The notes beneath the pieces are model-generated. The model was not told the DNA's origin. It did not search any database and worked only from the letters and a program-made list of their open reading frames with translations. 64,000 nt of DNA from Sphingomonas sp. AP4-R1 (lineage in GTDB: Bacteria > Pseudomonadota > Alphaproteobacteria > Sphingomonadales > Sphingomonadaceae). The DNA is taken from positions 2,060,001-2,124,000 of the forward strand of contig NZ_CP053346.1 in assembly GCF_013113735.1 (NCBI RefSeq). The letters are read 5' to 3'. Numbering within the stretch: position 1 is the stretch's first letter; every line of letters starts with the position of its first letter. A program made the translations under genes and the position numbers. Of the stretch, positions 1 to 64,000 are shown in pieces.

Positions 1-786
1 GATCCCTGCTATTTCAACTTCCTCGCGTTGCTGCGCGCGCACCGGGCCAAGGTGATCGGCGTGCCGATGACGCCACACGGGCCCGACATGGCGGCCTTCG
101 CGGCGGCGGTGGCCGAGCACGGCCCGCGCCTCTACCTCACCAATTCGGCCGTCCATAACCCGACCGGCGCGATCCTCTCCGCGCCGACCGCGCACCGCCT
201 GCTGAAACTGGCCGAGGCGAACGACCTCGTCATCATCGAGGACGATATCTTCGCGGATTTCGAACATGAGACGGCCCCGCGCCTCGCCGCCTTCGACGGA
301 CTGGAGCGCGTGATCCGCGTGGGCAGCTTCTCCAAATCGGTGTCGGCGGCGGTGCGCTGCGGGCATATCGCGGCCAGGCCCGAATGGATCGAGGGGCTGG
401 CGGATCTGCGCATCGCCACCTCCATGTCGGGCAATCCGCTCTCGGCCAATCTGCTGCACGCGGTGCTGACCGACAGTAGCCACCGCCGCCACATGGAAAG
501 CGTGCGCGCGCGCCTCGCCCGCGTGACCGCGCAGACGCTGACGCAGTTACGCCGGGTAGGGATCGAGCCGTGGCACGATCCGGCGGCGGGTCTGTTCGTC
601 TGGGCGCGCCTGCCCGAGGGGATGGATGCCACCGCGCTCGCGCGAAAGGCGCTGGCCGAGAATATCGTGCTGGCCCCCGGCAACGTCTTTTCAGCGGAAG
701 GACGCTGGGGCGATCATCTGCGCTTCAACGTGGCGATGAGCGAGGATCCGCGCATCTTCGATTTCCTGGCGCGGGCCTGCCGCTGA
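1..786 (+). CDS. PLP-dependent aminotransferase, MocR/GntR type (3' part)
   Basis: The frame is open through the left edge, so only the C-terminal ~261 residues are present and the start lies outside. What is visible is a fold-type I PLP enzyme. A PTGAI segment and an IIEDDIFADFE segment match the cofactor-binding strand. VGSFSKSVSAAVRCGH carries the lysine expected to form the Schiff base. The C-terminal small domain has AGLFVWARLP and a terminal APGNVFSAEG...LRFNVA stretch, as in MocR-type regulators and PLP aminotransferases of the 2-aminoadipate class. In MocR proteins a winged-helix DNA-binding domain precedes this region; it would lie left of the window, so regulator versus plain aminotransferase cannot be decided. 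The substrate is unknown. Confidence 0.85.
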   Translation, partial: DPCYFNFLALLRAHRAKVIGVPMTPHGPDMAAFAAAVAEHGPRLYLTNSAVHNPTGAILSAPTAHRLLKLAEANDLVIIEDDIFADFEHETAPRLAAFDGLERVIRVGSFSKSVSAAVRCGHIAARPEWIEGLADLRIATSMSGNPLSANLLHAVLTDSSHRRHMESVRARLARVTAQTLTQLRRVGIEPWHDPAAGLFVWARLPEGMDATALARKALAENIVLAPGNVFSAEGRWGDHLRFNVAMSEDPRIFDFLARACR

Positions 787-874
787 TCGTGCGGCGGCGG
801 GAGGCCGCGGTGGCCGGCGAAAGGCAAGGATCCCGCCTGGGCGAAATCGGCCGGGCGGGTGACTGACGGAAGCG

Positions 875-1159
875 TCAGCTCTCCGGGAAGGTATGAATCA
901 GGGCATCGCCCTGCGCGCTGCATTTCCGGGCATGGAGCAACGTGTCGCGATAGGCCATGCGCTCGCCGGCGTGGGAGCCGGGGCGGAAGCGGCCATACAG
1001 TTCGTAGAAGGAGCGGGCGCTCCGGATGCGGGCCTGATCGTCCGGCAGGCGTTCGGGGCAGACGATCGCGGCGGCAAGCTCCCGCTTCTGCGCCGGGGCG
1101 AGGCCTGTTCCGGGCGCGGCGGCCGCAACCAGCGCGGCGGATATGACGAAGGCGATCAT
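875..1159 (-). CDS. small secreted protein of unknown function
   Basis: 94 residues if started at the ATG at 1159. That start is preferred over longer forms because it opens directly into a signal-peptide-like stretch (MIAFVISAALVAAAAPG). The mature part would be about 75 residues with two cysteines (IVCPE and ARKCS), which could form one disulfide in the periplasm. I do not recognise a family. It lies downstream of, and on the same strand as, the PEP-CTERM protease gene, but the hairpin at 1196-1225 falls between them, so independent transcription is likely. Confidence 0.55.
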   Translation of the reverse strand: MIAFVISAALVAAAAPGTGLAPAQKRELAAAIVCPERLPDDQARIRSARSFYELYGRFRPGSHAGERMAYRDTLLHARKCSAQGDALIHTFPES

Positions 1160-1195
1160 GGTCTTCTCCGCAAGGCAGCGACGATTATGGAAGAA

Positions 1196-1225
1196 GGAGG
1201 CTGCGGGCCGAAGTCCGCAGCCTCC
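1196..1225 (-). terminator. hairpin terminator after PEP-CTERM protease gene
   Basis: A perfect 11-bp stem (GGAGGCTGCGG at 1196-1206 against CCGCAGCCTCC at 1215-1225) with an 8-base loop begins 8 bases beyond the stop of the minus-strand protease gene. On that strand it is followed by a short T-rich run (TTCTT). It fits a rho-independent terminator with a weak T tract. Confidence 0.7.
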
Positions 1226-1232
1226 CTTGTTG

Positions 1233-2315
1233 TCAGGCGAACCGAACCTTCGTGCGAACCTTGGCATCGCGGCGGCGCAGGCCGGCGCCGACGAAGCCGA
1301 AGCCGACGATCATCATCGCCCAGGTCGACGATTCCGGAACCGCGCTCTGCGCGTTCAGGTAATTGGTCAGGATCTGCGAGGTCGTCATCTTGTAGTCGAG
1401 ATTCTGCAGGATATCGAGATTGAGGTTCCAGCCCATCGCATCCATGATCGCGAGATCCTGCGCGGTGACGATGCCTTCCTGGCAGATGCCGCCGGTCGGA
1501 TCGAGAATGCCGACCTGCGGCTCGGTCAGGATCGTGCAGCTCACGCCGTCATGGATACGGCCGCCCTCGCGCCAGTGCGAGGTCTGGAAGCCGTCCGGGC
1601 CGGCCGAGAAACCGGCATTGCCCATGAATTCGGTCGCACCGCCGTCGATCGAGAAATAGGGATCGCCGCCCCAGGTGGTGTCCCACACGCCGTTCTTGTA
1701 GCGGAACATGTCCGTATTGCTCGGGGTCGAATTGTTGGTCGTATTCTGGCCGACCGCGCTGGTGAAGCCGAGCGCATGGCCCATTTCATGCACCGCGACA
1801 CTGATGAAGTCCGACGACGCCGTCTGGAAACCATCGCGCGTATCGAAGTCGAACGCGCGGGCGCTGTTGAACGTGATCGTCGCGTCATTGGCGGTGGCCG
1901 ACCCGGTGTAGAGGCCCAGCGCCTTTTGCAGCGAGGTGTTCAACCGGACATTGGCGGTCGTGATGTTCGGAAGATTGGCGACCACCGATGCATCGAGCGC
2001 CGTGGTGGCATCGTTGGTCAGAGCCGTCTTCCACGAAGAGGTCGACTTGGTGCCGGAGGAGCTGGACGCCTGGCCGAGCGTGGTCGGCGCAAATCCAACG
2101 GAGGTAAATCCGACACGGAAATTCAGGGTCACATCATCGGTCAGGACCGATTCCCAGTAATCGGCGGCCGCCCGGAAGCCGATATAAGCCGCGGTGCCTT
2201 GTTCGACGCCGCCAGTATTGACGAGATTGATCGTCAATGCATCCGCGTTGGTCGCAACAGCCGTACTCACCAGCGCAGCCGACATCATGCCGAGAAAACG
2301 GCTCATCTTCTTCAT
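1233..2315 (-). CDS. PEP-CTERM-anchored zinc metalloprotease (NF038122-like)
   Basis: 360 residues. An N-terminal signal peptide (to about residue 26, ...TNADA) is followed by a secreted domain with VAVHEMGHALGF near residue 175. This is the HExxHxxGF zinc site of metzincin-like peptidases, with histidines and glutamate as metal ligands and general base. The C-terminus has the sphingomonad sorting signal PESSTWAMMIVGFG, then a hydrophobic segment and an RRRDAK basic tail, so the protein should be processed by an exosortase/archaeosortase-like system at the cell surface. The ATG at 2315 has AAGG at a suitable distance upstream. The substrate is unknown. No exosortase gene is present in the window, so the sorting enzyme must be encoded elsewhere. 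Confidence 0.85.
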   Translation of the reverse strand: MKKMSRFLGMMSAALVSTAVATNADALTINLVNTGGVEQGTAAYIGFRAAADYWESVLTDDVTLNFRVGFTSVGFAPTTLGQASSSSGTKSTSSWKTALTNDATTALDASVVANLPNITTANVRLNTSLQKALGLYTGSATANDATITFNSARAFDFDTRDGFQTASSDFISVAVHEMGHALGFTSAVGQNTTNNSTPSNTDMFRYKNGVWDTTWGGDPYFSIDGGATEFMGNAGFSAGPDGFQTSHWREGGRIHDGVSCTILTEPQVGILDPTGGICQEGIVTAQDLAIMDAMGWNLNLDILQNLDYKMTTSQILTNYLNAQSAVPESSTWAMMIVGFGFVGAGLRRRDAKVRTKVRFA

Positions 2316-2635
2316 GGTTGGACCTTCCCTGTTCGAGCCGAGCGGCTCCCCCGACTCGAAGGGGTAATGGTTACAATTTTATTCATCAAGTATTAACTTA
2401 TCTGACGAATTGCCGGCCATCCCGCCTGGAAACATTCCAGACATGGGGCATGCGTGATTCCGGCGCAGGCGCGAGGAGATTTGCGGATATCTGCCGATTC
2501 ATCGCCCTGTCGGGCGGATTGTCGCGCCGCTATTGGGCGGAATTGGCTGGGTCAGCGTTGCAAAAAAATGACAAAACCGGGGAGCCGGGAGCGCGTCATT
2601 CAGGAAGTGGGCGGAACCGCAGGCCCCGCCGGACC
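2316..2635. other. intergenic region without a recognisable gene
   Basis: 320 bases between the start of the PEP-CTERM protease gene and the 3' end of ligI, both on minus. The part at 2368-2405 is clearly AT-rich compared with the surroundings and is the likely promoter zone of the protease gene. I could not fix a convincing -35/-10 pair and see no structured RNA. Confidence 0.5.
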
Positions 2636-4581
<1,946 letters not shown>

Positions 4582-4588
4582 CGAAATT

Positions 4589-4714
4589 CCTCCCCATCGT
4601 AGATGGGGAGGGGGGGCGCTCGCAGAGCGGTGGAGGGGCAATGCGCGATGGTCGGGATTTTCCCCTCCACCATGCTGCGCATGGTCCCCCTCCCCATGCT
4701 GTGCATGGGGAGGA
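4589..4714. repeat. GC-rich intergenic hairpin repeat, family A, copy 1
   Basis: The ends are the palindromes CCTCCCCATC/GATGGGGAGG and CCTCCCCATG/CATGGGGAGG. The middle has CCATG-CTGCG-CATGG flanked by CCCCTCC. The right half is nearly identical to the copy at 48945-49074. It sits between ligK and ligU within one apparent operon and could act as an RNA processing or attenuation site. Confidence 0.8.
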
Positions 4715-4719
4715 AAGGC

Positions 4720-5394
4720 TTATTCATAGACCAGCCCCATCTCTTCCAGCTTCGGGCGCATATTGTAGATATCGAGGCCCAGTTCGCCCGCCGCGAGGCG
4801 CACGCGCTTGGCCTCTTCCAGCGCCTCGCGCGCCTGCGCCTTCTTCAGCACCTCGGCCGCGTCGGCGCGCTTCACCACGCACACGCCGTCATCGTCGGCC
4901 ACGATCACGTCGCCCGCCTCGATCGCGGCATTGGCGCACACGATCGGCACGTTGACCGAGCCCAGCACCGCCTTGACCGTGCCCTGCGCGTAGACCGCGC
5001 GCGACCAGACCGGGAAGTTCATCTGCGTGAGATCGCGCACGTCGCGCACGCCCGCATCGATGATGAGGCCGCGACAGCCGCGCGCCTGTGCCGAGGTGGC
5101 GAGCAGATCGCCGAAATAGCCGTCGAAGCAGGGCGAGGTAGGGGCGAGGACGAGGATGTCGGACGGCTTCAGCTGCTCGATCGCGACATGCACCATCCAA
5201 TTGTCGCCGGGGGGCGCCGAGATGGTGACGGCGGACCCCGCGATGCGCGCGCCGGGATAGATGGGGCGCATATAGGGAGCGAGCAGGCCGATGCGCCCCT
5301 GCGCCTCGTGGACGGTGGCGACGCCGGCATGGGCGAGGCCGTCGATCACGTCGGCGTCGGCGCGCTGGATGTTCTGGACGACACGTCCCGCCAT
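4720..5394 (-). CDS. ligK: 4-carboxy-4-hydroxy-2-oxoadipate (CHA) aldolase LigK
   Basis: 224 residues. Class II pyruvate aldolase of the HMG/CHA aldolase (RraA-like) family; it splits CHA into pyruvate and oxaloacetate, the last step of the pathway. The family signature is present: [16 protein letters not shown] and then [13 protein letters not shown], in which Arg117 and Asp118 correspond to the known pyruvate- and metal-binding Arg-Asp pair. The ATG at 5394 has a clear GGAGAGTGAGA ribosome binding site. It is the first gene of the minus-strand unit and divergent from the LysR gene at 5509, which is the standard arrangement for control by that regulator. Confidence 0.95.
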
Positions 5395-5460
5395 TCTCAC
5401 TCTCCTCGAGATGCGGCTTTCAAGCTTTGGCGTGGGGCTTGGCGCGCGAGGCTCGCAGGC

Positions 5461-5476
5461 TCCAATCACAATTGGA
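5461..5476. promoter_or_regulatory. 16-bp palindrome in ligK/ligR divergent promoter region
   Basis: TCCAAT and ATTGGA arms separated by CACA form a perfect palindrome in the 114-base gap between the divergent ligK and ligR starts. The position suits a LysR-type operator that activates ligK and represses ligR. The strict T-N11-A spacing is not obvious, so assignment as the LigR site is an inference. Confidence 0.5.
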
Positions 5477-5508
5477 CCAGCCTCATAAGATTTTGCTAAG
5501 TCAGGATC

Positions 5509-6723
5509 GTGTCGCTCGCGCCCTTCGATCTCAATCTGCGCCATCTGCGCGCGCTGGCGGCGATCGTCGCGCAGGGCAGCATGAGCGCGGCGGCGCAGGC
5601 GGTGAGCCTGTCGCAACCGGCGCTGACGCAGGGGCTCGCCAAGATCGAGCGGCAATTGGGCACGCCCCTGTTCGATCGCCGGGCCGATGGCGTGCGGCCG
5701 ACCGAGGCGGGGCTGCTGATGGCGGAGCGGGCGAGCGCGGCACTCGATCATCTGGCGGAGGCGACGCGGAGCGGCCTGCGCGGGGGCGGGCGGGGTTTCG
5801 CGCGGCCGGACCTGCTGATGACGGCGACGCAGCTTCACGCCTTTCTCAGCCTGGTGGAGGCGGGCAGCTTCGCGGGCGCGGCGGTGCGCACCGGCATCAC
5901 CCAGCCCGCTTTGCACCGGGCGGTGCGCGATCTGGAGCAATTGGGCGGCGTGCCTCTGGCCGAGCGGTCGGGGCGGGGACTGGTGGTGACGGCGGCGGGG
6001 CGCAAGCTGGCGCGCGGCGTGCGCCTCGCGGCCACCGAGATCGCGGCGGCGATCGGCGAGATTTCGCCCGATCCGGGGGTCGGCAGCCGGATCACGATCG
6101 GCGCGATGCCGCTCTCGCGCGCCCTGCTGCTGCCGCGCGTGATCGCGGCCTTGGTGCGCGTGGAGCCGCGCGCGGCGATCGACATACGCGAAGGATCGTG
6201 GCGCGAACTGGTCGATCCGCTGCGCGACGGCGCGATCGATCTGATGGTGGGCGCGCTCCGCGATCCGCCGCCGGCCGGGTTGGATCAGGAGGCCCTGTTC
6301 GAGGATCGGCTGGTCGTGGTCGGGCGCGCGGGGCATCCACTGGGGGAAATGCGGCAGCCCACTCTGGCCGATTATGCGCGCTATGGCTGGATCATCGGCC
6401 ATGCCGAAACGCCGCTGCGCCAGCATTGGCATGATCTGTTCGCGGGCCATCCCGCGCCACCCGCGCCGATCGAGTGCGGATCGGTGATGGTGATCCGGGG
6501 CGTACTGCGCGAGAGCGATCTGCTCACCTTGCTGTCGCCCGAGCAGGTGGCGATGGAGGTGGAGAGCGGCGTGCTGGCCCAGATCGGCCCGCCTCTGCCG
6601 CGCGGACAGCGCGCGATCGGCATCACGACGCGCACGGGGTGGCGGCCCACCCTCGTCCAGCAGCGCTTTCTCGCTCTGCTGCGGGAGGCTGGCGACGTGA
6701 CCAGACTTCAGGAAAGCGAATAG
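5509..6723 (+). CDS. ligR: LysR-type regulator with two HTH domains (ligR-like)
   Basis: 404 residues, about 100 more than a normal LysR protein. Two separate winged HTH units are readable: residues ~8-68 ([18 protein letters not shown]... [17 protein letters not shown]) and ~105-165 ([17 protein letters not shown]... [17 protein letters not shown]). A substrate-binding domain runs from about residue 190 ([18 protein letters not shown]). The GTG at 5509 is the only start that keeps the first HTH; its ribosome site (AGGATC) is weak. It is divergent from ligK and upstream of the ligJ-ligABC run, so it is the probable activator of protocatechuate genes with PDC or a related intermediate as effector. 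The symbol is given by context only. Confidence 0.8.
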
Positions 6724-6777
6724 CTCGACCGCTTTCCGATTGGCGGCGCGCGCGGCCTGTGCCTAGCCCTTGGCCTC

Positions 6778-7653
6778 ATGGAGAGAGCAGACCTGCATTT
6801 CGTCGGGTTCGGCGAGGCGGCGCAGGCGTTCGCGCAGACTATGCCCGTCACGTTCGGCGCCTATGATCGCAAGACCGACGGCCCGGCAACGCGCACGGCC
6901 AAGCGCGCCGATTATGCGCGGCTCGGCGCGATCCCGCGTGACACCAATGCCGATGCGGTTGGCGCGACGCCCTTGATCCTCTCGCTGGTGACGGCCGATC
7001 AGGCGCTGCCCGCCGCGCGGGAAAGCGCGGACTGGATCGCGCCGGGCACGCTCTATTGCGACATGAATTCGGTCGCGCCCGATACCAAGCGCGCCGCCGC
7101 CGCGCTGATCGAGGCGGCGGGCGGGCGCTATGTGGATGTCGCGGTGATGGCGCCGGTTTACCCGGCGCAGCGCGCCGTGCCCCTGCTGGTGAGCGGCCCC
7201 CATGCGGAGGCGGGCGATGCGGCGCTGCGCGCGGCCGGCTTCACGAAGACGCGCATCCTGCCCGGCGGGATCGGCGCCGCCTCCGCCACCAAGATGATCC
7301 GATCGGTGATGGTGAAGGGGCTGGAGGCGCTCACCGCCGAATGCGTGCTGGCCGCGCACCGCGCCGACCTGACGGACGAGGTGTTCGCCGCGCTCAATGC
7401 GAGCTGGCCCGGCACGGACTGGCTGGAGAAGGCCGATTACAATCTCGAACGGATGATGGTCCACGGCATCCGCCGCGCCGAGGAGATGGAGGAGGTCGTC
7501 AAGACGCTCGACGGCCTCGGCACCGGCTCCGCGATGACGCGCGGCACGGTGGAGCGCCAGCGCGCGATCGGCGCGATGGGTTTGACGGGAGAGGGATCGC
7601 TCGACGCGAAGATCGCGGCGATCCTGCAGGAAAAACAGGAAAAAGCCGCATGA
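6778..7653 (+). CDS. NAD(P)-binding dehydrogenase with DUF1932, first gene of lig operon
   Basis: 291 residues. The N-terminal Rossmann segment is LHFVGFGEAAQAFA (a GxGxxA variant). The middle, DMNSVAPDTKRAAAALI and VDVAVMAPVYPA, is characteristic of the 6-phosphogluconate/3-hydroxyisobutyrate dehydrogenase superfamily members that carry a C-terminal DUF1932 helical domain (from about residue 180, KMIRSVMVKGLEAL). The lysine of ATKMIRS matches the catalytic lysine position. The stop overlaps the ligJ start (ATGA). No step of the known protocatechuate 4,5-pathway after LigC needs an NAD(P) enzyme, so the substrate is unknown. Oxidation or reduction of a side product or an alternative hydroxy acid intermediate is conceivable. 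Confidence 0.85.
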   Translation: MERADLHFVGFGEAAQAFAQTMPVTFGAYDRKTDGPATRTAKRADYARLGAIPRDTNADAVGATPLILSLVTADQALPAARESADWIAPGTLYCDMNSVAPDTKRAAAALIEAAGGRYVDVAVMAPVYPAQRAVPLLVSGPHAEAGDAALRAAGFTKTRILPGGIGAASATKMIRSVMVKGLEALTAECVLAAHRADLTDEVFAALNASWPGTDWLEKADYNLERMMVHGIRRAEEMEEVVKTLDGLGTGSAMTRGTVERQRAIGAMGLTGEGSLDAKIAAILQEKQEKAA

Positions 7654-8675
7654 CTCTGATCATCGACTGCCACGGCCATTACACCGTCCTGCCCAAGGGG
7701 CACGATGCCTGGCGCGAGGAGCAGAAGGCGGCGTTCAAGGCCGGCACCACCCCGCCGCCTTATCCGGATATTTCGGACGACGAGATCCGCCAGACGATCG
7801 AGGCCAACCAGCTGCGCCTGATCCAGGAGCGCGGCGCCGATCTGACGATCTTCTCGCCCCGCGCCTCGGCCATGGCGCCGCATGTGGGCGACGAGGCGGT
7901 CGCCAAGGAATGGGCGATCCGCTGCAACGATCTGATCGCGCGCGTGGTGGGGCTTTTCCCGGAAACGTTCGTGGGCGTCTGCATGCTGCCGCAGAGCCCC
8001 AAGGCGGACATGACCCATTCGATCGCGGAGCTGGAGCGCTGCGTGACCGAGCTCGGCTTCATCGGCTGCAATCTCAATCCCGATCCGGGCGGCGGCCATT
8101 TCACCCATCCGCCGCTGACGGACCGTTACTGGTATCCCTTCTACGAGAAGATGGTCGAGCTGGACGTGCCGGCGATGATCCACGTCTCGGGCAGCTGCAA
8201 TCCCGCGATGCACGCCACGGGCGGTTATTATATCGCCGCCGACACGATCGCCTTCATGCAATTGCTGGAGGGCGATCTGTTCAAGGATTTCCCGACTTTG
8301 CGCTTCATCATCCCGCATGGCGGCGGCGCCGTGCCCTATCATTGGGGCCGCTATCGCGGGCTGGCGGACATGCTGAAGAAGCCGGATCTGGCCACGCACC
8401 TGATGAACAACGTGTTCTTCGATACCTGCGTCTATCATCAGCCGGGGATCGATCTGCTGGCCGACGTGATCGAAAACAAGAATATCCTGTTCGGATCGGA
8501 GATGGTGGGCGCGGTGCGCGGCATCGATCCCACCACCGGCTTCTATTTCGACGACACCAAGCGGTACGTCGATGCGCTGGATGTGAGCGCCGAGGAGAAG
8601 CACGCCATCTTCGAGGGCAATGCGCGGCGCGTCTTCCCCCGCCTCGACGCGAAGCTGAAGGCACGGGGTCTTTAA
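7650..8675 (+). CDS. ligJ: 4-oxalomesaconate hydratase LigJ
   Basis: 341 residues, amidohydrolase-superfamily hydratase that adds water to 4-oxalomesaconate to give CHA. Visible motifs: IIDCHGHYTVLP (HxH metal ligands), ADLTIFSPRASAMAPHVGD, FIGCNLNPDPGGGHFTHPPL, VPAMIHVSGSCN, FIIPHGGGAVPYHWGRY and ENKNILFGSEMVGAVRG, all typical of LigJ/OMA hydratase. The ATG overlaps the preceding stop by four bases. Its product is the substrate of LigK, encoded on the opposite arm, which supports control of both arms by the regulator between them. Confidence 0.95.
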   Translation: MTLIIDCHGHYTVLPKGHDAWREEQKAAFKAGTTPPPYPDISDDEIRQTIEANQLRLIQERGADLTIFSPRASAMAPHVGDEAVAKEWAIRCNDLIARVVGLFPETFVGVCMLPQSPKADMTHSIAELERCVTELGFIGCNLNPDPGGGHFTHPPLTDRYWYPFYEKMVELDVPAMIHVSGSCNPAMHATGGYYIAADTIAFMQLLEGDLFKDFPTLRFIIPHGGGAVPYHWGRYRGLADMLKKPDLATHLMNNVFFDTCVYHQPGIDLLADVIENKNILFGSEMVGAVRGIDPTTGFYFDDTKRYVDALDVSAEEKHAIFEGNARRVFPRLDAKLKARGL

Positions 8676-8704
8676 AGCGCCGGCGAGTGAGGAGAAAAAA
8701 CACC

Positions 8705-9756
8705 ATGTCGAGTTGGATGACCAACCGCTGGTATGTCGCGGCCTGGGATGCCGAGGTGGATCGCACGCCGCTCGCGCGCACGATCTGCGGCGTGCCGATC
8801 GTGCTGTATCGCACGCTGGACCGCCGCGTGATCGCGATGCGCGATGCTTGCCCGCACCGGCTGCTGCCGCTCTCGATGGGGATCCGCGAAGGCGACAGCC
8901 TGCGCTGCCGTTATCACGGCCTGAAGCTGGGGCCGGACGGCGTGGCGGATGAGATGCCGCTCAAGACTGAAAAGCTCAACAAGGCGATCTGCGTGGAGAC
9001 CTATGCGGTCGCCGAGAAGCATCGCTTCGTATGGCTGTGGGTGGGCGAGAAAACCAACGCCGATCCGGCCTTGATCCCCGATTTCTGGCCCTGCTCCACC
9101 GAAGGCTGGACCTTCGACGGCGGCTATGACCGCGTCGGCTGCGACTATCGCCTGCTGATCGACAATCTGATGGACCTGACGCACGAAACGCACGTCCATT
9201 CGGGCTCGATCGGCCAGCCCGAACTGATGCACGCCCCGATCGAGACGGCCAGCGACGGCGAGGCGGTGACGGTCAGTCGCTGGATGCCGGGCGTCGATGC
9301 GCCACCCTTCTGGCGCGGGGCGCTGAAGAAGGACGGGCCGGTCGATCGCTGGCAGGTGTGTCATTTCGTGGCGCCTTCATCGGTGATCATCGATGTCGGC
9401 GTGGCGCCGGTCGGCGCGGGCGCGACGCTCGCGGATCATGACGTGCAGGGCGTGCGCGGCTTCGTGATCGACAGCATGACGCCGGAGAGCGAGACGAGCT
9501 GCCACTATTTCTGGGGCATGGCCCGCAATTTCGATGTGGCCGACATGGGCTTCACCGCGCGCTTCAAGCGCCAGCAATCGGGCGTGTTCAACGAGGATAT
9601 CGAGATCCTCGAAGCGCAGCAGCGCTCGATCCTCGCCAATCCCGATCTGAAGCTGCGTGCTTATGCGATCGACAGTGGCGGCGTGCGTGCGCGCCGCGTG
9701 ATCGAGAAGGATATCAGGGGCGGCCCCGGCGCGCCCTCCAGGGAGAGCATCGCCGC

Positions 9757-9760
<4 letters not shown>
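8705..9760 (+). CDS. vanA: Rieske oxygenase, vanillate O-demethylase oxygenase type (VanA)
   Basis: 351 residues. The N-terminal Rieske [2Fe-2S] domain has CPHRLLPLSMG and CRYHGLKLGPDG (C-x-H...C-x2-H). The catalytic domain has DNLMDLTHETHVH, which supplies the 2-His-1-carboxylate non-heme iron site, then DRWQVCHF and YFWGMARNF. These match VanA over the full length. It would convert vanillate to protocatechuate plus formaldehyde, feeding LigAB directly downstream (stop overlaps the ligA start). Its reductase partner VanB is not in the window. The related demethylase LigXa is an alternative, though the motifs read as VanA. Confidence 0.85.
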
Positions 9761-11090
<1,330 letters not shown>

Positions 11091-11096
11091 CGTATT

Positions 11097-11224
11097 TCTC
11101 CCCTCCCGCATGCGGGAGGGGGCGGGGGTGGGCAGTCCACCTCCACTGCAAGACTGTCGGCCGGGGCGCTCGCCTCGCCCGGCACAGGCCCACCCGCAGC
11201 CCCTCCCGCACGCGGGAGGGGAGG
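11097..11224. repeat. GC-rich intergenic hairpin repeat, family A, copy 2
   Basis: Ends are CCCTCCCGCA/TGCGGGAGGG on the left and CCCTCCCGCA/CGCGGGAGGG on the right, with complementary GGGGTGGGC and GCCCACCC stretches inside. It fills almost the whole ligB-ligC gap. Its right end (GGGAGGGGAGGAG) leads directly into the ligC start. Confidence 0.8.
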
Positions 11225-11229
11225 AGAAC

Positions 11230-12177
11230 ATGACGATGAAAATTGCCCTCGCCGGTGCCGGCGCTTTTGGTGAAAAGCATCTCGATGCGCTGAAGCTGAT
11301 CGACGATGTCGAGGTGATCTCGGTCGTCGGTCGCGAGATCGAGCCGACCAAAGCGGTCGCCGCCAAATATGGCATCGGCCATGCCTGCACCGATCTGGCC
11401 GAGGCGCTGGCGCAGCCCGGTCTCGACGCCGTGATCCTCGCGACCCCCACGCAGATGCACGCCGCCCAGGCGATCCAGTGCATGGAAGCGGGCAAGCATG
11501 TCGAGGTCGAGATCCCGCTCTGCGACAATCTGGCGGATGGCGAGCGCGTGCTGGAGCTGCAGAAGCGGACCGGCCTCGTCTGCATGGTCGGCCATACGCG
11601 CCGCTTCAATCCCAGCCACCAATATATCCACAACAAGATCGTGGCGGGCGACATCGCCGTCCAGCAGATGGACGTGCAGACCTATTTCTTTCGCCGGAAG
11701 AACATCAACGCCAAGGGCGAGGCGCGCAGCTGGACCGATCATCTGCTGTGGCATCACGCCGCGCACACGGTCGATCTGTTCGCCTATCAGGCGGGCCCGA
11801 TCGTGGAGGCGCATGCGCTGCAGGGTCCGATCCATCCCGAACTCGGCATCGCGATGGACATGTCGATCCAGCTCAAGGCCGAAAGCGGCGCGATCTGCAC
11901 GCTCTCGCTGTCGTTCAACAACGATGGCCCGCTGGGCACCTTCTTCCGTTACATCTGCGACAACGGCACCTGGATCGCGCGCTACGACGATCTGGTGACG
12001 GGCAAGGAAGAGCCGGTCGACCTGACCGGCGTGACCGTCTCCAACAACGGCATCGAATTGCAGGACCGCGAATTCATTGCAGCGATCCGCGAAGGGCGCG
12101 AGCCGAACAGCAGCGTCGCCAAGGTGATGCCTTGCTATCGCGTGCTGGCCGATCTGGAAAAGCAGCTGACGAAATAA
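11230..12177 (+). CDS. ligC: 4-carboxy-2-hydroxymuconate-6-semialdehyde dehydrogenase LigC
   Basis: 315 residues, the same length as the SYK-6 enzyme. Gfo/Idh/MocA-fold NADP-dependent dehydrogenase that oxidises the hemiacetal form of CHMS to PDC. Rossmann motif IALAGAGAFGEKHLDAL at the N-terminus; ATPTQMHAAQA and EIPLCDN in the middle correspond to the cofactor-binding strands; VGHTRRFNPSH and WHHAAHTVDLFAY line the substrate site. Start ATG 11230 has GAGGAGAAC upstream; ATG 11236 (MKIALAG) is possible. The gene is followed by a strong terminator and closes the plus-strand lig unit. Confidence 0.96.
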   Translation: MTMKIALAGAGAFGEKHLDALKLIDDVEVISVVGREIEPTKAVAAKYGIGHACTDLAEALAQPGLDAVILATPTQMHAAQAIQCMEAGKHVEVEIPLCDNLADGERVLELQKRTGLVCMVGHTRRFNPSHQYIHNKIVAGDIAVQQMDVQTYFFRRKNINAKGEARSWTDHLLWHHAAHTVDLFAYQAGPIVEAHALQGPIHPELGIAMDMSIQLKAESGAICTLSLSFNNDGPLGTFFRYICDNGTWIARYDDLVTGKEEPVDLTGVTVSNNGIELQDREFIAAIREGREPNSSVAKVMPCYRVLADLEKQLTK

Positions 12178-12209
12178 GGGGTTCGGCCCGCCAGCGGGCG
12201 TGAGAAAAG

Positions 12210-12242
12210 GCCCATCGCCTCAGCCGGGGCGATGGGCTTTTT
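12210..12242 (+). terminator. rho-independent terminator after ligC
   Basis: A perfect 10-bp stem (GCCCATCGCC at 12210-12219, GGCGATGGGC at 12228-12237) with an 8-base loop, followed immediately by five T residues. It ends the plus-strand lig transcript 33 bases after the ligC stop and separates it from pobA. Confidence 0.9.
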
Positions 12243-12270
12243 CATGCGGGCTCCATTGCAGGGCAGTCGG

Positions 12271-12295
12271 ATTATGTTATGAAGAATAACATAAT
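12271..12295. promoter_or_regulatory. pobA operator: 10-bp perfect inverted repeat
   Basis: ATTATGTTAT at 12271-12280 and ATAACATAAT at 12286-12295 form a perfect inverted repeat with a 5-base spacer (GAAGA), ending 10 bases before the pobA ATG. A possible -35 TTGCAG (12256-12261) is 16 bases upstream of TATGAA (12278-12283), which places the palindrome over the -10 element, as expected for repression. The core GTTAT-N5-ATAAC recurs in front of ligV at 19756-19770. Confidence 0.75.
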
Positions 12296-12305
12296 AGAGG
12301 AGAGA

Positions 12306-13478
12306 ATGGTGACCCGTCAGGTTGCGATCATCGGGGCCGGTCCGTCCGGCCTGCTGCTCGGTCATTTGCTCAAGGCGGCCGGGATCGACGTCGTCATCAT
12401 CGAGCGTCAGGCGCAGGCTTATGTCGAGGCGCGCATCCGCGCGGGCGTGCTGGAGACCGTGACCACCGATCTGATGCGCCGGCTCGGCATCGATGCGCGC
12501 ATGAACGCCGATGGCCTGATCGAGGACGGCTTCAACCTCGCCAGCGGCGACCAGCTGATCCGCATCGACATCAAGCGGCTGACCGGCCGCCACGTGACCG
12601 TTTACGGCCAGACCGAGCTGACGCGCGACCTGTTCGCCGCCGCGCAGGAGCGCGGGCTGGAAGCGATCTGCGAGGCCAGCGATCTGGCGATCCACGATGC
12701 CGAGGGTGCGCCCTTCGTGACCTTCGTGCGGGGCGGCGCGATCCAGCGGATCGACGCGCAGTTCGTGATCGGCTGCGATGGCTTCCACGGTCCCTCGCGC
12801 CGCCTGATCGCGGACGCCGGCGGGGCGAAATCGTTCGAGCGGGAATATCCGTTCGGCTGGCTCGGCATCCTCGCCGATGTGCCGCCCTGCCACCCGGAGC
12901 TGATCTACGCGAACACGGACGACGGCTTCGCGCTCGCCTCGATGCGCTCGCCCACGCGCAGCCGCTATTATGTGCAGGTGCCCCTCACCGAGACATTGGA
13001 GAACTGGCCCGAGGACCGGCTGTGGGATGAGCTGGCGAGGCGCTTCGATCCGATCTGCGATTTCGGCGTGACGCGCGGGCCCGCGCTGGAAATGTCGATC
13101 GCGCCGCTGCGTTCGTTCGTGTTCGAGACGATGCGACACGGGCGGCTGTTTCTGGCGGGTGACGCGGCGCATATCGTGCCGCCGACGGGCGCCAAGGGGC
13201 TGAACCTTGCCGCGTCCGATGTCGCCTATCTCTCCGATGCCTTGGTCGATTATTTCCGCTCGGGCAGCGAGGAAGGGCTGATCGGCTATGAGAGAAAGGC
13301 GCTTTCGCGCATCTGGAAGGCGGAGCGCTTCAGCTGGTATCTCACCAAGCTGATGCACCGGTTCCCCGAGGATGGCCCGTTCGAGCATCGCATGCAGGCG
13401 GCCGAACTGGATTATGTCGCCCAGTCCGAAACGATGCAGACCGTGATCGCGGAGAATTATGTCGGCCTGCCGCTTTAG
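12306..13478 (+). CDS. pobA: 4-hydroxybenzoate 3-monooxygenase PobA
   Basis: 390 residues (PobA is usually about 390-395). Class A flavoprotein monooxygenase that hydroxylates 4-hydroxybenzoate to protocatechuate with NAD(P)H and O2. FAD-binding VAIIGAGPSGLLLGHLL at the N-terminus, the RIRAGVLE segment typical of PobA, VIGCDGFHGPSR (DG motif) and RLFLAGDAAHIVPPTGAKG (second FAD/ribityl motif). ATG 12306 is chosen over an upstream in-frame ATG (12279) because it has GAGGAGAGA directly before it and the upstream one lies inside the operator palindrome. It feeds the LigABC pathway encoded just upstream. Confidence 0.95.
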   Translation: MVTRQVAIIGAGPSGLLLGHLLKAAGIDVVIIERQAQAYVEARIRAGVLETVTTDLMRRLGIDARMNADGLIEDGFNLASGDQLIRIDIKRLTGRHVTVYGQTELTRDLFAAAQERGLEAICEASDLAIHDAEGAPFVTFVRGGAIQRIDAQFVIGCDGFHGPSRRLIADAGGAKSFEREYPFGWLGILADVPPCHPELIYANTDDGFALASMRSPTRSRYYVQVPLTETLENWPEDRLWDELARRFDPICDFGVTRGPALEMSIAPLRSFVFETMRHGRLFLAGDAAHIVPPTGAKGLNLAASDVAYLSDALVDYFRSGSEEGLIGYERKALSRIWKAERFSWYLTKLMHRFPEDGPFEHRMQAAELDYVAQSETMQTVIAENYVGLPL

Positions 13479-13515
13479 GCTGGCCGCCCATCTGAATCCG
13501 TTTGCTTCGAGCGAA

Positions 13516-13576
13516 GGTTCGAGCCTGTCGAGAACCGACGTCGAGAAGGGTTCTCGACAAGCTCGAACCAAACGGG
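13516..13576. repeat. intergenic inverted repeat, family B relative
   Basis: GGTTCGAGCCTGTCGAGAAC and its complement (GTTCTCGACAAGCTCGAACC) form a long hairpin between pobA and the aldo/keto reductase gene. The GAGC.TGTCGA wording matches the family B copies elsewhere in the window. It may also serve as a terminator for pobA. Confidence 0.7.
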
Positions 13577-13616
13577 GTGATTTCGTGTCGCCCTTACCTG
13601 CTCTAAAGGCCACGGC

Positions 13617-14624
13617 ATGACTCTCCCCTCCCGCAACATCGGCCCGTTCGAGGTCTCCGCCGTCAGCCTCGGCTGCATGAATCTCAGCCACGCTTATGGC
13701 GGCTATCCGACCGAGGAGGAGGCGGTGCGCCTGCTCAATCGCGCGCTCGATCTGGGCGTGACGATGCTGGATACCGCCGCGCTCTATGGCGATGGCGAGA
13801 ATGAGAAGCTCGTCGGCCGGGCGGTGATGCACCGCCGCTCCGAATTCACGCTCGCCAGCAAATGCGTGCTGGGCATGTTCGATGGCAAGCGCGGGCTGGA
13901 CGGCCGGCCCGAGGCGATCGCGGCCACGCTGGAGGGCGCGCTCCAGCGGCTCGGCACCGATCATATCGATCTCTATTATCTCCACCGTCTCGACGCGAAC
14001 GTGCCGATCGAGGAGTCGGTCGGCGCGCTGGTTCGCGCGAAGGACGCGGGCAAGATCGGCGCGATCGGCATCAGCGAGATGTCGGCGGCCACCTTGCGCC
14101 GCGCGCATGCGGTGCATCCGATCGCGGCGATCCAGAATGAATATTCGCCCGCCGTCCGCAACGTGGAGATGGGGGTGCTGGCGGCGTGCCGCGAACTGGG
14201 CACGGCGATGGTCGCCTTCTCGCCCGTCGTGCGCGGGCTGCTGGCCGGCGCGGTCCGATCGGCCGATTACGGGCCGGGCGATATACGGCGCGCGATGCCG
14301 CGCTTCGTGGAGCCGCAGCTGTCCGAAAATCTGAAGCTGGTCGATGCGTTCGATCGGATCGCGGCCGAGGCGGGGCTGACTCCGGCGCAACTCGCGATCG
14401 GCTGGGTGATCGCGCAGGACCCGACTGTGATCGCGCTGCCGGGCACGAAGAATATCGCGCATCTGGAAGAGGATGTGGCGACGCTGACGAAGCCGATCCC
14501 GCAGGATGCGATCGAGGTGGTGACGGCTCTGTTCCCGTACAATGCGATGAAGGGGCCGCGTTATGCGGCGCTGATGCAGTCGCAGGTGGATACGGAAACG
14601 TTGCCGGACGAAGAGCTGGCCTGA
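13617..14624 (+). CDS. aldo/keto reductase
   Basis: 335 residues, NADPH-dependent AKR of the (beta/alpha)8 type. The catalytic tetrad is visible: Asp in MLDTAALYG with the Tyr of LYG, Lys in TLASKCV and His in YYLHRLD. The C-terminal cofactor segment ALPGTKNIAHLEEDV is also typical. Start ATG 13617. It stands between pobA and the ferulate block and converges with ferA, so it has no clear operon partner. Reduction of aromatic aldehydes such as vanillin is a plausible role by location, but this family is broad (the closest well-known relatives act on pyridoxal or simple aldehydes), so the substrate is open. Confidence 0.85.
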   Translation: MTLPSRNIGPFEVSAVSLGCMNLSHAYGGYPTEEEAVRLLNRALDLGVTMLDTAALYGDGENEKLVGRAVMHRRSEFTLASKCVLGMFDGKRGLDGRPEAIAATLEGALQRLGTDHIDLYYLHRLDANVPIEESVGALVRAKDAGKIGAIGISEMSAATLRRAHAVHPIAAIQNEYSPAVRNVEMGVLAACRELGTAMVAFSPVVRGLLAGAVRSADYGPGDIRRAMPRFVEPQLSENLKLVDAFDRIAAEAGLTPAQLAIGWVIAQDPTVIALPGTKNIAHLEEDVATLTKPIPQDAIEVVTALFPYNAMKGPRYAALMQSQVDTETLPDEELA

Positions 14625-14640
14625 GCTTTTCTCAATCCCC

Positions 14641-14746
14641 ACCCGTCATGCTGAACTTGGTTCAGCATCCATGACCCGACGATAGCGACCGGCCGTTGGC
14701 CGAGAGGGCGGGCGATGGACCCTGAAACGAGTTCAGGGTGACGGGT
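14641..14746. repeat. intergenic hairpin repeat, family C, copy 1
   Basis: Left half has GTCATGCTGAAC-TTG-GTTCAGCAT, right half has CCTGAAACGAGTTCAGGGTGAC. The outer ACCCGTCA and TGACGGGT are complementary, so the element can fold as two hairpins in one large stem. It lies between the convergent aldo/keto reductase and ferA genes. A second copy is at 55721-55812. Confidence 0.75.
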
Positions 14747-14767
14747 AGTGGGAGTGAGGCGGGGGCT

Positions 14768-16882
14768 TCACTCCGCCAAAATCAGCGCATCCAGCGCAAC
14801 CGCGCCCTGGCCCTTGGGATAGACCACCACCGGGTTGAGATCGATCTCGCGGATGCCGGGCGTGCCCTCCAGCAGGCGGCCGAGATTGGCGATCAGATCG
14901 GCCACGGCGTCCACATCCAGCGCTGGGGAACCGCGCCAGCCGTCGAGCAGCGCGCCGCTCTTCAGCGCGCGCAGCTCCGCCACGATCTCGTCGTGCGAGA
15001 GACCGGGTGGCAGCAGGCGCACGTCCTGCAGGATCTCCGCCTGCACGCCGCCGAAGCCGACGAGGATCACAGGCCCCCAATCGGGATCGTTGCGCGCACC
15101 CACGATCAGTTCCAGCCCACGCGCGCCCATCGCCTCGATCAGCCCGCCGTCGAGCAGGATGGCCGCATCATAGGCCTTCACATTGGCGAACAGGCGTTCC
15201 CACGCCGCCTCCAGCGCATCATCGTCGGCGATGTTGAGGATCACGCCGCCCGCGTCGCTCTTGTGGCTCAATGCCTGCGCCTGCGCCTTGAGCACGACGG
15301 GATAGCCGAGCCCGGCCGCCACGCGCCTGGCCTCCGCCACGTCGGCCGCGAAACCACCGCGCGGGAAGGGGATGCCGATCGGGGCGAGCAGGTCCTTCGC
15401 GCGATATTCGGGGATCACGCCGCCGTGGGGCAGCGTGGCTGCGATCGGCGCGGCGGTCGCGGCATCCGAAGCCGCCTTCGCCGACGACAATTTCGCGATC
15501 GCGCGGAAGGCACGGTCGGGCGAGGGAAAGTAAGCGACATCCATCTCGCGCAGCGCCGCCAGATAAGCGGGCGGCACGGGTGCGCCATCGTCCAGCCCGG
15601 CGAAGATGATCGGCTTGTCCGCATCCAGCGCGCGCAGCGTTTCGATGATCGGCTCGAACTTCAGGCGGGCCGTCATCTCGTCGGTCTGGATAATGGCCAG
15701 CACCACGCTGCCATAAGCGGGATCGGCCAGCAGCGGAATCAAGGTCCGGCGATAGAGATCGGGATCGACCAGAGACTGCGCGGTCAGGTCCATCGGATTG
15801 CTGATGCCGATGAAGTCGGGCACCGCCGCGCGCAGCGCCGCCGCCGTTTCGTCAGCAGGGGCGGGGAGGGGCAGAGCGAGGTTCTCGCACAGATCCAGCG
15901 TCAGCGCCTTGAACGCGCCGGATTCGGCCAGCACGGCGGTACCGGACGCCATCCGCCCCGCGCGGATCGCGAGATCCAGCACGTCGCCCAGTTCCTCGAT
16001 ACTGTCGACCAGCACGACGCCCGCGCGCGTCACCAAAGTCTTCATCACCTGCCAGTCGCCGGCCATCGCGCCGGTATGCGTGGCGGCGGATTCGCGCGCG
16101 GCGCTGGATTTTCCGGGATGGAGCAGCACGATCTGTTTGCCCGCCGCGCCCGCCCGCTCGGCCAGCGCGAGGAAGCGTTTCGGGCTGCGGAACTGCTCGA
16201 CGATCATGCCGATCGCCCGCGTCTGCGGCTCGTCCAGCAGATAAGCGAGATAATCCTCGACCCCGCTCGCCGCCTCGTTGCCGGTGGAAACGGAGATGGA
16301 GATGCCCAGATCCTTGGCCATCAGCACCGTGCCCAGCACCACCGCCATCGCGCCCGATTGGGAGACGATGCCGACGCCGGGGCCGGCGAGCCTTTGCGCG
16401 GGCGTCTCGACGAAGGTGAGCGGCACACCGTCGAGATAATTGACGAGGCCCAGGCAGTTCGGCCCCAGCACGACCATGCCATGCGCGGCGGCGATGCGGG
16501 CCACTTCGGCCTGCGCCGCCATGCCTTCCTCGCCACCCTCGGCGAAACCGGCCGAGAAGATCACGGCCGCGCCCACGCCGCGCGCCGCCAGCTCCCGGAT
16601 CGCGCCGAGGACGGCCGCGCCGGGGATGGCCAGCACGGCCGCGTCCACGCCTTCGGGCAGTTCCGCGATCGCGCCCAGCGCCTGCCGGCTGCCGATCACC
16701 GGCCGCTTGGGATTGATCAGGTGGATGTCCCCGGCGAAGCCGTGCCGCTCCAGATTGCGCAGCACGCTGTTGCCGAGCGCGCCCGGCTTTTCGGACGCCC
16801 CGACGATGACGACGGAGCGGGCCTTCAGCAGGCGATCGAGCGAGCGCGCCTGCGGCGGCGCGAGAGTGTCGGCGGCGGCCAT
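14768..16882 (-). CDS. ferA: feruloyl-CoA synthetase FerA (NDP-forming acyl-CoA synthetase family)
   Basis: 704 residues, fused alpha-beta acyl-CoA synthetase (NDP forming). Order: CoA-binding domain (~15-130; SVVIVGASEKPGALGNSVLRN), succinyl-CoA-ligase-like domain (PNCLGLVNY, GIVSQSGAMA), a THTGAMAGD segment near residue 270 with the phospho-accepting histidine, and a C-terminal ATP-grasp domain (~480-704; YPVVLKAQAQALSHKSDAGGV, ending EIDLNPVVVYPKG). SYK-6 FerA belongs to this class, unlike the AMP-forming Fcs of pseudomonads. Ten bases separate it from ferB, which uses its product, so the assignment rests on family plus context. It would activate ferulate and other hydroxycinnamates. Confidence 0.85.
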   Translation of the reverse strand: MAAADTLAPPQARSLDRLLKARSVVIVGASEKPGALGNSVLRNLERHGFAGDIHLINPKRPVIGSRQALGAIAELPEGVDAAVLAIPGAAVLGAIRELAARGVGAAVIFSAGFAEGGEEGMAAQAEVARIAAAHGMVVLGPNCLGLVNYLDGVPLTFVETPAQRLAGPGVGIVSQSGAMAVVLGTVLMAKDLGISISVSTGNEAASGVEDYLAYLLDEPQTRAIGMIVEQFRSPKRFLALAERAGAAGKQIVLLHPGKSSAARESAATHTGAMAGDWQVMKTLVTRAGVVLVDSIEELGDVLDLAIRAGRMASGTAVLAESGAFKALTLDLCENLALPLPAPADETAAALRAAVPDFIGISNPMDLTAQSLVDPDLYRRTLIPLLADPAYGSVVLAIIQTDEMTARLKFEPIIETLRALDADKPIIFAGLDDGAPVPPAYLAALREMDVAYFPSPDRAFRAIAKLSSAKAASDAATAAPIAATLPHGGVIPEYRAKDLLAPIGIPFPRGGFAADVAEARRVAAGLGYPVVLKAQAQALSHKSDAGGVILNIADDDALEAAWERLFANVKAYDAAILLDGGLIEAMGARGLELIVGARNDPDWGPVILVGFGGVQAEILQDVRLLPPGLSHDEIVAELRALKSGALLDGWRGSPALDVDAVADLIANLGRLLEGTPGIREIDLNPVVVYPKGQGAVALDALILAE

Positions 16883-16892
16883 GATCGCGTCC

Positions 16893-17729
16893 TCAGGCCT
16901 TCTGCTTGGAGAGATCATAGGCGCCAAGACCCGGCTTGTAGGTCTTGTCGTCGATGAACTGCTTGATGCCTTCCTTGCGGCCCTCATTGTCGTAGCTGTT
17001 GGCCGCTTCCTGCGCGCGGATCAGATAATCCTCGGCATTGTCGTAGCTCATCTCGCGGACGCGCCGGATGGCGTCCTTGGTGGCCTTCAGCGCGACCGGA
17101 TTCTTGGTGAGCAGCTTCTGCGCGACCGCGCTCACGCGATCCTTCAGCTCCGCCAGCGGCACGGCTTCGTTGACGAAGCCCCATTCCACCGCCGTCTTGC
17201 CGTCGATATTCTCGCCCATCAGCGAATGATACATGGCGCGGCGGAACGAGGTGAGTTCGGTCGCCACCTTGGCGGCGCCGCCGCCGGGCAGGATGCCCCA
17301 GTTGATTTCGGACAGGCCGAACTGGGCATCCTCCGCCGCGAAGGCGAGGTCGCAGGCGAAGAGCGGGCCATAGCCGCCGCCGAAGCACCAGCCATTGACC
17401 ATCGCGATCGTCGGCTTCTGATACCAGCGCAGGCGCCGCCACCAGCCATAGCTTTCGCGCTGGGCGCCGCGCGTCCCGCCCAGCCCCTTGGCCTCGGTCT
17501 CGCGGAAATATTCCTTCAGATCCATCCCCGCCGTCCAGGCCGAGCCTTCGCCGGTGAGGACGAGGACGCCGACGTCGTCGCGAAACTCCAGCTCGTCCAG
17601 CACCTGCATCATGCGGCGGTTGAGGCGCGGGCTCATCGCGTTGCGCTTGTCGGGACGGTTGAGCTTCACCCACGCCACGCGATCGATGACCTCGAAGGCG
17701 ACGGTATCGAGTTCGGTCTGGTCGGTCAT
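16893..17729 (-). CDS. ferB: feruloyl-CoA hydratase/lyase FerB (HCHL)
   Basis: 278 residues, crotonase superfamily. It hydrates feruloyl-CoA and then cleaves it by retro-aldol to vanillin and acetyl-CoA. Marks of the HCHL group rather than of generic enoyl-CoA hydratase: WTAGMDLKEYFRETE, the tryptophan-rich ESYGWWRRLRWYQKPTIA, VNGWCFGGGYGPLFACD (oxyanion loop) and FGLSEINWGILPGGG with the catalytic glutamate. Start ATG 17729 follows a GGAGTC-like site. It is cotranscribed with DUF3237 (22 bases upstream) and ferA (10 bases downstream). Confidence 0.92.
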   Translation of the reverse strand: MTDQTELDTVAFEVIDRVAWVKLNRPDKRNAMSPRLNRRMMQVLDELEFRDDVGVLVLTGEGSAWTAGMDLKEYFRETEAKGLGGTRGAQRESYGWWRRLRWYQKPTIAMVNGWCFGGGYGPLFACDLAFAAEDAQFGLSEINWGILPGGGAAKVATELTSFRRAMYHSLMGENIDGKTAVEWGFVNEAVPLAELKDRVSAVAQKLLTKNPVALKATKDAIRRVREMSYDNAEDYLIRAQEAANSYDNEGRKEGIKQFIDDKTYKPGLGAYDLSKQKA

Positions 17730-17751
17730 GCGGGACTCCTTCGGAAGTAGG

Positions 17752-18270
17752 TCAGTCGACGGAGAAGACGTCGATCTGGACGGTGTCGGGATTGCGGATG
17801 CCGCGCGCGACGAACACGGTGCGGCGCAGCCAGTCATGGGGTCCGTCCGCCACGCTCATGCGTGGGGTGGTGCGGAAATAATAAGCGTCGGGGCCGACCG
17901 GCTCGCCGCGCGCCAGCTTCGCGGACACGTCGGGCGAGGCGACGCGGACGCCGGGATTGAGGATGTCGATCACGGTGCCGTCGCGGGCCTTCAGCGTGTA
18001 GCGCGTGTCGATGATCGTGAGGCCGTCGGCGCCGATCGTCTGCCAGTCGCCGCCGCCGGGCAGAACGATGCCTTCCAGCTTCGGTCCGCTGACAGTGCCG
18101 CCCGTGATCGGCACGAAACGCTTGCGGCGTCCGTCGACGATTCCCTGCTCGATCGGGTCCGCCAGCGTCACTGCGATCGTGAACGCATAATGGAGGCCGG
18201 GCGCGGGGGGCGCAGGCAAAGCCGTGGCGCCCGCGGCGACAGCCGCGGTGATTATGGCCAGTGTCAGCAT
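17752..18270 (-). CDS. exported DUF3237 protein in ferulate operon
   Basis: 172 residues. A signal-peptide-like N-terminus (MLTLAIITAAVAAGATALPAP) precedes a DUF3237 beta-barrel-like domain: FTIAVTLADPI, RRKRFVPITGGTVSGPKLEG, GGDWQTIGADGLTIIDTRYTL and YYFRTTPRMSV. The function of DUF3237 is not established. It lies between ligV and ferB with gaps of only about 21 bases, so it belongs to the ferulate operon. The predicted export suggests a periplasmic role with the substrate, for example binding or isomerisation of a hydroxycinnamate or handling of its ester. That is inference from context only. Confidence 0.8.
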   Translation of the reverse strand: MLTLAIITAAVAAGATALPAPPAPGLHYAFTIAVTLADPIEQGIVDGRRKRFVPITGGTVSGPKLEGIVLPGGGDWQTIGADGLTIIDTRYTLKARDGTVIDILNPGVRVASPDVSAKLARGEPVGPDAYYFRTTPRMSVADGPHDWLRRTVFVARGIRNPDTVQIDVFSVD

Positions 18271-18291
18271 GGGCTGATCCTTGGGTTGTGG

Positions 18292-19734
18292 TCAGATCGG
18301 GTAGTGGCCCGGCTGCGTCTCGATCGTGATCCAGCGCAGTTCGGTGAAGCTCTCGATCCCGGCCTTGCCGCCGAAGCGGCCATAGCCGGAGGCCTTCACG
18401 CCGCCGAAGGGCATCTGCGCCTCGTCATGCACGGTCGGGCCATTGACGTGGCAGATGCCGGACTTGATCTGGCGGGCCACACGGAGGCCGCGCGCCGTAT
18501 CCCTCGTGAAGACGGCGGCGGAGAGGCCATAGTCTGTGTCGTTGGCGAGCGTGATCGCCTCGGCCTCGTCCTTCGCGCGGATGATGCCGACGACCGGGCC
18601 GAAGCTCTCGTCGCGAAACAGCTTCATCGCGGGCGTGACCCGGTCCACCACATGCGCGGGCATCAGCACGCCCTTCGCCTCACCCCCCACCAGCAGGGAA
18701 GCGCCAGCGGCGAGCGCATCGTCGATCAGGCCCTTCACATGATCGACCGTCTTCTGATCGACCACGGCGCCCAGCGGCGTCTTGCCCTCGCGCGGATCGC
18801 CGACGGGCATGGAGGCGACCTTCGCCTTGAACTTCTCAGCAAAGGCATCGGCCACGGCATCGACGACGATGATCCGCTCGGTCGACATGCAGATCTGGCC
18901 ACTGTTCATGAAGGCCCCGAAGGCGGCGGCCTTCACCGCCTCATCGAGATCGGCATCGTCCAGCACGATCAGGGGAGCCTTGCCGCCCAGTTCCAGCAGC
19001 ACCGGCTTCAGATGCTCGGCCGCGCGCTTGGCGATGATCTTGCCCACATGGGTCGAGCCGGTGAAGTTGATGCGGCGCACTTCGGGGTGATCGATCAGCG
19101 CGCCGACAATCTCGGCCGCATCGACCGGGGCGTTGGTGACGATGTTGACCGTGCCTTCGGGGAAGCCCGCCTCCGCGAATGCCTCGATGATCAGGCTGTG
19201 CGTGCGCGGGCATTGCTCGGAGGCCTTGAGCACTACCGTATTGCCACAGGCGAGCGGCACGGCGATCGCGCGCACGCCGAGGATGATCGGCGCGTTCCAC
19301 GGCGCGATGCCGAGAATCACGCCGACGGGCTCACGCAGCGCCATCGCGATGCAGCCGGGCTTGTCGGAGGGGATCACTTCGCCGCTGATCTGGGTGGTGA
19401 GGGCGGCGGCCTCGCGCACCATGCCGACGGCCAGCATCAGGTTGAAGCGGACCCAGCCCTCGGTCGCGCCGATCTCGCCCATCATGGCATCGACGAAGGC
19501 ATCGGCCTTGGCGGCGAGCGCGTCGGCGGCCTTGGTCAGGATCGCGCGGCGGGCATTGGGGCCGAGTGCGGACCAGGTGGGGAAGGCGGCGGCTGCGGCA
19601 TCGGCGGCGGCATGGGCGTCCGCCACGGTGGCGGAGGTGACGGTGGTCGCGACTTCGCCGGTAACGGGATTCAATCGCTGGAACAGGGCTGGGCCATCCG
19701 CTTTCCGGGGCGCTGCCTCGCTGATCGTCGCCAC
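18292..19734 (-). CDS. ligV: vanillin dehydrogenase-type aldehyde dehydrogenase (LigV)
   Basis: 480 residues, NAD(P)-dependent ALDH that should oxidise vanillin to vanillate. VGVILGIAPWNAPIILGVRA (cofactor/transition-state asparagine), NFTGSTHVGK, LLELGGKAPLIVLDDADLD (general-base glutamate), FMNSGQICMSTERI (catalytic cysteine) and ESFGPVVGIIRA are visible. The GTG at 19734 is chosen: it gives the length of known LigV and has AAGGAG six bases upstream; the only upstream ATG would read through the operator. It is the first gene of the minus-strand ligV-DUF3237-ferB-ferA unit. Confidence 0.9.
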   Translation of the reverse strand: MATISEAAPRKADGPALFQRLNPVTGEVATTVTSATVADAHAAADAAAAAFPTWSALGPNARRAILTKAADALAAKADAFVDAMMGEIGATEGWVRFNLMLAVGMVREAAALTTQISGEVIPSDKPGCIAMALREPVGVILGIAPWNAPIILGVRAIAVPLACGNTVVLKASEQCPRTHSLIIEAFAEAGFPEGTVNIVTNAPVDAAEIVGALIDHPEVRRINFTGSTHVGKIIAKRAAEHLKPVLLELGGKAPLIVLDDADLDEAVKAAAFGAFMNSGQICMSTERIIVVDAVADAFAEKFKAKVASMPVGDPREGKTPLGAVVDQKTVDHVKGLIDDALAAGASLLVGGEAKGVLMPAHVVDRVTPAMKLFRDESFGPVVGIIRAKDEAEAITLANDTDYGLSAAVFTRDTARGLRVARQIKSGICHVNGPTVHDEAQMPFGGVKASGYGRFGGKAGIESFTELRWITIETQPGHYPI

Positions 19735-19752
19735 GCTGCTCTCCTTCGTCTT

Positions 19753-19774
19753 ATTGTTATGAGGGATAACCAAT
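19753..19774. promoter_or_regulatory. ligV operator and promoter
   Basis: Core GTTAT-N5-ATAAC at 19756-19770 (spacer GAGGG), extended imperfectly to ATTGTTAT/ATAACCAAT. On the minus strand TTGCAC (19786-19791) is 17 bases from TATCCC (19763-19768), so the palindrome covers the -10 element, as it does at pobA. It lies between the MarR gene and ligV, 19 bases before the ligV start. Confidence 0.75.
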
Positions 19775-19801
19775 GTCCGGGAGTCGTGCAAGCCCTTTCG
19801 A

Positions 19802-20275
19802 TCAGTCGGTGGGCGCCTGTTCGCGCGCCTCGATCCGGCGGATCAGATCGATCAGGGTGCGGCGTTCCGCGCCGGAGAAATCGGCCAGCAGCTCATTCTC
19901 ATGCGCGATCAGGCGCGCGGTGGCCTCCTCCAGCGTGGCCTGTCCCTTCGTCGTCAGCGCGAGTGCGATCGCGCGGCGATCATCCTCGGCCGGGGTGCGT
20001 TCGACGAGACCGCCTTCCGCCAGTTCGTTGATCAGCACGACCATGTTGGCACGCTTGATGCCCAGCGCTTCCCCGGCCGCGCCCTGGCGGATGCCGGGAT
20101 TGGCCGCGATCACGGAGAGGATCGCGAACGGCACCTGCCGCAGCCCCTCGCCGCCGACGGTGCGCGTGAAATCGCTGCCGAAGACGGCGGAGGCGCGGCG
20201 CAGATGATAGCCGACCAGGCTGTCCAGCACGCCCAGCGCCTCATTCTGTCCAGCATCCGATACCGCGCCGCTCAT
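19802..20275 (-). CDS. ferC: MarR-family regulator (FerC-like)
   Basis: 157 residues, the usual size for MarR. The winged HTH is readable: GEALGIKRANMVVLINELAEGGLVERTPAEDDRRAIAL, where the DxRR wing motif is EDDRRAIA. In SYK-6 the ferulate genes are repressed by a MarR protein (FerC) that releases DNA on binding feruloyl-CoA, and this gene has the same position, directly in front of the ligV/ferBA run. It starts 28 bases after the transporter stop and probably shares that transcript. The palindrome downstream of it controls ligV, and the same palindrome at pobA suggests a wider regulon. Confidence 0.85.
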   Translation of the reverse strand: MSGAVSDAGQNEALGVLDSLVGYHLRRASAVFGSDFTRTVGGEGLRQVPFAILSVIAANPGIRQGAAGEALGIKRANMVVLINELAEGGLVERTPAEDDRRAIALALTTKGQATLEEATARLIAHENELLADFSGAERRTLIDLIRRIEAREQAPTD

Positions 20276-20303
20276 GAAGTCTCCGATCTCATGGGCGGAA
20301 ACA

Positions 20304-21620
20304 TCAGCCCGCCCGCGCCTGATCTAGCGTTTCGCCACGCGCGAGCAACAGGATGGCGCAGGCCGCCACCAGCGAGCCCAGCGCCATCAGCACCGCCACG
20401 GAGGGCAGCGCATAGCCCGCGGCGAACAACAGGCCCGCCAGCGCGGGCGCCAGCGCCGATCCGCCCCGGCCCACGCCGATGATGAACCCGGTCGCGCTCG
20501 CCCGCACGCCGACCGGGAAGGCGCGCGCCACCAGCGCGTAGATCGCGACCACGCCGGCATTGGTGCAGAAACCCGCGACGGCGGCGATGGCGGACAGTTC
20601 GCCGATGCCGTCCGTCATCCGGCCGAACAGCGTGACCATCACCACGGAGGCCAGCATCGCCGCGATCGCCAGCCGGCTGAGGCGCACGCGCGCCGTCATC
20701 AGCCCCAGCAGGATCGATCCGCTGGCCCCGCCCACATTGGCCCAGACCAGCACGCCCGCCGCCGCCGAGGGCGCGAAGCCGAGGTCGACCACGATCTTCG
20801 GGATCCATTTCAGCGTGAAGTAGAAGGTCATGATGTGCGCGAGATAAGCGATCGTGAGCAGGATGGTCGGCCGGGCGAGCGTGCCCTGGAACAGCTCGGT
20901 CAGCGGAACGCTTGCGCGCGCCGGGGGAGGCGGGGGAAGCGCGTCGACCGTTCCATGCCCCATTCGCCGCAGCGTGGCGTTCACGCGGTGCAGCGCGCGT
21001 GCGTCCGGCCGCTGGATCAGGAAGGCGATCGATTCGGGCGCGCGCCACAGGACGAGCGGGATGAAGCAGAGCGTGGCGACCGCGCCGAACTGGAACACCA
21101 CCGGCCAGTCATGCCGCGCGAGCAGGGCGGCGGAGATCGAGCCGCCGACGATCGCGCCGACCGGATAGCCGCCCGCCATCAGCACGACGGCGAGGTTGCG
21201 ATGCTTCGCGTTCGAGGCCTCGGCGACGGCCGCGTTGGTCGCGGCGAGCATCCCGCCAATGCCGAAGCCCGTCACCACACGCCACACGGACAGGATGACG
21301 ATCCCGCCCGAGGAGGAAGCACCGAACATCCCGATCGCCATCACGACGAGGCAGCCGAGGATCGTGCGGCGGCGGCCGATCATGTCGGCCAGGCTTCCCA
21401 GCAGGAAGGAGCCCGCCGCCATGCCGATCAATTCCATCGAGAGGACGAAGCCGAGCGCGGCGCGATCGACGCCCCAGGCTTTCGAGATGCCGGGCGAGGC
21501 GAAGCTGATCGAGAGCACGTCGAACCCGTCGAGCGCGTTCAGCCCGATCATGATCGCGACCACGATCCACTGGAAACGCGACATCGGCTCCCGATCGATG
21601 ATCGCACGCGGATCCTGCAT
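20304..21620 (-). CDS. MFS transporter, aromatic acid:H+ symporter (AAHS) type
   Basis: 438 residues, about 12 predicted membrane helices in two halves with a central loop (~200-240). LNALDGFDVLSISFASPGI in helix 1 is the DGFD motif typical of the AAHS family (PcaK, VanK, BenK). LADMIGRRRTILG is the MFS loop 2-3 motif. It should import an aromatic acid such as ferulate, vanillate or 4-hydroxybenzoate across the inner membrane. Start ATG 21620 rather than the upstream ATG at 21665, since it directly precedes the cytoplasmic N-terminus. Immediately upstream of ferC on the same strand. Confidence 0.88.
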   Translation of the reverse strand: MQDPRAIIDREPMSRFQWIVVAIMIGLNALDGFDVLSISFASPGISKAWGVDRAALGFVLSMELIGMAAGSFLLGSLADMIGRRRTILGCLVVMAIGMFGASSSGGIVILSVWRVVTGFGIGGMLAATNAAVAEASNAKHRNLAVVLMAGGYPVGAIVGGSISAALLARHDWPVVFQFGAVATLCFIPLVLWRAPESIAFLIQRPDARALHRVNATLRRMGHGTVDALPPPPPARASVPLTELFQGTLARPTILLTIAYLAHIMTFYFTLKWIPKIVVDLGFAPSAAAGVLVWANVGGASGSILLGLMTARVRLSRLAIAAMLASVVMVTLFGRMTDGIGELSAIAAVAGFCTNAGVVAIYALVARAFPVGVRASATGFIIGVGRGGSALAPALAGLLFAAGYALPSVAVLMALGSLVAACAILLLARGETLDQARAG

Positions 21621-21706
21621 CCTGCACCCCTCTCTTCCGTCTTTTATCGGGAGTGGGTCTAGCAATCGCTATGTTTCAGAACAATCGATTTGAGGGGGGC
21701 TTTCGT

Positions 21707-21820
21707 CCTCCCCGCCAGGGGGAGGTGGCGCCGAAGGCGACGGAGGGGGCGGTCAGCGAGCGGCTCGCTTCCTCCCCCTCCGTCAGGCTGACGCCTGACA
21801 CCTCCCCCTGGCGGGGGAGG
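21707..21820. repeat. GC-rich intergenic hairpin repeat, family A, copy 3
   Basis: Ends are CCTCCCCGCCAGGGGGAGG and CCTCCCCCTGGCGGGGGAGG, each able to fold on itself and also with the other. Inside are GGCGCCGAAGGCG and GTCAGGCTGACG hairpins. It lies between the AAHS transporter and the BY-kinase gene. Confidence 0.8.
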
Positions 21821-21838
21821 ATGAGAAGGTGAACCGCG

Positions 21839-23245
21839 CTACAACCCAGCCAGCGCAGGCCCTGTGCGCCCACGCCGTCGCGCCATCGGCACGATCGGCG
21901 CGCGATCCGGCTCGGCCAGCCGGACGAAGCTCAGCACCAGCGACGCGCGGGTGCCTTTTTCCGCCAGCATGGATCGGGCGTGGCGCAGCGCGCCGAGCGG
22001 CGTCGCGCGCCAGCGGGCGACGACCAGAGCCTCGTCCGCAACGCTCGCAATATCCCGCGCCTCGACCAAGGCGAGGAGCGGGGGCGTGTCGATCACGACC
22101 AGATCGAAGGCGCGCGACAGGGCGCCGGTCACGGCCAGCAGGCCCGCCATGCTGTCCTTGGCCCAGAAGCTGCGGATCGCCGCATCCTGGCTGTGCGGCA
22201 GGATCCGCAGGCTGGTGCGCGTGTCCGCGACGAGCGCATCGTCCAGCGTGACCGCGCCGTCCATCACCTGCACGAGGCCGGGGCGGCCGACGACGTCCAG
22301 CGCGATGCTGGCCGCGCGCACGCGCCCGTCGCCATCGACCAGCGCCACGCGCCGCCCCGCCAGCGCCGCCGTGCGCGCGAGCGAGATGGCGAAGGTGGAC
22401 TTGCCCTCGCCCGCCAGCGCCGAGCAGACCGCGATCACGCGCCCGCCGGGTTGCCCCGAGGCGAGCAGGCGGCGGAAGGCGCGCGCATAATCGGATTGCT
22501 GCGCGGTCACCGGCATGTCCGTGAGCGTCGCCCGATCGCCGGGGGCGAGGCCCGTGACGGCGGGGATCATCGCGATCACGGGCAGGCCCAGCGCGGCTTC
22601 GGCCGAGCGGGCCGAGCGCGGCCCTTCCTGCCGCCGCTCGCGCACGATCAGCGTGATCGAGGCCGCCAGCGCGGCGCTCAGCAGCGCCGCCGCGATCGGC
22701 AGGATCAGCATGCCATCCGGCGCGACCGGATCGGTGGCGGGGCTGATGATGCGGACGTGCACGTTCGACCGGGGCGAATCCGCGCGGACAAACGTATCCG
22801 CCAGGGCATTGGCGACTGGTGCCACCTTCCGCCGCGCGCCGCCCGACGTGCGGAGCAGGAAGACGTTGGTGAGATCGCTCTGCTCGATTTCGATCCCCTG
22901 CCACAGCCGGGCCATCGCCCGCAGCCGCGCCGCATCCCCCTCGGTCGGCTGCGCGAGGGCGAGCCGGTCGACCGTGGCGCCCAGCCGGGCGGGGGTGGAG
23001 AGATAGGCTTCGAGCCGCTCGACCGGGATCGTGCGCCCGCCGGCATCGAAGGCGATCTGGACGGTTGCCGAAAAGCGCGTGGCGACGGCGAGATACAGGC
23101 CCATGACGAGCAGCGCCGCCGCCAGCGCCATGCCGATCATCCAGGGCAGGTGAACGCGCACGGGCGAAACCAGCGCGGGCATGCGCAGAGGTATGCCGGG
23201 GCCGGCGCGGTGGCGTCCGCCATCTCCGTGGGTCGTCGTCGTCAT
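21839..23245 (-). CDS. short Wzz/BY-kinase fusion protein (exopolysaccharide type)
   Basis: 468 residues. One helix at ~36-56 and a second at ~185-205 enclose a periplasmic part of only about 130 residues; Wzc/ExoP proteins normally have several hundred with long coiled coils. The C-terminal P-loop domain has SALAGEGKSTFAISLARTAA (Walker A, ~residue 278) and FDLVVIDTPPLLALVEA (Walker B), as in the capsular exopolysaccharide family. The tyrosine-rich C-terminal tail that is autophosphorylated in BY-kinases is absent (ending ...RRRGRTGPALAGL). No polysaccharide genes are near. It may be a chain-length regulator acting with a remote cluster. Confidence 0.8.
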   Translation of the reverse strand: MTTTTHGDGGRHRAGPGIPLRMPALVSPVRVHLPWMIGMALAAALLVMGLYLAVATRFSATVQIAFDAGGRTIPVERLEAYLSTPARLGATVDRLALAQPTEGDAARLRAMARLWQGIEIEQSDLTNVFLLRTSGGARRKVAPVANALADTFVRADSPRSNVHVRIISPATDPVAPDGMLILPIAAALLSAALAASITLIVRERRQEGPRSARSAEAALGLPVIAMIPAVTGLAPGDRATLTDMPVTAQQSDYARAFRRLLASGQPGGRVIAVCSALAGEGKSTFAISLARTAALAGRRVALVDGDGRVRAASIALDVVGRPGLVQVMDGAVTLDDALVADTRTSLRILPHSQDAAIRSFWAKDSMAGLLAVTGALSRAFDLVVIDTPPLLALVEARDIASVADEALVVARWRATPLGALRHARSMLAEKGTRASLVLSFVRLAEPDRAPIVPMARRRGRTGPALAGL

Positions 23246-23415
23246 CGAAAGCCTCTGGCCCGATCGGTGGCGGAAAGAGCGTGCGGATCACGCCGCTTTC
23301 CGGCGCGGCTCAGGCGTCGAAATAGGTCCAGTCGGGCCCGATCCTAACATATCGTAAGCTGGATGCCACGGCGGTTGGTCGCACGCCTGCGGCGGCCGCT
23401 CTCGCCGAACCGCGC

Positions 23416-23670
23416 TTATGCGGGCGGGTGCGGGCTCCGGATCGCGACCGCGTCGCTGAACGGCACGACGGCGACGATCGCCCCGTCATCCGCCACGATC
23501 TCGATCCGGCCGCACAGATCGATCGCGCCGGTCAGGGCTTCCTCGCTCAGCATCGATCGGATCCCGGCAATGGCCTGTTCGTGCGCGGCCGCCTGATCGG
23601 GAAAGTCACGCCCCTCGGCATCGGGCGTGTCGCCGTGGCCGTTGTAAATGTTCAGATGGTAATGGGGCAT
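23416..23670 (-). CDS. DUF6894-type small protein
   Basis: 84 residues starting MPHYHLNIYNGHGDTPDAEG, followed by RDFPDQAAAHEQAIAGIRSM. The opening (P-x-Y-H-h-x-h-x-x-G) and the D-x-E-G-x-x-F-P-D motif are those of DUF6894 proteins, common in sphingomonads and rhizobia and of unknown function. The start is chosen at this motif; an upstream in-frame ATG at 23712 would add 14 unrelated residues. It stands alone between the BY-kinase and tamB genes, all on minus. Confidence 0.75.
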   Translation of the reverse strand: MPHYHLNIYNGHGDTPDAEGRDFPDQAAAHEQAIAGIRSMLSEEALTGAIDLCGRIEIVADDGAIVAVVPFSDAVAIRSPHPPA

Positions 23671-23722
23671 GGGGCCATAATGCCCGACGGCTCCGGGAGT
23701 TGCCCGGCGCATCGAATATCGA

Positions 23723-26700
23723 TCAATAGGTCTTCTTGTAGCGCAGGCTCACGTTCGATCCGCCGAAGGATCCGGTCTGGCTGAGGACGCTCAGCGCGCG
23801 CGAGAGCGACACTTCCAGCTGCGTGGCGGTGAAGCCGCGCGCATCGGTGACGATCTCCACATAGATGTTGTTGCTGATATATTTGCCCGCCGCCAGCGCG
23901 GTGCCGCGCCCGGCGCTTTCGTCGGCGCCCAGCACGCGCAGGCGATCGATCCCGGCCACGCCGCGCAATTTGCCGAGCGGATTGAGCCCGCCGCCCGAGC
24001 CCCGCAGCGAATTGAGCGCCGCCGCCAGCTGGATCGCCTGCGTCGGCGAGAGCGAGGTGACCGAACTGCCGAACAGCAGGCGCGACAGCACCTCGTCCTG
24101 CGGCAGGGTGGGCGTGGAGGTGAAGGTGATCTGCGGCGCCTGCGCATAGCCGCCGATCGCGATCGTGGCGCTCACGCTGTCGACGGTGGTGCTGGCGGCG
24201 ATGTCGAGCGCCGGGTTCAGCATCCCGCCCTGGAAGGTGATGATGCCGTGATCGATGTCGAAGCGGCGCCCGGCGAAGCTGTACGTGCCGCGCACCACTT
24301 CCAGCTTGCCCTCGATGTTCGGATTGGTGGCATTGCCGGTGACGTGCATGTTCGTGCGCCACTCGGCCTCCAGCCCCATGCCGCCGACGAAGATCTGGTT
24401 GTCCGCGCGGATGCGGATGTCGAGCTTCCAGTTGCTGGGCAGGGCCGAGGCCTGCTGCGCCTCGGCGGGCGGGGCGCCCTTGCGGCGCAGGCCGGTCAGC
24501 TCGGGCACGGTCGAGGCGTCCTGCCGCACGATCTGGTAGCGCGCCTCGGGAATATTGATCACGCCCTTGATCAGGCCGCCCGCCTCCTTGCTGTTCGTGA
24601 TCTGGAGCGTGCCGGAGGCGCGCGCGTCGATCGCGTCTCCGCGCGCGAGATGGGCATTGTCGAGCTTGGCGGTGATGTCGATCGGGAAGCCGCTCGCCGC
24701 ATCCAGCCCCACCCGGCCGCTCGCCTGCACGCTGCCTTCGCCGGCCTTCGCCGTCAGAGTGTTGAGCAGGAACTGGGATTGGGTGAAGCGGCCGTCGATC
24801 GCCATGTTCGACAGCACCGTGCCGTAGGTCTCGTTCTCGTAGCGCAGCGCATTGGCGCGGATCAGGCCGGTGATGGTCGGCTGGTCCAGCCGGCCGCCGA
24901 GATCGGCGCCGATCGCGATATTGCCCGTCACCGCCTGATGCGCGACGCCGGTGAGCGTCCAGAGCAATTCGGCCGGGCCGTTATAGCGGATGCCGCCCGA
25001 AAGCGGGGCCGCGAACAGGCGCTCGCTGAGGGTTGCGCCCGCGCCCAGCGGGGCGAGCCGCGCCTGCATCCGGCCGACCACAGCCCCGCCGCGCTTGATC
25101 AGCGCGCGCGCATCGCCGCCGGTCTCGTCCAGCGTGCCGAGGAAGGCGATGTCGGCCGCCTGCGAGACGACCAGCGAGGCTGTACGCGTGAAGCGGAGGA
25201 TGTCGATCCGCGCGCGCAGATGCGGCACGGTGCCCTCGGCGGCGTAATCGATCGTGCCGCTCGCCTTTCCGCCCAGGCCGAGGTCCGGGGTGAAGGCGTT
25301 GACGATCGAGAGGTCCATCGCGCGCAATTTCGCCTGGAAGGCGGTGCGCGTGCCATAGGTGCCGCTGAGATCGACCTGCCCCTGCGGCAGCACGAGCGTG
25401 GCCGGGGCGAGCGTCCAGCCGTTCGGTCCCTTGGTGAGGACGGCGGGATGGGAGAAGCTGACGGCGATCCCGTTCAGCGTGCCGCGCAGATTGGCGAGGA
25501 CGCGATCGGGCGAGAGCGTCGCCTGCGCGGCGATGTCGAACGGCGCGCCGGACTGCCCGCCCTTGGCGATCAGCGCGACCCTGCCCTGATTGTTGCGATA
25601 ATCGACCTTGCCCTGCGCGCGGGCGATCAGAAGCTGGCCGTTGCGGATATCGGCGAAGGCGAAATTGCCGGTCACGCTGGGGGAGCCGGGCGTCATCAGC
25701 GCGGTGGCGTGGAGCGTGCCGTTGCCGATCGTGATCGGGGCAGGGCCGGGAATGCGGGCGTTGAAGGCGCGCGCGTCGATGTCGGCGCGTTGCACCGATC
25801 CTTCGGCGGCGAGGCGGACATGGCCGTTGAGGCCCGCGCCGTTCATCGTCAGCATGCCCGCGAACGGCCCGGCGGCGGTCTGCGCGACATGGCCGGCGAA
25901 GCGGATGCTCGCGAATTCGGCGACGGTGATGTCGACGCTCATCGGCCCACGGCCCATGTTCAGCATCACGTCGGCCGAGAAGGGGCCGTAATCGGACTGG
26001 CCGCCCGCGCGGATGCGATAGCCGCGCCCGGTGCCGGTGAGTGTCGCTTCCAGATCGGTGATGTTCGCGCCGAGGCCGGGGCGGGGCGCGCGCAGCCGCG
26101 CGACGGGCTTGGCGACGGTGCCCGACACCTCGACCGTGGCGGGACCATAAGCCTGCGACAGCGCCGCGCCCTTGAAGCCGATCCGCCCGTCGAGCCGATA
26201 AAAGCCGTCGCCGCGCGTGATGTTCAGCTTGGGCGCGGTCATCCGCAGGTTGCGGATCGTGGCGCCGCCGGCGAGATCATAGCCCACGTCAGCCGTGATC
26301 AGCGCATTGCCGCCCAGCTGATCGCGCAGGCTGGCGTTGGTCAGGCTGCGCGTCTGGATCCGCACCTTGCCCTTGATCGCGAAGCCGCCCTTCAGGCCGG
26401 GCACCAGCTTCGCATCGGTGACGAGGTTGATCCGGCCGAGGCCGTCCACGTTATAATCGTTGACGCGGCCCTTGAGCGCGCCGGTGTAGGTGCCCTTGGC
26501 GAGATCGGCGAGGAGGATCGCGGTCGCGTCGATCCGGTCCGATCGGACGCGCAGATTGTCGGTCGCGACCTTGCCGTCCTGATAGGCGATGTCGCCGTCG
26601 AGGCGCAGATTCCGGAGCAGGCCGCCCGCCGCCGCGTTCAGCCCGGTGACGGCGCGCGCGGTCGCGTGGACGGGGGCGAGGATCCGCTCGGTGCTGATCA

Positions 26701-27874
26701 CTGCCTTGCCGCTGGCGTTCAGGCCCTGCACCATCGTCGTGCCGAAGCCGATCGCGGTGGCGGTGACGCGATAGTCGATCGTGGGCGTGGCGAAGGGGCC
26801 GTCCAGCGTGGCGGCGAGGCGCAGGTCGCGCGCGGCGACGTTGGGCGCCACCGCGCCGGGCTGGAGCAGGGTGGCGTTGAGGCGGAGATTGCCGAGCCGG
26901 TTTTCGCCCAGATCGATCAGGCCCGCCGCATCCGCCGCCAGCGCGGCCGAGCGCGCGGCGAGGCGTACGTCCACCTTGCGCTTGGCGATGGCGGTGGTGA
27001 GGTCGAGATCGATCGCGGGATCGGTGAGGCGCGCGGCCGGGCCGGTGAGGATCAGGCCGGGGCGGAGCTTGCCTGTGGTGTGGAACGTGCCGTTGCGACC
27101 GGTGACGTCGAGCGCGGCGAGCGGCTGGCCATCCAGCGCGCCCGTCAGGCGGCCCTTCCAGTCGGCCCAGTCGCCCTGTCCGTCCGCCTTCAGCATCAGC
27201 GGCTTGCCGAGTTTGGCATAGCTGTCGACGAGGCCGCCCTTGGGCGCCATCAGCTGCGCGTCCAGCCCGAAGCGATTGGCGTCGGGCCGCGCGTCGAGCG
27301 CGAGATGGAGCCGGTCGCCGCCGGCAATGCCTGCCGCCTTCAGCGCACCCGCATCCACGTTCAGCTGCGCGCGCCCGTCCGCGATCTCGGCGGATCCGGC
27401 GAGCTTCACGACATGGCGCTGGCCCGTCACGGGCGGCTGGATGATGAGGCGGCCGATGCGGAGCTTGCGGAGCGACAGATCGATATCCGGCAGGATCGGC
27501 GCGTTGGGATCGCTCGGCACCGCCTTCAGCGCGGGATTGCGCGCGAGGATCATCAGCGGCGCATCGAATTCGCGCACGTCGATCTTGGAATGGGCATAAG
27601 CGAAGGGCCGCCATTCGACCGTCAGCTCGGGCACGGTCAGGAAGGCGCCCTTCGTGTCGCGCACCTCGACACCGCGCAGCACCATCCGGCTGTAGATCGA
27701 TCCCGTGATGCGGGCGACGCGGAAGTTGAGGCCCGACGCGGTCTCGAAGCCGGCCAGCTGGTTGGCGATCAGGCGCTTGCCCGGCCCGGTATCCAGCCCG
27801 AGCAGCAGGAGCCCGACCAGCACGACGATTCCGCCGAGCCCGAGCGCCACCCATTTCGCGATCTTGCGCGCCAT
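23723..27874 (-). CDS. tamB: translocation and assembly module protein TamB
   Basis: 1383 residues, typical of TamB. One N-terminal membrane helix (WVALGLGGIVVLVGLLLLGL) anchors it in the inner membrane. A very long series of beta-strand repeats spans the periplasm. The C-terminal DUF490 domain (~1030-1383) includes FAGRRFDIDHGIITFQGG and the closing ...VSLRYKKTY expected to contact TamA. TamA/TamB act in outer-membrane protein insertion and phospholipid transport. The ATG shares one base with the tamA stop (TGATG), so translation is coupled. A 1217-codon open frame on the opposite strand is a high-GC shadow. Confidence 0.92.
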   Translation of the reverse strand: MARKIAKWVALGLGGIVVLVGLLLLGLDTGPGKRLIANQLAGFETASGLNFRVARITGSIYSRMVLRGVEVRDTKGAFLTVPELTVEWRPFAYAHSKIDVREFDAPLMILARNPALKAVPSDPNAPILPDIDLSLRKLRIGRLIIQPPVTGQRHVVKLAGSAEIADGRAQLNVDAGALKAAGIAGGDRLHLALDARPDANRFGLDAQLMAPKGGLVDSYAKLGKPLMLKADGQGDWADWKGRLTGALDGQPLAALDVTGRNGTFHTTGKLRPGLILTGPAARLTDPAIDLDLTTAIAKRKVDVRLAARSAALAADAAGLIDLGENRLGNLRLNATLLQPGAVAPNVAARDLRLAATLDGPFATPTIDYRVTATAIGFGTTMVQGLNASGKAVISTERILAPVHATARAVTGLNAAAGGLLRNLRLDGDIAYQDGKVATDNLRVRSDRIDATAILLADLAKGTYTGALKGRVNDYNVDGLGRINLVTDAKLVPGLKGGFAIKGKVRIQTRSLTNASLRDQLGGNALITADVGYDLAGGATIRNLRMTAPKLNITRGDGFYRLDGRIGFKGAALSQAYGPATVEVSGTVAKPVARLRAPRPGLGANITDLEATLTGTGRGYRIRAGGQSDYGPFSADVMLNMGRGPMSVDITVAEFASIRFAGHVAQTAAGPFAGMLTMNGAGLNGHVRLAAEGSVQRADIDARAFNARIPGPAPITIGNGTLHATALMTPGSPSVTGNFAFADIRNGQLLIARAQGKVDYRNNQGRVALIAKGGQSGAPFDIAAQATLSPDRVLANLRGTLNGIAVSFSHPAVLTKGPNGWTLAPATLVLPQGQVDLSGTYGTRTAFQAKLRAMDLSIVNAFTPDLGLGGKASGTIDYAAEGTVPHLRARIDILRFTRTASLVVSQAADIAFLGTLDETGGDARALIKRGGAVVGRMQARLAPLGAGATLSERLFAAPLSGGIRYNGPAELLWTLTGVAHQAVTGNIAIGADLGGRLDQPTITGLIRANALRYENETYGTVLSNMAIDGRFTQSQFLLNTLTAKAGEGSVQASGRVGLDAASGFPIDITAKLDNAHLARGDAIDARASGTLQITNSKEAGGLIKGVINIPEARYQIVRQDASTVPELTGLRRKGAPPAEAQQASALPSNWKLDIRIRADNQIFVGGMGLEAEWRTNMHVTGNATNPNIEGKLEVVRGTYSFAGRRFDIDHGIITFQGGMLNPALDIAASTTVDSVSATIAIGGYAQAPQITFTSTPTLPQDEVLSRLLFGSSVTSLSPTQAIQLAAALNSLRGSGGGLNPLGKLRGVAGIDRLRVLGADESAGRGTALAAGKYISNNIYVEIVTDARGFTATQLEVSLSRALSVLSQTGSFGGSNVSLRYKKTY

Positions 27875-29958
27875 CAGAAGGCCTGCCCGATCGAGATGTA
27901 GACGCCGATCTTGGACTCGCCCTTCTGGCGGTTGAGCGGGGTGGCGACGTCGATGCGGAACGGCCCGAAATTCGTATAGTAACGCGCGCCGATGCCGACG
28001 CCGTAGCGCATGCCGCTGATCGAGGGCGTGGATTTCTCGCCCACGCGGCCGCCGTCGAAGAAGGGCACGATCCCGTAATTGCCGAAGCGGTAGCGCGCCT
28101 CGACCGCGAATTCGGTGAGCGAGCGGCCGCCGATCGGATCGCCATTCACGTCCTTGGGGCCGAGCTGCTGATAGCCGAATCCGCGCACCGATCCGCCGCC
28201 GCCCGAATAAAGGCGGCGGGAGGGCGCGATCGAATCGCGCGACGCACCGACGATCGATCCCACGCGCACGCGCCCGGCCAGCACCAGCGCGCGGGTCAAC
28301 CGCCGGTAGGTGCTCGTCTCGGCCAGCATGCGCAGATAGGTGTCGAAGCCGCCGCCGCTCGTGGTCGTCTTCTGCGCCTCGGGGCTCAGCTTCAGGTTCA
28401 CGCGCAGCCCGCGCGTGGGATCGAGCAGGCTGTTCGACGTGTCATAGCCGCCCTGAAGCGGCAGGGCCGCGATCAGATAGGTGTCCTTCGGGCGCGTCGC
28501 GAGCAAAGCGTCGAACGGCGTTTCGCGCGTGGCGGTCAGCTCGGTCCCGATCGAATAGGTCCAGCGCTTCTGCCAGATCGGGGTGGACTGGCGGGCGATG
28601 CTGGCGCCCAGCGTCACCGATTGCGCGTCATAGGCGTCGAAGCGCTGGCGGCTGACGGTGAGGCCGCCTTCGAACGTCCGGTCGCGCTGGCCCGCATCCG
28701 AGCGGCGGAAGGTGGTGGACAAGGATTGCTGCTGCGTGCCCGCCAGCGCCGTCACGATCAGCGCGCCTTCGGGTGGGAAGAAGTTGCGATGTTCCCAGCT
28801 GCCGGTGAGCTTGACGCCCTCGCCCGTACCGTAGCCGCCCGTGGCCGACAGCGTGCGCGCGGGGCCGCGCTTCTGCCGCACCAGCAGATCGACCAGTTCG
28901 GTGCCGTCCGGCTGGACCTCGCCCGTCGCGATCGGCTCGACCGAGACGGTGGAGAGCAGGCTGGTGCCGATCAGCGCCTGCCGCAGATCGTCCACCTTGC
29001 GGGAATCGTAGATCTCGCCCGGATCGAAACGCGGGAAGACGTTGAGGTGGCGCAGCGTGAAGACCGGATCGCCTTCGGTGCGGAGCTTGCCGTAGCGCGC
29101 CTTGCGGCCGGATTCGATCGGCAGCGTATAGTCGCCGGTGGCGGTCGCCCCGTCGATCAGGATGTCGCGCTGGCCCACCTTGGCGAAGGGATAACCCTGC
29201 TCGGGCAGGCGCAGCGCCACGCGCGCCTCCGAATCCTCGATCGCGGCGGCGGCGATGGGGTCGCCCGTCTTCAGGCGCAGCGCACGGCGGGCGAACCGGG
29301 TCGGTTCGGGCTCGGCGCCCGTCACCGTGATCGCACCCAGCTTGTAGCGTGTGCCCGGCGTCGCGGTGATCGTCACCGGCACCGTGGCGACCGGATCGGT
29401 CGCGGCGGGAATGGTGACGATGGCGGTGCCGTCGAGATAGCCTTCGGAGCGCATCAGCCGCTCGGCCAGGCCCTTATCCTCCTGCGCGCGCGCGCCGATC
29501 TGGGTGGCGTTGGCGGCCTTCTTGCCGTCATGCAGCAGCGCCGAGAGCGTTTTGAAATCGTCGTCCAGCTCCAGCGGCTTCAGCCCCTCGACCTTCACCG
29601 TATAGGGGATCTGGCGCGCCGCATCGCCCTGCTCGGCACCGATCGTGGGCGCGGGCGTGGACTCGAACGTGGCGAGCGGGGGCAAAGGCTGCTGCAGCTC
29701 CGGCGCGACGAGGGGCGGAGGCGGCTCCGTCGTCGGCGCGGGCGTCGCGGGCGCGGTCTGCTCCAGCGGCGGCAGGGCCTTGTCGAACTCGGCATCGTCG
29801 AGAGCGGGTGTCGGCGGTGCGGGCGTCTGGGCGGCGGGATCGGGCGTGGCGGGCTGCTGCGCGTCGAGCGCGCCCGTCCACAGGCCGCCCGCAAGCAAAA
29901 GCGCGCTCAAACCCCGCCCGCGGCTCCGCCGCTCCCGTATCGCCCCTGTAATCACCAT
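27874..29958 (-). CDS. tamA: outer-membrane assembly factor TamA (Omp85 family)
   Basis: 694 residues. Signal peptide within ~10-35 (LSALLLAGGLWTGALDAQQ), then a Pro/Ala-rich stretch (~40-110) unusual in length for TamA, POTRA-type domains (~120-350; e.g. YKLGAITVTGAEPEPTRFA, DPVFTLRHLNVFP) and a 16-strand barrel (~370-694) with SVRGFGYQQLGP, the conserved Omp85 motif, and a C-terminal strand ending in phenylalanine (YISIGQAF). Start ATG 29958 is preferred to a TTG at 30027, since it directly precedes the basic n-region of the signal peptide. Coupled with tamB. Confidence 0.92.
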   Translation of the reverse strand: MVITGAIRERRSRGRGLSALLLAGGLWTGALDAQQPATPDPAAQTPAPPTPALDDAEFDKALPPLEQTAPATPAPTTEPPPPLVAPELQQPLPPLATFESTPAPTIGAEQGDAARQIPYTVKVEGLKPLELDDDFKTLSALLHDGKKAANATQIGARAQEDKGLAERLMRSEGYLDGTAIVTIPAATDPVATVPVTITATPGTRYKLGAITVTGAEPEPTRFARRALRLKTGDPIAAAAIEDSEARVALRLPEQGYPFAKVGQRDILIDGATATGDYTLPIESGRKARYGKLRTEGDPVFTLRHLNVFPRFDPGEIYDSRKVDDLRQALIGTSLLSTVSVEPIATGEVQPDGTELVDLLVRQKRGPARTLSATGGYGTGEGVKLTGSWEHRNFFPPEGALIVTALAGTQQQSLSTTFRRSDAGQRDRTFEGGLTVSRQRFDAYDAQSVTLGASIARQSTPIWQKRWTYSIGTELTATRETPFDALLATRPKDTYLIAALPLQGGYDTSNSLLDPTRGLRVNLKLSPEAQKTTTSGGGFDTYLRMLAETSTYRRLTRALVLAGRVRVGSIVGASRDSIAPSRRLYSGGGGSVRGFGYQQLGPKDVNGDPIGGRSLTEFAVEARYRFGNYGIVPFFDGGRVGEKSTPSISGMRYGVGIGARYYTNFGPFRIDVATPLNRQKGESKIGVYISIGQAF

Positions 29959-30023
29959 CCCTTGCGGGGGAGAAACCCCGACTCCGCAATCGGTTCCTGC
30001 CGGTCCGATGTTTTGTTCCGAAA

Positions 30024-30860
30024 TCAACGCAGGGCCGAAATGATGCCATAGGCGCTGGTGAGCGTCAGCACCGTGCCGACGAGAATCATCAGCGGGCGCG
30101 CGGGCACGCGCTTGGCGATCAGCGCGCCGAAGGGCGATGCGGCGAGGCCACCGATCAGCAGACCGATCGTGGCATGGGTGAAGGCCGAAAAGCCGAGCGC
30201 CGCGATGAAGGTGGCGGACACCGTCACCGTCAGGAAGAATTCGGACGTGTTGACCGTGCCGATCACCTTGCGGGGGCTGCCGCCCTGCACCAGCAGGTTG
30301 CTCGTGACGACGGGGCCATAGCCTCCGCCGCCCGCCGCATCGAGGAAGCCGCCCACCAGCCCCAGCGGCTCGATGATCCTCGGCGTGCGCTCACGCGGGG
30401 GCGAGACCCAGCCGCGCCAGATCAGATAGGTGCCGATGCAGAGCAGATAGGCCAGGATCAGCGGCCGTGCGGTGGCGGCGCTGACCGAACTCAGCACATA
30501 GGCGCCCAGCGCGCCGCCGATCACGGCCGGGATCGCCAGACGGACGAACATCCGCCAATCGACATTGCGATGCGCGACATGGCTGATGCTGGACGCCGCC
30601 GTCGTGAACGTCTCCACGACATGGACGCTGGCGGAGGCGGCCGCCGGCGGCAGGCCGAGGCTCATCAGCAGGGTGCTGGAAATCACCCCGAACGCCATGC
30701 CCAGCGCGCCATCCACGAGCTGAGCGGCAAATCCGACGGCGATGAAGGGCAGGACCTGGGAAAGTTCGAGAGAAGAAAGAAATTCCTGCACTTTTTGCCC
30801 TGTCCTTGGCCCCACCTGTCCTTCGCCAACGCGCGGATCGGGCTGGGGATGCGCTGACAT
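30024..30860 (-). CDS. TauE/SafE family membrane permease
   Basis: 278 residues, about eight membrane segments in two similar halves. The first half contains AAQLVDGALGMAFGVIS and SASVHVVETFTTAASSISH; the second half GGFLDAAGGGGYGPVVTSNLLVQGG and NTSEFFLTVTVSATFI. These glycine-rich paired motifs define TauE/SafE transporters, which move sulfite, sulfoacetate or other organic anions, mostly outward. The substrate cannot be told from sequence. It lies upstream of tamA on the same strand, but a 65-base gap and no functional link argue against a shared role. No clear regulator nearby. Confidence 0.85.
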   Translation of the reverse strand: MSAHPQPDPRVGEGQVGPRTGQKVQEFLSSLELSQVLPFIAVGFAAQLVDGALGMAFGVISSTLLMSLGLPPAAASASVHVVETFTTAASSISHVAHRNVDWRMFVRLAIPAVIGGALGAYVLSSVSAATARPLILAYLLCIGTYLIWRGWVSPPRERTPRIIEPLGLVGGFLDAAGGGGYGPVVTSNLLVQGGSPRKVIGTVNTSEFFLTVTVSATFIAALGFSAFTHATIGLLIGGLAASPFGALIAKRVPARPLMILVGTVLTLTSAYGIISALR

Positions 30861-30878
30861 CCGGGGGCAATCTTATCC

Positions 30879-30967
30879 CCGTTCGTACTGAGCCTGTCGA
30901 AGCACCGTTCTTCTTATCCCGGCGCAGGAAAGGAAGGGCAGCACTTCGACAAGCTCAGTGCAAACGG
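30879..30967. repeat. intergenic inverted repeat, family B, copy 1
   Basis: CCGTTCGTACTGAGCCTGTC at the left is complementary, with mismatches, to GACAAGCTCAGTGCAAACGG at the right. It sits between the YaiI-family gene and the TauE/SafE gene. Similar copies are at 36101-36230 and 63633-63716. Confidence 0.75.
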
Positions 30968-30975
30968 GTTGGAGA

Positions 30976-31446
30976 TTAACGGGTCGGCGGCCGTCGCTTG
31001 AGGCGCACGAGCGCCTCATCCAGCGCGGAGAGGAAGCGCGAGCGATCCGTCTTGGAGAAAGGCGCGGGGCCGCCGAGCTGCTCGCCGCCCGCGCGCAGAT
31101 CGGCCATGATCGCGCGCACCGCGATCGCATTGCCGATCGAGGCGGCGGTGAAAGGCTTGCCCGTCGGCGCGATCACGGTGGCGCCCGCCTTGATGCTGCG
31201 ATCGGCGAGCAGGATGTCGGCCGTCACCACGATCGTATCCGGCCCGGCCGCCTCCGCGATCCAGTCGTCGGCGGCATCGAACGCGTCGCTCACGATCTGG
31301 CGGTGGAGCAAGGGATGCGCGGGCACGCGCAGGTGGCTGTTGCTCACGATCGTCACCGGCGCCTCGTGGCGGAAGGCGGTCTTGTAGATCTCCTCCTTCA
31401 CCGGGCAGGCATCGGCATCGACGAGAATGGAGACGGGCGCTGGCAT
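30976..31446 (-). CDS. YaiI/YqxD family (UPF0178, DUF188) protein
   Basis: 156 residues. The N-terminus ILVDADACPVKEEIYKTA is the family signature (DADACPVK), followed by VSNSHLRVP, IVSDAFDAADDWIAE and TADILLADRSIKAGATVIAP. The set of acidic residues resembles a PIN/NYN-like nuclease site, and the family is thought to be hydrolytic, but its biochemical role is not established. Length matches the family. Standalone gene, divergent from the Nudix gene. Confidence 0.9.
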   Translation of the reverse strand: MPAPVSILVDADACPVKEEIYKTAFRHEAPVTIVSNSHLRVPAHPLLHRQIVSDAFDAADDWIAEAAGPDTIVVTADILLADRSIKAGATVIAPTGKPFTAASIGNAIAVRAIMADLRAGGEQLGGPAPFSKTDRSRFLSALDEALVRLKRRPPTR

Positions 31447-31589
31447 GAGGCCGCCTTACCGGCCCGATGGCACGCTTGGAATGGCCTGTGGCCGATGTGC
31501 AACGCGAGGGCCGGTCCATTCGTAGCTAAACTTGCGGAAACGCTCGGCTTGTCGCAGCGTTATGGAATGGGACGGGGCCGGAGCGATGT

Positions 31590-32087
31590 ATGAGCCAACC
31601 CCGTAGCGCGGGCATCCTGCTGTATCGCCACGGAGCCCGCGGCATCGATGTGCTGCTGATCCTGCCCGGCGGCCCCTATTGGCGTCGCCGCAACGAAGGC
31701 GCGTGGCAGATCCCCAAAGGCGCGATCGAGCCCGGCGAGGAGCCGATCCAGGCCGCCGTGCGCGAACTGCAGGAGGAACTGGGCGTGGTACTGGAGGGCA
31801 AGGCGCCGCGCCGGCTCTGCACGGTGCGCCAGGCGGGCGGCAAGCGCGTCGAGGCCTTCGCGACCGAGCGCGACTGGGATGTCGCGGACCTCGTCAGCGC
31901 CGAGATCAGCATCGAATGGCCGCCACGGTCGGGCCGGATCGTGACCGTGCCCGAGGTGGGCGAGGCGCGCTGGTTTCCGCTGGACGAGGCCGATGCCGCG
32001 ATGCTTGCCAGTCAGCGCCCGATTCTGGATGCGCTGCGCGCGATGCTGCTGGATAACAAGCGGCGCAAGGCCGGCAGCGCATCGTAA
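31590..32087 (+). CDS. Nudix hydrolase
   Basis: 165 residues. The Nudix box G-x5-E-x7-R-E-x-x-E-E-x-G is complete: GAIEPGEEPIQAAVRELQEELG, readable in two parts as GAIEPGEEPIQ and AVRELQEELGV, where the glutamates bind Mg2+. It starts SAGILLYRHGARGIDVLLI and has WQIPKGAIE, as in Nudix proteins of the ADP-ribose or dinucleoside polyphosphate hydrolysing type. Start ATG 31590. The short insert EAFATERDWDVADL and C-terminal VGEARWFPLDEA help place it with the ~150-165-residue NTP pyrophosphohydrolase-like group, but the substrate is undetermined. A single gene, followed by the M20 peptidase gene on the same strand. Confidence 0.9.
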   Translation: MSQPRSAGILLYRHGARGIDVLLILPGGPYWRRRNEGAWQIPKGAIEPGEEPIQAAVRELQEELGVVLEGKAPRRLCTVRQAGGKRVEAFATERDWDVADLVSAEISIEWPPRSGRIVTVPEVGEARWFPLDEADAAMLASQRPILDALRAMLLDNKRRKAGSAS

Positions 32088-32167
32088 AGCGCGGCCGTTA
32101 CGCTGGACCTTCGCGGAAAACCGCTTCATCCTGTTGCCCATGCGCCGTCCTGGCGCGGGGGCAAGAG

Positions 32168-33703
32168 ATGATCCGACCGAGCCGTTTTTCCGTTTCCGCG
32201 CTGATGCTGGCGACGCTGATGGCGGTCTCGCCCGGTCAGGCGCTCACCCCCGCCGACGAGAAAGCGATCACCGCCGCCGCGCAGGCCACTCTGCCCGAGC
32301 TGGTCGATGCGGTGATGATCCCGAACGTGATGCGCGCCTCCACCGCCGACATGCGCCGCAACGCCGATTGGGTGGAGGCCGCGTTCAAGCGCCACGGTTT
32401 CGCCGCCCGGCAGCTGGCCGATGGCGAGACGCCGATGGTCTATGTCGAGGCGCCCGCCGCCGCGAAGGGCGCGAAGACGGTGTTGTTCTACGCGCATATG
32501 GACGGGCAGGCGGTGAACCCGGCCGAATGGAACCAGCCGGGCCCGTTCGTGCCGACACTGAAGAAAAAGAAGCCGGACGGCACGTGGGAGGTGCTGCCGA
32601 TCGACGCGTTGGCCAAGGGCGCGCCCGATCCGGAGTGGCGCCTGTTCGGTCGATCGGCGGCGGACGACAAGGCGCCGATCCTGATGCTGATGGCGGCGAT
32701 GGATGCGCTGAAGGCGGCCGGGAAAACGCCCGCCATCCGCATCAAGATCCTGATCGACAGCCACGAGGAAGGCGGCCCGCCGACGCTGGAAAATGTGGTC
32801 GAGCAGAATGCCGCTCTGCTGAAGGCCGATGCGGTGGTGATGCTCGACGGGCCGATGCACGAGAGCAACAAGCCCACTTTGGTGTTCGGTCATCGCGGCG
32901 GCGGCGGCTTCTCGCTCACCGTGTGGGGCGCGCGGACCGAGTTGCACAGCGGACATTACGGGAATTACGCATCCAATCCCGCCTTCGCGCTCGCGCAGTT
33001 GCTGGCGACGATGAAGGATGCGGACGGGCGCGTGCTGATCCCCGGTTTCTACGAGGGCGTGGCGCTGGATCCCGCCGCCAAGGCCGCGCGCGCCGCCGTG
33101 CCCGATGACGAGGTGGCGCTGCGCAAGCGGCTCGGCATCAAGGCGAACGAGAAAGTGGGGACGAGCTATCAGGAAGCGCTCGCTTATCCCTCGCTCAACA
33201 TCACCTCGATGAAGGCGGGCTCGCCCGAGGCCTCGCGCACGATCATCCCGGCCTTCGCCATCGCCACCTTCGATGCGCGCACCGTGCCGGGCACGCCCGC
33301 GCCGCGCCAGGTCGCGCTCGTCCGCGCGTGGGTGGAAAAGCAGGGCTATCATCTGGTGCAGGGCCCGCCGACCGATGAGGAGCGCGCCACCTATGCGAAG
33401 CTCGCGACCATCGCCGGCGGCGAGGGGCAGGGGCAGGCGCTGCAGACTCCGCTGGACGCGGCGGTGGGCGGCTGGGCGCACAAGGCGTTCGTCGGCGCGT
33501 GGAAGGCGGAGCCGGTCCGTATCCCGATCATGGGCGGCAGCGTGCCGACGCGCCCGCTGGTGGATGGCGTGAGGGCGCCGATCCTGCTCGTGCCGCTCGT
33601 CAACAACGACAATAACCAGCATGCCGCGAACGAAAATCTGCGCATCGGCAATTACGTCATGGGCGTGAAGAGCCTCTATGCCTTGTTCAGCCAGCCGCTC
33701 TGA
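32168..33703 (+). CDS. exported M20-family metallopeptidase
   Basis: 511 residues. An N-terminal signal peptide (SVSALMLATLMAVSPGQA) places it in the periplasm. Metal-site motifs of M20/M28-like peptidases are visible: VLFYAHMDGQAVN (first zinc histidine and aspartate), GRSAADDKAPILM (bridging aspartate) and KILIDSHEEGGPPT (glutamates). A dimerisation domain inserts at about 235-390 (RTELHSGHYGNY). The likely activity is hydrolysis of dipeptides, carboxy-terminal residues or N-acyl amino acids. Start ATG 32168. No operon partner; the metallo-beta-lactamase gene follows after 58 bases but is unrelated in function. Confidence 0.9.
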   Translation: MIRPSRFSVSALMLATLMAVSPGQALTPADEKAITAAAQATLPELVDAVMIPNVMRASTADMRRNADWVEAAFKRHGFAARQLADGETPMVYVEAPAAAKGAKTVLFYAHMDGQAVNPAEWNQPGPFVPTLKKKKPDGTWEVLPIDALAKGAPDPEWRLFGRSAADDKAPILMLMAAMDALKAAGKTPAIRIKILIDSHEEGGPPTLENVVEQNAALLKADAVVMLDGPMHESNKPTLVFGHRGGGGFSLTVWGARTELHSGHYGNYASNPAFALAQLLATMKDADGRVLIPGFYEGVALDPAAKAARAAVPDDEVALRKRLGIKANEKVGTSYQEALAYPSLNITSMKAGSPEASRTIIPAFAIATFDARTVPGTPAPRQVALVRAWVEKQGYHLVQGPPTDEERATYAKLATIAGGEGQGQALQTPLDAAVGGWAHKAFVGAWKAEPVRIPIMGGSVPTRPLVDGVRAPILLVPLVNNDNNQHAANENLRIGNYVMGVKSLYALFSQPL

Positions 33704-33761
33704 CATCGGGGCGGCGACGAATGCATTTGGGGCGGGCGCGGCGGCGGGCTAGCACAGTGCG

Positions 33762-34622
33762 ATGACTCGCCTCGCTTTGTTCGCCGCCGGCCTGCTCGCG
33801 CTGGCGGCCCCGCTCGCTCCCGCGCTTGCGCAATCGGCGGAGACGCGCGTGGGGTGGAACCGGCCGTTCGAGCCGTTCCGCATCCGGGGCAATCTCTATT
33901 ATGTCGGCACGGCGGGGCTCTCTTCCTATCTGCTGACGGGCAAGGCGGGCCATGTGCTGATCGACGGCGCGCTGCCCGAAAGCGCGCCGCAGATCGCGGC
34001 CAACATCCAGAAGCTCGGCTTCCGCCTGCGCGATGTGCGCATCATCCTGATCAACCACAGCCATGTCGATCATGCCGGGGGCCTCGCGAAGCTCAAGGCG
34101 CTGACGGGCGCGAAGCTCTATGCCAGCGCGGGCGACATGCCCGATCTGGAGGCGGGGCGGACGCTGGGCCGCACCGATCTGTCCGATTTCCCGCCAGTGC
34201 ATGTCGATCGCCTCGTCCGCGATGGTCAGGTCGTGGCACTCGGCCCGATCCGGCTGACCGCCCTGCTGACCCCGGGCCATACGAAGGGCGCGACGAGCTG
34301 GCTCACCACTCTGGCCGGCAAGCGCGTGATCTTCGCCTCCAGCATTTCGGTGGCGGGACAGAAGCTGGTCGGCAATGAGGAGTATCCGAGCGCGGCCGCC
34401 GATTTCGAAGCGACCTTCCGCAAGCTGAAGAGCGTGAAGGCGGATATCTTCCTCAACTATCACGCCGAGGGTTTCGGGCTGAACGAGAAGCGCGCGGTGC
34501 TGAATGCCGGCAAGGCGGACGCGTTCGTCGATCCGGGCGAACTGGGCCGCGTGGTCGCGGCGTCCGAGAAGAGCTTCACGAAGGAACTGGCCAGCCAGAA
34601 AGCGGGCAACCCGCCGAGCTAG
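33762..34622 (+). CDS. metallo-beta-lactamase, subclass B3-like
   Basis: 286 residues with signal peptide LALFAAGLLALAAPLAPALA. B3 features are readable: WNRPFEPFRIRGNLYYVGTAGLSSYLL at the N-terminus (shown in parts NRPFEPFRI and NLYYVGTAGLSSYLL), the zinc motif NHSHVDHAGG (H-x-H-x-D-H), LLTPGHTKGATSWL with the third histidine and LNYHAEGFG with the fourth. Subclass B3 enzymes hydrolyse penicillins, cephalosporins and carbapenems in the periplasm, and sphingomonads often carry chromosomal ones. Without resistance data, activity is unproven; related MBL-fold hydrolases and lactonases share the HxHxDH motif but usually not the N-terminal signature. Confidence 0.8.
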   Translation: MTRLALFAAGLLALAAPLAPALAQSAETRVGWNRPFEPFRIRGNLYYVGTAGLSSYLLTGKAGHVLIDGALPESAPQIAANIQKLGFRLRDVRIILINHSHVDHAGGLAKLKALTGAKLYASAGDMPDLEAGRTLGRTDLSDFPPVHVDRLVRDGQVVALGPIRLTALLTPGHTKGATSWLTTLAGKRVIFASSISVAGQKLVGNEEYPSAAADFEATFRKLKSVKADIFLNYHAEGFGLNEKRAVLNAGKADAFVDPGELGRVVAASEKSFTKELASQKAGNPPS

Positions 34623-34658
34623 GCGGCTGGAAGTGGGGGCCGCTTCGCCCGGAGCGAC

Positions 34659-35321
34659 CTAATGGGGGCGATGCTCGTCAATATAGCGTAATTCATGCTG
34701 AGCGATTTCATTTTTGGGCTCGTATTTAAGGCTGTTGCGATATGCCTTTGTGGCGTCGTCCCAGCGTTCTAGATCCGTGTATGAATATCCTTGCCCACGA
34801 AGTGCGACTGCCCGCCAGTGCGCGATGCTTGCCCGATCCGGAAGTTTCGATGAGGCGGTTTCCGCTCTCTTATAGACGGAGAGCGCACGTTCGGGATCGC
34901 CGTTCACCCGAACCGCATATGCATATTCGGTCAAATATTGAGCATTATTGGGGGCGTGGCCGACGAGAATTTCGAGTGTCTGCGCCGCCTCTGTCGGTCG
35001 CTTTAGCTCGTTAAGCGCATAACCCTTGAGGAGCAGGGCATCACACCAGTCATTCTCGATGGAAATCTTGAATCCGCCTTTCATGAAACCCTGCAGAACG
35101 GCAACGGCTTCACTTGGGCAAATTGCCGCTGGATCCTTTGCTTCCTCGCTCATTGCCCGGCTGATGATCGGATCGATCAATGCCAGCGACTGATCCGCAT
35201 GCCCCTCTCTCAGCAATTGCTTCGCTTGTTCGAGATCGCTTTGGTGAGCTTGGCCACAAACAGGTGAGCTCATAAAGACCAAGCTGGCGAACAAGATAGG
35301 GTAACTGTTCCGGACGTGCAT
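34659..35321 (-). CDS. exported tetratricopeptide-repeat protein, low GC
   Basis: 220 residues. A signal-peptide-like start (YPILFASLVFMSSPVCG) is followed by TPR-like helices: LEQAKQLLREGHADQSLALID, CDALLLKGYALNELKRPTEA, YLTEYAYAVRVNGDPERALSVY and WRAVALRGQGYSYTDLERWDDA. It probably binds another protein in the periplasm; its partner is unknown. Base composition differs sharply from its neighbours: I counted 40% G+C at 34681-34740 and 48% at 34921-34980 against 60% at 34441-34500. This points to acquisition by transfer. Start ATG 35321 rather than 35384, because it opens the signal peptide. Confidence 0.75.
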   Translation of the reverse strand: MHVRNSYPILFASLVFMSSPVCGQAHQSDLEQAKQLLREGHADQSLALIDPIISRAMSEEAKDPAAICPSEAVAVLQGFMKGGFKISIENDWCDALLLKGYALNELKRPTEAAQTLEILVGHAPNNAQYLTEYAYAVRVNGDPERALSVYKRAETASSKLPDRASIAHWRAVALRGQGYSYTDLERWDDATKAYRNSLKYEPKNEIAQHELRYIDEHRPH

Positions 35322-35417
35322 TCGGCCTCTCTGCGAGCGTAGATCAGGTTTGTAGGTGAGCCCTGTTCTGTCCGCCAGCTGCATTAGCGGAACCTAATGC
35401 CGTTCTTTCCCCGATAC

Positions 35418-35450
35418 AAAAAACGCCCCCGCCCGCGAGGGGCAGGGGCG
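35418..35450 (-). terminator. rho-independent terminator after the small heat-shock gene
   Basis: On the minus strand CGCCCCTGCCC pairs with GGGCGGGGGCG (one G-T pair) around a 5-base loop, followed directly by six T residues (35418-35423 on plus are A). It lies 27 bases after the stop of the Hsp20 gene. Confidence 0.88.
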
Positions 35451-35476
35451 CCTTTTCGCCGCGAGGGCGCCGGGGC

Positions 35477-35944
35477 TCAGGCCGCCTGGCGCGCGTCGTT
35501 CACGGCCTCGATCGTGGGCGACTGCCCGTCGATCGCGATCGTGCGCGGCTTCTTGTGCTCGGGCACTTCACGGACCAGCTCGATATTGAGCAGGCCGTCC
35601 GTATAGGACGCGCCGGTCACGCGGATCGTGTCGGCCAGCTGGAAGCGGCGCTCGAACGCGCGCTTGCCGATGCCGCGATGGAGGAATTCGCGCTTGTCAC
35701 CATCGGTCGGCTCTGTGGCGCGGCCGGTGATGGTCAGCACATTGTCCTGCGCGGTGATGTCCAGCTCGTCGCGGGTGAAGCCGGCGGTCGCCATCGAGAT
35801 GCGGTACGTGTCCTCGGACACCTTCTCGATATTGTAGGGCGGATAGGCATCACCCTCGCCGCGGGTGGCGAGATCGACGAGGCGGTTCAGATTCTCGAAG
35901 CCGATCGAGCTGCGGAGCAGGGGGGCGAAATCAAAGGTACGCAT
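35477..35944 (-). CDS. small heat-shock protein, Hsp20/IbpA family
   Basis: 155 residues, close to IbpA-type proteins. ATP-independent chaperone that holds unfolded proteins. N-terminus MRTFDFAPLLRSSIGFENLN is typical of the class A rhizobial/sphingomonad group. The alpha-crystallin domain (~35-125) contains PPYNIEKVSEDTYRISMATAGF, LTITGRA and GLLNIELVREVPE. The expected C-terminal I-x-I anchor (RTIAIDG) is present. It is preceded by a sigma-32-like promoter and a ROSE-type leader and followed by a strong terminator, so it is a single-gene heat-shock unit. Confidence 0.95.
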   Translation of the reverse strand: MRTFDFAPLLRSSIGFENLNRLVDLATRGEGDAYPPYNIEKVSEDTYRISMATAGFTRDELDITAQDNVLTITGRATEPTDGDKREFLHRGIGKRAFERRFQLADTIRVTGASYTDGLLNIELVREVPEHKKPRTIAIDGQSPTIEAVNDARQAA

Positions 35945-36037
35945 CGGTTCAATCCTTCACAAGCGATTGAAAGATAAGGCCATGGCGACGCCACTGGCCC
36001 GCCGCGACCGCCCCGTGAGGCGACGGTCCCGACGCGC
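35945..36037 (-). ncRNA. ROSE-type RNA thermometer in the hsp20 leader
   Basis: The 5' leader of about 90 bases ends in a hairpin on the minus strand at 35949-35970. UCAAUC pairs with GAUUGA, then a single bulged G, CUU pairs with AAG, and the loop is GUG. The 3' arm holds the AGGA ribosome site and the 5' arm holds UCGCU, matching the U(U/C)GCU rule of ROSE elements that mask the Shine-Dalgarno at normal temperature. Further stems (GACCGTCGCC with GGGGCGGTC; GGCC...GGCC) lie upstream, as in the multi-stem ROSE leaders of alphaproteobacterial small heat-shock genes. Confidence 0.8.
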
Positions 36038-36043
36038 AACGAG

Positions 36044-36069
36044 ATATGGTGGGGGTGTTTGATTTCAAG
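36044..36069 (-). promoter_or_regulatory. sigma-32 (heat-shock) promoter of hsp20
   Basis: Reading the minus strand: CTTGAAA (36063-36069), an 11-base spacer, and CACCATAT (36044-36051). This is close to the RpoH consensus CTTGAAA with CCCCATNT. The start site would fall near 36037, giving the ~90-base leader that contains the ROSE element. Confidence 0.75.
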
Positions 36070-36100
36070 CGGTGAGCGGGGGGCACCGCGCGCCTCTTTC

Positions 36101-36230
36101 CCCTTCGTGCTGAGCCTGTCGAAGCACCGTCCTTCTTTTCCTGAAGCGGAAGAAAGAAGGGCAGCACCCTTCGACTGCCTGCCAAGGCAGGCGCTCAGGA
36201 CAGGCTTCGACAGGCTCAGTGCGAACGGGA
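36101..36230. repeat. intergenic inverted repeat, family B, copy 2
   Basis: Left CCTTCGTGCTGAGCCTGTCG and right CGACAGGCTCAGTGCGAACG are largely complementary. A shorter internal hairpin includes the CAGGACAGG/CCTGCC region. Between the hsp20 promoter and the DUF885 gene. Confidence 0.75.
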
Positions 36231-36247
36231 CGGGAAGAGAGGCCGAA

Positions 36248-38095
36248 TTACCCCTTGCGCGAGGCGATCCATTCGTCGACGCGGCGCTCCAGGATCGGCA
36301 GCGGGAGCGAGCCCGATCCGATGATCAGATCGTGGAAGGCGCGGATGTCGAACTTCGCACCCAATTCCTTCTCCGCCTTGTGGCGGACTTCCATGATCTT
36401 GAGCATGCCGATCTTGTAGCCCGTGGCCTGACCCGGCAGCGTGATGTAGCGCCGCACTTCGGACTGGGCCTGCGCGGGCGAGGCGCGGCCGGTTTCGACC
36501 ATGTATTTGATCGCCTGATCCTCGGTCCAGCCCTGGGCGTGGATACCCGTGTCGGTCACGAGGCGCGCCGCGCGGAACAGCTCCGCCTCCAGCCGCATGA
36601 AATCGTTGGCGATATCGGGGAAGGCGCCCATTTCCTTGCACAGCGCCTCCGAATAGAGGCCCCAGCCCTCGCTGAACGCCACGTAGCGCGCGGTCTGGCG
36701 GAACTTGGGCCCGCCGCTCTGGCGCACCTGGATGTCGCCCTGCATCACGTGGCCGGGCACGCCTTCGTGGCACATCAGATCGATCATCGCGTCGGGCGCG
36801 GGATCGTCGGTCGTGCCGAGCAGGTGGACATAGACATGGCCGGGGCGGACGCCGTCGCGGCTGGGACCGGAGGCATGGGCGGCGCCACCCGCCACTTCGC
36901 TGAACGAAGGCTCGCGCACCACCTCCATCTGGAATTCGGGCAGCATGCCGAAATATTTGGGCAGCAAAGTGCGGTTGCGTGCCAGCGTGGCGTTCGCATC
37001 CTTCAGATATTGCGCGCGCAATTCGTCCGTCCACGGCACCGGCGGGTGCTTCTTCTCGCGATCGGCATAATAAGCGATCCGATCCTTGAAGCCGGCCTTG
37101 CGGGCAAGCGCATCCTGCTCGCCTTCGATGCGGGCGACTTCGCTGAGGCCAATCTTGTGGATCTGGTCGGCAGTGAGATCGGTGGTGGTGTTCAGCTTCA
37201 GCGCGGCGGCGTAATATTCGGCGCCGCCCGGCAGCGAGATCGCGCCGACGCGGCCGCTGGGCGCATTTGGCAGATCGGCCTGAGCCCAGGCGATCACGCG
37301 CTCATAAGCAGGCTTGATCGCGAGCAAAGCCGTCTTCGTCTCGGCCAGCAGCGCGTCTGCCTCGGCATCCGTCACCTTGCCCGCCGCCTTGAGCTTGGCG
37401 ACCTTCGCCTGCGCGTCGGCCCAGAGCGGGGAGGGCGCCCCATTGTCGAACGGCGCGCCGGTGATGATCGCCTTGCTGCCGGTGATCACGCGTTCGATCT
37501 GGAAGCGCGGCGCGCGAATGCCCGCCGCATCGGACTCGCGGCTCTGCTTGATGCCTTCGTCCAGCACGGTGGGGAAACCGCGCAGGCGGCTCGCATAGGC
37601 ATGCATGTCCGACGCGTCCTGCACGGTGTGGTTGCTGATCATGAAGTTGGGGAGCTGCGAATGGGCGGAATAGAGGAAGGAATAGAAAGGCGGCGCGTAT
37701 TTGTTGAAGCGATAGGCGAGTTCGGCGCGGTCCAGCTCGAACGCCCAGATGTCGTAATTGGCCTGCGCTTCCTGCGAGAGATGGGCGCGATCGAACTGCG
37801 CCTTCATCTTCGCGACGCTCGCGCGGCGCCATTCCAGCCGCTTGAGATCGGCGGCGTCGCTGGTGTCGTCCAGCTTGTCCTTGCCGTCCTTCAGACCGAT
37901 CTGCGTCGCCAGCTGCGGCTGGCTGGCCAGCTGCTCGGTGAACTGCTGATCGAGGAACGCGTACAACCGCTGATCCTCGCTCGCGGCCGACGCGACAGGC
38001 GCCTGTGCGATGGCGGGGGAGAGGACGGGAGCAGCCAGCGCGAGCAGCGAGACGGCGATCAGGCGCGAAGCCCGGCGGTTGTTCATGGTCATCAT
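36248..38095 (-). CDS. DUF885 family protein (probable exported zinc peptidase)
   Basis: 615 residues. A signal peptide (LIAVSLLALAAPVLSPAIAQA) suggests periplasmic location. The HEGVPGHVMQG motif near residue 435 is an HExxxH-like zinc site characteristic of DUF885 proteins, which are distant members of the M32/M3 peptidase fold. VAFSEGWGLYSEAL further on supplies the third metal ligand region. The exact substrate is not known. ATG 38095 gives a slightly longer leader; ATG 38086 (MNNRRAS) is equally plausible. No clear operon partner; the APC permease gene lies 22 bases upstream on the same strand and may be cotranscribed, which could suggest peptide or amino acid use. Confidence 0.88.
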   Translation of the reverse strand: MMTMNNRRASRLIAVSLLALAAPVLSPAIAQAPVASAASEDQRLYAFLDQQFTEQLASQPQLATQIGLKDGKDKLDDTSDAADLKRLEWRRASVAKMKAQFDRAHLSQEAQANYDIWAFELDRAELAYRFNKYAPPFYSFLYSAHSQLPNFMISNHTVQDASDMHAYASRLRGFPTVLDEGIKQSRESDAAGIRAPRFQIERVITGSKAIITGAPFDNGAPSPLWADAQAKVAKLKAAGKVTDAEADALLAETKTALLAIKPAYERVIAWAQADLPNAPSGRVGAISLPGGAEYYAAALKLNTTTDLTADQIHKIGLSEVARIEGEQDALARKAGFKDRIAYYADREKKHPPVPWTDELRAQYLKDANATLARNRTLLPKYFGMLPEFQMEVVREPSFSEVAGGAAHASGPSRDGVRPGHVYVHLLGTTDDPAPDAMIDLMCHEGVPGHVMQGDIQVRQSGGPKFRQTARYVAFSEGWGLYSEALCKEMGAFPDIANDFMRLEAELFRAARLVTDTGIHAQGWTEDQAIKYMVETGRASPAQAQSEVRRYITLPGQATGYKIGMLKIMEVRHKAEKELGAKFDIRAFHDLIIGSGSLPLPILERRVDEWIASRKG

Positions 38096-38117
38096 ATCCG
38101 TTGGTTAGCGGGAGAGA

Positions 38118-39446
38118 TCAGGCGTGAGAAGACCGGCGGGCGATGCGTGCCGCCCACGAGGCGATCAGGGTCAGCACCGCCAGCAACGCGAAGGCCCAGC
38201 CCGACGTGCGCGGCTCCTCATAGACGAACGCCGCGAACAGAGCGGTGTTGACGAGCATCGAGAAGAGGGCGGGCAGCGGGAAGAGCGGCATCCGCCACGG
38301 CCGCTCCAGATCGGGCTCGCGCACGCGCATCACGATCGCGGCCACGTTCATGCCGATGCTCATCGCCGTGATCAGCGAGAGGCTGAACGACAGCAGCAGA
38401 TCGTAGATGCCGACGGTGGCGAGCAGCGCCCCCAGCCCGGCCGTCAGCAGCACGGCCGCCTTCGGCGATCCGTTGGCGGCGACGGTGGAGAGGAGCGGGA
38501 CCTTCGCATCGGCCGTGATCGCGTAGAGCACGCGCGGGAATTGCATCACCATCACGTTGCCGAGCGTGGCGACGGAAATGAGCGAGACGGCGGTGACGAG
38601 CAGGCTGGCCGTGCCCGAGGCGGAGCCGAAGATGCGCGCGGCCGCCTCCGCCGCCACCAGATTGCTGCCCGCCATTTCGGCCGGCGTCAGCGTGCGGAGG
38701 ATCGCGATGTTCATCAGCACATAGACGGCGAGGATCGCGGCGATGCCGGAGAAGGTGGCACGCACGATCGCACGGCGCGGATCCTTCATCTCCTCGGTGA
38801 AATAGACCGCGCTGTTCCACCCGGCATAGGCACCGACGACCGCGCGGACCGCGCCGATCGTGCCGGCCAGCGTCAGGGCGACGGGGTGGTGATCGGTCAT
38901 CACCGGCGCGCCGTGCGGGGCGAGCAGCAGCGCCAGGATCAAGGCGGCATAGACCGCGGCTTTCACCGCGCTGCCAATCTCCTGCGAGGCGCCGCCCACG
39001 CGCGTGCCGAACAGATGGATGATGCAGGTGGCGAGCGGCAGCGTCATCGCCAGCAGGCCGGTGGGCACGCCCGTCGCCAGCCCCAGCCGGTGCAGATATT
39101 CGGCGAAGACCACGCCGATATAGGCGATCGCGGCGACATTCCCGAGCCAGTCGGTCAGCCCCACCGCCAGCCCGATCGAGGGGCCGAAGGCGCGTGCGGC
39201 GAACACATAGGGGCCGCCGCTCCGCCGGATCGAGGCGGCCAGCTCCACCGAGGACATGGCATCGATCAGCGCGATGATTCCGCCCGCGATCCACAGCAGC
39301 ACCATGATCGTGGCATCGGGCACGCCCTGCGCGACGAGGCCCGGCGTCCGCATGATGCCCTGACCGATCGTGCCGCCCACCACCACCGCGACGCCGAAGG
39401 CCGTGCTGAGGACGCGCAGCAGGTGCGTGGAATGCGCGTCCGTCAT
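38118..39446 (-). CDS. APC-family amino acid permease
   Basis: 442 residues, about 12 membrane helices. VVVGGTIGQGIMRTPG in helix 1 and YAGWNSAVYFTEEMKDPRRAI (in part WNSAVYFTEEMKDP) in helix 6 are the APC signatures for substrate and cation binding. Inner-membrane uptake of an amino acid or amine; specificity undetermined. Start ATG 39446 is chosen over 39569 because the upstream extension has no membrane or family character and GGGGGATC precedes it. It lies 22 bases before the DUF885 gene on the same strand. Confidence 0.9.
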   Translation of the reverse strand: MTDAHSTHLLRVLSTAFGVAVVVGGTIGQGIMRTPGLVAQGVPDATIMVLLWIAGGIIALIDAMSSVELAASIRRSGGPYVFAARAFGPSIGLAVGLTDWLGNVAAIAYIGVVFAEYLHRLGLATGVPTGLLAMTLPLATCIIHLFGTRVGGASQEIGSAVKAAVYAALILALLLAPHGAPVMTDHHPVALTLAGTIGAVRAVVGAYAGWNSAVYFTEEMKDPRRAIVRATFSGIAAILAVYVLMNIAILRTLTPAEMAGSNLVAAEAAARIFGSASGTASLLVTAVSLISVATLGNVMVMQFPRVLYAITADAKVPLLSTVAANGSPKAAVLLTAGLGALLATVGIYDLLLSFSLSLITAMSIGMNVAAIVMRVREPDLERPWRMPLFPLPALFSMLVNTALFAAFVYEEPRTSGWAFALLAVLTLIASWAARIARRSSHA

Positions 39447-39562
39447 GTGTCGATCCCCCGCCCCACCGGGCGCTTGTGGGCGAAGCGGCATGGCGGGTGC
39501 AAGACGTTTCGATCCGGGGCTCGCAATGACGAATGTTTCCGTCAGAGGCGATCTGATCCCAT

Positions 39563-39593
39563 CCGTCATCCCGGCTCAAGGCCGGGCTGACGG
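39563..39593. repeat. single hairpin repeat, family C relative
   Basis: CCGTCATCCCGG and CCGGGCTGACGG flank a short loop to give a stem with one mismatch, directly after the MerR stop. This is one half of the larger element seen at 47036-47119 (GTCATCCCGGCCTTGAGCCGGGA). It may end the fadL-fadD-merR transcript; no T tract follows. Confidence 0.65.
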
Positions 39594-39600
39594 AAGACCT

Positions 39601-39996
39601 CTATCCCTCGACCTGCCGGATCCGGTCCAGCGCCTGTCGCTCGATCAGGCGCAGTTCGGCGAGCGTCTGCACGATCGCGCTCTGCTGCACCTCCAGCTCC
39701 GCGATCCGGTCGGAGACGCGCGTGGCCAGCAAATGCGTCTGCTCGATATGCGCGGGATCGTGATCGTAGAGGTCGAGAAAGTCGCCGATGTCGCGCAGCG
39801 AGAAGCCCAGGCTCTTGCCGCGCAGGATCAGCTGCATCCGCGCGAATTCGCGCCGCGTATAGACGCGCGTCGTGCCCGCGCGCTGCGGCTCGATCAGGCC
39901 CTTATCCTCGTAGAAGCGGATCGTGCGCTGGGTGATGCCCAGTTCCTCCGCCATCTGCTGGATACCGCGCAGATCGGTGGAGTCGAGCGTCGTCAT
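39601..39996 (-). CDS. MerR-family regulator
   Basis: 131 residues. N-terminal winged HTH: IQQMAEELGITQRTIRFYEDKGLIEPQR and RVYTRREFARM (readable as TQRTIRFYEDKGLI), then a dimerisation coiled coil (HLLATRVSDRIAELEVQQ). No metal-binding cysteines, so it probably senses an organic ligand, like the LiuR subgroup that controls leucine and fatty acid catabolism. Its ATG overlaps the fadD stop (ATGA), and it is the last gene of the DUF2147-fadL-fadD-merR run, so it most likely governs the flanking beta-oxidation genes. Confidence 0.88.
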   Translation of the reverse strand: MTTLDSTDLRGIQQMAEELGITQRTIRFYEDKGLIEPQRAGTTRVYTRREFARMQLILRGKSLGFSLRDIGDFLDLYDHDPAHIEQTHLLATRVSDRIAELEVQQSAIVQTLAELRLIERQALDRIRQVEG

Positions 39997-41681
39997 GCGG
40001 ACGCGGTCTTGGCCGCCTCTTCCGCGACCAGCTCCTTGCGGGACAATTTCCCGATGAGCGTTTTGGGAAGACTCGTGCGGATCTCGATCTCTCTCGGCAT
40101 CTCGATCTTGTTGATGCGCTGCCGGAGGAAATCGCACAACTCCTCATTCGTGGCGGACATCTCGTCGCGGAAGACGAGGAAGAGCTTCGGCGCCTGCCCG
40201 CGATAGCGATCCGGCACGCCGATCGCGATCGCCTCCTTCACGGCGGGATGCTGGTAGATCGCATCCTCGATCACGCGCGGATAGACGTTGTAGCCGCCGC
40301 ACAGGATCACGTCCTTGATGCGATCGACGAGGAACAGATAGCCCTCCTCGTCGACATAGCCGACATCGCCGGTGCGCAGCGCGCCATCGACGAAGACGGC
40401 GTCGGTCGCGTCCGGATTCTGCCAATAGCCTTTCATCACCTGCGGCCCGCGCGCGCAGACCTCGCCCTTTTCGCCCAGGCCCAGCACGCGGTGCGGATCG
40501 TCCAGATCGCGGATTTCCAGCACGGTGGAGGCGAAGGCCGGGCCGGTGCTGTTGTCCTTGATCGGCCCGTCGAGCGGATTGCAGGCGAGGATGGGTGAGG
40601 CCTCGGACAGGCCATAGCCTTCCACCACCATCACGCCGGTGCGCCGCTCAAACTGTTCGCGCACGTCCAGCGGCAGCGGCGCCCCGCCCGAGATGCAGCA
40701 GCGGATCGACTTGAAGCCGGCGAGATCGGCCTCGGGCGCGGCGTTGATCGCGACATAGATGGTCGGCACGCCGAAAAACTGGGTGGGATGCGTGCGCGCG
40801 ATCGTCTGCAGCATCTGCTTCAGATCGAAGCGGGGCAGCAGGATCATCTCCGCGCCCGTATCCACCGAATAATTGAGCACGGTCGTCAGCGCGAAGACGT
40901 GGAACATGGGCAGCACGCCGAGCGTGCGCTCCTGCACGTCGGGATGGTCGCCGACGTGGATCGCCATCTGCGCGCTGTTCGCGGCGAGATTGGCGTGGGT
41001 CAGCATCGCGCCCTTGGGCACGCCGGTGGTGCCGCCCGTATATTGGAGGACGGCGATATCGTCCGGATGGCGCTCGACCGGATCATGCGGCCGGTGCGAC
41101 GCGATCAGCGCCGACCACAGAACATGGCGCGCGTCATGCGGCACGCGCGCATGATCCTTGCGTTTCAGGAAGCGGAAGCCAAGCCCCATCGCCATCGGCA
41201 GGATGCCCGTCATCGGGCAGACGATGATGCGGTCGAGCTGAGTGGCGTCGGCGACGTTCAGCACCTTGCCGTGGATCGCGGCGAGATCGGGCACGGCCAT
41301 CATCCGCGTGCCGCTGTCGCGGATCTGATGCTCCAGCTCGCGCTCCACATAGAGCGGGTTGAAGTTCACCACGATGCCGCCGATCCGCAGCACCGCGAAA
41401 TAGAGGATCACGAAATAAGGCGAGTTGGGCAGGCAGAGGCCGAAGCGGTCGCCCGGCCTCAGCCCCTGATCCTGCAGGCCGCGTGCGGCGCGCTCCACGA
41501 GCGCGCCGATCTCGCCATAGGTCCATGTGCGACCCAGGAAGTCGATCGCCGTCCAGTCCGGATGCCGCGCGACCGTGGCATCCAGCAGATCGGTGAGCAG
41601 CCGGGGCCGGAGAAGCTGAGCCTCTCCGGCTGCACCGCCGACCGGGCCGACCATCGGGGTGGAAGCGACCGACGCCTGCAT
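39993..41681 (-). CDS. fadD: long-chain fatty acid-CoA ligase (FadD-like)
   Basis: 562 residues, AMP-forming acyl-CoA synthetase of the ANL superfamily. P-loop-like AMP motif YTGGTTGVPKGAMLTHANL; VEGYGLSEASP (A4/A5), GALRTGDVGYVDEEGYLFLVDRIKD (seen as RTGDVGYVDEEGYLF) and the C-terminal catalytic lysine in PKTLIGKLSRKEL. The overlap of its start with the fadL stop by one base (TGATG) and the merR ATGA overlap couple all three. It activates imported fatty acids for the beta-oxidation enzymes encoded divergently at 43592-48935. Confidence 0.92.
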   Translation of the reverse strand: MQASVASTPMVGPVGGAAGEAQLLRPRLLTDLLDATVARHPDWTAIDFLGRTWTYGEIGALVERAARGLQDQGLRPGDRFGLCLPNSPYFVILYFAVLRIGGIVVNFNPLYVERELEHQIRDSGTRMMAVPDLAAIHGKVLNVADATQLDRIIVCPMTGILPMAMGLGFRFLKRKDHARVPHDARHVLWSALIASHRPHDPVERHPDDIAVLQYTGGTTGVPKGAMLTHANLAANSAQMAIHVGDHPDVQERTLGVLPMFHVFALTTVLNYSVDTGAEMILLPRFDLKQMLQTIARTHPTQFFGVPTIYVAINAAPEADLAGFKSIRCCISGGAPLPLDVREQFERRTGVMVVEGYGLSEASPILACNPLDGPIKDNSTGPAFASTVLEIRDLDDPHRVLGLGEKGEVCARGPQVMKGYWQNPDATDAVFVDGALRTGDVGYVDEEGYLFLVDRIKDVILCGGYNVYPRVIEDAIYQHPAVKEAIAIGVPDRYRGQAPKLFLVFRDEMSATNEELCDFLRQRINKIEMPREIEIRTSLPKTLIGKLSRKELVAEEAAKTASA

Positions 41682-42988
41682 CAGAAGCGCAGCCGACCAC
41701 CGAGCGCGAAGACGAGCACGCTCGCCTTGCGCAGCTCGCCATTCACCAGGATCGGCGTCTGCACGGCGGTGCCGGCATAAGCTGCGGTGGTGCGGTCGAT
41801 GCTGGCATTCTTCACCGTCAGATAATTGGCGGCGGCGTCGATCGTGAAGCCGGGCGTCAGATTATAGCTGGTGCCCGCCGCGAAGTTCCAGCGATTGCCG
41901 TCGGGCACGCGCGCGTCGCGATTGCCGTCGCGCGTCGGCGTCTGATCATATTGGATGCCGCTGCGGAGGGTCCATTTCTCGTTGACGGCATAATCGAGGC
42001 CGCCCGCGAAGCTCCACGTATTCTTGTAATTCTCCGGCAGCGCGGCGTTGATCGGCGCGCCGAGGCGGATCGCGTCGAACTTGTTCCAGCCGAAGCGCAC
42101 GATCTGGCCGTTCAGCGTCAGCTTGTCGGTCGCCTTGAAGCGCGCGCCGAAGGTGGCCTGCCAGGGCGTGCGGAACGTCGCCGTGGTGCTGATCGTGCCG
42201 TTCTGCGCGGCGAGCGGGCCGAGCAGGCCGGCGGTGATCACGTCGCCGTTCAGCACATGCTTCACGCTGGACTTGTAGCTGCCGCCGATCGTGATCGGGC
42301 CGGAGCGGAATTGCGCGCCGGCGGTCCAGCCGAAGTCCCAGCCATTGCCCTTCAGCGTCTGGTGCCCGTCCGGCTGCAGCGCGGAGAGGTTGGGCAGGAA
42401 GTTGGAGAGGCTCGCCTTCGAATGCTCGGCATTCAGCGCGACGCCCAGGCTGATATTCTCGGTCGGCGCGAACGCGATCGAGGGCTGGATGTCGAAGGTG
42501 CGGAGCATGGTCTTGTCCGCCGTGTAGCGCACCCAGCTCGTGGAATCGTAATTGGTGGTGAAGCTGTAGGGCGAGGAGATGGCCAGGCCGAGTGCGATCT
42601 TCGGCGTGATGCCGTAGGCGATCGAGCCCGAGGGCAGATAGCCGTTGTTGATCGGATCCTTCGAGACCTGATCGCCGCCCACCGCGACGGGCGCCGCATT
42701 GGTCGGACGCCGGATCAGCGTGTTGGTGTTGGTCACCTTGCCCTTGGGCAGGATCGCGCTGATGCCGAAGGAACTGTCGCCGCCGGTCATCCCGCCGATC
42801 GCGGCCGGATTCCACCAGAGCGAGGCCGCGCCGGTATCGGCGACTTCGCCGGAAAAGGCGCGGCCCGCGGCGCGCACCGATTGTTCCTGCAGGTAGAAGG
42901 CGCCCGCATGCGCGGCGCTGGCCGCCATCAAGGCCGTCGGTGCGACTGCCAGCATCGCTCCCCGAAACACGATGGTCTTCATTGTCAT
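41681..42988 (-). CDS. fadL: outer-membrane fatty acid transporter, FadL/OmpP1/TodX family
   Basis: 435 residues. Signal peptide (AVAPTALMAASAAHA), then the family start GAFYLQEQSVRAAGRAFSGEVADTGAASLWWNPAA (in parts QEQSVRAAGRAFSG and ASLWWNPAAI); the NPA motif of the hatch domain is typical. The remainder is a beta barrel ending in aromatic LRF. FadL/TodX proteins carry hydrophobic compounds (fatty acids or aromatic hydrocarbons) across the outer membrane. Given the adjacent FadD and beta-oxidation enzymes, fatty acids are the best guess. ATG 42988 has AGGAGAGA directly upstream; 42982 is six bases further. Confidence 0.92.
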   Translation of the reverse strand: MTMKTIVFRGAMLAVAPTALMAASAAHAGAFYLQEQSVRAAGRAFSGEVADTGAASLWWNPAAIGGMTGGDSSFGISAILPKGKVTNTNTLIRRPTNAAPVAVGGDQVSKDPINNGYLPSGSIAYGITPKIALGLAISSPYSFTTNYDSTSWVRYTADKTMLRTFDIQPSIAFAPTENISLGVALNAEHSKASLSNFLPNLSALQPDGHQTLKGNGWDFGWTAGAQFRSGPITIGGSYKSSVKHVLNGDVITAGLLGPLAAQNGTISTTATFRTPWQATFGARFKATDKLTLNGQIVRFGWNKFDAIRLGAPINAALPENYKNTWSFAGGLDYAVNEKWTLRSGIQYDQTPTRDGNRDARVPDGNRWNFAAGTSYNLTPGFTIDAAANYLTVKNASIDRTTAAYAGTAVQTPILVNGELRKASVLVFALGGRLRF

Positions 42989-43011
42989 TCTCTCCTGATC
43001 CGTTGTTTTTA

Positions 43012-43416
43012 TTAGCGAATACGCGTCCACGTCTGCGTCTTGCAGAGCGGCCAGACGATGCAGCCCTTCAGTCGCAGATGATCGTTGTCGGGAAGGGTGA
43101 GGGTGGCCTTGTAGGTGCCGCCATCCTCGGGATTGTAGACGGTGCCGCCGGTCCAGCTGCCGTCGCTCCAGGTGAAGGGGCCGCCGATCATCTCAAGGCC
43201 CATCACGTGGCGCGCGCGCTGCTTGGGATCCTTGTTCTTGGTGTCCAGCATGCCGGGGTTGGCGCGAAGCCCGTCCGATCCGGTGAGCTTGCCGCAGATC
43301 GAGCTGCCGCAGCGCGTGATCTCGATAACGGCATTCTTGCTCTCGGCGTGCCACTTGCCGAGCACCGAGTCGGCGCCTCCACCGGCCAAGGCGGCCGCAG
43401 CCATCAGGATGATCAT
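43012..43416 (-). CDS. exported DUF2147 protein
   Basis: 134 residues. Signal peptide MIILMAAAALAGGGA, then the DUF2147 beta-barrel domain: SVLGKWHAESKNAVIEITRC, CGKLTGSD, GTVYNPEDGGTYKATLTLPDNDHLRLKGC (read in parts YNPEDGGTYKATLTL and DHLRLKGC). Three cysteine positions may pair. DUF2147 proteins are small periplasmic, possibly lipid- or fatty-acid-binding proteins with no defined role. It is the first gene of the minus-strand run and stands 23 bases before fadL, so it may assist uptake or handling of the transported lipid. Start ATG 43416 is preferred over longer frames, as only it opens a signal peptide. Confidence 0.85.
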   Translation of the reverse strand: MIILMAAAALAGGGADSVLGKWHAESKNAVIEITRCGSSICGKLTGSDGLRANPGMLDTKNKDPKQRARHVMGLEMIGGPFTWSDGSWTGGTVYNPEDGGTYKATLTLPDNDHLRLKGCIVWPLCKTQTWTRIR

Positions 43417-43511
43417 CCGCTCTCCATTTCTGCCGGTCCGTTGATCGGGCCGTGCGTCCTGTCCGGGATGCCGGAGCGGCACCCTCGAATCACGTTCTGC
43501 CTCAAAAATCA

Positions 43512-43546
43512 GTTGACGTATAGGGAAATCAACGCACCTATAGGGA
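43512..43546. promoter_or_regulatory. candidate regulatory site between DUF2147 and thiolase genes
   Basis: In the 175-base divergent gap TATAGGGA occurs twice, at 43519-43526 and 43539-43546, 20 bases apart. GTTGA (43512-43516) and TCAAC (43529-43533) form an inverted repeat with a 12-base spacer. TTGACG at 43513 could be a -35 for the thiolase operon. The MerR protein encoded nearby is the obvious candidate to bind here, but that is inference. Confidence 0.4.
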
Positions 43547-43591
43547 GAACGCCGCACCCCGTGTCGGGGCGGCAACGGAGAGGCCGATTCG

Positions 43592-44728
43592 ATGCGTGAC
43601 GTTGTTATCGCGGGCTATGCCCGTTCTCCCTTCCATCTGGCGGGCAAGGGCGCGCTGGCGCGGGTCCGCCCCGATGATCTGGCGGCGCAGGTGGTGCGCG
43701 GCCTGATCGCCAAGACCGGCGTCGACGCCTCCGATATCGAGGACATCATCGTCGGCTGCGCCTTCCCGGAAGGAGAGCAGGGACTCAACGTCGCACGGCT
43801 GATCGGGTTGCTTGCGGACCTTCCGCTTTCGGTCGCGGGCATGACGGTGAACCGCTTCTGCGGCTCTTCGATGAGTGCGGTCCACATCGCGATGGGCCAG
43901 ATCCAGATCGGCGCGGGCGAGGTGTTCGTCGCCGCCGGTGTCGAATCGATGAGCCGCGTGCCGATGTCGGGCTTCAATCCGCTGCCCAATCCCGCGCTCG
44001 CCGCGAAGAGCCCGGCCTATATCGGCATGGGCGACACGGCCGAGAATGTGGCGACCAAGTATCAGATCACGCGTGGCGAGCAGGAGGCGTTCGCCGTCTC
44101 CAGCCAGCAGAAGGCCGCCGCCGCGCGCGAGGCGGGCAAGCTGAAGGACGAGATCGTCCCGATCACGACCAAGGCGGGCGAGGTGGATACGGACGGCACG
44201 CTCCGCCCCGACACCACCGCCGAGGGTCTGGCGGGCCTGAAGCCCGCTTTCGACCAGCAGGGTTCGGTGACGGCGGGCACCTCCTCTCCGCTGACGGACG
44301 GCGCGAGTGCGGTTCTCGTCTGCTCGGAGGACTATGCCCGCGCGCACAATCTGCCGATCATGGCGCGGATCAAGGCGGTCGCGGTGGCGGGCTGCGCGCC
44401 GGAGATCATGGGCATCGGCCCGGTGGAGGCGAGCCGCAAGGCGCTGTCCCGCGCCGGGATCGAGGGCGGCCAGCTCGACGTGATCGAACTGAACGAGGCG
44501 TTCGCCAGCCAGGCGCTGGCCTGCGTCAAGGATCTGGGGCTCGACCCCGCCAAGGTGAATATCGATGGCGGCGCGATCGCGATCGGCCATCCGCTGGGCG
44601 CCACCGGCGCGCGCATCGTCGGCAAGGCGGCGTCGCTGTTGAAGCGCGAGGGCGGCAAATATGCGCTCGCCACCCAGTGCATCGGCGGCGGCCAGGGCAT
44701 CGCAACCCTGCTGGAGGCAGCGGAATGA
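43592..44728 (+). CDS. fadA: acetyl-CoA acyltransferase (thiolase, FadA-like)
   Basis: 378 residues. Nucleophilic cysteine in VNRFCGSSMSAVHIA; second site IGHPLGATGARIV with histidine and terminal CIGGGQGIATLLE with the second cysteine; NEAFASQAL also typical. Shortens 3-ketoacyl-CoA by acetyl-CoA in beta-oxidation. Start ATG 43592. The stop overlaps the next start (ATGA), and a hydroxyacyl-CoA dehydrogenase follows, so this is the beta-oxidation thiolase rather than the biosynthetic PhaA type. It forms the first gene of the plus-strand operon with the multifunctional enzyme and, after a repeat, the acyl-CoA dehydrogenase. Confidence 0.93.
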   Translation: MRDVVIAGYARSPFHLAGKGALARVRPDDLAAQVVRGLIAKTGVDASDIEDIIVGCAFPEGEQGLNVARLIGLLADLPLSVAGMTVNRFCGSSMSAVHIAMGQIQIGAGEVFVAAGVESMSRVPMSGFNPLPNPALAAKSPAYIGMGDTAENVATKYQITRGEQEAFAVSSQQKAAAAREAGKLKDEIVPITTKAGEVDTDGTLRPDTTAEGLAGLKPAFDQQGSVTAGTSSPLTDGASAVLVCSEDYARAHNLPIMARIKAVAVAGCAPEIMGIGPVEASRKALSRAGIEGGQLDVIELNEAFASQALACVKDLGLDPAKVNIDGGAIAIGHPLGATGARIVGKAASLLKREGGKYALATQCIGGGQGIATLLEAAE

Positions 44729-47028
44729 GCGAGGTCGCCCCTATCAAGAAAGTCTGCGTGATCGGCGCGGGCGTCATGGGTGCGGGCATTGCGGCGCAGG
44801 TCGCCAATGCCGGCGTGCCGGTGCTGCTCTTGGATATCGTGCGCGATCCCAATGATCGCGATGCGGTCGCCAAGGGCGCGGTCGCCAAGATGCTGAAGAC
44901 CGATCCCGCGCCCTTCATGTCCAATGCGGCGGCCAAGCTGGTCGAGACCGGCAATATCGAGGATCATCTGGGCCGGATCACCGAGTGCGACTGGGTGGTC
45001 GAGGCGATCATCGAGCGGCTGGATCTGAAGCAGGATCTCTATGCCAGGATCGAGGCGGTGCGCCGCCCCGGCACGGCGGTGTCCTCCAACACCTCGACCA
45101 TCCCGCTCGACAAGTTGACCGAAGGCCGCTCGGCCGAGTTCACGCGCGATTTCCTCATCACGCATTTCTTCAATCCGCCGCGCTACATGCGCCTGATCGA
45201 GATCGTGACCGGGCCGAAGAGCGATCCCGCTCTGGTCGGCAAGGTCGAGGCGTTCGTCGATCGCGCGATGGGCAAGACGATCGTGCGCGCCAAGGACACG
45301 CCCGGTTTCATCGCCAATCGCATCGGCACCTTCTGGATCCAGTCGGGCCTGAACGCGGCGTTCGACCTGGGCGTGACCGTGGAAGAGGCCGACGCGATCG
45401 CGGGCAAGCCGATGGGCGTGCCCAAGACGGGCATCTTCGGCCTCGTCGATCTGGTCGGCATCGATCTGATGCCGAACCTGCAGAAGAGCCTGACCTCCAC
45501 GCTCGCCAAGGACGATCCCTATCAGGCGATCGCCAAGACCAGCCCGCTGATCGAGACAATGATCGCGGACGGCTATACCGGGCGCAAGGGCAAGGGCGGC
45601 TTCTATCGCCTGAACCGCGACGGCGGCGGCAAGCGCAAGGAAACGATCGACCTCGCCACCGGCGCCTATCGCGAGACGGCCAAGGCCTCCGCTCCCCGCG
45701 CCGATCTCGGCACGCTCGTCGCCACCAACGCTTATGCCTGGGCGGTGCTGGGGCCGACGCTGGCCTATGCCGCCAGCCTCGTGCCCGAGGCGGCCGACGA
45801 CATCGTCGCGATCGATGATGCGATGAAGCTCGGCTACAATTGGAAATGGGGTCCGTTCGAGCTGATCGACAAGATCGGCGCGGCGAAGCTGGCCGCGTTG
45901 CTGACCGAGAAGGGCATTGCGGTGCCGCCGCTGCTGGCGACGGCGGGCGAGCGCGGTTTCTACCGGATCGAGGGCACGCGGAAGCAGTATCTCGGCCTCG
46001 ACGGTGCCTATCATGACGTGGTCGTGCCCGAGGGCGTGATCCGCTTCGAGGATCTGAAGCGCGGGCGCGAGCCCGTGCTGAAAAGCGCCTCCGCCGCCCT
46101 CTGGGATATTGGCGACGGCGTCGCCGCGCTGGAATTCACCGGCAAGATGAACGCGCTCGACGGCGAGGTGATGAAGCTGATCGGCAAGGCGATCCCGCTC
46201 ATCCAGAAAAGCTACAAGGCGCTGGTCATCTATAATGACGGTTCGCATTTCTCGGCCGGCGCCAATCTCGGCCTCGCGCTCTTCGCGCTGAACATCGCCG
46301 CGTGGAGCGAGGTGGAGAAGCTCGTCGCGGGCGGGCAGCAGGCCTACAAGGCGCTCAAATATGCGCCCTTCCCGGTGGTCGCGGCGCCGTTCGGCATGGC
46401 GCTGGGCGGCGGCTGCGAAATCCTGCTCCACGCCGATGCGATTCAGGCGCATGCCGAGACCTATACCGGCCTCGTCGAATGCGGCGTCGGGCTCATCCCC
46501 GGCTGGGGCGGCTGCGGCGAGATGATCGATCGCTGGGCGCACAATCCGGCGATGCCGAAGGGCCCGATGCCGGCGGCCGCCAAGGTGTTCGAGATCGTTT
46601 CGACCGCCACCGTCTCGCGTTCGGCCGCGCAGGCGAAGGAATATGGTTTCCTGCGCCCCGGCGACGGCATCACGATGAACCGCGATCGCCTGCTGGCCGA
46701 TGCGAAGGCGAAGGCGCTCTCGCTGGTCGACGGCTATCAGCCGCCCAAGCCGCCCGAATTCCGCCTGCCGGGCGAAAGCGGCCGCACCGGCATGGGCATG
46801 GCGGCGGCGAGCTTCCACAAGCGCGGCCTCGCCACCGATTATGATCTCGTCGTCTCGGATGCGCTGGCCGGCGTGCTGACCGGCGGGCCCGCCGATCTGG
46901 TCGACGTGGTGAGCGAGCAGGACCTGCTGAAGCTGGAGCGCCAGGCCTTCATGCTCCGCGTCCGCGACCCGCGCACGATCGCGCGGATCGAGACGATGCT
47001 GGAAACGGGCAAGCCGCTGCGGAACTGA
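44725..47028 (+). CDS. 3-hydroxyacyl-CoA dehydrogenase / enoyl-CoA hydratase fusion
   Basis: 767 residues. The N-terminal NAD domain (VCVIGAGVMGAGIAAQVANA, with SNTSTIPL and THFFNPPRYM) comes first, then the HAD C-terminal domain (~190-420), and the crotonase domain comes last (~450-700; SHFSAGANLGLAL, FGMALGGGCEILLHAD, VGLIPGWGG). This is the dehydrogenase-first order of FadN/FadJ-like proteins rather than the hydratase-first order of FadB. It carries out the second and third steps of beta-oxidation. The start overlaps the thiolase stop by four bases. Confidence 0.93.
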   Translation: MSEVAPIKKVCVIGAGVMGAGIAAQVANAGVPVLLLDIVRDPNDRDAVAKGAVAKMLKTDPAPFMSNAAAKLVETGNIEDHLGRITECDWVVEAIIERLDLKQDLYARIEAVRRPGTAVSSNTSTIPLDKLTEGRSAEFTRDFLITHFFNPPRYMRLIEIVTGPKSDPALVGKVEAFVDRAMGKTIVRAKDTPGFIANRIGTFWIQSGLNAAFDLGVTVEEADAIAGKPMGVPKTGIFGLVDLVGIDLMPNLQKSLTSTLAKDDPYQAIAKTSPLIETMIADGYTGRKGKGGFYRLNRDGGGKRKETIDLATGAYRETAKASAPRADLGTLVATNAYAWAVLGPTLAYAASLVPEAADDIVAIDDAMKLGYNWKWGPFELIDKIGAAKLAALLTEKGIAVPPLLATAGERGFYRIEGTRKQYLGLDGAYHDVVVPEGVIRFEDLKRGREPVLKSASAALWDIGDGVAALEFTGKMNALDGEVMKLIGKAIPLIQKSYKALVIYNDGSHFSAGANLGLALFALNIAAWSEVEKLVAGGQQAYKALKYAPFPVVAAPFGMALGGGCEILLHADAIQAHAETYTGLVECGVGLIPGWGGCGEMIDRWAHNPAMPKGPMPAAAKVFEIVSTATVSRSAAQAKEYGFLRPGDGITMNRDRLLADAKAKALSLVDGYQPPKPPEFRLPGESGRTGMGMAAASFHKRGLATDYDLVVSDALAGVLTGGPADLVDVVSEQDLLKLERQAFMLRVRDPRTIARIETMLETGKPLRN

Positions 47029-47035
47029 TGCACAC

Positions 47036-47119
47036 CGTCATCCCGGCCTTGAGCCGGGATCCCGCGTCTTCTGTTTGACCCGGAAGAAAGCGGGACCCCG
47101 GATCAAGTCCGGGGTGACG
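47036..47119. repeat. intergenic hairpin repeat, family C relative
   Basis: GTCATCCCGG-CCTTGAG-CCGGGAT on the left and CCCCGGATC-AAG-TCCGGGGTGAC on the right form two hairpins, with complementary outer GTCA/TGAC. Lies between the fusion enzyme and the acyl-CoA dehydrogenase genes of one apparent operon. Confidence 0.75.
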
Positions 47120-47141
47120 AAGAAAAAAGTGGAGAAGAGAG

Positions 47142-48935
47142 ATGCAAGTATATCAGGCCCCGCTCCGCGACATGCGCTTCGCGCTGCGCGAACTGCATGG
47201 CGATGACGGCTTCGGCGATGTCGCCGCGCTGACCGAATTCGATGACGAGACGGTGGATGCCGTGCTGGAGGAGGCCGCGCGCCTCAACAGCGAGATCCTC
47301 CTGCCGCTCAACCGCAGCGGTGACGAGGAAGGCTGCCGGATCGAGAATGGCGTCGTCCGCACGCCCGAAGGCTTCAAGGCGGCCTACGATCAGTTCCGCG
47401 AAGGTGGCTGGTGCGCGCTCGCGTCCGATCCGCAATGGGGCGGGCAGGGCCTGCCGGAGCAGGTCAACAAACTGATCGAGGAGATGATCTGCGCGGCGAA
47501 CGTCTCGTTCAGCCTCTATCCCGGCCTCACCCACGGCGCCACGACGGCGCTGGAAGGCCATGGCTCGGAAGACCTGAAGCAGGCCTATATGCCCAAGCTC
47601 GTCTCGGGCGAATGGTCGGGCACGATGTGCCTGACGGAGGCGCATTGCGGCACCGATCTCGGCCTGCTCCGCACCAAGGCGGTGCCGGAACCGGACGGCA
47701 GTTACCGGATCAGCGGCTCGAAGATCTTCATCTCGGCCGGCGAGCATGATCTGACCGACAACATCATCCACCTCGTCCTCGCGCGCCTGCCCGATGCGCC
47801 GAAGGGGGTGAAGGGGATCAGCCTGTTCCTCGTGCCCAAATATGTGCCCAATGCGGATGGCTCGCTCGGCAATCTGAACGGCGTCACCTGCGCGAATATC
47901 GAGCACAAGATGGGCATGAAGGCCTCGGCCACCTGCCAGCTCAATTTCGACGGTTCGGTCGGCTGGCTCGTCGGCACGCCCCACAAGGGCATGGAGGCCA
48001 TGTTCACGATGATGAACACCGAGCGCGTTTCGGTCGGCATCCAGGGGCTCGGCGTGGGCGAGGCGGCCTATCAGTCGGCCGTCTATTACGCGAAGGATCG
48101 CGTGCAGGGCCGCTCGCTCTCGGGCGTGAAGGCGCCGGACAAGCCCGCCGATCCGATCATCGTCCACCCGGACGTGCGCCGCATGCTGATGACGATGCGC
48201 GCCTATCTGGAGGGCTGCCGCGCCGTGGGCGTGTGGGTCAGCCGCGCGCTGGATGCGGAGAAGCACAGCACGGATCCGGAGGCGAAGAAGCGCGCGGGCG
48301 ATTTCGTCGCGTTGATGACGCCGGTGGTGAAGGCACTGTTCACGGACCTCGGCTATGACGCCGCCAATCTCGCGGTGCAGGTCTATGGCGGCCACGGCTA
48401 CATTCGCGAGAGCGGCGTCGAGCAATATGTCCGCGATGCGCGGATCGCGATGATCTACGAGGGCACGAACGGCATCCAGGCGCTGGATCTGGTCGGCCGC
48501 AAGCTGCCGGCCGGGATGGGGCGCAATCTGCGCGCCTTCTTCCACCCCGTCTCGCAGTTCATCGAGGATCATGGCGCAGAGACGGGCGCGCTCGCGCCGA
48601 TGATCCCGGCGCTGGCGCAGGCCTTCGGCGCGCTTCAGCTGGCGACCGGCCATATCGCGCAGAAGGGGCTGGCCGATCCGGAGGAAGCGGGCGCCGCCGC
48701 GACCGACTATCTCCGCCTGCTCGGCCTCGTCGCCATGGCCTATTGCTTCGCCAAGGCGGTGAGGGTGGCGGAGGCGCGGCTGGCCGAGGGCACCGGCGAG
48801 GCGGCCTTCTACAAGGCGAAGATCGCGACGGCGGCCTTCTTCTTCGATCGCATCCTGCCCGACGCCAGCGCGCGCTTCCTCGCGATCAAGGCCGGCAAGA
48901 AGAGCATGATGGCGCTCGACGAAGCGGCGTTCTGA
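47142..48935 (+). CDS. acyl-CoA dehydrogenase
   Basis: 597 residues, the long class of ACAD (as in FadE-like proteins with a C-terminal extension), in the order N-terminal helical domain (~30-155), beta domain (~160-265; CLTEAHCGTDLGLLRTKAV, KIFISAGEHDL), C-terminal helical domain (~275-440; QVYGGHGYIRESGVEQ, IAMIYEGTNGIQALDLVGRK) and an extra C-terminal domain (~465-590). FAD-dependent first oxidation step of beta-oxidation, giving trans-2-enoyl-CoA. The ATG at 47142 follows GGAGAAGAGA. It is third in the beta-oxidation run, after a repeat. Confidence 0.93.
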   Translation: MQVYQAPLRDMRFALRELHGDDGFGDVAALTEFDDETVDAVLEEAARLNSEILLPLNRSGDEEGCRIENGVVRTPEGFKAAYDQFREGGWCALASDPQWGGQGLPEQVNKLIEEMICAANVSFSLYPGLTHGATTALEGHGSEDLKQAYMPKLVSGEWSGTMCLTEAHCGTDLGLLRTKAVPEPDGSYRISGSKIFISAGEHDLTDNIIHLVLARLPDAPKGVKGISLFLVPKYVPNADGSLGNLNGVTCANIEHKMGMKASATCQLNFDGSVGWLVGTPHKGMEAMFTMMNTERVSVGIQGLGVGEAAYQSAVYYAKDRVQGRSLSGVKAPDKPADPIIVHPDVRRMLMTMRAYLEGCRAVGVWVSRALDAEKHSTDPEAKKRAGDFVALMTPVVKALFTDLGYDAANLAVQVYGGHGYIRESGVEQYVRDARIAMIYEGTNGIQALDLVGRKLPAGMGRNLRAFFHPVSQFIEDHGAETGALAPMIPALAQAFGALQLATGHIAQKGLADPEEAGAAATDYLRLLGLVAMAYCFAKAVRVAEARLAEGTGEAAFYKAKIATAAFFFDRILPDASARFLAIKAGKKSMMALDEAAF

Positions 48936-48944
48936 TCTCCCATT

Positions 48945-49074
48945 CCTCCCTGCGCGAAGCGCGGGGAGGGGGACCGCCGGCGCAGCCGGTGGTGGAGGGG
49001 CATGACCCCCAACGTCGCGCATTGCCCCTCCACCATGCTCCGCATGGTCCCCCTCCCCATCGTTGATGGGGAGG
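48945..49074. repeat. GC-rich intergenic hairpin repeat, family A, copy 4
   Basis: CCTCCC-TGCGCGAAGCGC-GGGAGG, GCCGGCGCAGCCGG and CCTCCCCATC/GATGGGGAGG hairpins. The stretch from CCCCTCCACCATGCT to CCCCCTCCCCAT closely matches copy 1 at 4589-4714. After the acyl-CoA dehydrogenase gene. Confidence 0.8.
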
Positions 49075-49177
49075 AACGGAGGGTCATTCACGCCCTCGAT
49101 CACCGCCATCGCCCTATCCCATTTGCGCCGCGCGGCCGGGCTCCCTAGATGCGCCTCGCAACTGGAGTTCCCCCGCA

Positions 49178-50524
49178 ATGGCTGATTATGACTTCGACCT
49201 GTTCGTCATCGGGGCGGGATCGGGGGGCGTGCGGGCATCGCGCGTGGCGGCGGCGCATGGCGCGCGGGTCGCGGTGGCGGAGGAATATCGGGTCGGCGGC
49301 ACCTGCGTGATCCGCGGCTGCGTGCCCAAGAAATTGCTCGTCTACGGTGCCCACTTCGCCGAGGATCTGGCGGACGCCCGCCGCTTCGGCTGGAAGGTGC
49401 CGACCTGCGATTTCGACTGGACGACGCTGCGCGACAATGTGCTGGCCGAGGTGAAGCGCATCGAGGGCGCCTATGGCACCACGCTGGCGAGCAACAATGT
49501 CGAGACGATCCTCGGCCGCGCGATCGTCACCGGGCCGAACAGCGTGCGCGTGGGCGAGACGGATTATACCGCCGCCAAGATCCTGATCGCCACCGGCGCC
49601 ACGCCGGACGTGCCCGCCATTCCCGGCGCGGAACTGGGCATCACCTCGAACGAGGTGTTCGATCTGCCGAGCCTGCCCAAGCGCATCCTGATCGCGGGCG
49701 CGGGCTATATCGCCAACGAATTCGCCGGCATCTTCCAGCAATTCGGCGCCCATGTGACGCTGGTGAACCGCACCGACGTGATCCTGCGCCAGTATGAGCG
49801 CCAGATCGTCGAGCGCCTGCTGGCGATCAGCATGGCCAAGGGCATCGAATTCAAGTTCAACACCACCATGGAGAAGATCGAGCGGCTGGAAAGCGGCGCG
49901 CTGAAGGTGGTCTTCGCGGGCGGCGCCGAGCCGGTCGAGACGGACATGGTGCTGTTCGCCACCGGCCGCCGCCCCAACACGAAGGGGCTGGGGCTGGAGG
50001 CGGCGGGCATCCAGCTCGACGATCATGGCGCGATCCCGGTGGATGCCGACAGCAAGACCGTGGCCGACAGCGTCTATGCCGTGGGCGACGTCACCAATCG
50101 CGTGCAGCTCACCCCCGTCGCGATCCGCGAGGGCCATGCGTTTGCGGACAGCGTGTTCGGCAACAAGCCGTGGCGCGTCGATTATGGCTGCATCCCCAGC
50201 GCCGTCTTCAGCCATCCTCCGCTGGCGGGCGTGGGCCTCACCGAGGAGCAGGCGCGCCTGTCGCTCGGCAGCTGCAAGACCTACACCGCCGATTTCCGCG
50301 CGATGAAGAATGTGCTGGCCGGCCGCAACGAGCGCGCGCTCTACAAGATGGTCGTCCATCCGGAGACGGACGTGGTGCTGGGCATCCACATGATCGGCCC
50401 GGATTCGCCCGAAATCCTGCAGGCCGCCGCCGTGGCGGTGAAGGCGAAGCTCACCAAGCAGCAGTTCGACGAAACCGTCGCGCTTCATCCCAGCATGGCA
50501 GAAGAACTGGTTCTCATGCGTTAG
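49178..50524 (+). CDS. gor: glutathione-disulfide reductase
   Basis: 448 residues. FAD motif [20 protein letters not shown]; redox-active disulfide in [23 protein letters not shown] motif [35 protein letters not shown]-terminal [13 protein letters not shown] with the catalytic His-Glu pair. Keeps glutathione reduced in the cytoplasm. The [10 protein letters not shown] form identifies glutathione reductase rather than lipoamide dehydrogenase. Start ATG 49178. A single gene in its context; the transaldolase gene follows after ~70 bases. The glycine of the usual GGGYIA motif is alanine here (GAGYIA), a common variant. Confidence 0.93.
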
Positions 50525-50595
50525 AGGGCGCGAACGGGCGGTTTCCTCCGCCTGCCAAGCGTCTATATGGCCCCGAAACGATCAGGAGCGTTCCC

Positions 50596-51249
50596 ATGAA
50601 ATTCTTTGCCGACACCGCCGAAGTCGCGGACATCAAGGAGCTGCAGGACGCCGGCCTGCTCGACGGGGTCACCACCAATCCCTCGCTGATCAGCAAGTCG
50701 GGCCGCGACTTCAAGGAAGTCGTGAAGGAAATCTGCGGCATCACCTCGGGCCCGGTTTCGGCCGAGGTCGTCTCGATGGAGCATGAGCAGATGATGAAGG
50801 AGGCCGAGGTCCTCCGGAAGATCGCCGACAATGTCTGCATCAAGGTGCCGCTCACGATCGACGGCCTGAAGACCTGCCGCAAGCTGCGCGCGGACGGCAC
50901 GATGGTGAACGTCACGCTCTGCTTCTCGGCCAATCAGGCCCTGCTGGCGGCCAAGGCCGGCGCGAGCTTCATCTCGCCCTTCGTCGGCCGTCTCGACGAT
51001 ATCGGCCATTCGGGCATGGAGCTGATCGCCGATATCCGCCTGATCTACGACAATTATGATTTCGCGACCGAGATCCTCGTCGCCAGCGTGCGCTCGCCCA
51101 TGCACGTGCTGGACGCCGCCAAGATCGGCGCGGACGTGATGACCTCGCCACCGTCCGTCATCAAGCAGCTCGCCAAGCACACGCTGACCGACAAGGGCCT
51201 CGAGAGCTTCGCGGCCGACTGGGCCAAGACGGGCCAGTCGATCCTGTAA
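50596..51249 (+). CDS. tal: small transaldolase / fructose-6-phosphate aldolase-like (TalC)
   Basis: 217 residues, the short (subfamily 3) transaldolase. [16 protein letters not shown] and [16 protein letters not shown] at the N-terminus, [14 protein letters not shown] with the Schiff-base lysine, [32 protein letters not shown] and ASVRSPMHV. Members are transaldolases of the pentose phosphate pathway, or fructose-6-phosphate aldolases; one active-site position separates these and was not resolved here (transaldolases usually have Glu, FSA Gln, near the third strand). Ribosome site AGGAGCG upstream of ATG 50596. Confidence 0.92.
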
Positions 51250-51256
51250 TCTGACG

Positions 51257-51356
51257 CTCCCCTCCCTGGAAGGGAGGGGCTGGGGGTGGGTGGAACCTCG
51301 CGCAGCGGCTCGCAAGCAGCGACCCACCCCCGACCCCTCCCTTACAGGGAGGGGAG
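51257..51356. repeat. GC-rich intergenic hairpin repeat, family A, copy 5
   Basis: CTCCCCTCCCTGGAAGGGAG and CCCTCCCTTACAGGGAGGGG hairpins at the ends; GGGGGTGGGT inside is complementary to ACCCACCCCC, so the entire element can fold into one large stem. It lies between the convergent transaldolase and dcd genes. Confidence 0.8.
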
Positions 51357-51361
51357 AAGGT

Positions 51362-51916
51362 TCACAGACGCGGCAGCGTCACGCCCTGCTGGCCCATATA
51401 TTTGCCGGCCCGGTCCGCATAGGTCACCTCGCACGGCTCGTTCCCCTTCAGGAACAGGAACTGGCAGGCGCCCTCATTGGCGTAGATCTTGGCAGGCAGC
51501 GGCGTGGTGTTGGAAAATTCCAGTGTCACGTGGCCTTCCCATCCCGGCTCCAGCGGGGTCACGTTCACGATGATGCCGCAGCGCGCATAGGTGGATTTGC
51601 CGAGGCAGATCACCAGCACGTCCTTGGGCACGCGGAAATATTCCACCGTGCGGGCGAGCGCGAAGCTGTTGGGCGGGATGATGCACACGTCCGTCTTGCG
51701 ATCGACGAAGCTGTTCTGCGCGAAATCCTTGGGGTCGACCACGGCGCTGTCGACATTCGTGAAGATCTTGAACTCGTCCGCCACGCGCGCGTCATAGCCG
51801 TAGCTGGAAAGCCCGTAGGAAATGCAGCCGTCGCGGCGCTGGGCCTCCACGAACGGTTCGATCATGCCCTGCGTCTGGGCCTGTTCGCGGATCCAGCGAT
51901 CGGATTGAATGGACAT
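51362..51916 (-). CDS. dcd: dCTP deaminase
   Basis: 184 residues, full length. Converts dCTP to dUTP for thymidylate synthesis. [17 protein letters not shown] at the N-terminus, [31 protein letters not shown] (read in parts [19 protein letters not shown] and [16 protein letters not shown]) and the [12 protein letters not shown] segment with the catalytic glutamate. Start ATG 51916, directly within the 3' part of the upstream membrane protein gene. That gene's frame runs on for 125 bases into dcd, an unusual overlap. Confidence 0.94.
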
Positions 51917-53021
51917 CGGCGCTCGCGCTTGGGGAGGAATGTGCGCCCGTTTCGCCGGAAAGCCGGCGAAGGGCAAGGGGAGCGGCCGAGCAGGCGAGGT
52001 CGCGCAATGCGGCGGGCGCCAGCGCGAGCCCGATCGGCAGCAGAGGCGCGAGCAGGAAGCCCCAATAGCCATTGTCCGGCCGCCCCACGAACAGGAACGC
52101 GCTCAGCCACACCGAGAGCATCAGCGTGACGCGCAGCGCATAGCCGCTCCGCCACCCGGCCCAGCCGAGCATCGCCAGCGGCAGAGCGACGGCGGCGCCG
52201 CGCGGGGGCAGGAAGACGAGCAGGGCGGATTGCCGCGCCAGCGTCAAATCGAACCGCCACCCGCCCAGCACCAGCCAGCCCGGGGAAACGCCGTCGTCCG
52301 GCTGCACGACCGACGCCACCAAAGCGGCATGCCATGCCAGCGCCCCGATCGCACAGACGGCCGCCGCCACCCAGGCCACCGCCTCGGTCCGGCGTCGATC
52401 GTGCCACGCCATGAGCGCCATGATCGGCAGAACGGGAAAGGCCAGTTCGCGGATCAGCGCCGCGATCAGCCCGAGCACCACCGCCGGCCACCAGAGCCGC
52501 TCGCTCCGCACGGCCAGCGCCAGCGCGATCAGCAGCCCGGCCCATGCCTCATGCCACACCCACATGCCCGGCTGGAGCAGCAGCCCGCTCGCAGTCGCCG
52601 CCAGCAGGATCGCCACCTCGCGGACAGGGCTTCGCAAACCAGCGCCCAGCCGCATCACCCCCGCCACGGAGGCGGCCACGCCCAGCAGGCAGAGAGCGAG
52701 GTCCGCGCCCTTCGGGCCCAGCGTCGCGCCGATCTCGGCCAGCAAAGGCTGTCGCATCGCGCTGAACGGGTGCAGCGGATAGCCGCCGCCGCGCTGTTCT
52801 TCGGCTGCCGCCTGATGATAAGGCTGGCCGTGCGCCACGCGCTCCGCCACCAGCCGATAGAGCGCCGCATCGCCGCCACCGGGTTGCCCCGTGGGATCGC
52901 GCAGAGGCGGATGCGCCAGCCCCCAGACGATCGACAGTGCCAGCGCCGCCAGCAGCAGCCGCGCCGGCCACACGGGCCAGCCCGCAAAGCGCGTGGGCGA
53001 AGGAGAAAGCCGGCGGGGCAT
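51792..53021 (-). CDS. polytopic membrane protein of unknown function
   Basis: 409 residues, about nine to ten hydrophobic segments, for example [58 protein letters not shown] and [22 protein letters not shown] region near residues 45-85 ([19 protein letters not shown] and [21 protein letters not shown]) with conserved-looking acidic and aromatic residues recalls glycosyltransferase-C-type or mannosyltransferase-like integral proteins, but I cannot assign a family. The last ~42 residues overlap dcd in another frame. ATG 53021 is the first start that gives the N-terminal membrane segment. Confidence 0.65.
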
Positions 53022-53047
53022 CGCCCGCCGCCATGCCCCGGCTCCCG

Positions 53048-53524
53048 TTAAGGGCGCGTTTCGATCCCCAGATCGGCCGGACCGAACGCGTGGGGCAGCA
53101 ATTCGGACAGGCGATGCACGCGCAGTTCGCGTCCGTCTCCGCTCGCGCAATAGACGGCGATGTCGCGCCCGCCCATCTGCGCCGCCTCGTTCAAGATCTG
53201 GCGGCAGCGGCCGCACGGATAGATGGGCTCGTCGCCCGCCATTCCGCCGCCCGGCTTCATCATCCCGCCGACGATGCCCACCGCCACCACGTCGCGCAGC
53301 CGCCCGGCCACGTTCGCCGCCGCGATCGCCACCGTCTCCGCACACAGCGACAGGCCGTAGCTCGCATTCTCGAAATTGGTGCCGGGCACGATCGATCCGT
53401 CGGTGAGCAGCAAGGCCGCGCCGACCGCGAATTTCGAGTAGGGCGCATGCGCGTTGCGCGCGGCCTCCTGCGCCGCCTCGATCAGCACGCCGGCGGCGGC
53501 ATGTTCCATCGTCACTTCGGCCAT
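53048..53524 (-). CDS. cdd: cytidine deaminase
   Basis: 158 residues, homotetrameric type. Zinc site C-A-E in LSLCAETVAIAAA (cysteine ligand, glutamate proton shuttle) and P-C-G-R-C in YPCGRCRQILNEAA (two cysteine ligands). APYSKFAVGAALLL and GTNFENASYGLS are family segments. Deaminates cytidine and deoxycytidine in pyrimidine salvage. Together with dcd downstream, both are nucleotide-metabolism genes on the same strand with a membrane protein gene between them. Start ATG 53524. Confidence 0.94.
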   Translation of the reverse strand: MAEVTMEHAAAGVLIEAAQEAARNAHAPYSKFAVGAALLLTDGSIVPGTNFENASYGLSLCAETVAIAAANVAGRLRDVVAVGIVGGMMKPGGGMAGDEPIYPCGRCRQILNEAAQMGGRDIAVYCASGDGRELRVHRLSELLPHAFGPADLGIETRP

Positions 53525-53531
53525 CTTGTCC

Positions 53532-54014
53532 TCATTGCCGGATATGCAGCACGCAGATCAGCGTGAAGAGCCTGCGCGCCGTATCGAAATCGACGCGGAT
53601 CTTGCCCTCCAGCCGCTCGATCAGTAGATCGGCCGCCTCGTTGTGGATGCCGCGCCGCGCCATGTCGACCGTTTCGATCTGCTGCGGCGTCGCCTTGGCC
53701 ACGGCCTGATAATAGCTGTCGCAGATCGCGAAATAATCCTTGATCGGTCGCCGGAAGCGGCCGAGCCCGAGGATGATCGTCTCCAGCAATTGCCCGTCTG
53801 CGGCCGAAATCGCCAGCGCGAGGCGCCCTTCCTCCACCGACAGGGTCAGCTTGTAGGGCCCCGCATAGCCGTGCGGATATTCGCGCTGCGGCTCGAACAC
53901 ATTCTCCTCGAGCAGATCGAAGATCGCGATGCGGCGCTCCTGCTCGATATCGGCATTGCGCCACAGGATCGTCTGCTCGTCGAGCAGGATGTCGATGAGG
54001 CGCGGATCGGCCAT
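53532..54014 (-). CDS. UPF0262 family protein
   Basis: 160 residues, RLIDILLDEQTILWRNADIEQERRIAIFDLLEENVFEP (in parts IEQERRIAIFDLLEENVF and FEPQREYPHGYAGPY) and PIKDYFAICDSYYQA are characteristic of UPF0262, a family restricted largely to alphaproteobacteria and of unknown role. Full length for the family. Its 3' end lies 7 bases from the cdd start, so the two are probably one transcript; divergent from dnaB with 143 bases between them. No known motif for catalysis is visible. Confidence 0.9.
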   Translation of the reverse strand: MADPRLIDILLDEQTILWRNADIEQERRIAIFDLLEENVFEPQREYPHGYAGPYKLTLSVEEGRLALAISAADGQLLETIILGLGRFRRPIKDYFAICDSYYQAVAKATPQQIETVDMARRGIHNEAADLLIERLEGKIRVDFDTARRLFTLICVLHIRQ

Positions 54015-54157
54015 GCCGTCGCTTAATGGAGTCCCGCGATCTTGGGAATGGCCGCCTTGGGCCGAAACGGGGTGGCGGCGAAGTTACCCACAGAAGCATG
54101 AACCGATCTTTTTGAGCCCGGCCTTGAGGCGGAGGCCCCGCGCGCGCAAATGGTCGG

Positions 54158-55678
54158 ATGGCAGAGCCCCTCCGATTCCCTCTCGAAGCAGATCCCAGCG
54201 GCGCGCCCGTATTGCCCCACAATGTCGAGGCCGAGGCCGCCCTGCTCGGCGCGCTGATGATCGACAACCGGCTGGTCGAGGACGTGCAACTGAAGCTGCG
54301 CCCCGATCATTTTCATGAGCCCGCGCACGGCCGCATCTACGAATCGATCCTGAAGCTCGCCGAGCGCAACATGATCGCCAATCCGGTCACGCTGCGCCCG
54401 ATGTTCGAGGGCGATCAGGCGCTGAAGGATCTCGGCGGCCCGGCCTATCTCGCCCAGCTCACCGGCTCGGGCGCCGCGCTGATCGGCGCGCGCGATTTCG
54501 CTGCCCAGATCTACGATCTCGCTTTGCTGCGCGCGCTGATCGGCGTGGGGCGCGAGATGGTGGAGAAAGCGGTCGACACCTCCGAGTCGGTCGATCCCAA
54601 GGGCCAGATCGAGGCGGCGGAAGTCGCGCTCTACAGGGTGGCCGAAGAGGGCGGCGAGCAGGGCTCGGTCAAGTCGTTCGGCCAGGCCACGCGCATGGCG
54701 GTCGAGGCGGCGGAGAAGGCGCTGAACTCGGGTGGCCACGTCTCGGGCGTCACCACCGGGCTCGACAGCGTGAACGCCAAGATGGGCGGCCTCCACAATT
54801 CGGATCTTCTGATCCTCGCCGGCCGCCCCGGCATGGGCAAGACATCGCTCGCCACCAACATGGCCTACAATGCCGCCCGCCGCCTGGTCCGCGATCAGGA
54901 GGACGGCATTCCGCCGGAAAAGTCGATCGGCGCCGCCGTCGCCTTCTTCAGCCTCGAAATGTCGGCGGATCAGCTCGCCACGCGTATTCTGGCCGAGCAG
55001 TCGGGCATCAGCTCCGAAAATCTCCGCATGGGCAAGATCAGCCAGGCGGATTTCCGCAACCTCGCCCGCGCGGCGCAGGATCTGGAACACCTCCCGCTCT
55101 ACATCGATGATACGCCCGGTCTCACGATCGCGGCGCTGCGCACGCGCGCGCGCCGCCTGAAGCGCCAGCGCGGCATCGGCCTGATCATCGTCGACTATCT
55201 CCAGCTGCTGACCGGCTCGGCCAAGGCGGCGGGCGAGAATCGCGTGCAGGAAATTTCGGAGATCAGCCGCGGCCTGAAGACGCTGGCGAAGGAGCTGGCG
55301 GTGCCGGTGATGGCGCTCTCCCAGCTCAGCCGTCAGGTGGAAAGCCGCGAGGACAAGCGCCCCCAGCTTTCGGATTTGCGCGAATCCGGCTCGATCGAGC
55401 AGGACGCCGATATCGTGCTGTTCGTGTTCCGTGAGGAATATTATGTCGCCGCGCGCGAGCCGAAGAAGCCGGTCGACGGCGACGACGCGAAGGTGTGGGA
55501 GCAGCACGATCAATGGTCGCGCGACATGGAGCGCGTGTTCGGCACCTGCGAACTGCTCGTGGCCAAGCAGCGCCACGGCGCCACCGGCCGCGTGCGCCTG
55601 AAGTTCGAAGCCAAGATCACCAAGTTCAGCGATCTGGCGGAAGATAATTATTCCAGCATTCCGGGCGTGGACGACTGA
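54158..55678 (+). CDS. dnaB: replicative DNA helicase DnaB
   Basis: 506 residues. N-terminal helical domain (~18-120; PHNVEAEAALLGALMIDN), linker, and C-terminal RecA-like helicase (~190-500): Walker A LILAGRPGMGKTSLATNMA, Walker B GLIIVDYLQLL, FSLEMSADQLATR, ALSQLSRQVESREDKRPQLSDLRESG (in parts ALSQLSRQVESRE and PQLSDLRESGSIEQDAD) and the C-terminal KQRHGATGRV arginine finger region. Hexameric helicase that unwinds DNA at the replication fork. No intein. Start ATG 54158 has only a weak ribosome site. Confidence 0.96.
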   Translation: MAEPLRFPLEADPSGAPVLPHNVEAEAALLGALMIDNRLVEDVQLKLRPDHFHEPAHGRIYESILKLAERNMIANPVTLRPMFEGDQALKDLGGPAYLAQLTGSGAALIGARDFAAQIYDLALLRALIGVGREMVEKAVDTSESVDPKGQIEAAEVALYRVAEEGGEQGSVKSFGQATRMAVEAAEKALNSGGHVSGVTTGLDSVNAKMGGLHNSDLLILAGRPGMGKTSLATNMAYNAARRLVRDQEDGIPPEKSIGAAVAFFSLEMSADQLATRILAEQSGISSENLRMGKISQADFRNLARAAQDLEHLPLYIDDTPGLTIAALRTRARRLKRQRGIGLIIVDYLQLLTGSAKAAGENRVQEISEISRGLKTLAKELAVPVMALSQLSRQVESREDKRPQLSDLRESGSIEQDADIVLFVFREEYYVAAREPKKPVDGDDAKVWEQHDQWSRDMERVFGTCELLVAKQRHGATGRVRLKFEAKITKFSDLAEDNYSSIPGVDD

Positions 55679-55720
55679 GGCCGATCGACGATCAGCGCCG
55701 TCTGCAGTTTCGGACTATCG

Positions 55721-55812
55721 TCACCCTGAACTTGTTTCAGGGCCCATGACCCGCCCGTGAAGCTAGGCCAATCCGTCAGGTCATGGATGCTGAAACGAGT
55801 TCAGCATGACAG
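55721..55812. repeat. intergenic hairpin repeat, family C, copy 2
   Basis: TCACCCTGAACTTGTTTCAG on the left and CTGAAACGAGTTCAGCATGA on the right, with CATGACC and GGTCATGG inside. Closely related to the copy at 14641-14746 with its two halves exchanged. After dnaB. Confidence 0.75.
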
Positions 55813-55872
55813 TCTGGAATGATGCCCAGCGCACTCTTTCAGGCCATCCGAACGTCGATCCGTTCGATCCCC

Positions 55873-56127
55873 TCAGATTGAGGGGATCGGCATCGTCATC
55901 TTCACCTTGTTGAGCTTCCAGCGGAAGCGGATGCCGTCCGCGTCCGCCGTCGGGCTGTCGGTTCGGGGAAGCAGGTAGCGCGATCGGCGATGGGGCACGC
56001 TCTCCGCGGCGATCTGGCCCGCCACGACGCTGGGTGACAGGCGAAGCTTCGTGGCGGTCGCGCGCACTGGCGTCGCCGTCATCGTCGCCTGTGCCGCCGT
56101 CACCAGAAGAAGAGCCGCGATCACCAT
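55873..56127 (-). CDS. small exported protein of unknown function
   Basis: 84 residues if begun at ATG 56127, the point at which a signal-peptide-like sequence opens (MVIAALLLVTAAQATMTATP). The mature part ends TDSPTADADGIRFRWKLNKVKMTMPIPSI (segments DGIRFRWKLNKVK and MTMPIPSI), with a basic, proline-containing tail. I do not recognise the family. It stands alone between dnaB and cysH, and codon use looks ordinary. An 18-residue longer version starting at 56181 is possible but would hide the signal peptide. Confidence 0.5.
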   Translation of the reverse strand: MVIAALLLVTAAQATMTATPVRATATKLRLSPSVVAGQIAAESVPHRRSRYLLPRTDSPTADADGIRFRWKLNKVKMTMPIPSI

Positions 56128-56233
56128 CCCGTTGTCCCACTGCCGGAGTGCCGATGCGAGATAGAAAGCGGGGCACGACATCGGGTTCCGTCCGTTCCGG
56201 ACCCGAATTGTTTGGGCTGGGATTGTGCCAACT

Positions 56234-56317
56234 CCGTTCGTGCTGAGCGAAGTCGAAGCACGTGCTGCAAGTGATGCGCTCGAAGCCCGTGCTTCGACTT
56301 CGCTCAGCCCGAACGGG
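56234..56317. repeat. intergenic inverted repeat, family B, copy 3
   Basis: CCGTTCGTGCTGAGCGAAGT and ACTTCGCTCAGCCCGAACGG are near-perfect complements around a ~40-base loop. Almost the same outer arms are found at 57590-57672 and 60564-60646, all within the sulfate-reduction region. Confidence 0.8.
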
Positions 56318-56346
56318 AATAGATGGTCGACCGGATTTCGGCCGCC

Positions 56347-57153
56347 TCAGAAAACCGGATCGTCCGCCTGCGGCGTGGTGGGAATGGGCGAGTGGATGCC
56401 GCATTCCACCTTGTCCCACCCGCGCCAGCGGCCCGAGCGGGGATCCTCGCCCGGCAGCACCTTGCTGGTGCAGGGCGAGCAGCCGATCGAGAGATAGCCT
56501 TCCGCCTCCAGCGGATGGCGCGGCAGATCGTTCGCCTCGAAATAGGCGTTGAGCGCGTCCTTGTCCCAGCCGGCCAGCGGATTGATCTTCAGCTTGGGGC
56601 CGGACACCGCCGCATCCGCCTCGTCCAGTTCGAACAAGGGCAGCGCGGTGCGCGTGCCCGCCTGAAAGCCCTTGCGACCCGAAATCCAGGCGTCGAAGCT
56701 CTTCAGCGCGCGCTTCAGCGGCTCCACCTTGCGGATCTCGCAGCAGCCGTCCGGATCATAGGACCAGCGCAGGCCGGTGCGGTCCTTCTCCGCCAGAATC
56801 TTCGGATCGGGGCGATAGACGCGCAGATCGGTGAAGCCCAGCCGCTCCGAAAGCTCGTCGCGATAGGCCAAAGTCTCGCCGAACATCTTCTGCGTGTTCG
56901 TGAAGATCAGCGGAATATCCGTGTCGATCTGGCTGACGAGATGCAGCAGCACCGCGCTCTCGGTGCCGAAGGAGGAGACGAGCGCGGTGCGCCCCGCCAG
57001 CTCGCCCGTCAGCAGTTCGCGCAGCATCTGCGCGGTCGGCACGCCGGTATAGCGCGCGTTGAGCGCGTCCACGTCCGCCTGCGTGAACGCCGGGCGCACG
57101 TCGATCAGATCGACATCGTGCCCGATCTGGTTGGCGAGGGCGGTCTTAGCCAT
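56347..57153 (-). CDS. cysH: assimilatory (adenylyl)sulfate reductase CysH, iron-sulfur type
   Basis: 268 residues. Adenine nucleotide alpha hydrolase-like fold: ALVSSFGTESAVLLHLVSQI, IFTNTQKMFGETLAYRD. Four cysteines in the order C-C (DGCCEIRKV) and C-x2-C (SIGCSPCTSKV) mark the [4Fe-4S] form, which in bacteria uses adenylyl sulfate (APS) and not only PAPS. The catalytic cysteine is in the C-terminal ECGIH. Makes sulfite from activated sulfate with thioredoxin. The start overlaps the DUF934 gene by eight bases, and it ends the minus-strand operon. Confidence 0.93.
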   Translation of the reverse strand: MAKTALANQIGHDVDLIDVRPAFTQADVDALNARYTGVPTAQMLRELLTGELAGRTALVSSFGTESAVLLHLVSQIDTDIPLIFTNTQKMFGETLAYRDELSERLGFTDLRVYRPDPKILAEKDRTGLRWSYDPDGCCEIRKVEPLKRALKSFDAWISGRKGFQAGTRTALPLFELDEADAAVSGPKLKINPLAGWDKDALNAYFEANDLPRHPLEAEGYLSIGCSPCTSKVLPGEDPRSGRWRGWDKVECGIHSPIPTTPQADDPVF

Positions 57154-57568
57154 GACGCAGCGCCCACACCGGCGGTTTGGAGTCCGCCGCTTTCTGATAG
57201 ACTGCCGGGAAGCGGGCCAAGGCCTCGTCCACCTTGGCGCGGTCCAGCATATGGTCGCTCGCCAGTACGTCGAAGCCGCAGCGGCGCAGGATCACCACCT
57301 GATCCAGCAGCACGTCGCCCGCCGCGCGCAGTTCGCCGGTAAAGCCCGCCTCGCGCAGGATGCGCGCGGAGGAATAACCCCGCCCGTCGCGGAATTTGGG
57401 GAAGGCGATCTCGATCAACTGGAGGCGATCGAGGAACGGCAGCAGCTTGCGCGCATCCTCGCCCGGCTCGATGCGAACGGCGGTCGCGTTCGACTGGCCG
57501 AGGAACGCGTCGAGCGTGACGGCGGGCTCTTCATGCGCCTCGTCGGTGCGGAAGCGGATCAGGGTCAC
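57146..57568 (-). CDS. DUF934 protein of the sulfate-reduction operon
   Basis: 140 residues, LDAFLGQSNATAVRIEPGEDARKLLPFLDRLQLIEIAFPKFRDGRGYSSARILRE (recognisable parts LQLIEIAFPKFRDGRGYSSA and LRAAGDVLLDQVVILRRCGFD). The RDGRG-Y-S-A motif defines DUF934, found next to cysI and cysH in many alpha- and betaproteobacteria. Its biochemical function is unproven; a role as a partner or redox adaptor of the reductases is proposed from this constant association. It overlaps cysH by eight bases and follows cysI after a 132-base gap that carries a hairpin repeat. Confidence 0.9.
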   Translation of the reverse strand: MTLIRFRTDEAHEEPAVTLDAFLGQSNATAVRIEPGEDARKLLPFLDRLQLIEIAFPKFRDGRGYSSARILREAGFTGELRAAGDVLLDQVVILRRCGFDVLASDHMLDRAKVDEALARFPAVYQKAADSKPPVWALRHG

Positions 57569-57589
57569 GAGGCGAACACTCCAAAAACA

Positions 57590-57672
57590 CCGTTCGTGCT
57601 GAGCGCAGTCGAAGCACGGGCTGCACGCGATCCGCCCGGAACACGTCCTTCGACTTCGCTCAGGACGAACGG
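57590..57672. repeat. intergenic inverted repeat, family B, copy 4
   Basis: CCGTTCGTGCTGAGCGCAGT and its complement (CGCTCAGGACGAACGG with CTTCGACTT) pair around ~45 bases. It separates cysI from the DUF934 gene within one operon, so it could cause partial termination or mRNA processing there. Confidence 0.78.
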
Positions 57673-57700
57673 AGGGCGGAGAGCGGGGGTGGTATGAAAC

Positions 57701-59335
57701 TCACCCATAGATCGCGGCCTTGAAGGGCTCGGCCCCCACGCGCCGATAGGTGTCGAGGAAGCGCTCGCCCTCCTCGCGAATATCGCGATACGTCTCCAGC
57801 GCCTTCTCCACCGCATCGACCACGCCGTCCTCGGAGAAACCGGGGCCGATGATCTTGCCGACGCTGGCATCTTCCGCGCCCGAACCGCCGAAGGAGAGCT
57901 GGTAATTCTCCTCGCCTTTCCGATCGACGCCGAGAATGCCGATATGCCCGGCATGGTGGTGGCCGCAGGCGTTGATGCAGCCGGAAATCTTCAGCTTCAC
58001 CTCGCCCAGATCGCGCTGGCGATCGAGATTGGCGAAGCGCTCCGAAATCTTCTGCGCCAGCGGGATCGAGCGCGCATTGGCGAGCGCGCAATAATCCAGG
58101 CCGGGGCAGGCGATGATGTCGCTGACCAGATCCAGGTTCGGCGTCGCGAGGCCGATCTCCTCCAGCCGCGTCCACACGGCATACAGATCGGCCTTGCGGA
58201 CGTGCGGCAACACCACATTCTGCGAATGGGTGATGCGCAACTCGTCATGGCTGAACACCTGCGCGAGCTTGGCCATCGCGTCGATCTGGTCGGCGGACGC
58301 GTCGCCGGGAATGCCGCCGGTGGGCTTTAGGCTGATCGTGACGATCGCATGGCCGGGCACCTTGTGATCCACCACCTGCTGGTCGAGCCACAAGGCGAAA
58401 TCGGGATCGCTGCGATCGACCTCGGCGGGCGCATCCGGGTCGAGCGGCGGCAAAGCGAACATCGCCGCGATCCGCTCCAGCTCGGCCGCCGGCGGATCGA
58501 TGCCCAGCGTCTTCACATGGGCATATTCTTCCTCGACCTCGCGGCGATACGCGTCCGCCCCGATCTCGTGGACGAGGATCTTGATCCGCGCTTTGTACAG
58601 ATTGTCGCGGCGGCCATAGCGATTGTAGACGCGCAGGCAGGCTTCCAGATAGCCGACCAGCTCGCTCGCCGGCAGGAATTCGCGGATCAGGGGCGCCACC
58701 ATCGGCGTGCGGCCCTGACCGCCGCCGACATAGACCTCGAAGCCGATCGTGCCGGCCGCGTCCTTCACCAGCTTCAGGCCGATATCGTGCAGCTTCATCG
58801 CCGCGCGATCCTCGTCCGCGCCGATCACCGCGATCTTGAACTTGCGCGGCAGCAGCAGAAATTCGGGGTGGAAGGTGCTCCACTGGCGCAGCAGCTCGGC
58901 ATAGGGGCGGGGATCCGCCAGCTCGTCCGCCGCGGCGCCCGCATATTGATCGGACGAGATGTTGCGGATGCAATTCCCGCTCGTCTGGATCGCATGCATC
59001 TCGACGGTGGCGAGTTCGGCGAGGATGTCCGCCGCATCGTCCAGCTTGATCCAGTTGTACTGGAGGTTCTGGCGCGTCGTGAAATGGCCGTAGCCTCGAT
59101 CATATTTGCGCGCGATGTGCGCCAGCATGTGCATCTGCCGACTGTCGAGCGTGCCATAGGGGATGGCGACGCGCAGCATGTAAGCGTGCAGCTGCAGATA
59201 GAGACCGTTCATCAGCCGCAAGGGCTTGAACTGGTCCTCGGTCATCTCGCCCGAAAGGCGGCGATTGCACTGGTCGCGAAATTCCTCGACCCGCGCATCG
59301 ACGATCGCCTGATCATATTCGTCATATTTGTACAT
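57701..59335 (-). CDS. cysI: sulfite (nitrite/sulfite) reductase hemoprotein CysI
   Basis: 544 residues. Two ferredoxin-like halves and siroheme/[4Fe-4S] domains. The cluster-siroheme cysteines are in CPGLDYCALANARS (C-x5-C) and INACGHHHAGHIG (C-x3-C, counting the preceding CINAC). Also ARKYDRGYGHFTTRQNLQYNW near the N-terminus and HYGVGGQG-like VGGGQGRTP. Reduces sulfite to sulfide with six electrons. The flavoprotein CysJ is not encoded nearby, so the electron donor is probably ferredoxin or a remote flavoprotein. Its ATG abuts the DUF2849 stop without a gap. Confidence 0.92.
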   Translation of the reverse strand: MYKYDEYDQAIVDARVEEFRDQCNRRLSGEMTEDQFKPLRLMNGLYLQLHAYMLRVAIPYGTLDSRQMHMLAHIARKYDRGYGHFTTRQNLQYNWIKLDDAADILAELATVEMHAIQTSGNCIRNISSDQYAGAAADELADPRPYAELLRQWSTFHPEFLLLPRKFKIAVIGADEDRAAMKLHDIGLKLVKDAAGTIGFEVYVGGGQGRTPMVAPLIREFLPASELVGYLEACLRVYNRYGRRDNLYKARIKILVHEIGADAYRREVEEEYAHVKTLGIDPPAAELERIAAMFALPPLDPDAPAEVDRSDPDFALWLDQQVVDHKVPGHAIVTISLKPTGGIPGDASADQIDAMAKLAQVFSHDELRITHSQNVVLPHVRKADLYAVWTRLEEIGLATPNLDLVSDIIACPGLDYCALANARSIPLAQKISERFANLDRQRDLGEVKLKISGCINACGHHHAGHIGILGVDRKGEENYQLSFGGSGAEDASVGKIIGPGFSEDGVVDAVEKALETYRDIREEGERFLDTYRRVGAEPFKAAIYG

Positions 59336-59620
59336 TCAGGCGACACCCTGCTTTTCTGCCTGCACACCCAGATCCAGCCGCACACTGGGGCCGGCCGCGC
59401 GGATGCGCTCCTTCGCATTGCCGACGATGGGGCCGTCCGGGCCTTCCTTCGCCTCGATCAGATAGGGGCCGTTCACGCGGCGCGCGGCTTCCTCGCGCGC
59501 GGCAATCGCCTCGCCCTCCTCGCCCGCATCCACCGCGTCGGCGATATGGCGCGACCAGCCGCTGCCGGCCCACCAGATGACGTCGCCCGAGACGAGATCA
59601 TTTCCTGTCACGAGTTTCAC
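59336..59620 (-). CDS. DUF2849 protein of the sulfate-reduction operon
   Basis: 94 residues, starting GTG 59620 (KLVTGNDLVSGDVIWWAGSGW). The G-D-V-x-W (VSGDVIWW) motif, the EEGEAIAAREEAA helix and NGPYLIEAKEGPDG are typical of DUF2849, a small protein almost always found between the cobA-like methyltransferase and cysI in alphaproteobacteria. Function not established; binding to the sulfite reductase is plausible. The start overlaps the cobA stop by four bases (GTGA), and the stop abuts the cysI start, so translation of all three is coupled. Confidence 0.88.
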   Translation of the reverse strand: MKLVTGNDLVSGDVIWWAGSGWSRHIADAVDAGEEGEAIAAREEAARRVNGPYLIEAKEGPDGPIVGNAKERIRAAGPSVRLDLGVQAEKQGVA

Positions 59621-60408
59621 GACGTCATCACCTGTGCCTGTTGTGCGAAACGCTGCATCCGGTCCTCGGCGTCCGAAAGCAACACCACTTCCCCGACGAC
59701 GATGATCGCCGGGCTGATCACCTTCTCGCGGTCGAGCATGCCGCCGAGATCGGCCAGCACCGTCCGCATCGCGCGGCTGCCGGGGAGCGTGCCCCGCTCC
59801 AGCACCGCGACGGGCAGGTCGGGCGCGAGCCCGTCCATCATCAATTTGTCGGCGATGCAGCTGCCCGAGGCCACGCCCATGTAGATGACGAGCGTGCGGC
59901 CCTTGCCGGCGAGGCCGGACCAGTCCTGCTCGCTCAGCCCCTTGCACTGGCCCGCCACGAAGCTGACCGCGCTGGACCAGTCGCGATGCGTGAGCGGCAG
60001 CATCGCCTCCGCCGCGCAGCCGAGTGCCGCCGAAACGCCGGGGATCACCTCCACCGCAAGGCCGGCGGCGCGCACCGCCTCCACTTCCTCGCCACCGCGC
60101 CCGAACACGAAGGGGTCGCCGCCCTTCAGGCGCACGACGATCGATCCGGCGCGGACATGCGCCACGATCAGGGCGTTGATCGCCTCCTGCGGCAAGGTGT
60201 GGCGCGCGCGGCTCTTGGCGACGGAGATGCGTTGGGCGTCGGCGGGTGCGTAATCCAGCACACGCGCATCGATCAGCCCGTCATGCACGACCACGTCGGC
60301 CTGGCGCAGCGCGTCGACGGCGCGCACCGTCAGCAGGCCCGGGTCGCCCGGACCGGCACCGACGAGAATCACGCGACCGCGCGCATCAGGATCGAGCAGG
60401 GATGTCAT
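59617..60408 (-). CDS. cobA: uroporphyrinogen-III C-methyltransferase (siroheme synthesis)
   Basis: 263 residues. SAM-dependent methylase of the SUMT family: VILVGAGPGDPGLLTVRAVDAL at the N-terminus, VRLKGGDPFVFGRGGEEVEAV, VIPGVSAALGCAAEA and PLTHRDWSSAVSFVAGQ. It makes precorrin-2 for siroheme, the cofactor of the CysI product encoded two genes downstream. Only the methyltransferase domain is present; the oxidase/ferrochelatase domain of CysG is missing, so another protein must finish siroheme. ATG 60408 is chosen over 60450 because the family begins near this position. Confidence 0.93.
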   Translation of the reverse strand: MTSLLDPDARGRVILVGAGPGDPGLLTVRAVDALRQADVVVHDGLIDARVLDYAPADAQRISVAKSRARHTLPQEAINALIVAHVRAGSIVVRLKGGDPFVFGRGGEEVEAVRAAGLAVEVIPGVSAALGCAAEAMLPLTHRDWSSAVSFVAGQCKGLSEQDWSGLAGKGRTLVIYMGVASGSCIADKLMMDGLAPDLPVAVLERGTLPGSRAMRTVLADLGGMLDREKVISPAIIVVGEVVLLSDAEDRMQRFAQQAQVMTS

Positions 60409-60563
60409 CACGCTGCCAGATGCGATTCCCCGGCCGCGCGCGCAATGCAAGCTATCTTGGCGCGGCCGAAGCAGAAGTTTTTCCCGTCCGCGCGGGCAGT
60501 TGGGGAGGGTGTGCCGGTCGACCCGTCCCGCAAAGAAGCCGCCGGCGCTTGGTCAAAATTAAT

Positions 60564-60646
60564 CCGTTCGTGCTGAGCGAAGTCGAAGCACGGGCTTCAC
60601 GCGCCACGCTTGCAGCACGTTCTTCGACTGCGCTCAGAACGAACGG
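60564..60646. repeat. intergenic inverted repeat, family B, copy 5
   Basis: CCGTTCGTGCTGAGCGAAGT on the left pairs with GACTGCGCTCAGAACGAACG on the right. It lies upstream of cobA and after the stop of the MHYT-GGDEF-EAL gene, both on minus. Confidence 0.78.
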
Positions 60647-60688
60647 TGGATTGGAGTAACGCGTGGGCGTGCCGACCGGGCTCGCCGC

Positions 60689-63046
60689 TCAGGCCGCCGC
60701 GTCCCGCAACGACGCTCGATAGGATCGTGCCTTCTCGTCCATCCGCTCGGGGTGGCCGAACAGGAAGCCCTGTGCCTGCGCGCAGCCCTCCTCGGTGATC
60801 ATCCGGCGCTGGGCCGGCGTCTCCACGCCTTCGGCCACCACCGGCAACGACAGGCTGCGGCCGATGCCGACGATCGCGCGGATGATCGATCGCGCGGCAT
60901 TGTCGTCCTCCATCGCCGCGACGAAGCTCTTGTCGATCTTGATCTTGTCGAACGGGAAGCTCTGGAGATTGCTGAGCGAGCTGTAGCCGGTGCCGAAATC
61001 GTCCATCACGATCCGCAGCCCCAGCGCCTTCAGGCGCGTGAGCAGGGCGAGGGCCGCATTGCGGTCCTTCATCAGCACGTTCTCGGTGATCTCCAGCTCC
61101 AGCCGCTCGGCGGGAAAGCCGGTTTCGGCCAGCACGGTGGCGATCGTATCCGGCAGCGTGCTGAGCTGGATCTGGATGGGCGAGACGTTGATCGCCAGCG
61201 TCAGATGCGGTTCCCACGTCGCGGCGGTCGCGCAGGCCTCGCGCAGGATCCATTCGCCCAGCTGGACGATCGATCCGCTTTCCTCGGCGATCGGGATGAA
61301 ATCCTCGGGCGAGATCGATCCGCGCTGCGGATGCGACCAGCGCAGCAGCGCCTCGTATCCCGAAATGCAACCGTCGGCGGTGGAGATCAGCGGCTGATAG
61401 GCGACATGGAGCTGGCGGCGCAGCACGGCGTGGCGCAGATCATGCTCCAGCGCGCGGCGCTCGCGCACGGCCCGGTCCATGTCCTGATCGAAGAAGCAGG
61501 CGACGCCGCGCCCGGTCTCCTTGGCGCGATACAGCGCGATGTCCGCGCCGTGGCGCAGATTTTCGGGCGAGACCGCGTCGTCGGGGTAGACGGCCACGCC
61601 GATGCTGACGCCCACGGCGGTCGGATCCCGCGCCATGTCCATCTGGTCCGAAAAGGCGGCCAGGATACGTTCGCTGAGCGCGCGGGCGCCCTCGGGCTGG
61701 CGCGCGCCGACCTGCAGGATCGTGAATTCGTCGCCGCCGATGCGGGCGATCGTGTCGGTCGCGCGCACCGAGTCGCGCAGGATGGCGGCGACGCGGCACA
61801 GCACCTGATCGCCCGCGGCATGGCCGAAAATGTCGTTCACGGCCTTGAAGCGGTCCAGGTCCAGCGCCAGCAAGGCCAGCGGCTGCTTCTCCCGGTTGGC
61901 CAGCGCGATCGCATGCTGCAGCCGCTCGTCCAGCAGGGCGCGGTTCGGCAGATCGGTGAGCGGATCGTGGCGCGCCATATGCTCGATCTGGCGTTGCGCG
62001 GCGCGCTCCTCGGTCAGGTCGCGCAGCGCCAGCACCAGGCAGTCGCGTCCGCGATATTCGATATGATGGGTCATCGCCTCGAAGATGCGCTGGTCGCCCG
62101 CCACGGTTTCGCGGCTCGGCATGAGCGCGACTTCCACCGGCATGGCGCGCTGGGTCAGCAGGGGCATGCCATCGGCCGCGACGAGATAGGCGTCGGGCGA
62201 CATGCCGAGAAGCTGGCGCTGCTCCACGCCGGTCAGCGTCACGAAGCGCGCATTCGCCTCGATGATGGTGGTGCCGTGGATGATGGCCAGCCCTTCGAGC
62301 GTGGCATCCGCCAGACCCTTGAGATCGGAGAGATAGCGATCGATCATGAAGGCGGTGCCGGTGGCGGCGAGGACGCCGGCCACGGCGACGACGATCGCGG
62401 TGACCAGCCACAGCCGGTCGCCTTCGCCATGCACGTCATGGCCGGGAATCATCGTCATGGTGGTGGCGGCCATGGCCGAGAAATGCACCGCGCACACCGC
62501 GACGATCGCGAGCAATGCCGGTATCGCCACCTGCTTCCAGCCGCGAAGGCGGCCGAATGCGACGAAGGCGCCGATGAAGGCGAGGCTGGACACGATCGTC
62601 GCGCCCACGATCGGGCCGGGCCGATACGTCAAGGACACGTCGGTCACGGCGGCCATGCCGATGAAGTGCATCAGCCCGACGCCGGCGGTCGAGATCAGGC
62701 CCGCCTGCACCGCCGTCAGCGTGTCGCGGCGCTCGCCGAGCGGACGCAGCGCGATCCAGAACAGGGCGATGATGATCGCGACCGAAATGGCGGTCAGGCC
62801 GATGTCGTAATGCATCGGCATGCCGTCGCGGTGGCCGAGCATGGCCACGAAATGCGTGGCCCATACGCCGATGCCGCCGGTGCACGCGCTGATCGCCGAC
62901 CATTGGTGGCGGCGATGCTTCGTGAATTCCAGCGAGCGTTGCAGGATCAGGAAGAGGCAGAGGCTCCCGACGGTCCAGATCGCGGCGGCAAGCAGCAGCA
63001 ACATGTGATCATGCTGTTGCCAGGTGTAACGCAAGATACTCAACAT
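60689..63046 (-). CDS. MHYT-PAS-GGDEF-EAL protein (cyclic-di-GMP turnover)
   Basis: 785 residues. N-terminal MHYT sensor of about seven membrane helices (~1-245) with repeated M-H/T-H-F motifs (WATHFVAMLG, LMHFIGMAA, AVHFSAMAA), thought to bind copper and sense O2, CO or NO. Then a PAS domain (~260-365), GGDEF domain (~375-535; ARIGGDEFTIL intact) and EAL domain (~545-785; SGYEALLRW, metal-binding EITENVLM, DDFGTGYSSL). Both catalytic motifs look intact, so it may both make and break c-di-GMP. Start ATG 63046 begins the first helix; the frame upstream lacks domain character. Confidence 0.92.
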   Translation of the reverse strand: MLSILRYTWQQHDHMLLLLAAAIWTVGSLCLFLILQRSLEFTKHRRHQWSAISACTGGIGVWATHFVAMLGHRDGMPMHYDIGLTAISVAIIIALFWIALRPLGERRDTLTAVQAGLISTAGVGLMHFIGMAAVTDVSLTYRPGPIVGATIVSSLAFIGAFVAFGRLRGWKQVAIPALLAIVAVCAVHFSAMAATTMTMIPGHDVHGEGDRLWLVTAIVVAVAGVLAATGTAFMIDRYLSDLKGLADATLEGLAIIHGTTIIEANARFVTLTGVEQRQLLGMSPDAYLVAADGMPLLTQRAMPVEVALMPSRETVAGDQRIFEAMTHHIEYRGRDCLVLALRDLTEERAAQRQIEHMARHDPLTDLPNRALLDERLQHAIALANREKQPLALLALDLDRFKAVNDIFGHAAGDQVLCRVAAILRDSVRATDTIARIGGDEFTILQVGARQPEGARALSERILAAFSDQMDMARDPTAVGVSIGVAVYPDDAVSPENLRHGADIALYRAKETGRGVACFFDQDMDRAVRERRALEHDLRHAVLRRQLHVAYQPLISTADGCISGYEALLRWSHPQRGSISPEDFIPIAEESGSIVQLGEWILREACATAATWEPHLTLAINVSPIQIQLSTLPDTIATVLAETGFPAERLELEITENVLMKDRNAALALLTRLKALGLRIVMDDFGTGYSSLSNLQSFPFDKIKIDKSFVAAMEDDNAARSIIRAIVGIGRSLSLPVVAEGVETPAQRRMITEEGCAQAQGFLFGHPERMDEKARSYRASLRDAAA

Positions 63047-63348
63047 CGGTTTTGGCCCCGGCGGACAATCGAAAGCGATGATCGCGCTGGTTAATTCTGC
63101 GCTCGACTCCCTTAAAAAACTGTTTGAAATCAGATTATTGTCGCGGATTTGAGATTTACCGGACTTTGTTCCGATCCTTGGCGGATTACCGGGAATTTTC
63201 TGCTTGGAATGATGGCGGGGCGGCCTGGAAACTTGTTCGGAAATCGATCGATCCACCGATTTTATTGTGACGGATGCGAAAGGCTTGCGAGATTCGCGGC
63301 GCATGCCAAGCAGGCCGGCGAAGGCTGGTTCGGTGAGGTTCGGGTGCG
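63047..63348. other. intergenic region without a recognisable gene
   Basis: 302 bases between the divergent c-di-GMP gene and the small membrane protein gene. The stretch 63085-63200 is AT-rich relative to the rest of the window and should hold both promoters. I could not define either one. No structured RNA, repeat or credible short gene seen. Confidence 0.5.
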
Positions 63349-63630
63349 ATGGCGAATGGTTATGATGGCGGCGGCGCGATCGGCGGCAAATGGGGCTGCG
63401 CGCTCTCGGCCGCGCTGGGCGTGCCGCTGATTGCGGGCGCGGTCGTGCTGAGCGCCTATGGCGAGTGTGCCGAGGGCGTCGCCTGCCATCAGGGGCTCAA
63501 CTGGCGGTTGCTGGCCGGCGGGGCGCTGGCGGCGATCGGTCTCGGCTTCGGCACGCTCCTCCTCGTCAACGTCACCTTCCGCCGCCTGCGCATGCTGGCC
63601 GCACAGGAGAAGCGGGACGGAGAAAACTAA
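63349..63630 (+). CDS. small two-helix membrane protein of unknown function
   Basis: 93 residues with two membrane helices (ALSAALGVPLIAGAVVLSAY and WRLLAGGALAAIGLGFGTLLLV), a short loop with a cysteine pair (GECAEGVACHQG) that probably lies outside the cytoplasm, and a basic C-terminal tail (RRLRMLAAQEKR). The first residues MANGYDGGGAIGGKWG are glycine-rich. Family not recognised. Divergent from the c-di-GMP protein and followed by a family B hairpin repeat. Coding is supported by the transmembrane pattern and codon bias but not by a known domain. Confidence 0.6.
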   Translation: MANGYDGGGAIGGKWGCALSAALGVPLIAGAVVLSAYGECAEGVACHQGLNWRLLAGGALAAIGLGFGTLLLVNVTFRRLRMLAAQEKRDGEN

Positions 63631-63632
63631 AA

Positions 63633-63716
63633 CCGCTCGTGCCGAGCCTGTCGAAGCACAGTCCTTACTTTCGTCAAAGAGAAGAACCGCACTTCGACGG
63701 GCTCAGTGCAAACGGG
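63633..63716. repeat. intergenic inverted repeat, family B, copy 6
   Basis: CCGCTCGTGCCGAGCCTGTC and GACGGGCTCAGTGCAAACGG are complementary with mismatches around ~40 bases. It lies between two convergent genes and could terminate both. Confidence 0.72.
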
Positions 63717-63725
63717 AAAGGGACT

Positions 63726-64000
63726 TCAGCCCCGCAGACGCGCCAGCGCTTCGCCCATCCGCCGGATCGCCGCCACCTTGGCGTTGAGCTGACCCCAATC
63801 GTCGTCGCGATCGATGTGCGACCAGATCTCCTCCACCTCCTCGATATGCATCGAGCACGGATTGGCGTCGGTCCAATGGGGATGGTCCAGCGGGCCGGAC
63901 GGCGTGCGGCCTTCCAGCAGGCCGGCCAGTTCCACGAACGCCGGCGCATCATAGGCCGCATCCGCCGGGGAGGCGCCGCGCCGCCGTCCGCCCGCCCAGT
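63726..64000 (-). CDS. C-terminal fragment of a larger protein (cut by window edge)
   Basis: The frame on minus is open from the stop at 63726 through the right edge, giving the last ~91 residues only. It starts AGGRRRGASPADAAYDAP, then FVELAGLLEGRTPSG, LDHPHWTDANPCSMHIEEVEEIWSHIDRDDDW (in parts HPHWTDANPCSMHIEEVEE and IWSHIDRDDDWGQ), and ends MGEALARLRG. A short internal start at 63935 (GTG) is less likely to be real. The pattern reminds me of the C-terminal ends of SelO (YdiU)-like protein adenylyltransferases, but that is an unverified impression, so no function is assigned. Confidence 0.6.
   Translation of the reverse strand, partial: WAGGRRRGASPADAAYDAPAFVELAGLLEGRTPSGPLDHPHWTDANPCSMHIEEVEEIWSHIDRDDDWGQLNAKVAAIRRMGEALARLRG

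Follow-up and report, generated by a model that had tools for sequence, protein, structure and literature searches.

A MarR-type operator predicted to join pobA to the ferulate operon in Sphingomonas sp. AP4-R1

FerC of Sphingobium sp. SYK-6 is described in excerpts of PMC5048394 as a MarR repressor of the ferulate genes, and both FerC and CouR are reported to respond to hydroxycinnamoyl-CoA (excerpts of PMC4737184 and PMC5048394). CouR of Rhodopseudomonas palustris is responsive to p-coumaroyl-CoA and represses couA and couB (excerpts of PMC10458429, in which no link to pobA appears), while CouR of Rhodococcus jostii RHA1 is a MarR repressor of several hydroxycinnamate promoters, which it recognizes through an inverted repeat with an N5 spacer (excerpts of PMC4737184); the main text of the latter paper contains no occurrence of "pobA". 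A link between pobA and FerC is likewise absent from excerpts of PMC7356249, and no report of pobA under a hydroxycinnamate MarR operator was found in the literature searched, with its limited library and terms.

Here we compare these systems with a 64,000-nucleotide stretch of Sphingomonas sp. AP4-R1 DNA (NZ_CP053346.1, positions 2,060,001 to 2,124,000), referred to below as the window, for which the best-supported reading of the sequence is that pobA and the ferulate operon share one MarR regulator.

The MarR protein and its neighbourhood

The regulator (19802–20275, minus strand) carries a MarR winged-helix domain, for which PF12802 at 49.3 bits and PF01047 at 34.7 bits each exceed the cut-off, a GY..RRA motif, and a recognition helix reading IKRANM. 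Its best sequence match among solved structures is 6c28 (E 3.3e-17), which we take to be CouR of R. palustris, and in which the corresponding helix reads ILRPNF. Its best NCBIfam match is Saro_0803 of Novosphingobium aromaticivorans (NF053777), of whose family it is not a member, scoring 92.1 bits against a curated cut-off of 200. The target promoter of Saro_0803 carries an inverted repeat that covers the -10, and the protein controls the stilbene cleavage gene nov1 and answers to resveratrol (excerpts of PMC10046596). The SYK-6 MarR protein beside ferB, taken as FerC by its position, has the same IKRANM helix but is 30% identical to the window protein and lies in a different set of the tree, where, with 23 chosen rows, a midpoint root, and a long SYK-6 branch, the window MarR belongs to a 13-row set (96/93) and the SYK-6 protein to an 8-row set (95/90). 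Grouping apart in this way, the window MarR is not a strict orthologue of the SYK-6 protein.

As expected of a regulator of the FerC/CouR type, the gene adjoins those for a hydroxycinnamoyl-CoA synthetase and a hydratase-lyase, and inverted repeats overlie the predicted promoters of pobA and ligV. The adjoining operon, all on the minus strand, comprises a ligV-like aldehyde dehydrogenase gene (18292–19734), a gene for a small protein matching PRK00872 hypothetical families below their cut-offs (17752–18270), ferB, encoding p-hydroxycinnamoyl-CoA hydratase/lyase (16893–17729; 462.4 against a cut-off of 276), and a ferA-like gene for an ADP-forming acyl-CoA synthetase (14768–16882; a family match under the equivalog cut-offs). 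No NCBIfam aldehyde dehydrogenase equivalog exceeded its cut-off among the 25 matches listed for the ligV-like protein, and the name, with the function of vanillin/4-hydroxybenzaldehyde dehydrogenase, rests on gene order and operon context. A predicted aromatic acid:H+ symporter of the MFS type (20304–21620, minus strand; TIGR00895 at 303 bits, under the cut-off of 418.55) is encoded 28 bp before marR, with which it is probably co-transcribed. A weaker operator-like site upstream of this pair (21663–21687, minus strand) is the third best in the window at a matrix score of 16.5, for which the simulation described below, with 6 hits in 48 Mb, gives about 2e-5 expected per 150 bp; sites before mfs elsewhere score 14.2 in genome G002 and 11.9 in G006. 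This third site suggests that marR may be autoregulated.

Eleven proteins of the same genome match the MarR alignment profile, two of them above 53 bits, and the RANM motif occurs in the helix of the window MarR only. A paralogue, MarR2 (G000:C1:2484630-2485091), is 60% identical to the window MarR, has a stop-free open frame, belongs to the same tree set, and lies next to a disrupted copy of ligV that has a degenerate operator-like sequence, all of which would be consistent with its controlling the pobA operator instead of, or besides, the window MarR. We nevertheless regard this as improbable, since the recognition helix of MarR2 (IQSANM) has Ser where the other 22 of the 23 aligned proteins have Arg.

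Matching sites over the pobA and ligV promoters

The 4-hydroxybenzoate 3-monooxygenase gene pobA (12306–13478, plus strand; TIGR02360 at 562.6 against a cut-off of 538.7) follows ligA-ligB-ligC, the genes of protocatechuate 4,5-cleavage (9757–12177, plus strand). The candidate pobA operator (12271–12295, plus strand) reads ATTATGTTAT-GAAGA-ATAACATAAT, and its arms, on either side of a 5-bp spacer, are perfect over 10 bp, as had been claimed. The predicted promoter (12256–12283, plus strand), read from the sequence, has its -35, TTGCAG, at 12256–12261 and, after a spacer of 16, its -10, TATGAA, at 12278–12283 inside the operator. On the minus strand, the ligV-ferB-ferA operator (19753–19774; a pattern match with a matrix score of 25.0) reads ATTGTTAT-GAGGG-ATAACCAAT, with perfect core arms and one inserted base as the sole difference in the outer arms, and overlaps the -10 of a predicted promoter (19763–19791) composed of TTGCAC (19791–19786), a spacer of 17, and TATCCC (19768–19763). 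Re-reading of both sites therefore upheld the original prediction of a common GTTAT-N5-ATAAC core and of a TTGCA(G/C) -35 standing 16–17 bases from a TAT-starting -10 within the palindrome. A consensus promoter scan with a stricter -10 rule listed neither promoter.

Among the described systems, SYK-6 has a comparable palindrome, since its marR/ferB intergenic region holds ATGCTAT-AAGCC-ATAGCAT, that is GCTAT-N5-ATAGC, equal in geometry to the window operator. The strong operators of the window precede ligV and pobA, whereas no site of this kind lies within 250 bp of pobA in SYK-6, where the pobA upstream region scores -8.4 on the matrix. The CouR box of RHA1, cATTGA-N5-TCAATg, differs from that of the window and lies over the -35 (excerpts of PMC4737184).

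A scoring matrix was built from 19 ligV/ferB sites other than that of the window, 17 of which had been found using the window's own core, which leaves the flanks and the position as the only features independent of that core. The pobA site scores 32.9 on this matrix, within the leave-one-out range of the training sites (20.7–37.6), and with the core positions removed it still scores 10.6 (training sites 2.3–15.4); the flanks of the window ligV site are weak by themselves (2.7). A null of random spots was set aside, many loci having been chosen because of the motif, and simulation and leave-one-out scoring were used instead. PobR regulators belonging to the IclR or AraC families have been described in other organisms, and the genome encodes seven IclR-type proteins matching the PcaR/PcaU/PobR profile (TIGR02431), to one of which the pobA palindrome might belong, its likeness to the ligV site being coincidental. 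That the palindrome serves a separate PobR-type regulator is, however, very improbable, given that all seven fall below the cut-off of the profile and that the fit of the pobA site to the ligV/ferB matrix, flanks included, is as good as that of the training sites. A separate 4-hydroxybenzoate sensor may still be present among the seven.

The gap between ligC and pobA also holds a terminator-like 18-bp hairpin with a T run (12204–12243, plus strand), identified by folding; the fold of 12178–12250 has an energy of -44.6 kcal/mol (z -4.5), and a terminator listing gives a terminator-like stem at 12210–12237 on the minus strand only. We compared 32 distinct ligC-pobA junctions, the window's included. 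The gap in the 31 others is -1 to 64 bp in 30 and 179 bp in one, and a strong operator is present in none of them, a uniqueness that concerns the operator; the hairpin, folded for the window junction alone, may have counterparts in the others. Five pobA upstream regions score at least 19.3, and because none of these is among the 31 other junctions, the idea that the pobA site was merely inherited along with the gene order was rejected. Inverted-repeat DNA was seen by eye in two junctions, L140 and L152.

Occurrence in the genome and the family

The exact core occurs twice in the 5.27 Mb genome, namely in the -10 regions of pobA and of ligV-ferB-ferA, as the genome scan proposed with the original prediction now establishes, and its reversed control does not occur. 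Within the window, GTTATGARGRATAAC has 2 matches when up to two mismatches are allowed, whereas shuffled sequence gave 0.01 on average and none of 100 shuffles had 2. A larger regulon was considered and dropped, the 16 further core sites found genome-wide at one mismatch being at chance level against 28 control sites. Some better-scoring extra sites lie in apparent coding sequence (L003) or near a LacI-like gene, so named by eye (L010/L011); the latter are palindromes resembling the operator and indicate that sites of this kind may also serve other repressors.

A simulation of 48 Mb of first-order Markov sequence with the composition of the window produced no exact core and no matrix score of 25 or above, although it is optimistic and understates chance, real genomes of the family being richer in the core. 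The exact core is found in 158 of 397 family genomes, where the reversed control is frequent too (13 in G235, for example), and because both are so common the weight must fall on position, promoter geometry, and flanks. When the core is joined to a -35 (TTG-N18-core), 26 matches remain in the 397 genomes against 3 reversed controls, and 22 of the 26 stand just before ferB (9), ligV (9), pobA (3), or marR (1).

The operator precedes pobA in four other genomes with other layouts. In G002, operator and pobA follow a marR remnant and precede short ligV- and ferA-like remnants; in G037 and G178, pobA with its operator is divergent from a MarR gene of the window MarR's tree set; and in G033, an operator scoring 19.3 lies 28 bp before pobA. 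In G194 (L156), ligV and pobA are separated by 10 bp and follow a one-mismatch site, and in G094 (L165) ferB and pobA are 23 bp apart. Among 7 genomes of the genus, a MarR with an E value of at most 1e-15 is found in G000, G002, and G006 only; G004 has a site before ligV, yet the sole MarR seen there (41%) adjoins pobA. No close sister species was found in which conservation of the exact pobA site could show. We tentatively propose, at somewhat less than even odds, that sphingomonads have repeatedly and independently placed pobA under a hydroxycinnamoyl-CoA-responsive MarR as a feed-forward control without PobR, in which pobA would respond to a thioester formed several steps before its own substrate and not to that substrate. 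The ways to this arrangement would have been a new operator past a terminator, the collapsing of a ferulate operon onto pobA, a dedicated pobA-MarR pair, or fusion with ligV or ferB.

Proposed regulation and its meaning

p-Coumarate is converted to 4-hydroxybenzaldehyde, 4-hydroxybenzoate, and then protocatechuate. The window MarR is likely to repress the promoters of both pobA and ligV-ferB-ferA and is probably released by hydroxycinnamoyl-CoA, a view for which we infer the steps of binding, repression, and ligand. A MarR dimer would bind GTTAT-N5-ATAAC over the -10 of the two promoters and block RNA polymerase there; on entry of p-coumarate or ferulate, the ferA product would form the hydroxycinnamoyl-CoA thioester that releases MarR, and this release would thus induce the upper pathway and 4-hydroxybenzoate hydroxylase together, with the weaker mfs-marR site providing mild autoregulation.

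It is rather unlikely that, in place of a CoA thioester, the window MarR responds to an intermediate that is a hydroxybenzoate or an aldehyde (4-hydroxybenzoate or vanillate, for instance). PcaV and MobR, which would be precedents, are both MarR proteins. They bind protocatechuate and 3-hydroxybenzoate (excerpts of PMC4737184), and a MarR of the window MarR's tree set adjoins pobA in G037 and G178, with none of nine other tested genes listed in the 16 kb covered; however, the closest solved relative of the window MarR is CouR, FerC and CouR respond to the thioester, and the enzymes encoded next to marR make and use it.

The original prediction of one MarR regulon containing pobA and the ferulate operon is favoured by the same operator and geometry, the SYK-6-like helix, and the four other pobA operators. 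Its further suggestion that two entry routes are linked stands as regards the common operator, but not as regards separate routes, which for p-coumarate are consecutive.

If the proposed regulation is correct, pobA answers a thioester made upstream, its own substrate having no such role, and control of the FerC/CouR type extends to 4-hydroxybenzoate hydroxylase. For strains used in lignin conversion, the prediction is a sharp one, namely that p-coumarate or ferulate should induce pobA, and that 4-hydroxybenzoate on its own should do so poorly. The definition of the operator can help in annotating the hydroxycinnamate regulons of Sphingomonadaceae, and the locus would provide an example of a catabolic gene that has quit one operon, that of the lig genes, and entered another regulon.

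Operators, gene order and pathway

The two palindromes that the original prediction placed before pobA (12271-12295, plus strand) and before ligV (19753-19774, minus strand) are both present in the sequence as described, and so is their geometry: at both promoters the palindrome contains a hexamer beginning with TAT, separated from TTGCA(G/C) by 16 or 17 bases. Neither promoter is listed by a consensus promoter scan that demands a better -10. The genome scan proposed alongside them returned two exact copies of GTTAT-N5-ATAAC in 5.27 Mb, one at pobA and one at ligV, and no exact copy of the reversed motif in the whole genome; within the window, GTTATGARGRATAAC with up to two mismatches occurs at these two sites only (shuffle mean 0.01).

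The minus-strand order is mfs, marR (19802-20275), operator, ligV, small protein, ferB and ferA, and the plus-strand order is ligA, ligB, ligC, hairpin, operator and pobA; pobA and ferB pass curated cut-offs, and the names ligV and ferA were assigned from family and context. The products of ferA, ferB and ligV convert p-coumarate to 4-hydroxybenzoate and ferulate to vanillate, and that of pobA converts 4-hydroxybenzoate to protocatechuate. The operator is indeed shared by what had been called two entry routes, but these are consecutive in the p-coumarate branch, of which pobA is the next step because ferA, ferB and ligV yield its substrate. A LysR-type regulator (5509-6723) carries two HTH_1 stretches followed by one substrate-binding domain.

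Operator scores and pobA layouts in the family

Scores were obtained with a matrix built from 19 ligV or ferB sites (17 from a TTG-N18 scan, plus ferB of Sphingobium sp. SYK-6 and ligV of G006), with all window sites and all pobA sites left out of training. The window ligV site scores 25.0, within the leave-one-out training range of 20.7-37.6. Among 113 distinct pobA upstreams, a non-random set with some loci fetched for holding the motif, five score at least 19.3 (window 32.9, G002 30.3, G037 27.2, G178 27.0, G033 19.3), and the sixth-best scores 10.0. The SYK-6 pobA upstream scores -8.4; pobA is present in 95 of the 397 family genomes, and only part of these upstreams was read. With the core columns omitted, the pobA and ligV sites of the window retain 10.6 and 2.7 (training, 2.3-15.4).

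The 397 family genomes contain 26 matches to TTG-N18-GTTAT-N5-ATAAC, spread over 25 genomes; the reversed control has three. The downstream gene is ferB in nine, ligV in nine (the window's own included) and pobA in three; one match lies beside marR on a short contig, and four (L124, L130, L137, L138) lie beside none of eleven genes tested. The window pobA site is absent from this set because its spacer is 16 bases. The core alone is common, occurring somewhere in 158 of 397 genomes, and its reversed control is frequent too (places counted among the matches listed).

The layouts around pobA vary. G002 has a marR remnant (37 residues, 57%), the operator, short ligV-like (weak match, E 9e-5) and ferA-like remnants and then pobA, as if the ferulate operon had collapsed onto pobA. 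A MarR gene is divergent from pobA in G037 and G178, and the third genome of their genus (G119) carries its site at ferB instead; in G033 the site lies 28 bp 5' of pobA, which is convergent with ferA. G194 (L156) has a one-mismatch site, then ligV and pobA separated by 10 bp, and 23 bp separate ferB from pobA in G094 (L165).

The 112 distinct pobA loci include 32 in which ligC stands directly 5' of pobA. The gap measures -1 to 64 bp in 30 of these, 131 bp in the window and 179 bp in L152 (from tblastn ends); only the window's junction belongs to the five operator-bearing upstreams. At that junction an 18-bp hairpin and its T run are followed by the operator-bearing predicted promoter, and pobA therefore seems to have become detached from the lig operon; by its own rule, the terminator scan of the window lists this stem for the minus strand only.

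The third-best score in the window (16.5, 21663-21687) lies directly 5' of mfs-marR, where simulated sequence gives an expectation for such scores of about 2e-5 per 150 bp, or 0.66 per genome (from six matches). The best sites 5' of mfs in G002 (14.2) and G006 (11.9) fall at related sequence, which together suggests weak autoregulation of mfs-marR. The fourth-ranking match (13.1) falls within ligB; all others score at most 6.7. A Rieske-type oxygenase gene (8705-9760), vanillate demethylase-like by eye, lies 5' of ligA; the matrix finds no high-scoring operator before this ligA-side gene in the window, and the ferulate-specific lower step therefore seems to lie outside the MarR regulon, with pobA inside. 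Elsewhere in the genome, similar palindromes 1.1 kb apart (L010 and L011; G000:C1:3436902 and 3438019) flank, by eye, a LacI-type regulator gene, one of them 5' of a hydrolase-like gene; these are perhaps LacI operators resembling the MarR core.

The candidate regulator

Among solved structures, the window MarR protein best matches CouR (6c28, E 3.3e-17). Its recognition helix carries RANM, a feature of 22 among the 31 different MarR proteins read from the loci when it is itself included; the others are L065 (RANL), L103 (RANF), the pobA-linked L115 and L116 (RPNM), MarR2 (SANM) and four distant proteins, and GY..RR is invariant in 23 proteins chosen for alignment. The SYK-6 MarR protein beside ferB, taken as FerC by position, has the same helix, IKRANM, and ATGCTAT-AAGCC-ATAGCAT lies between its gene and ferB; PMC5048394 describes two FerC operators, IR1 and IR2, upstream of ferB, and this palindrome may be either. 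In a midpoint-rooted tree, the window protein falls in a 13-row set (96/93) with ligV-, mfs- and pobA-linked proteins, including those of G037 and G178, whereas the SYK-6 protein falls in a separate, mostly ferB-linked 8-row set (95/90) with the pobA-linked protein of G004; both of these, SYK-6 and G004, sit on long branches.

The genome holds a second protein of the 13-row set, MarR2 (G000:C1:2484630-2485091), 60% identical to the window MarR, which might act as the regulator instead or as well; the next own-genome match has 53 bits. Because MarR2 carries Ser in place of the helix Arg common to the other 22 of the 23 aligned rows and adjoins a broken ligV copy with decayed operator-like sequence, and because none of the other nine own-genome matches carries RANM, the sequences favour the window MarR.

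The MarR2 locus (L021:9619-17707; G000:C1 about 2484600-2492700) contains the decayed ligV copy and an mfs fragment. At L021:13393, 3.3 kb from these genes, a one-mismatch operator-like site (18.5) separates a tannase/feruloyl esterase gene from a TonB receptor gene; a carboxylesterase gene follows, and a role of the locus in hydroxycinnamate-ester uptake is possible. SYK-6 echoes this arrangement at L190:11777, where a MarR protein of the window MarR's set (51% in alignment) adjoins a one-mismatch site, beyond which lies a TonB receptor gene.

Proposed ligand and regulon

FerC and both CouR proteins are released by hydroxycinnamoyl-CoA, as described in the portions available of PMC4737184, PMC5048394 and PMC10458429, and by analogy we infer a ligand of this class for the window MarR; the rival reading is that it senses hydroxybenzoate instead. 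According to PMC4737184, the SYK-6 and R. palustris proteins have neither of the two Arg residues that CouR of RHA1 uses. The original prediction of one MarR regulon over pobA and the ferulate operon is, with the amendments described, supported by sequence evidence, and such a regulon would comprise pobA and ligV-ferB-ferA. Control of pobA by a FerC/CouR-like MarR protein would be a variant of an already known control type.
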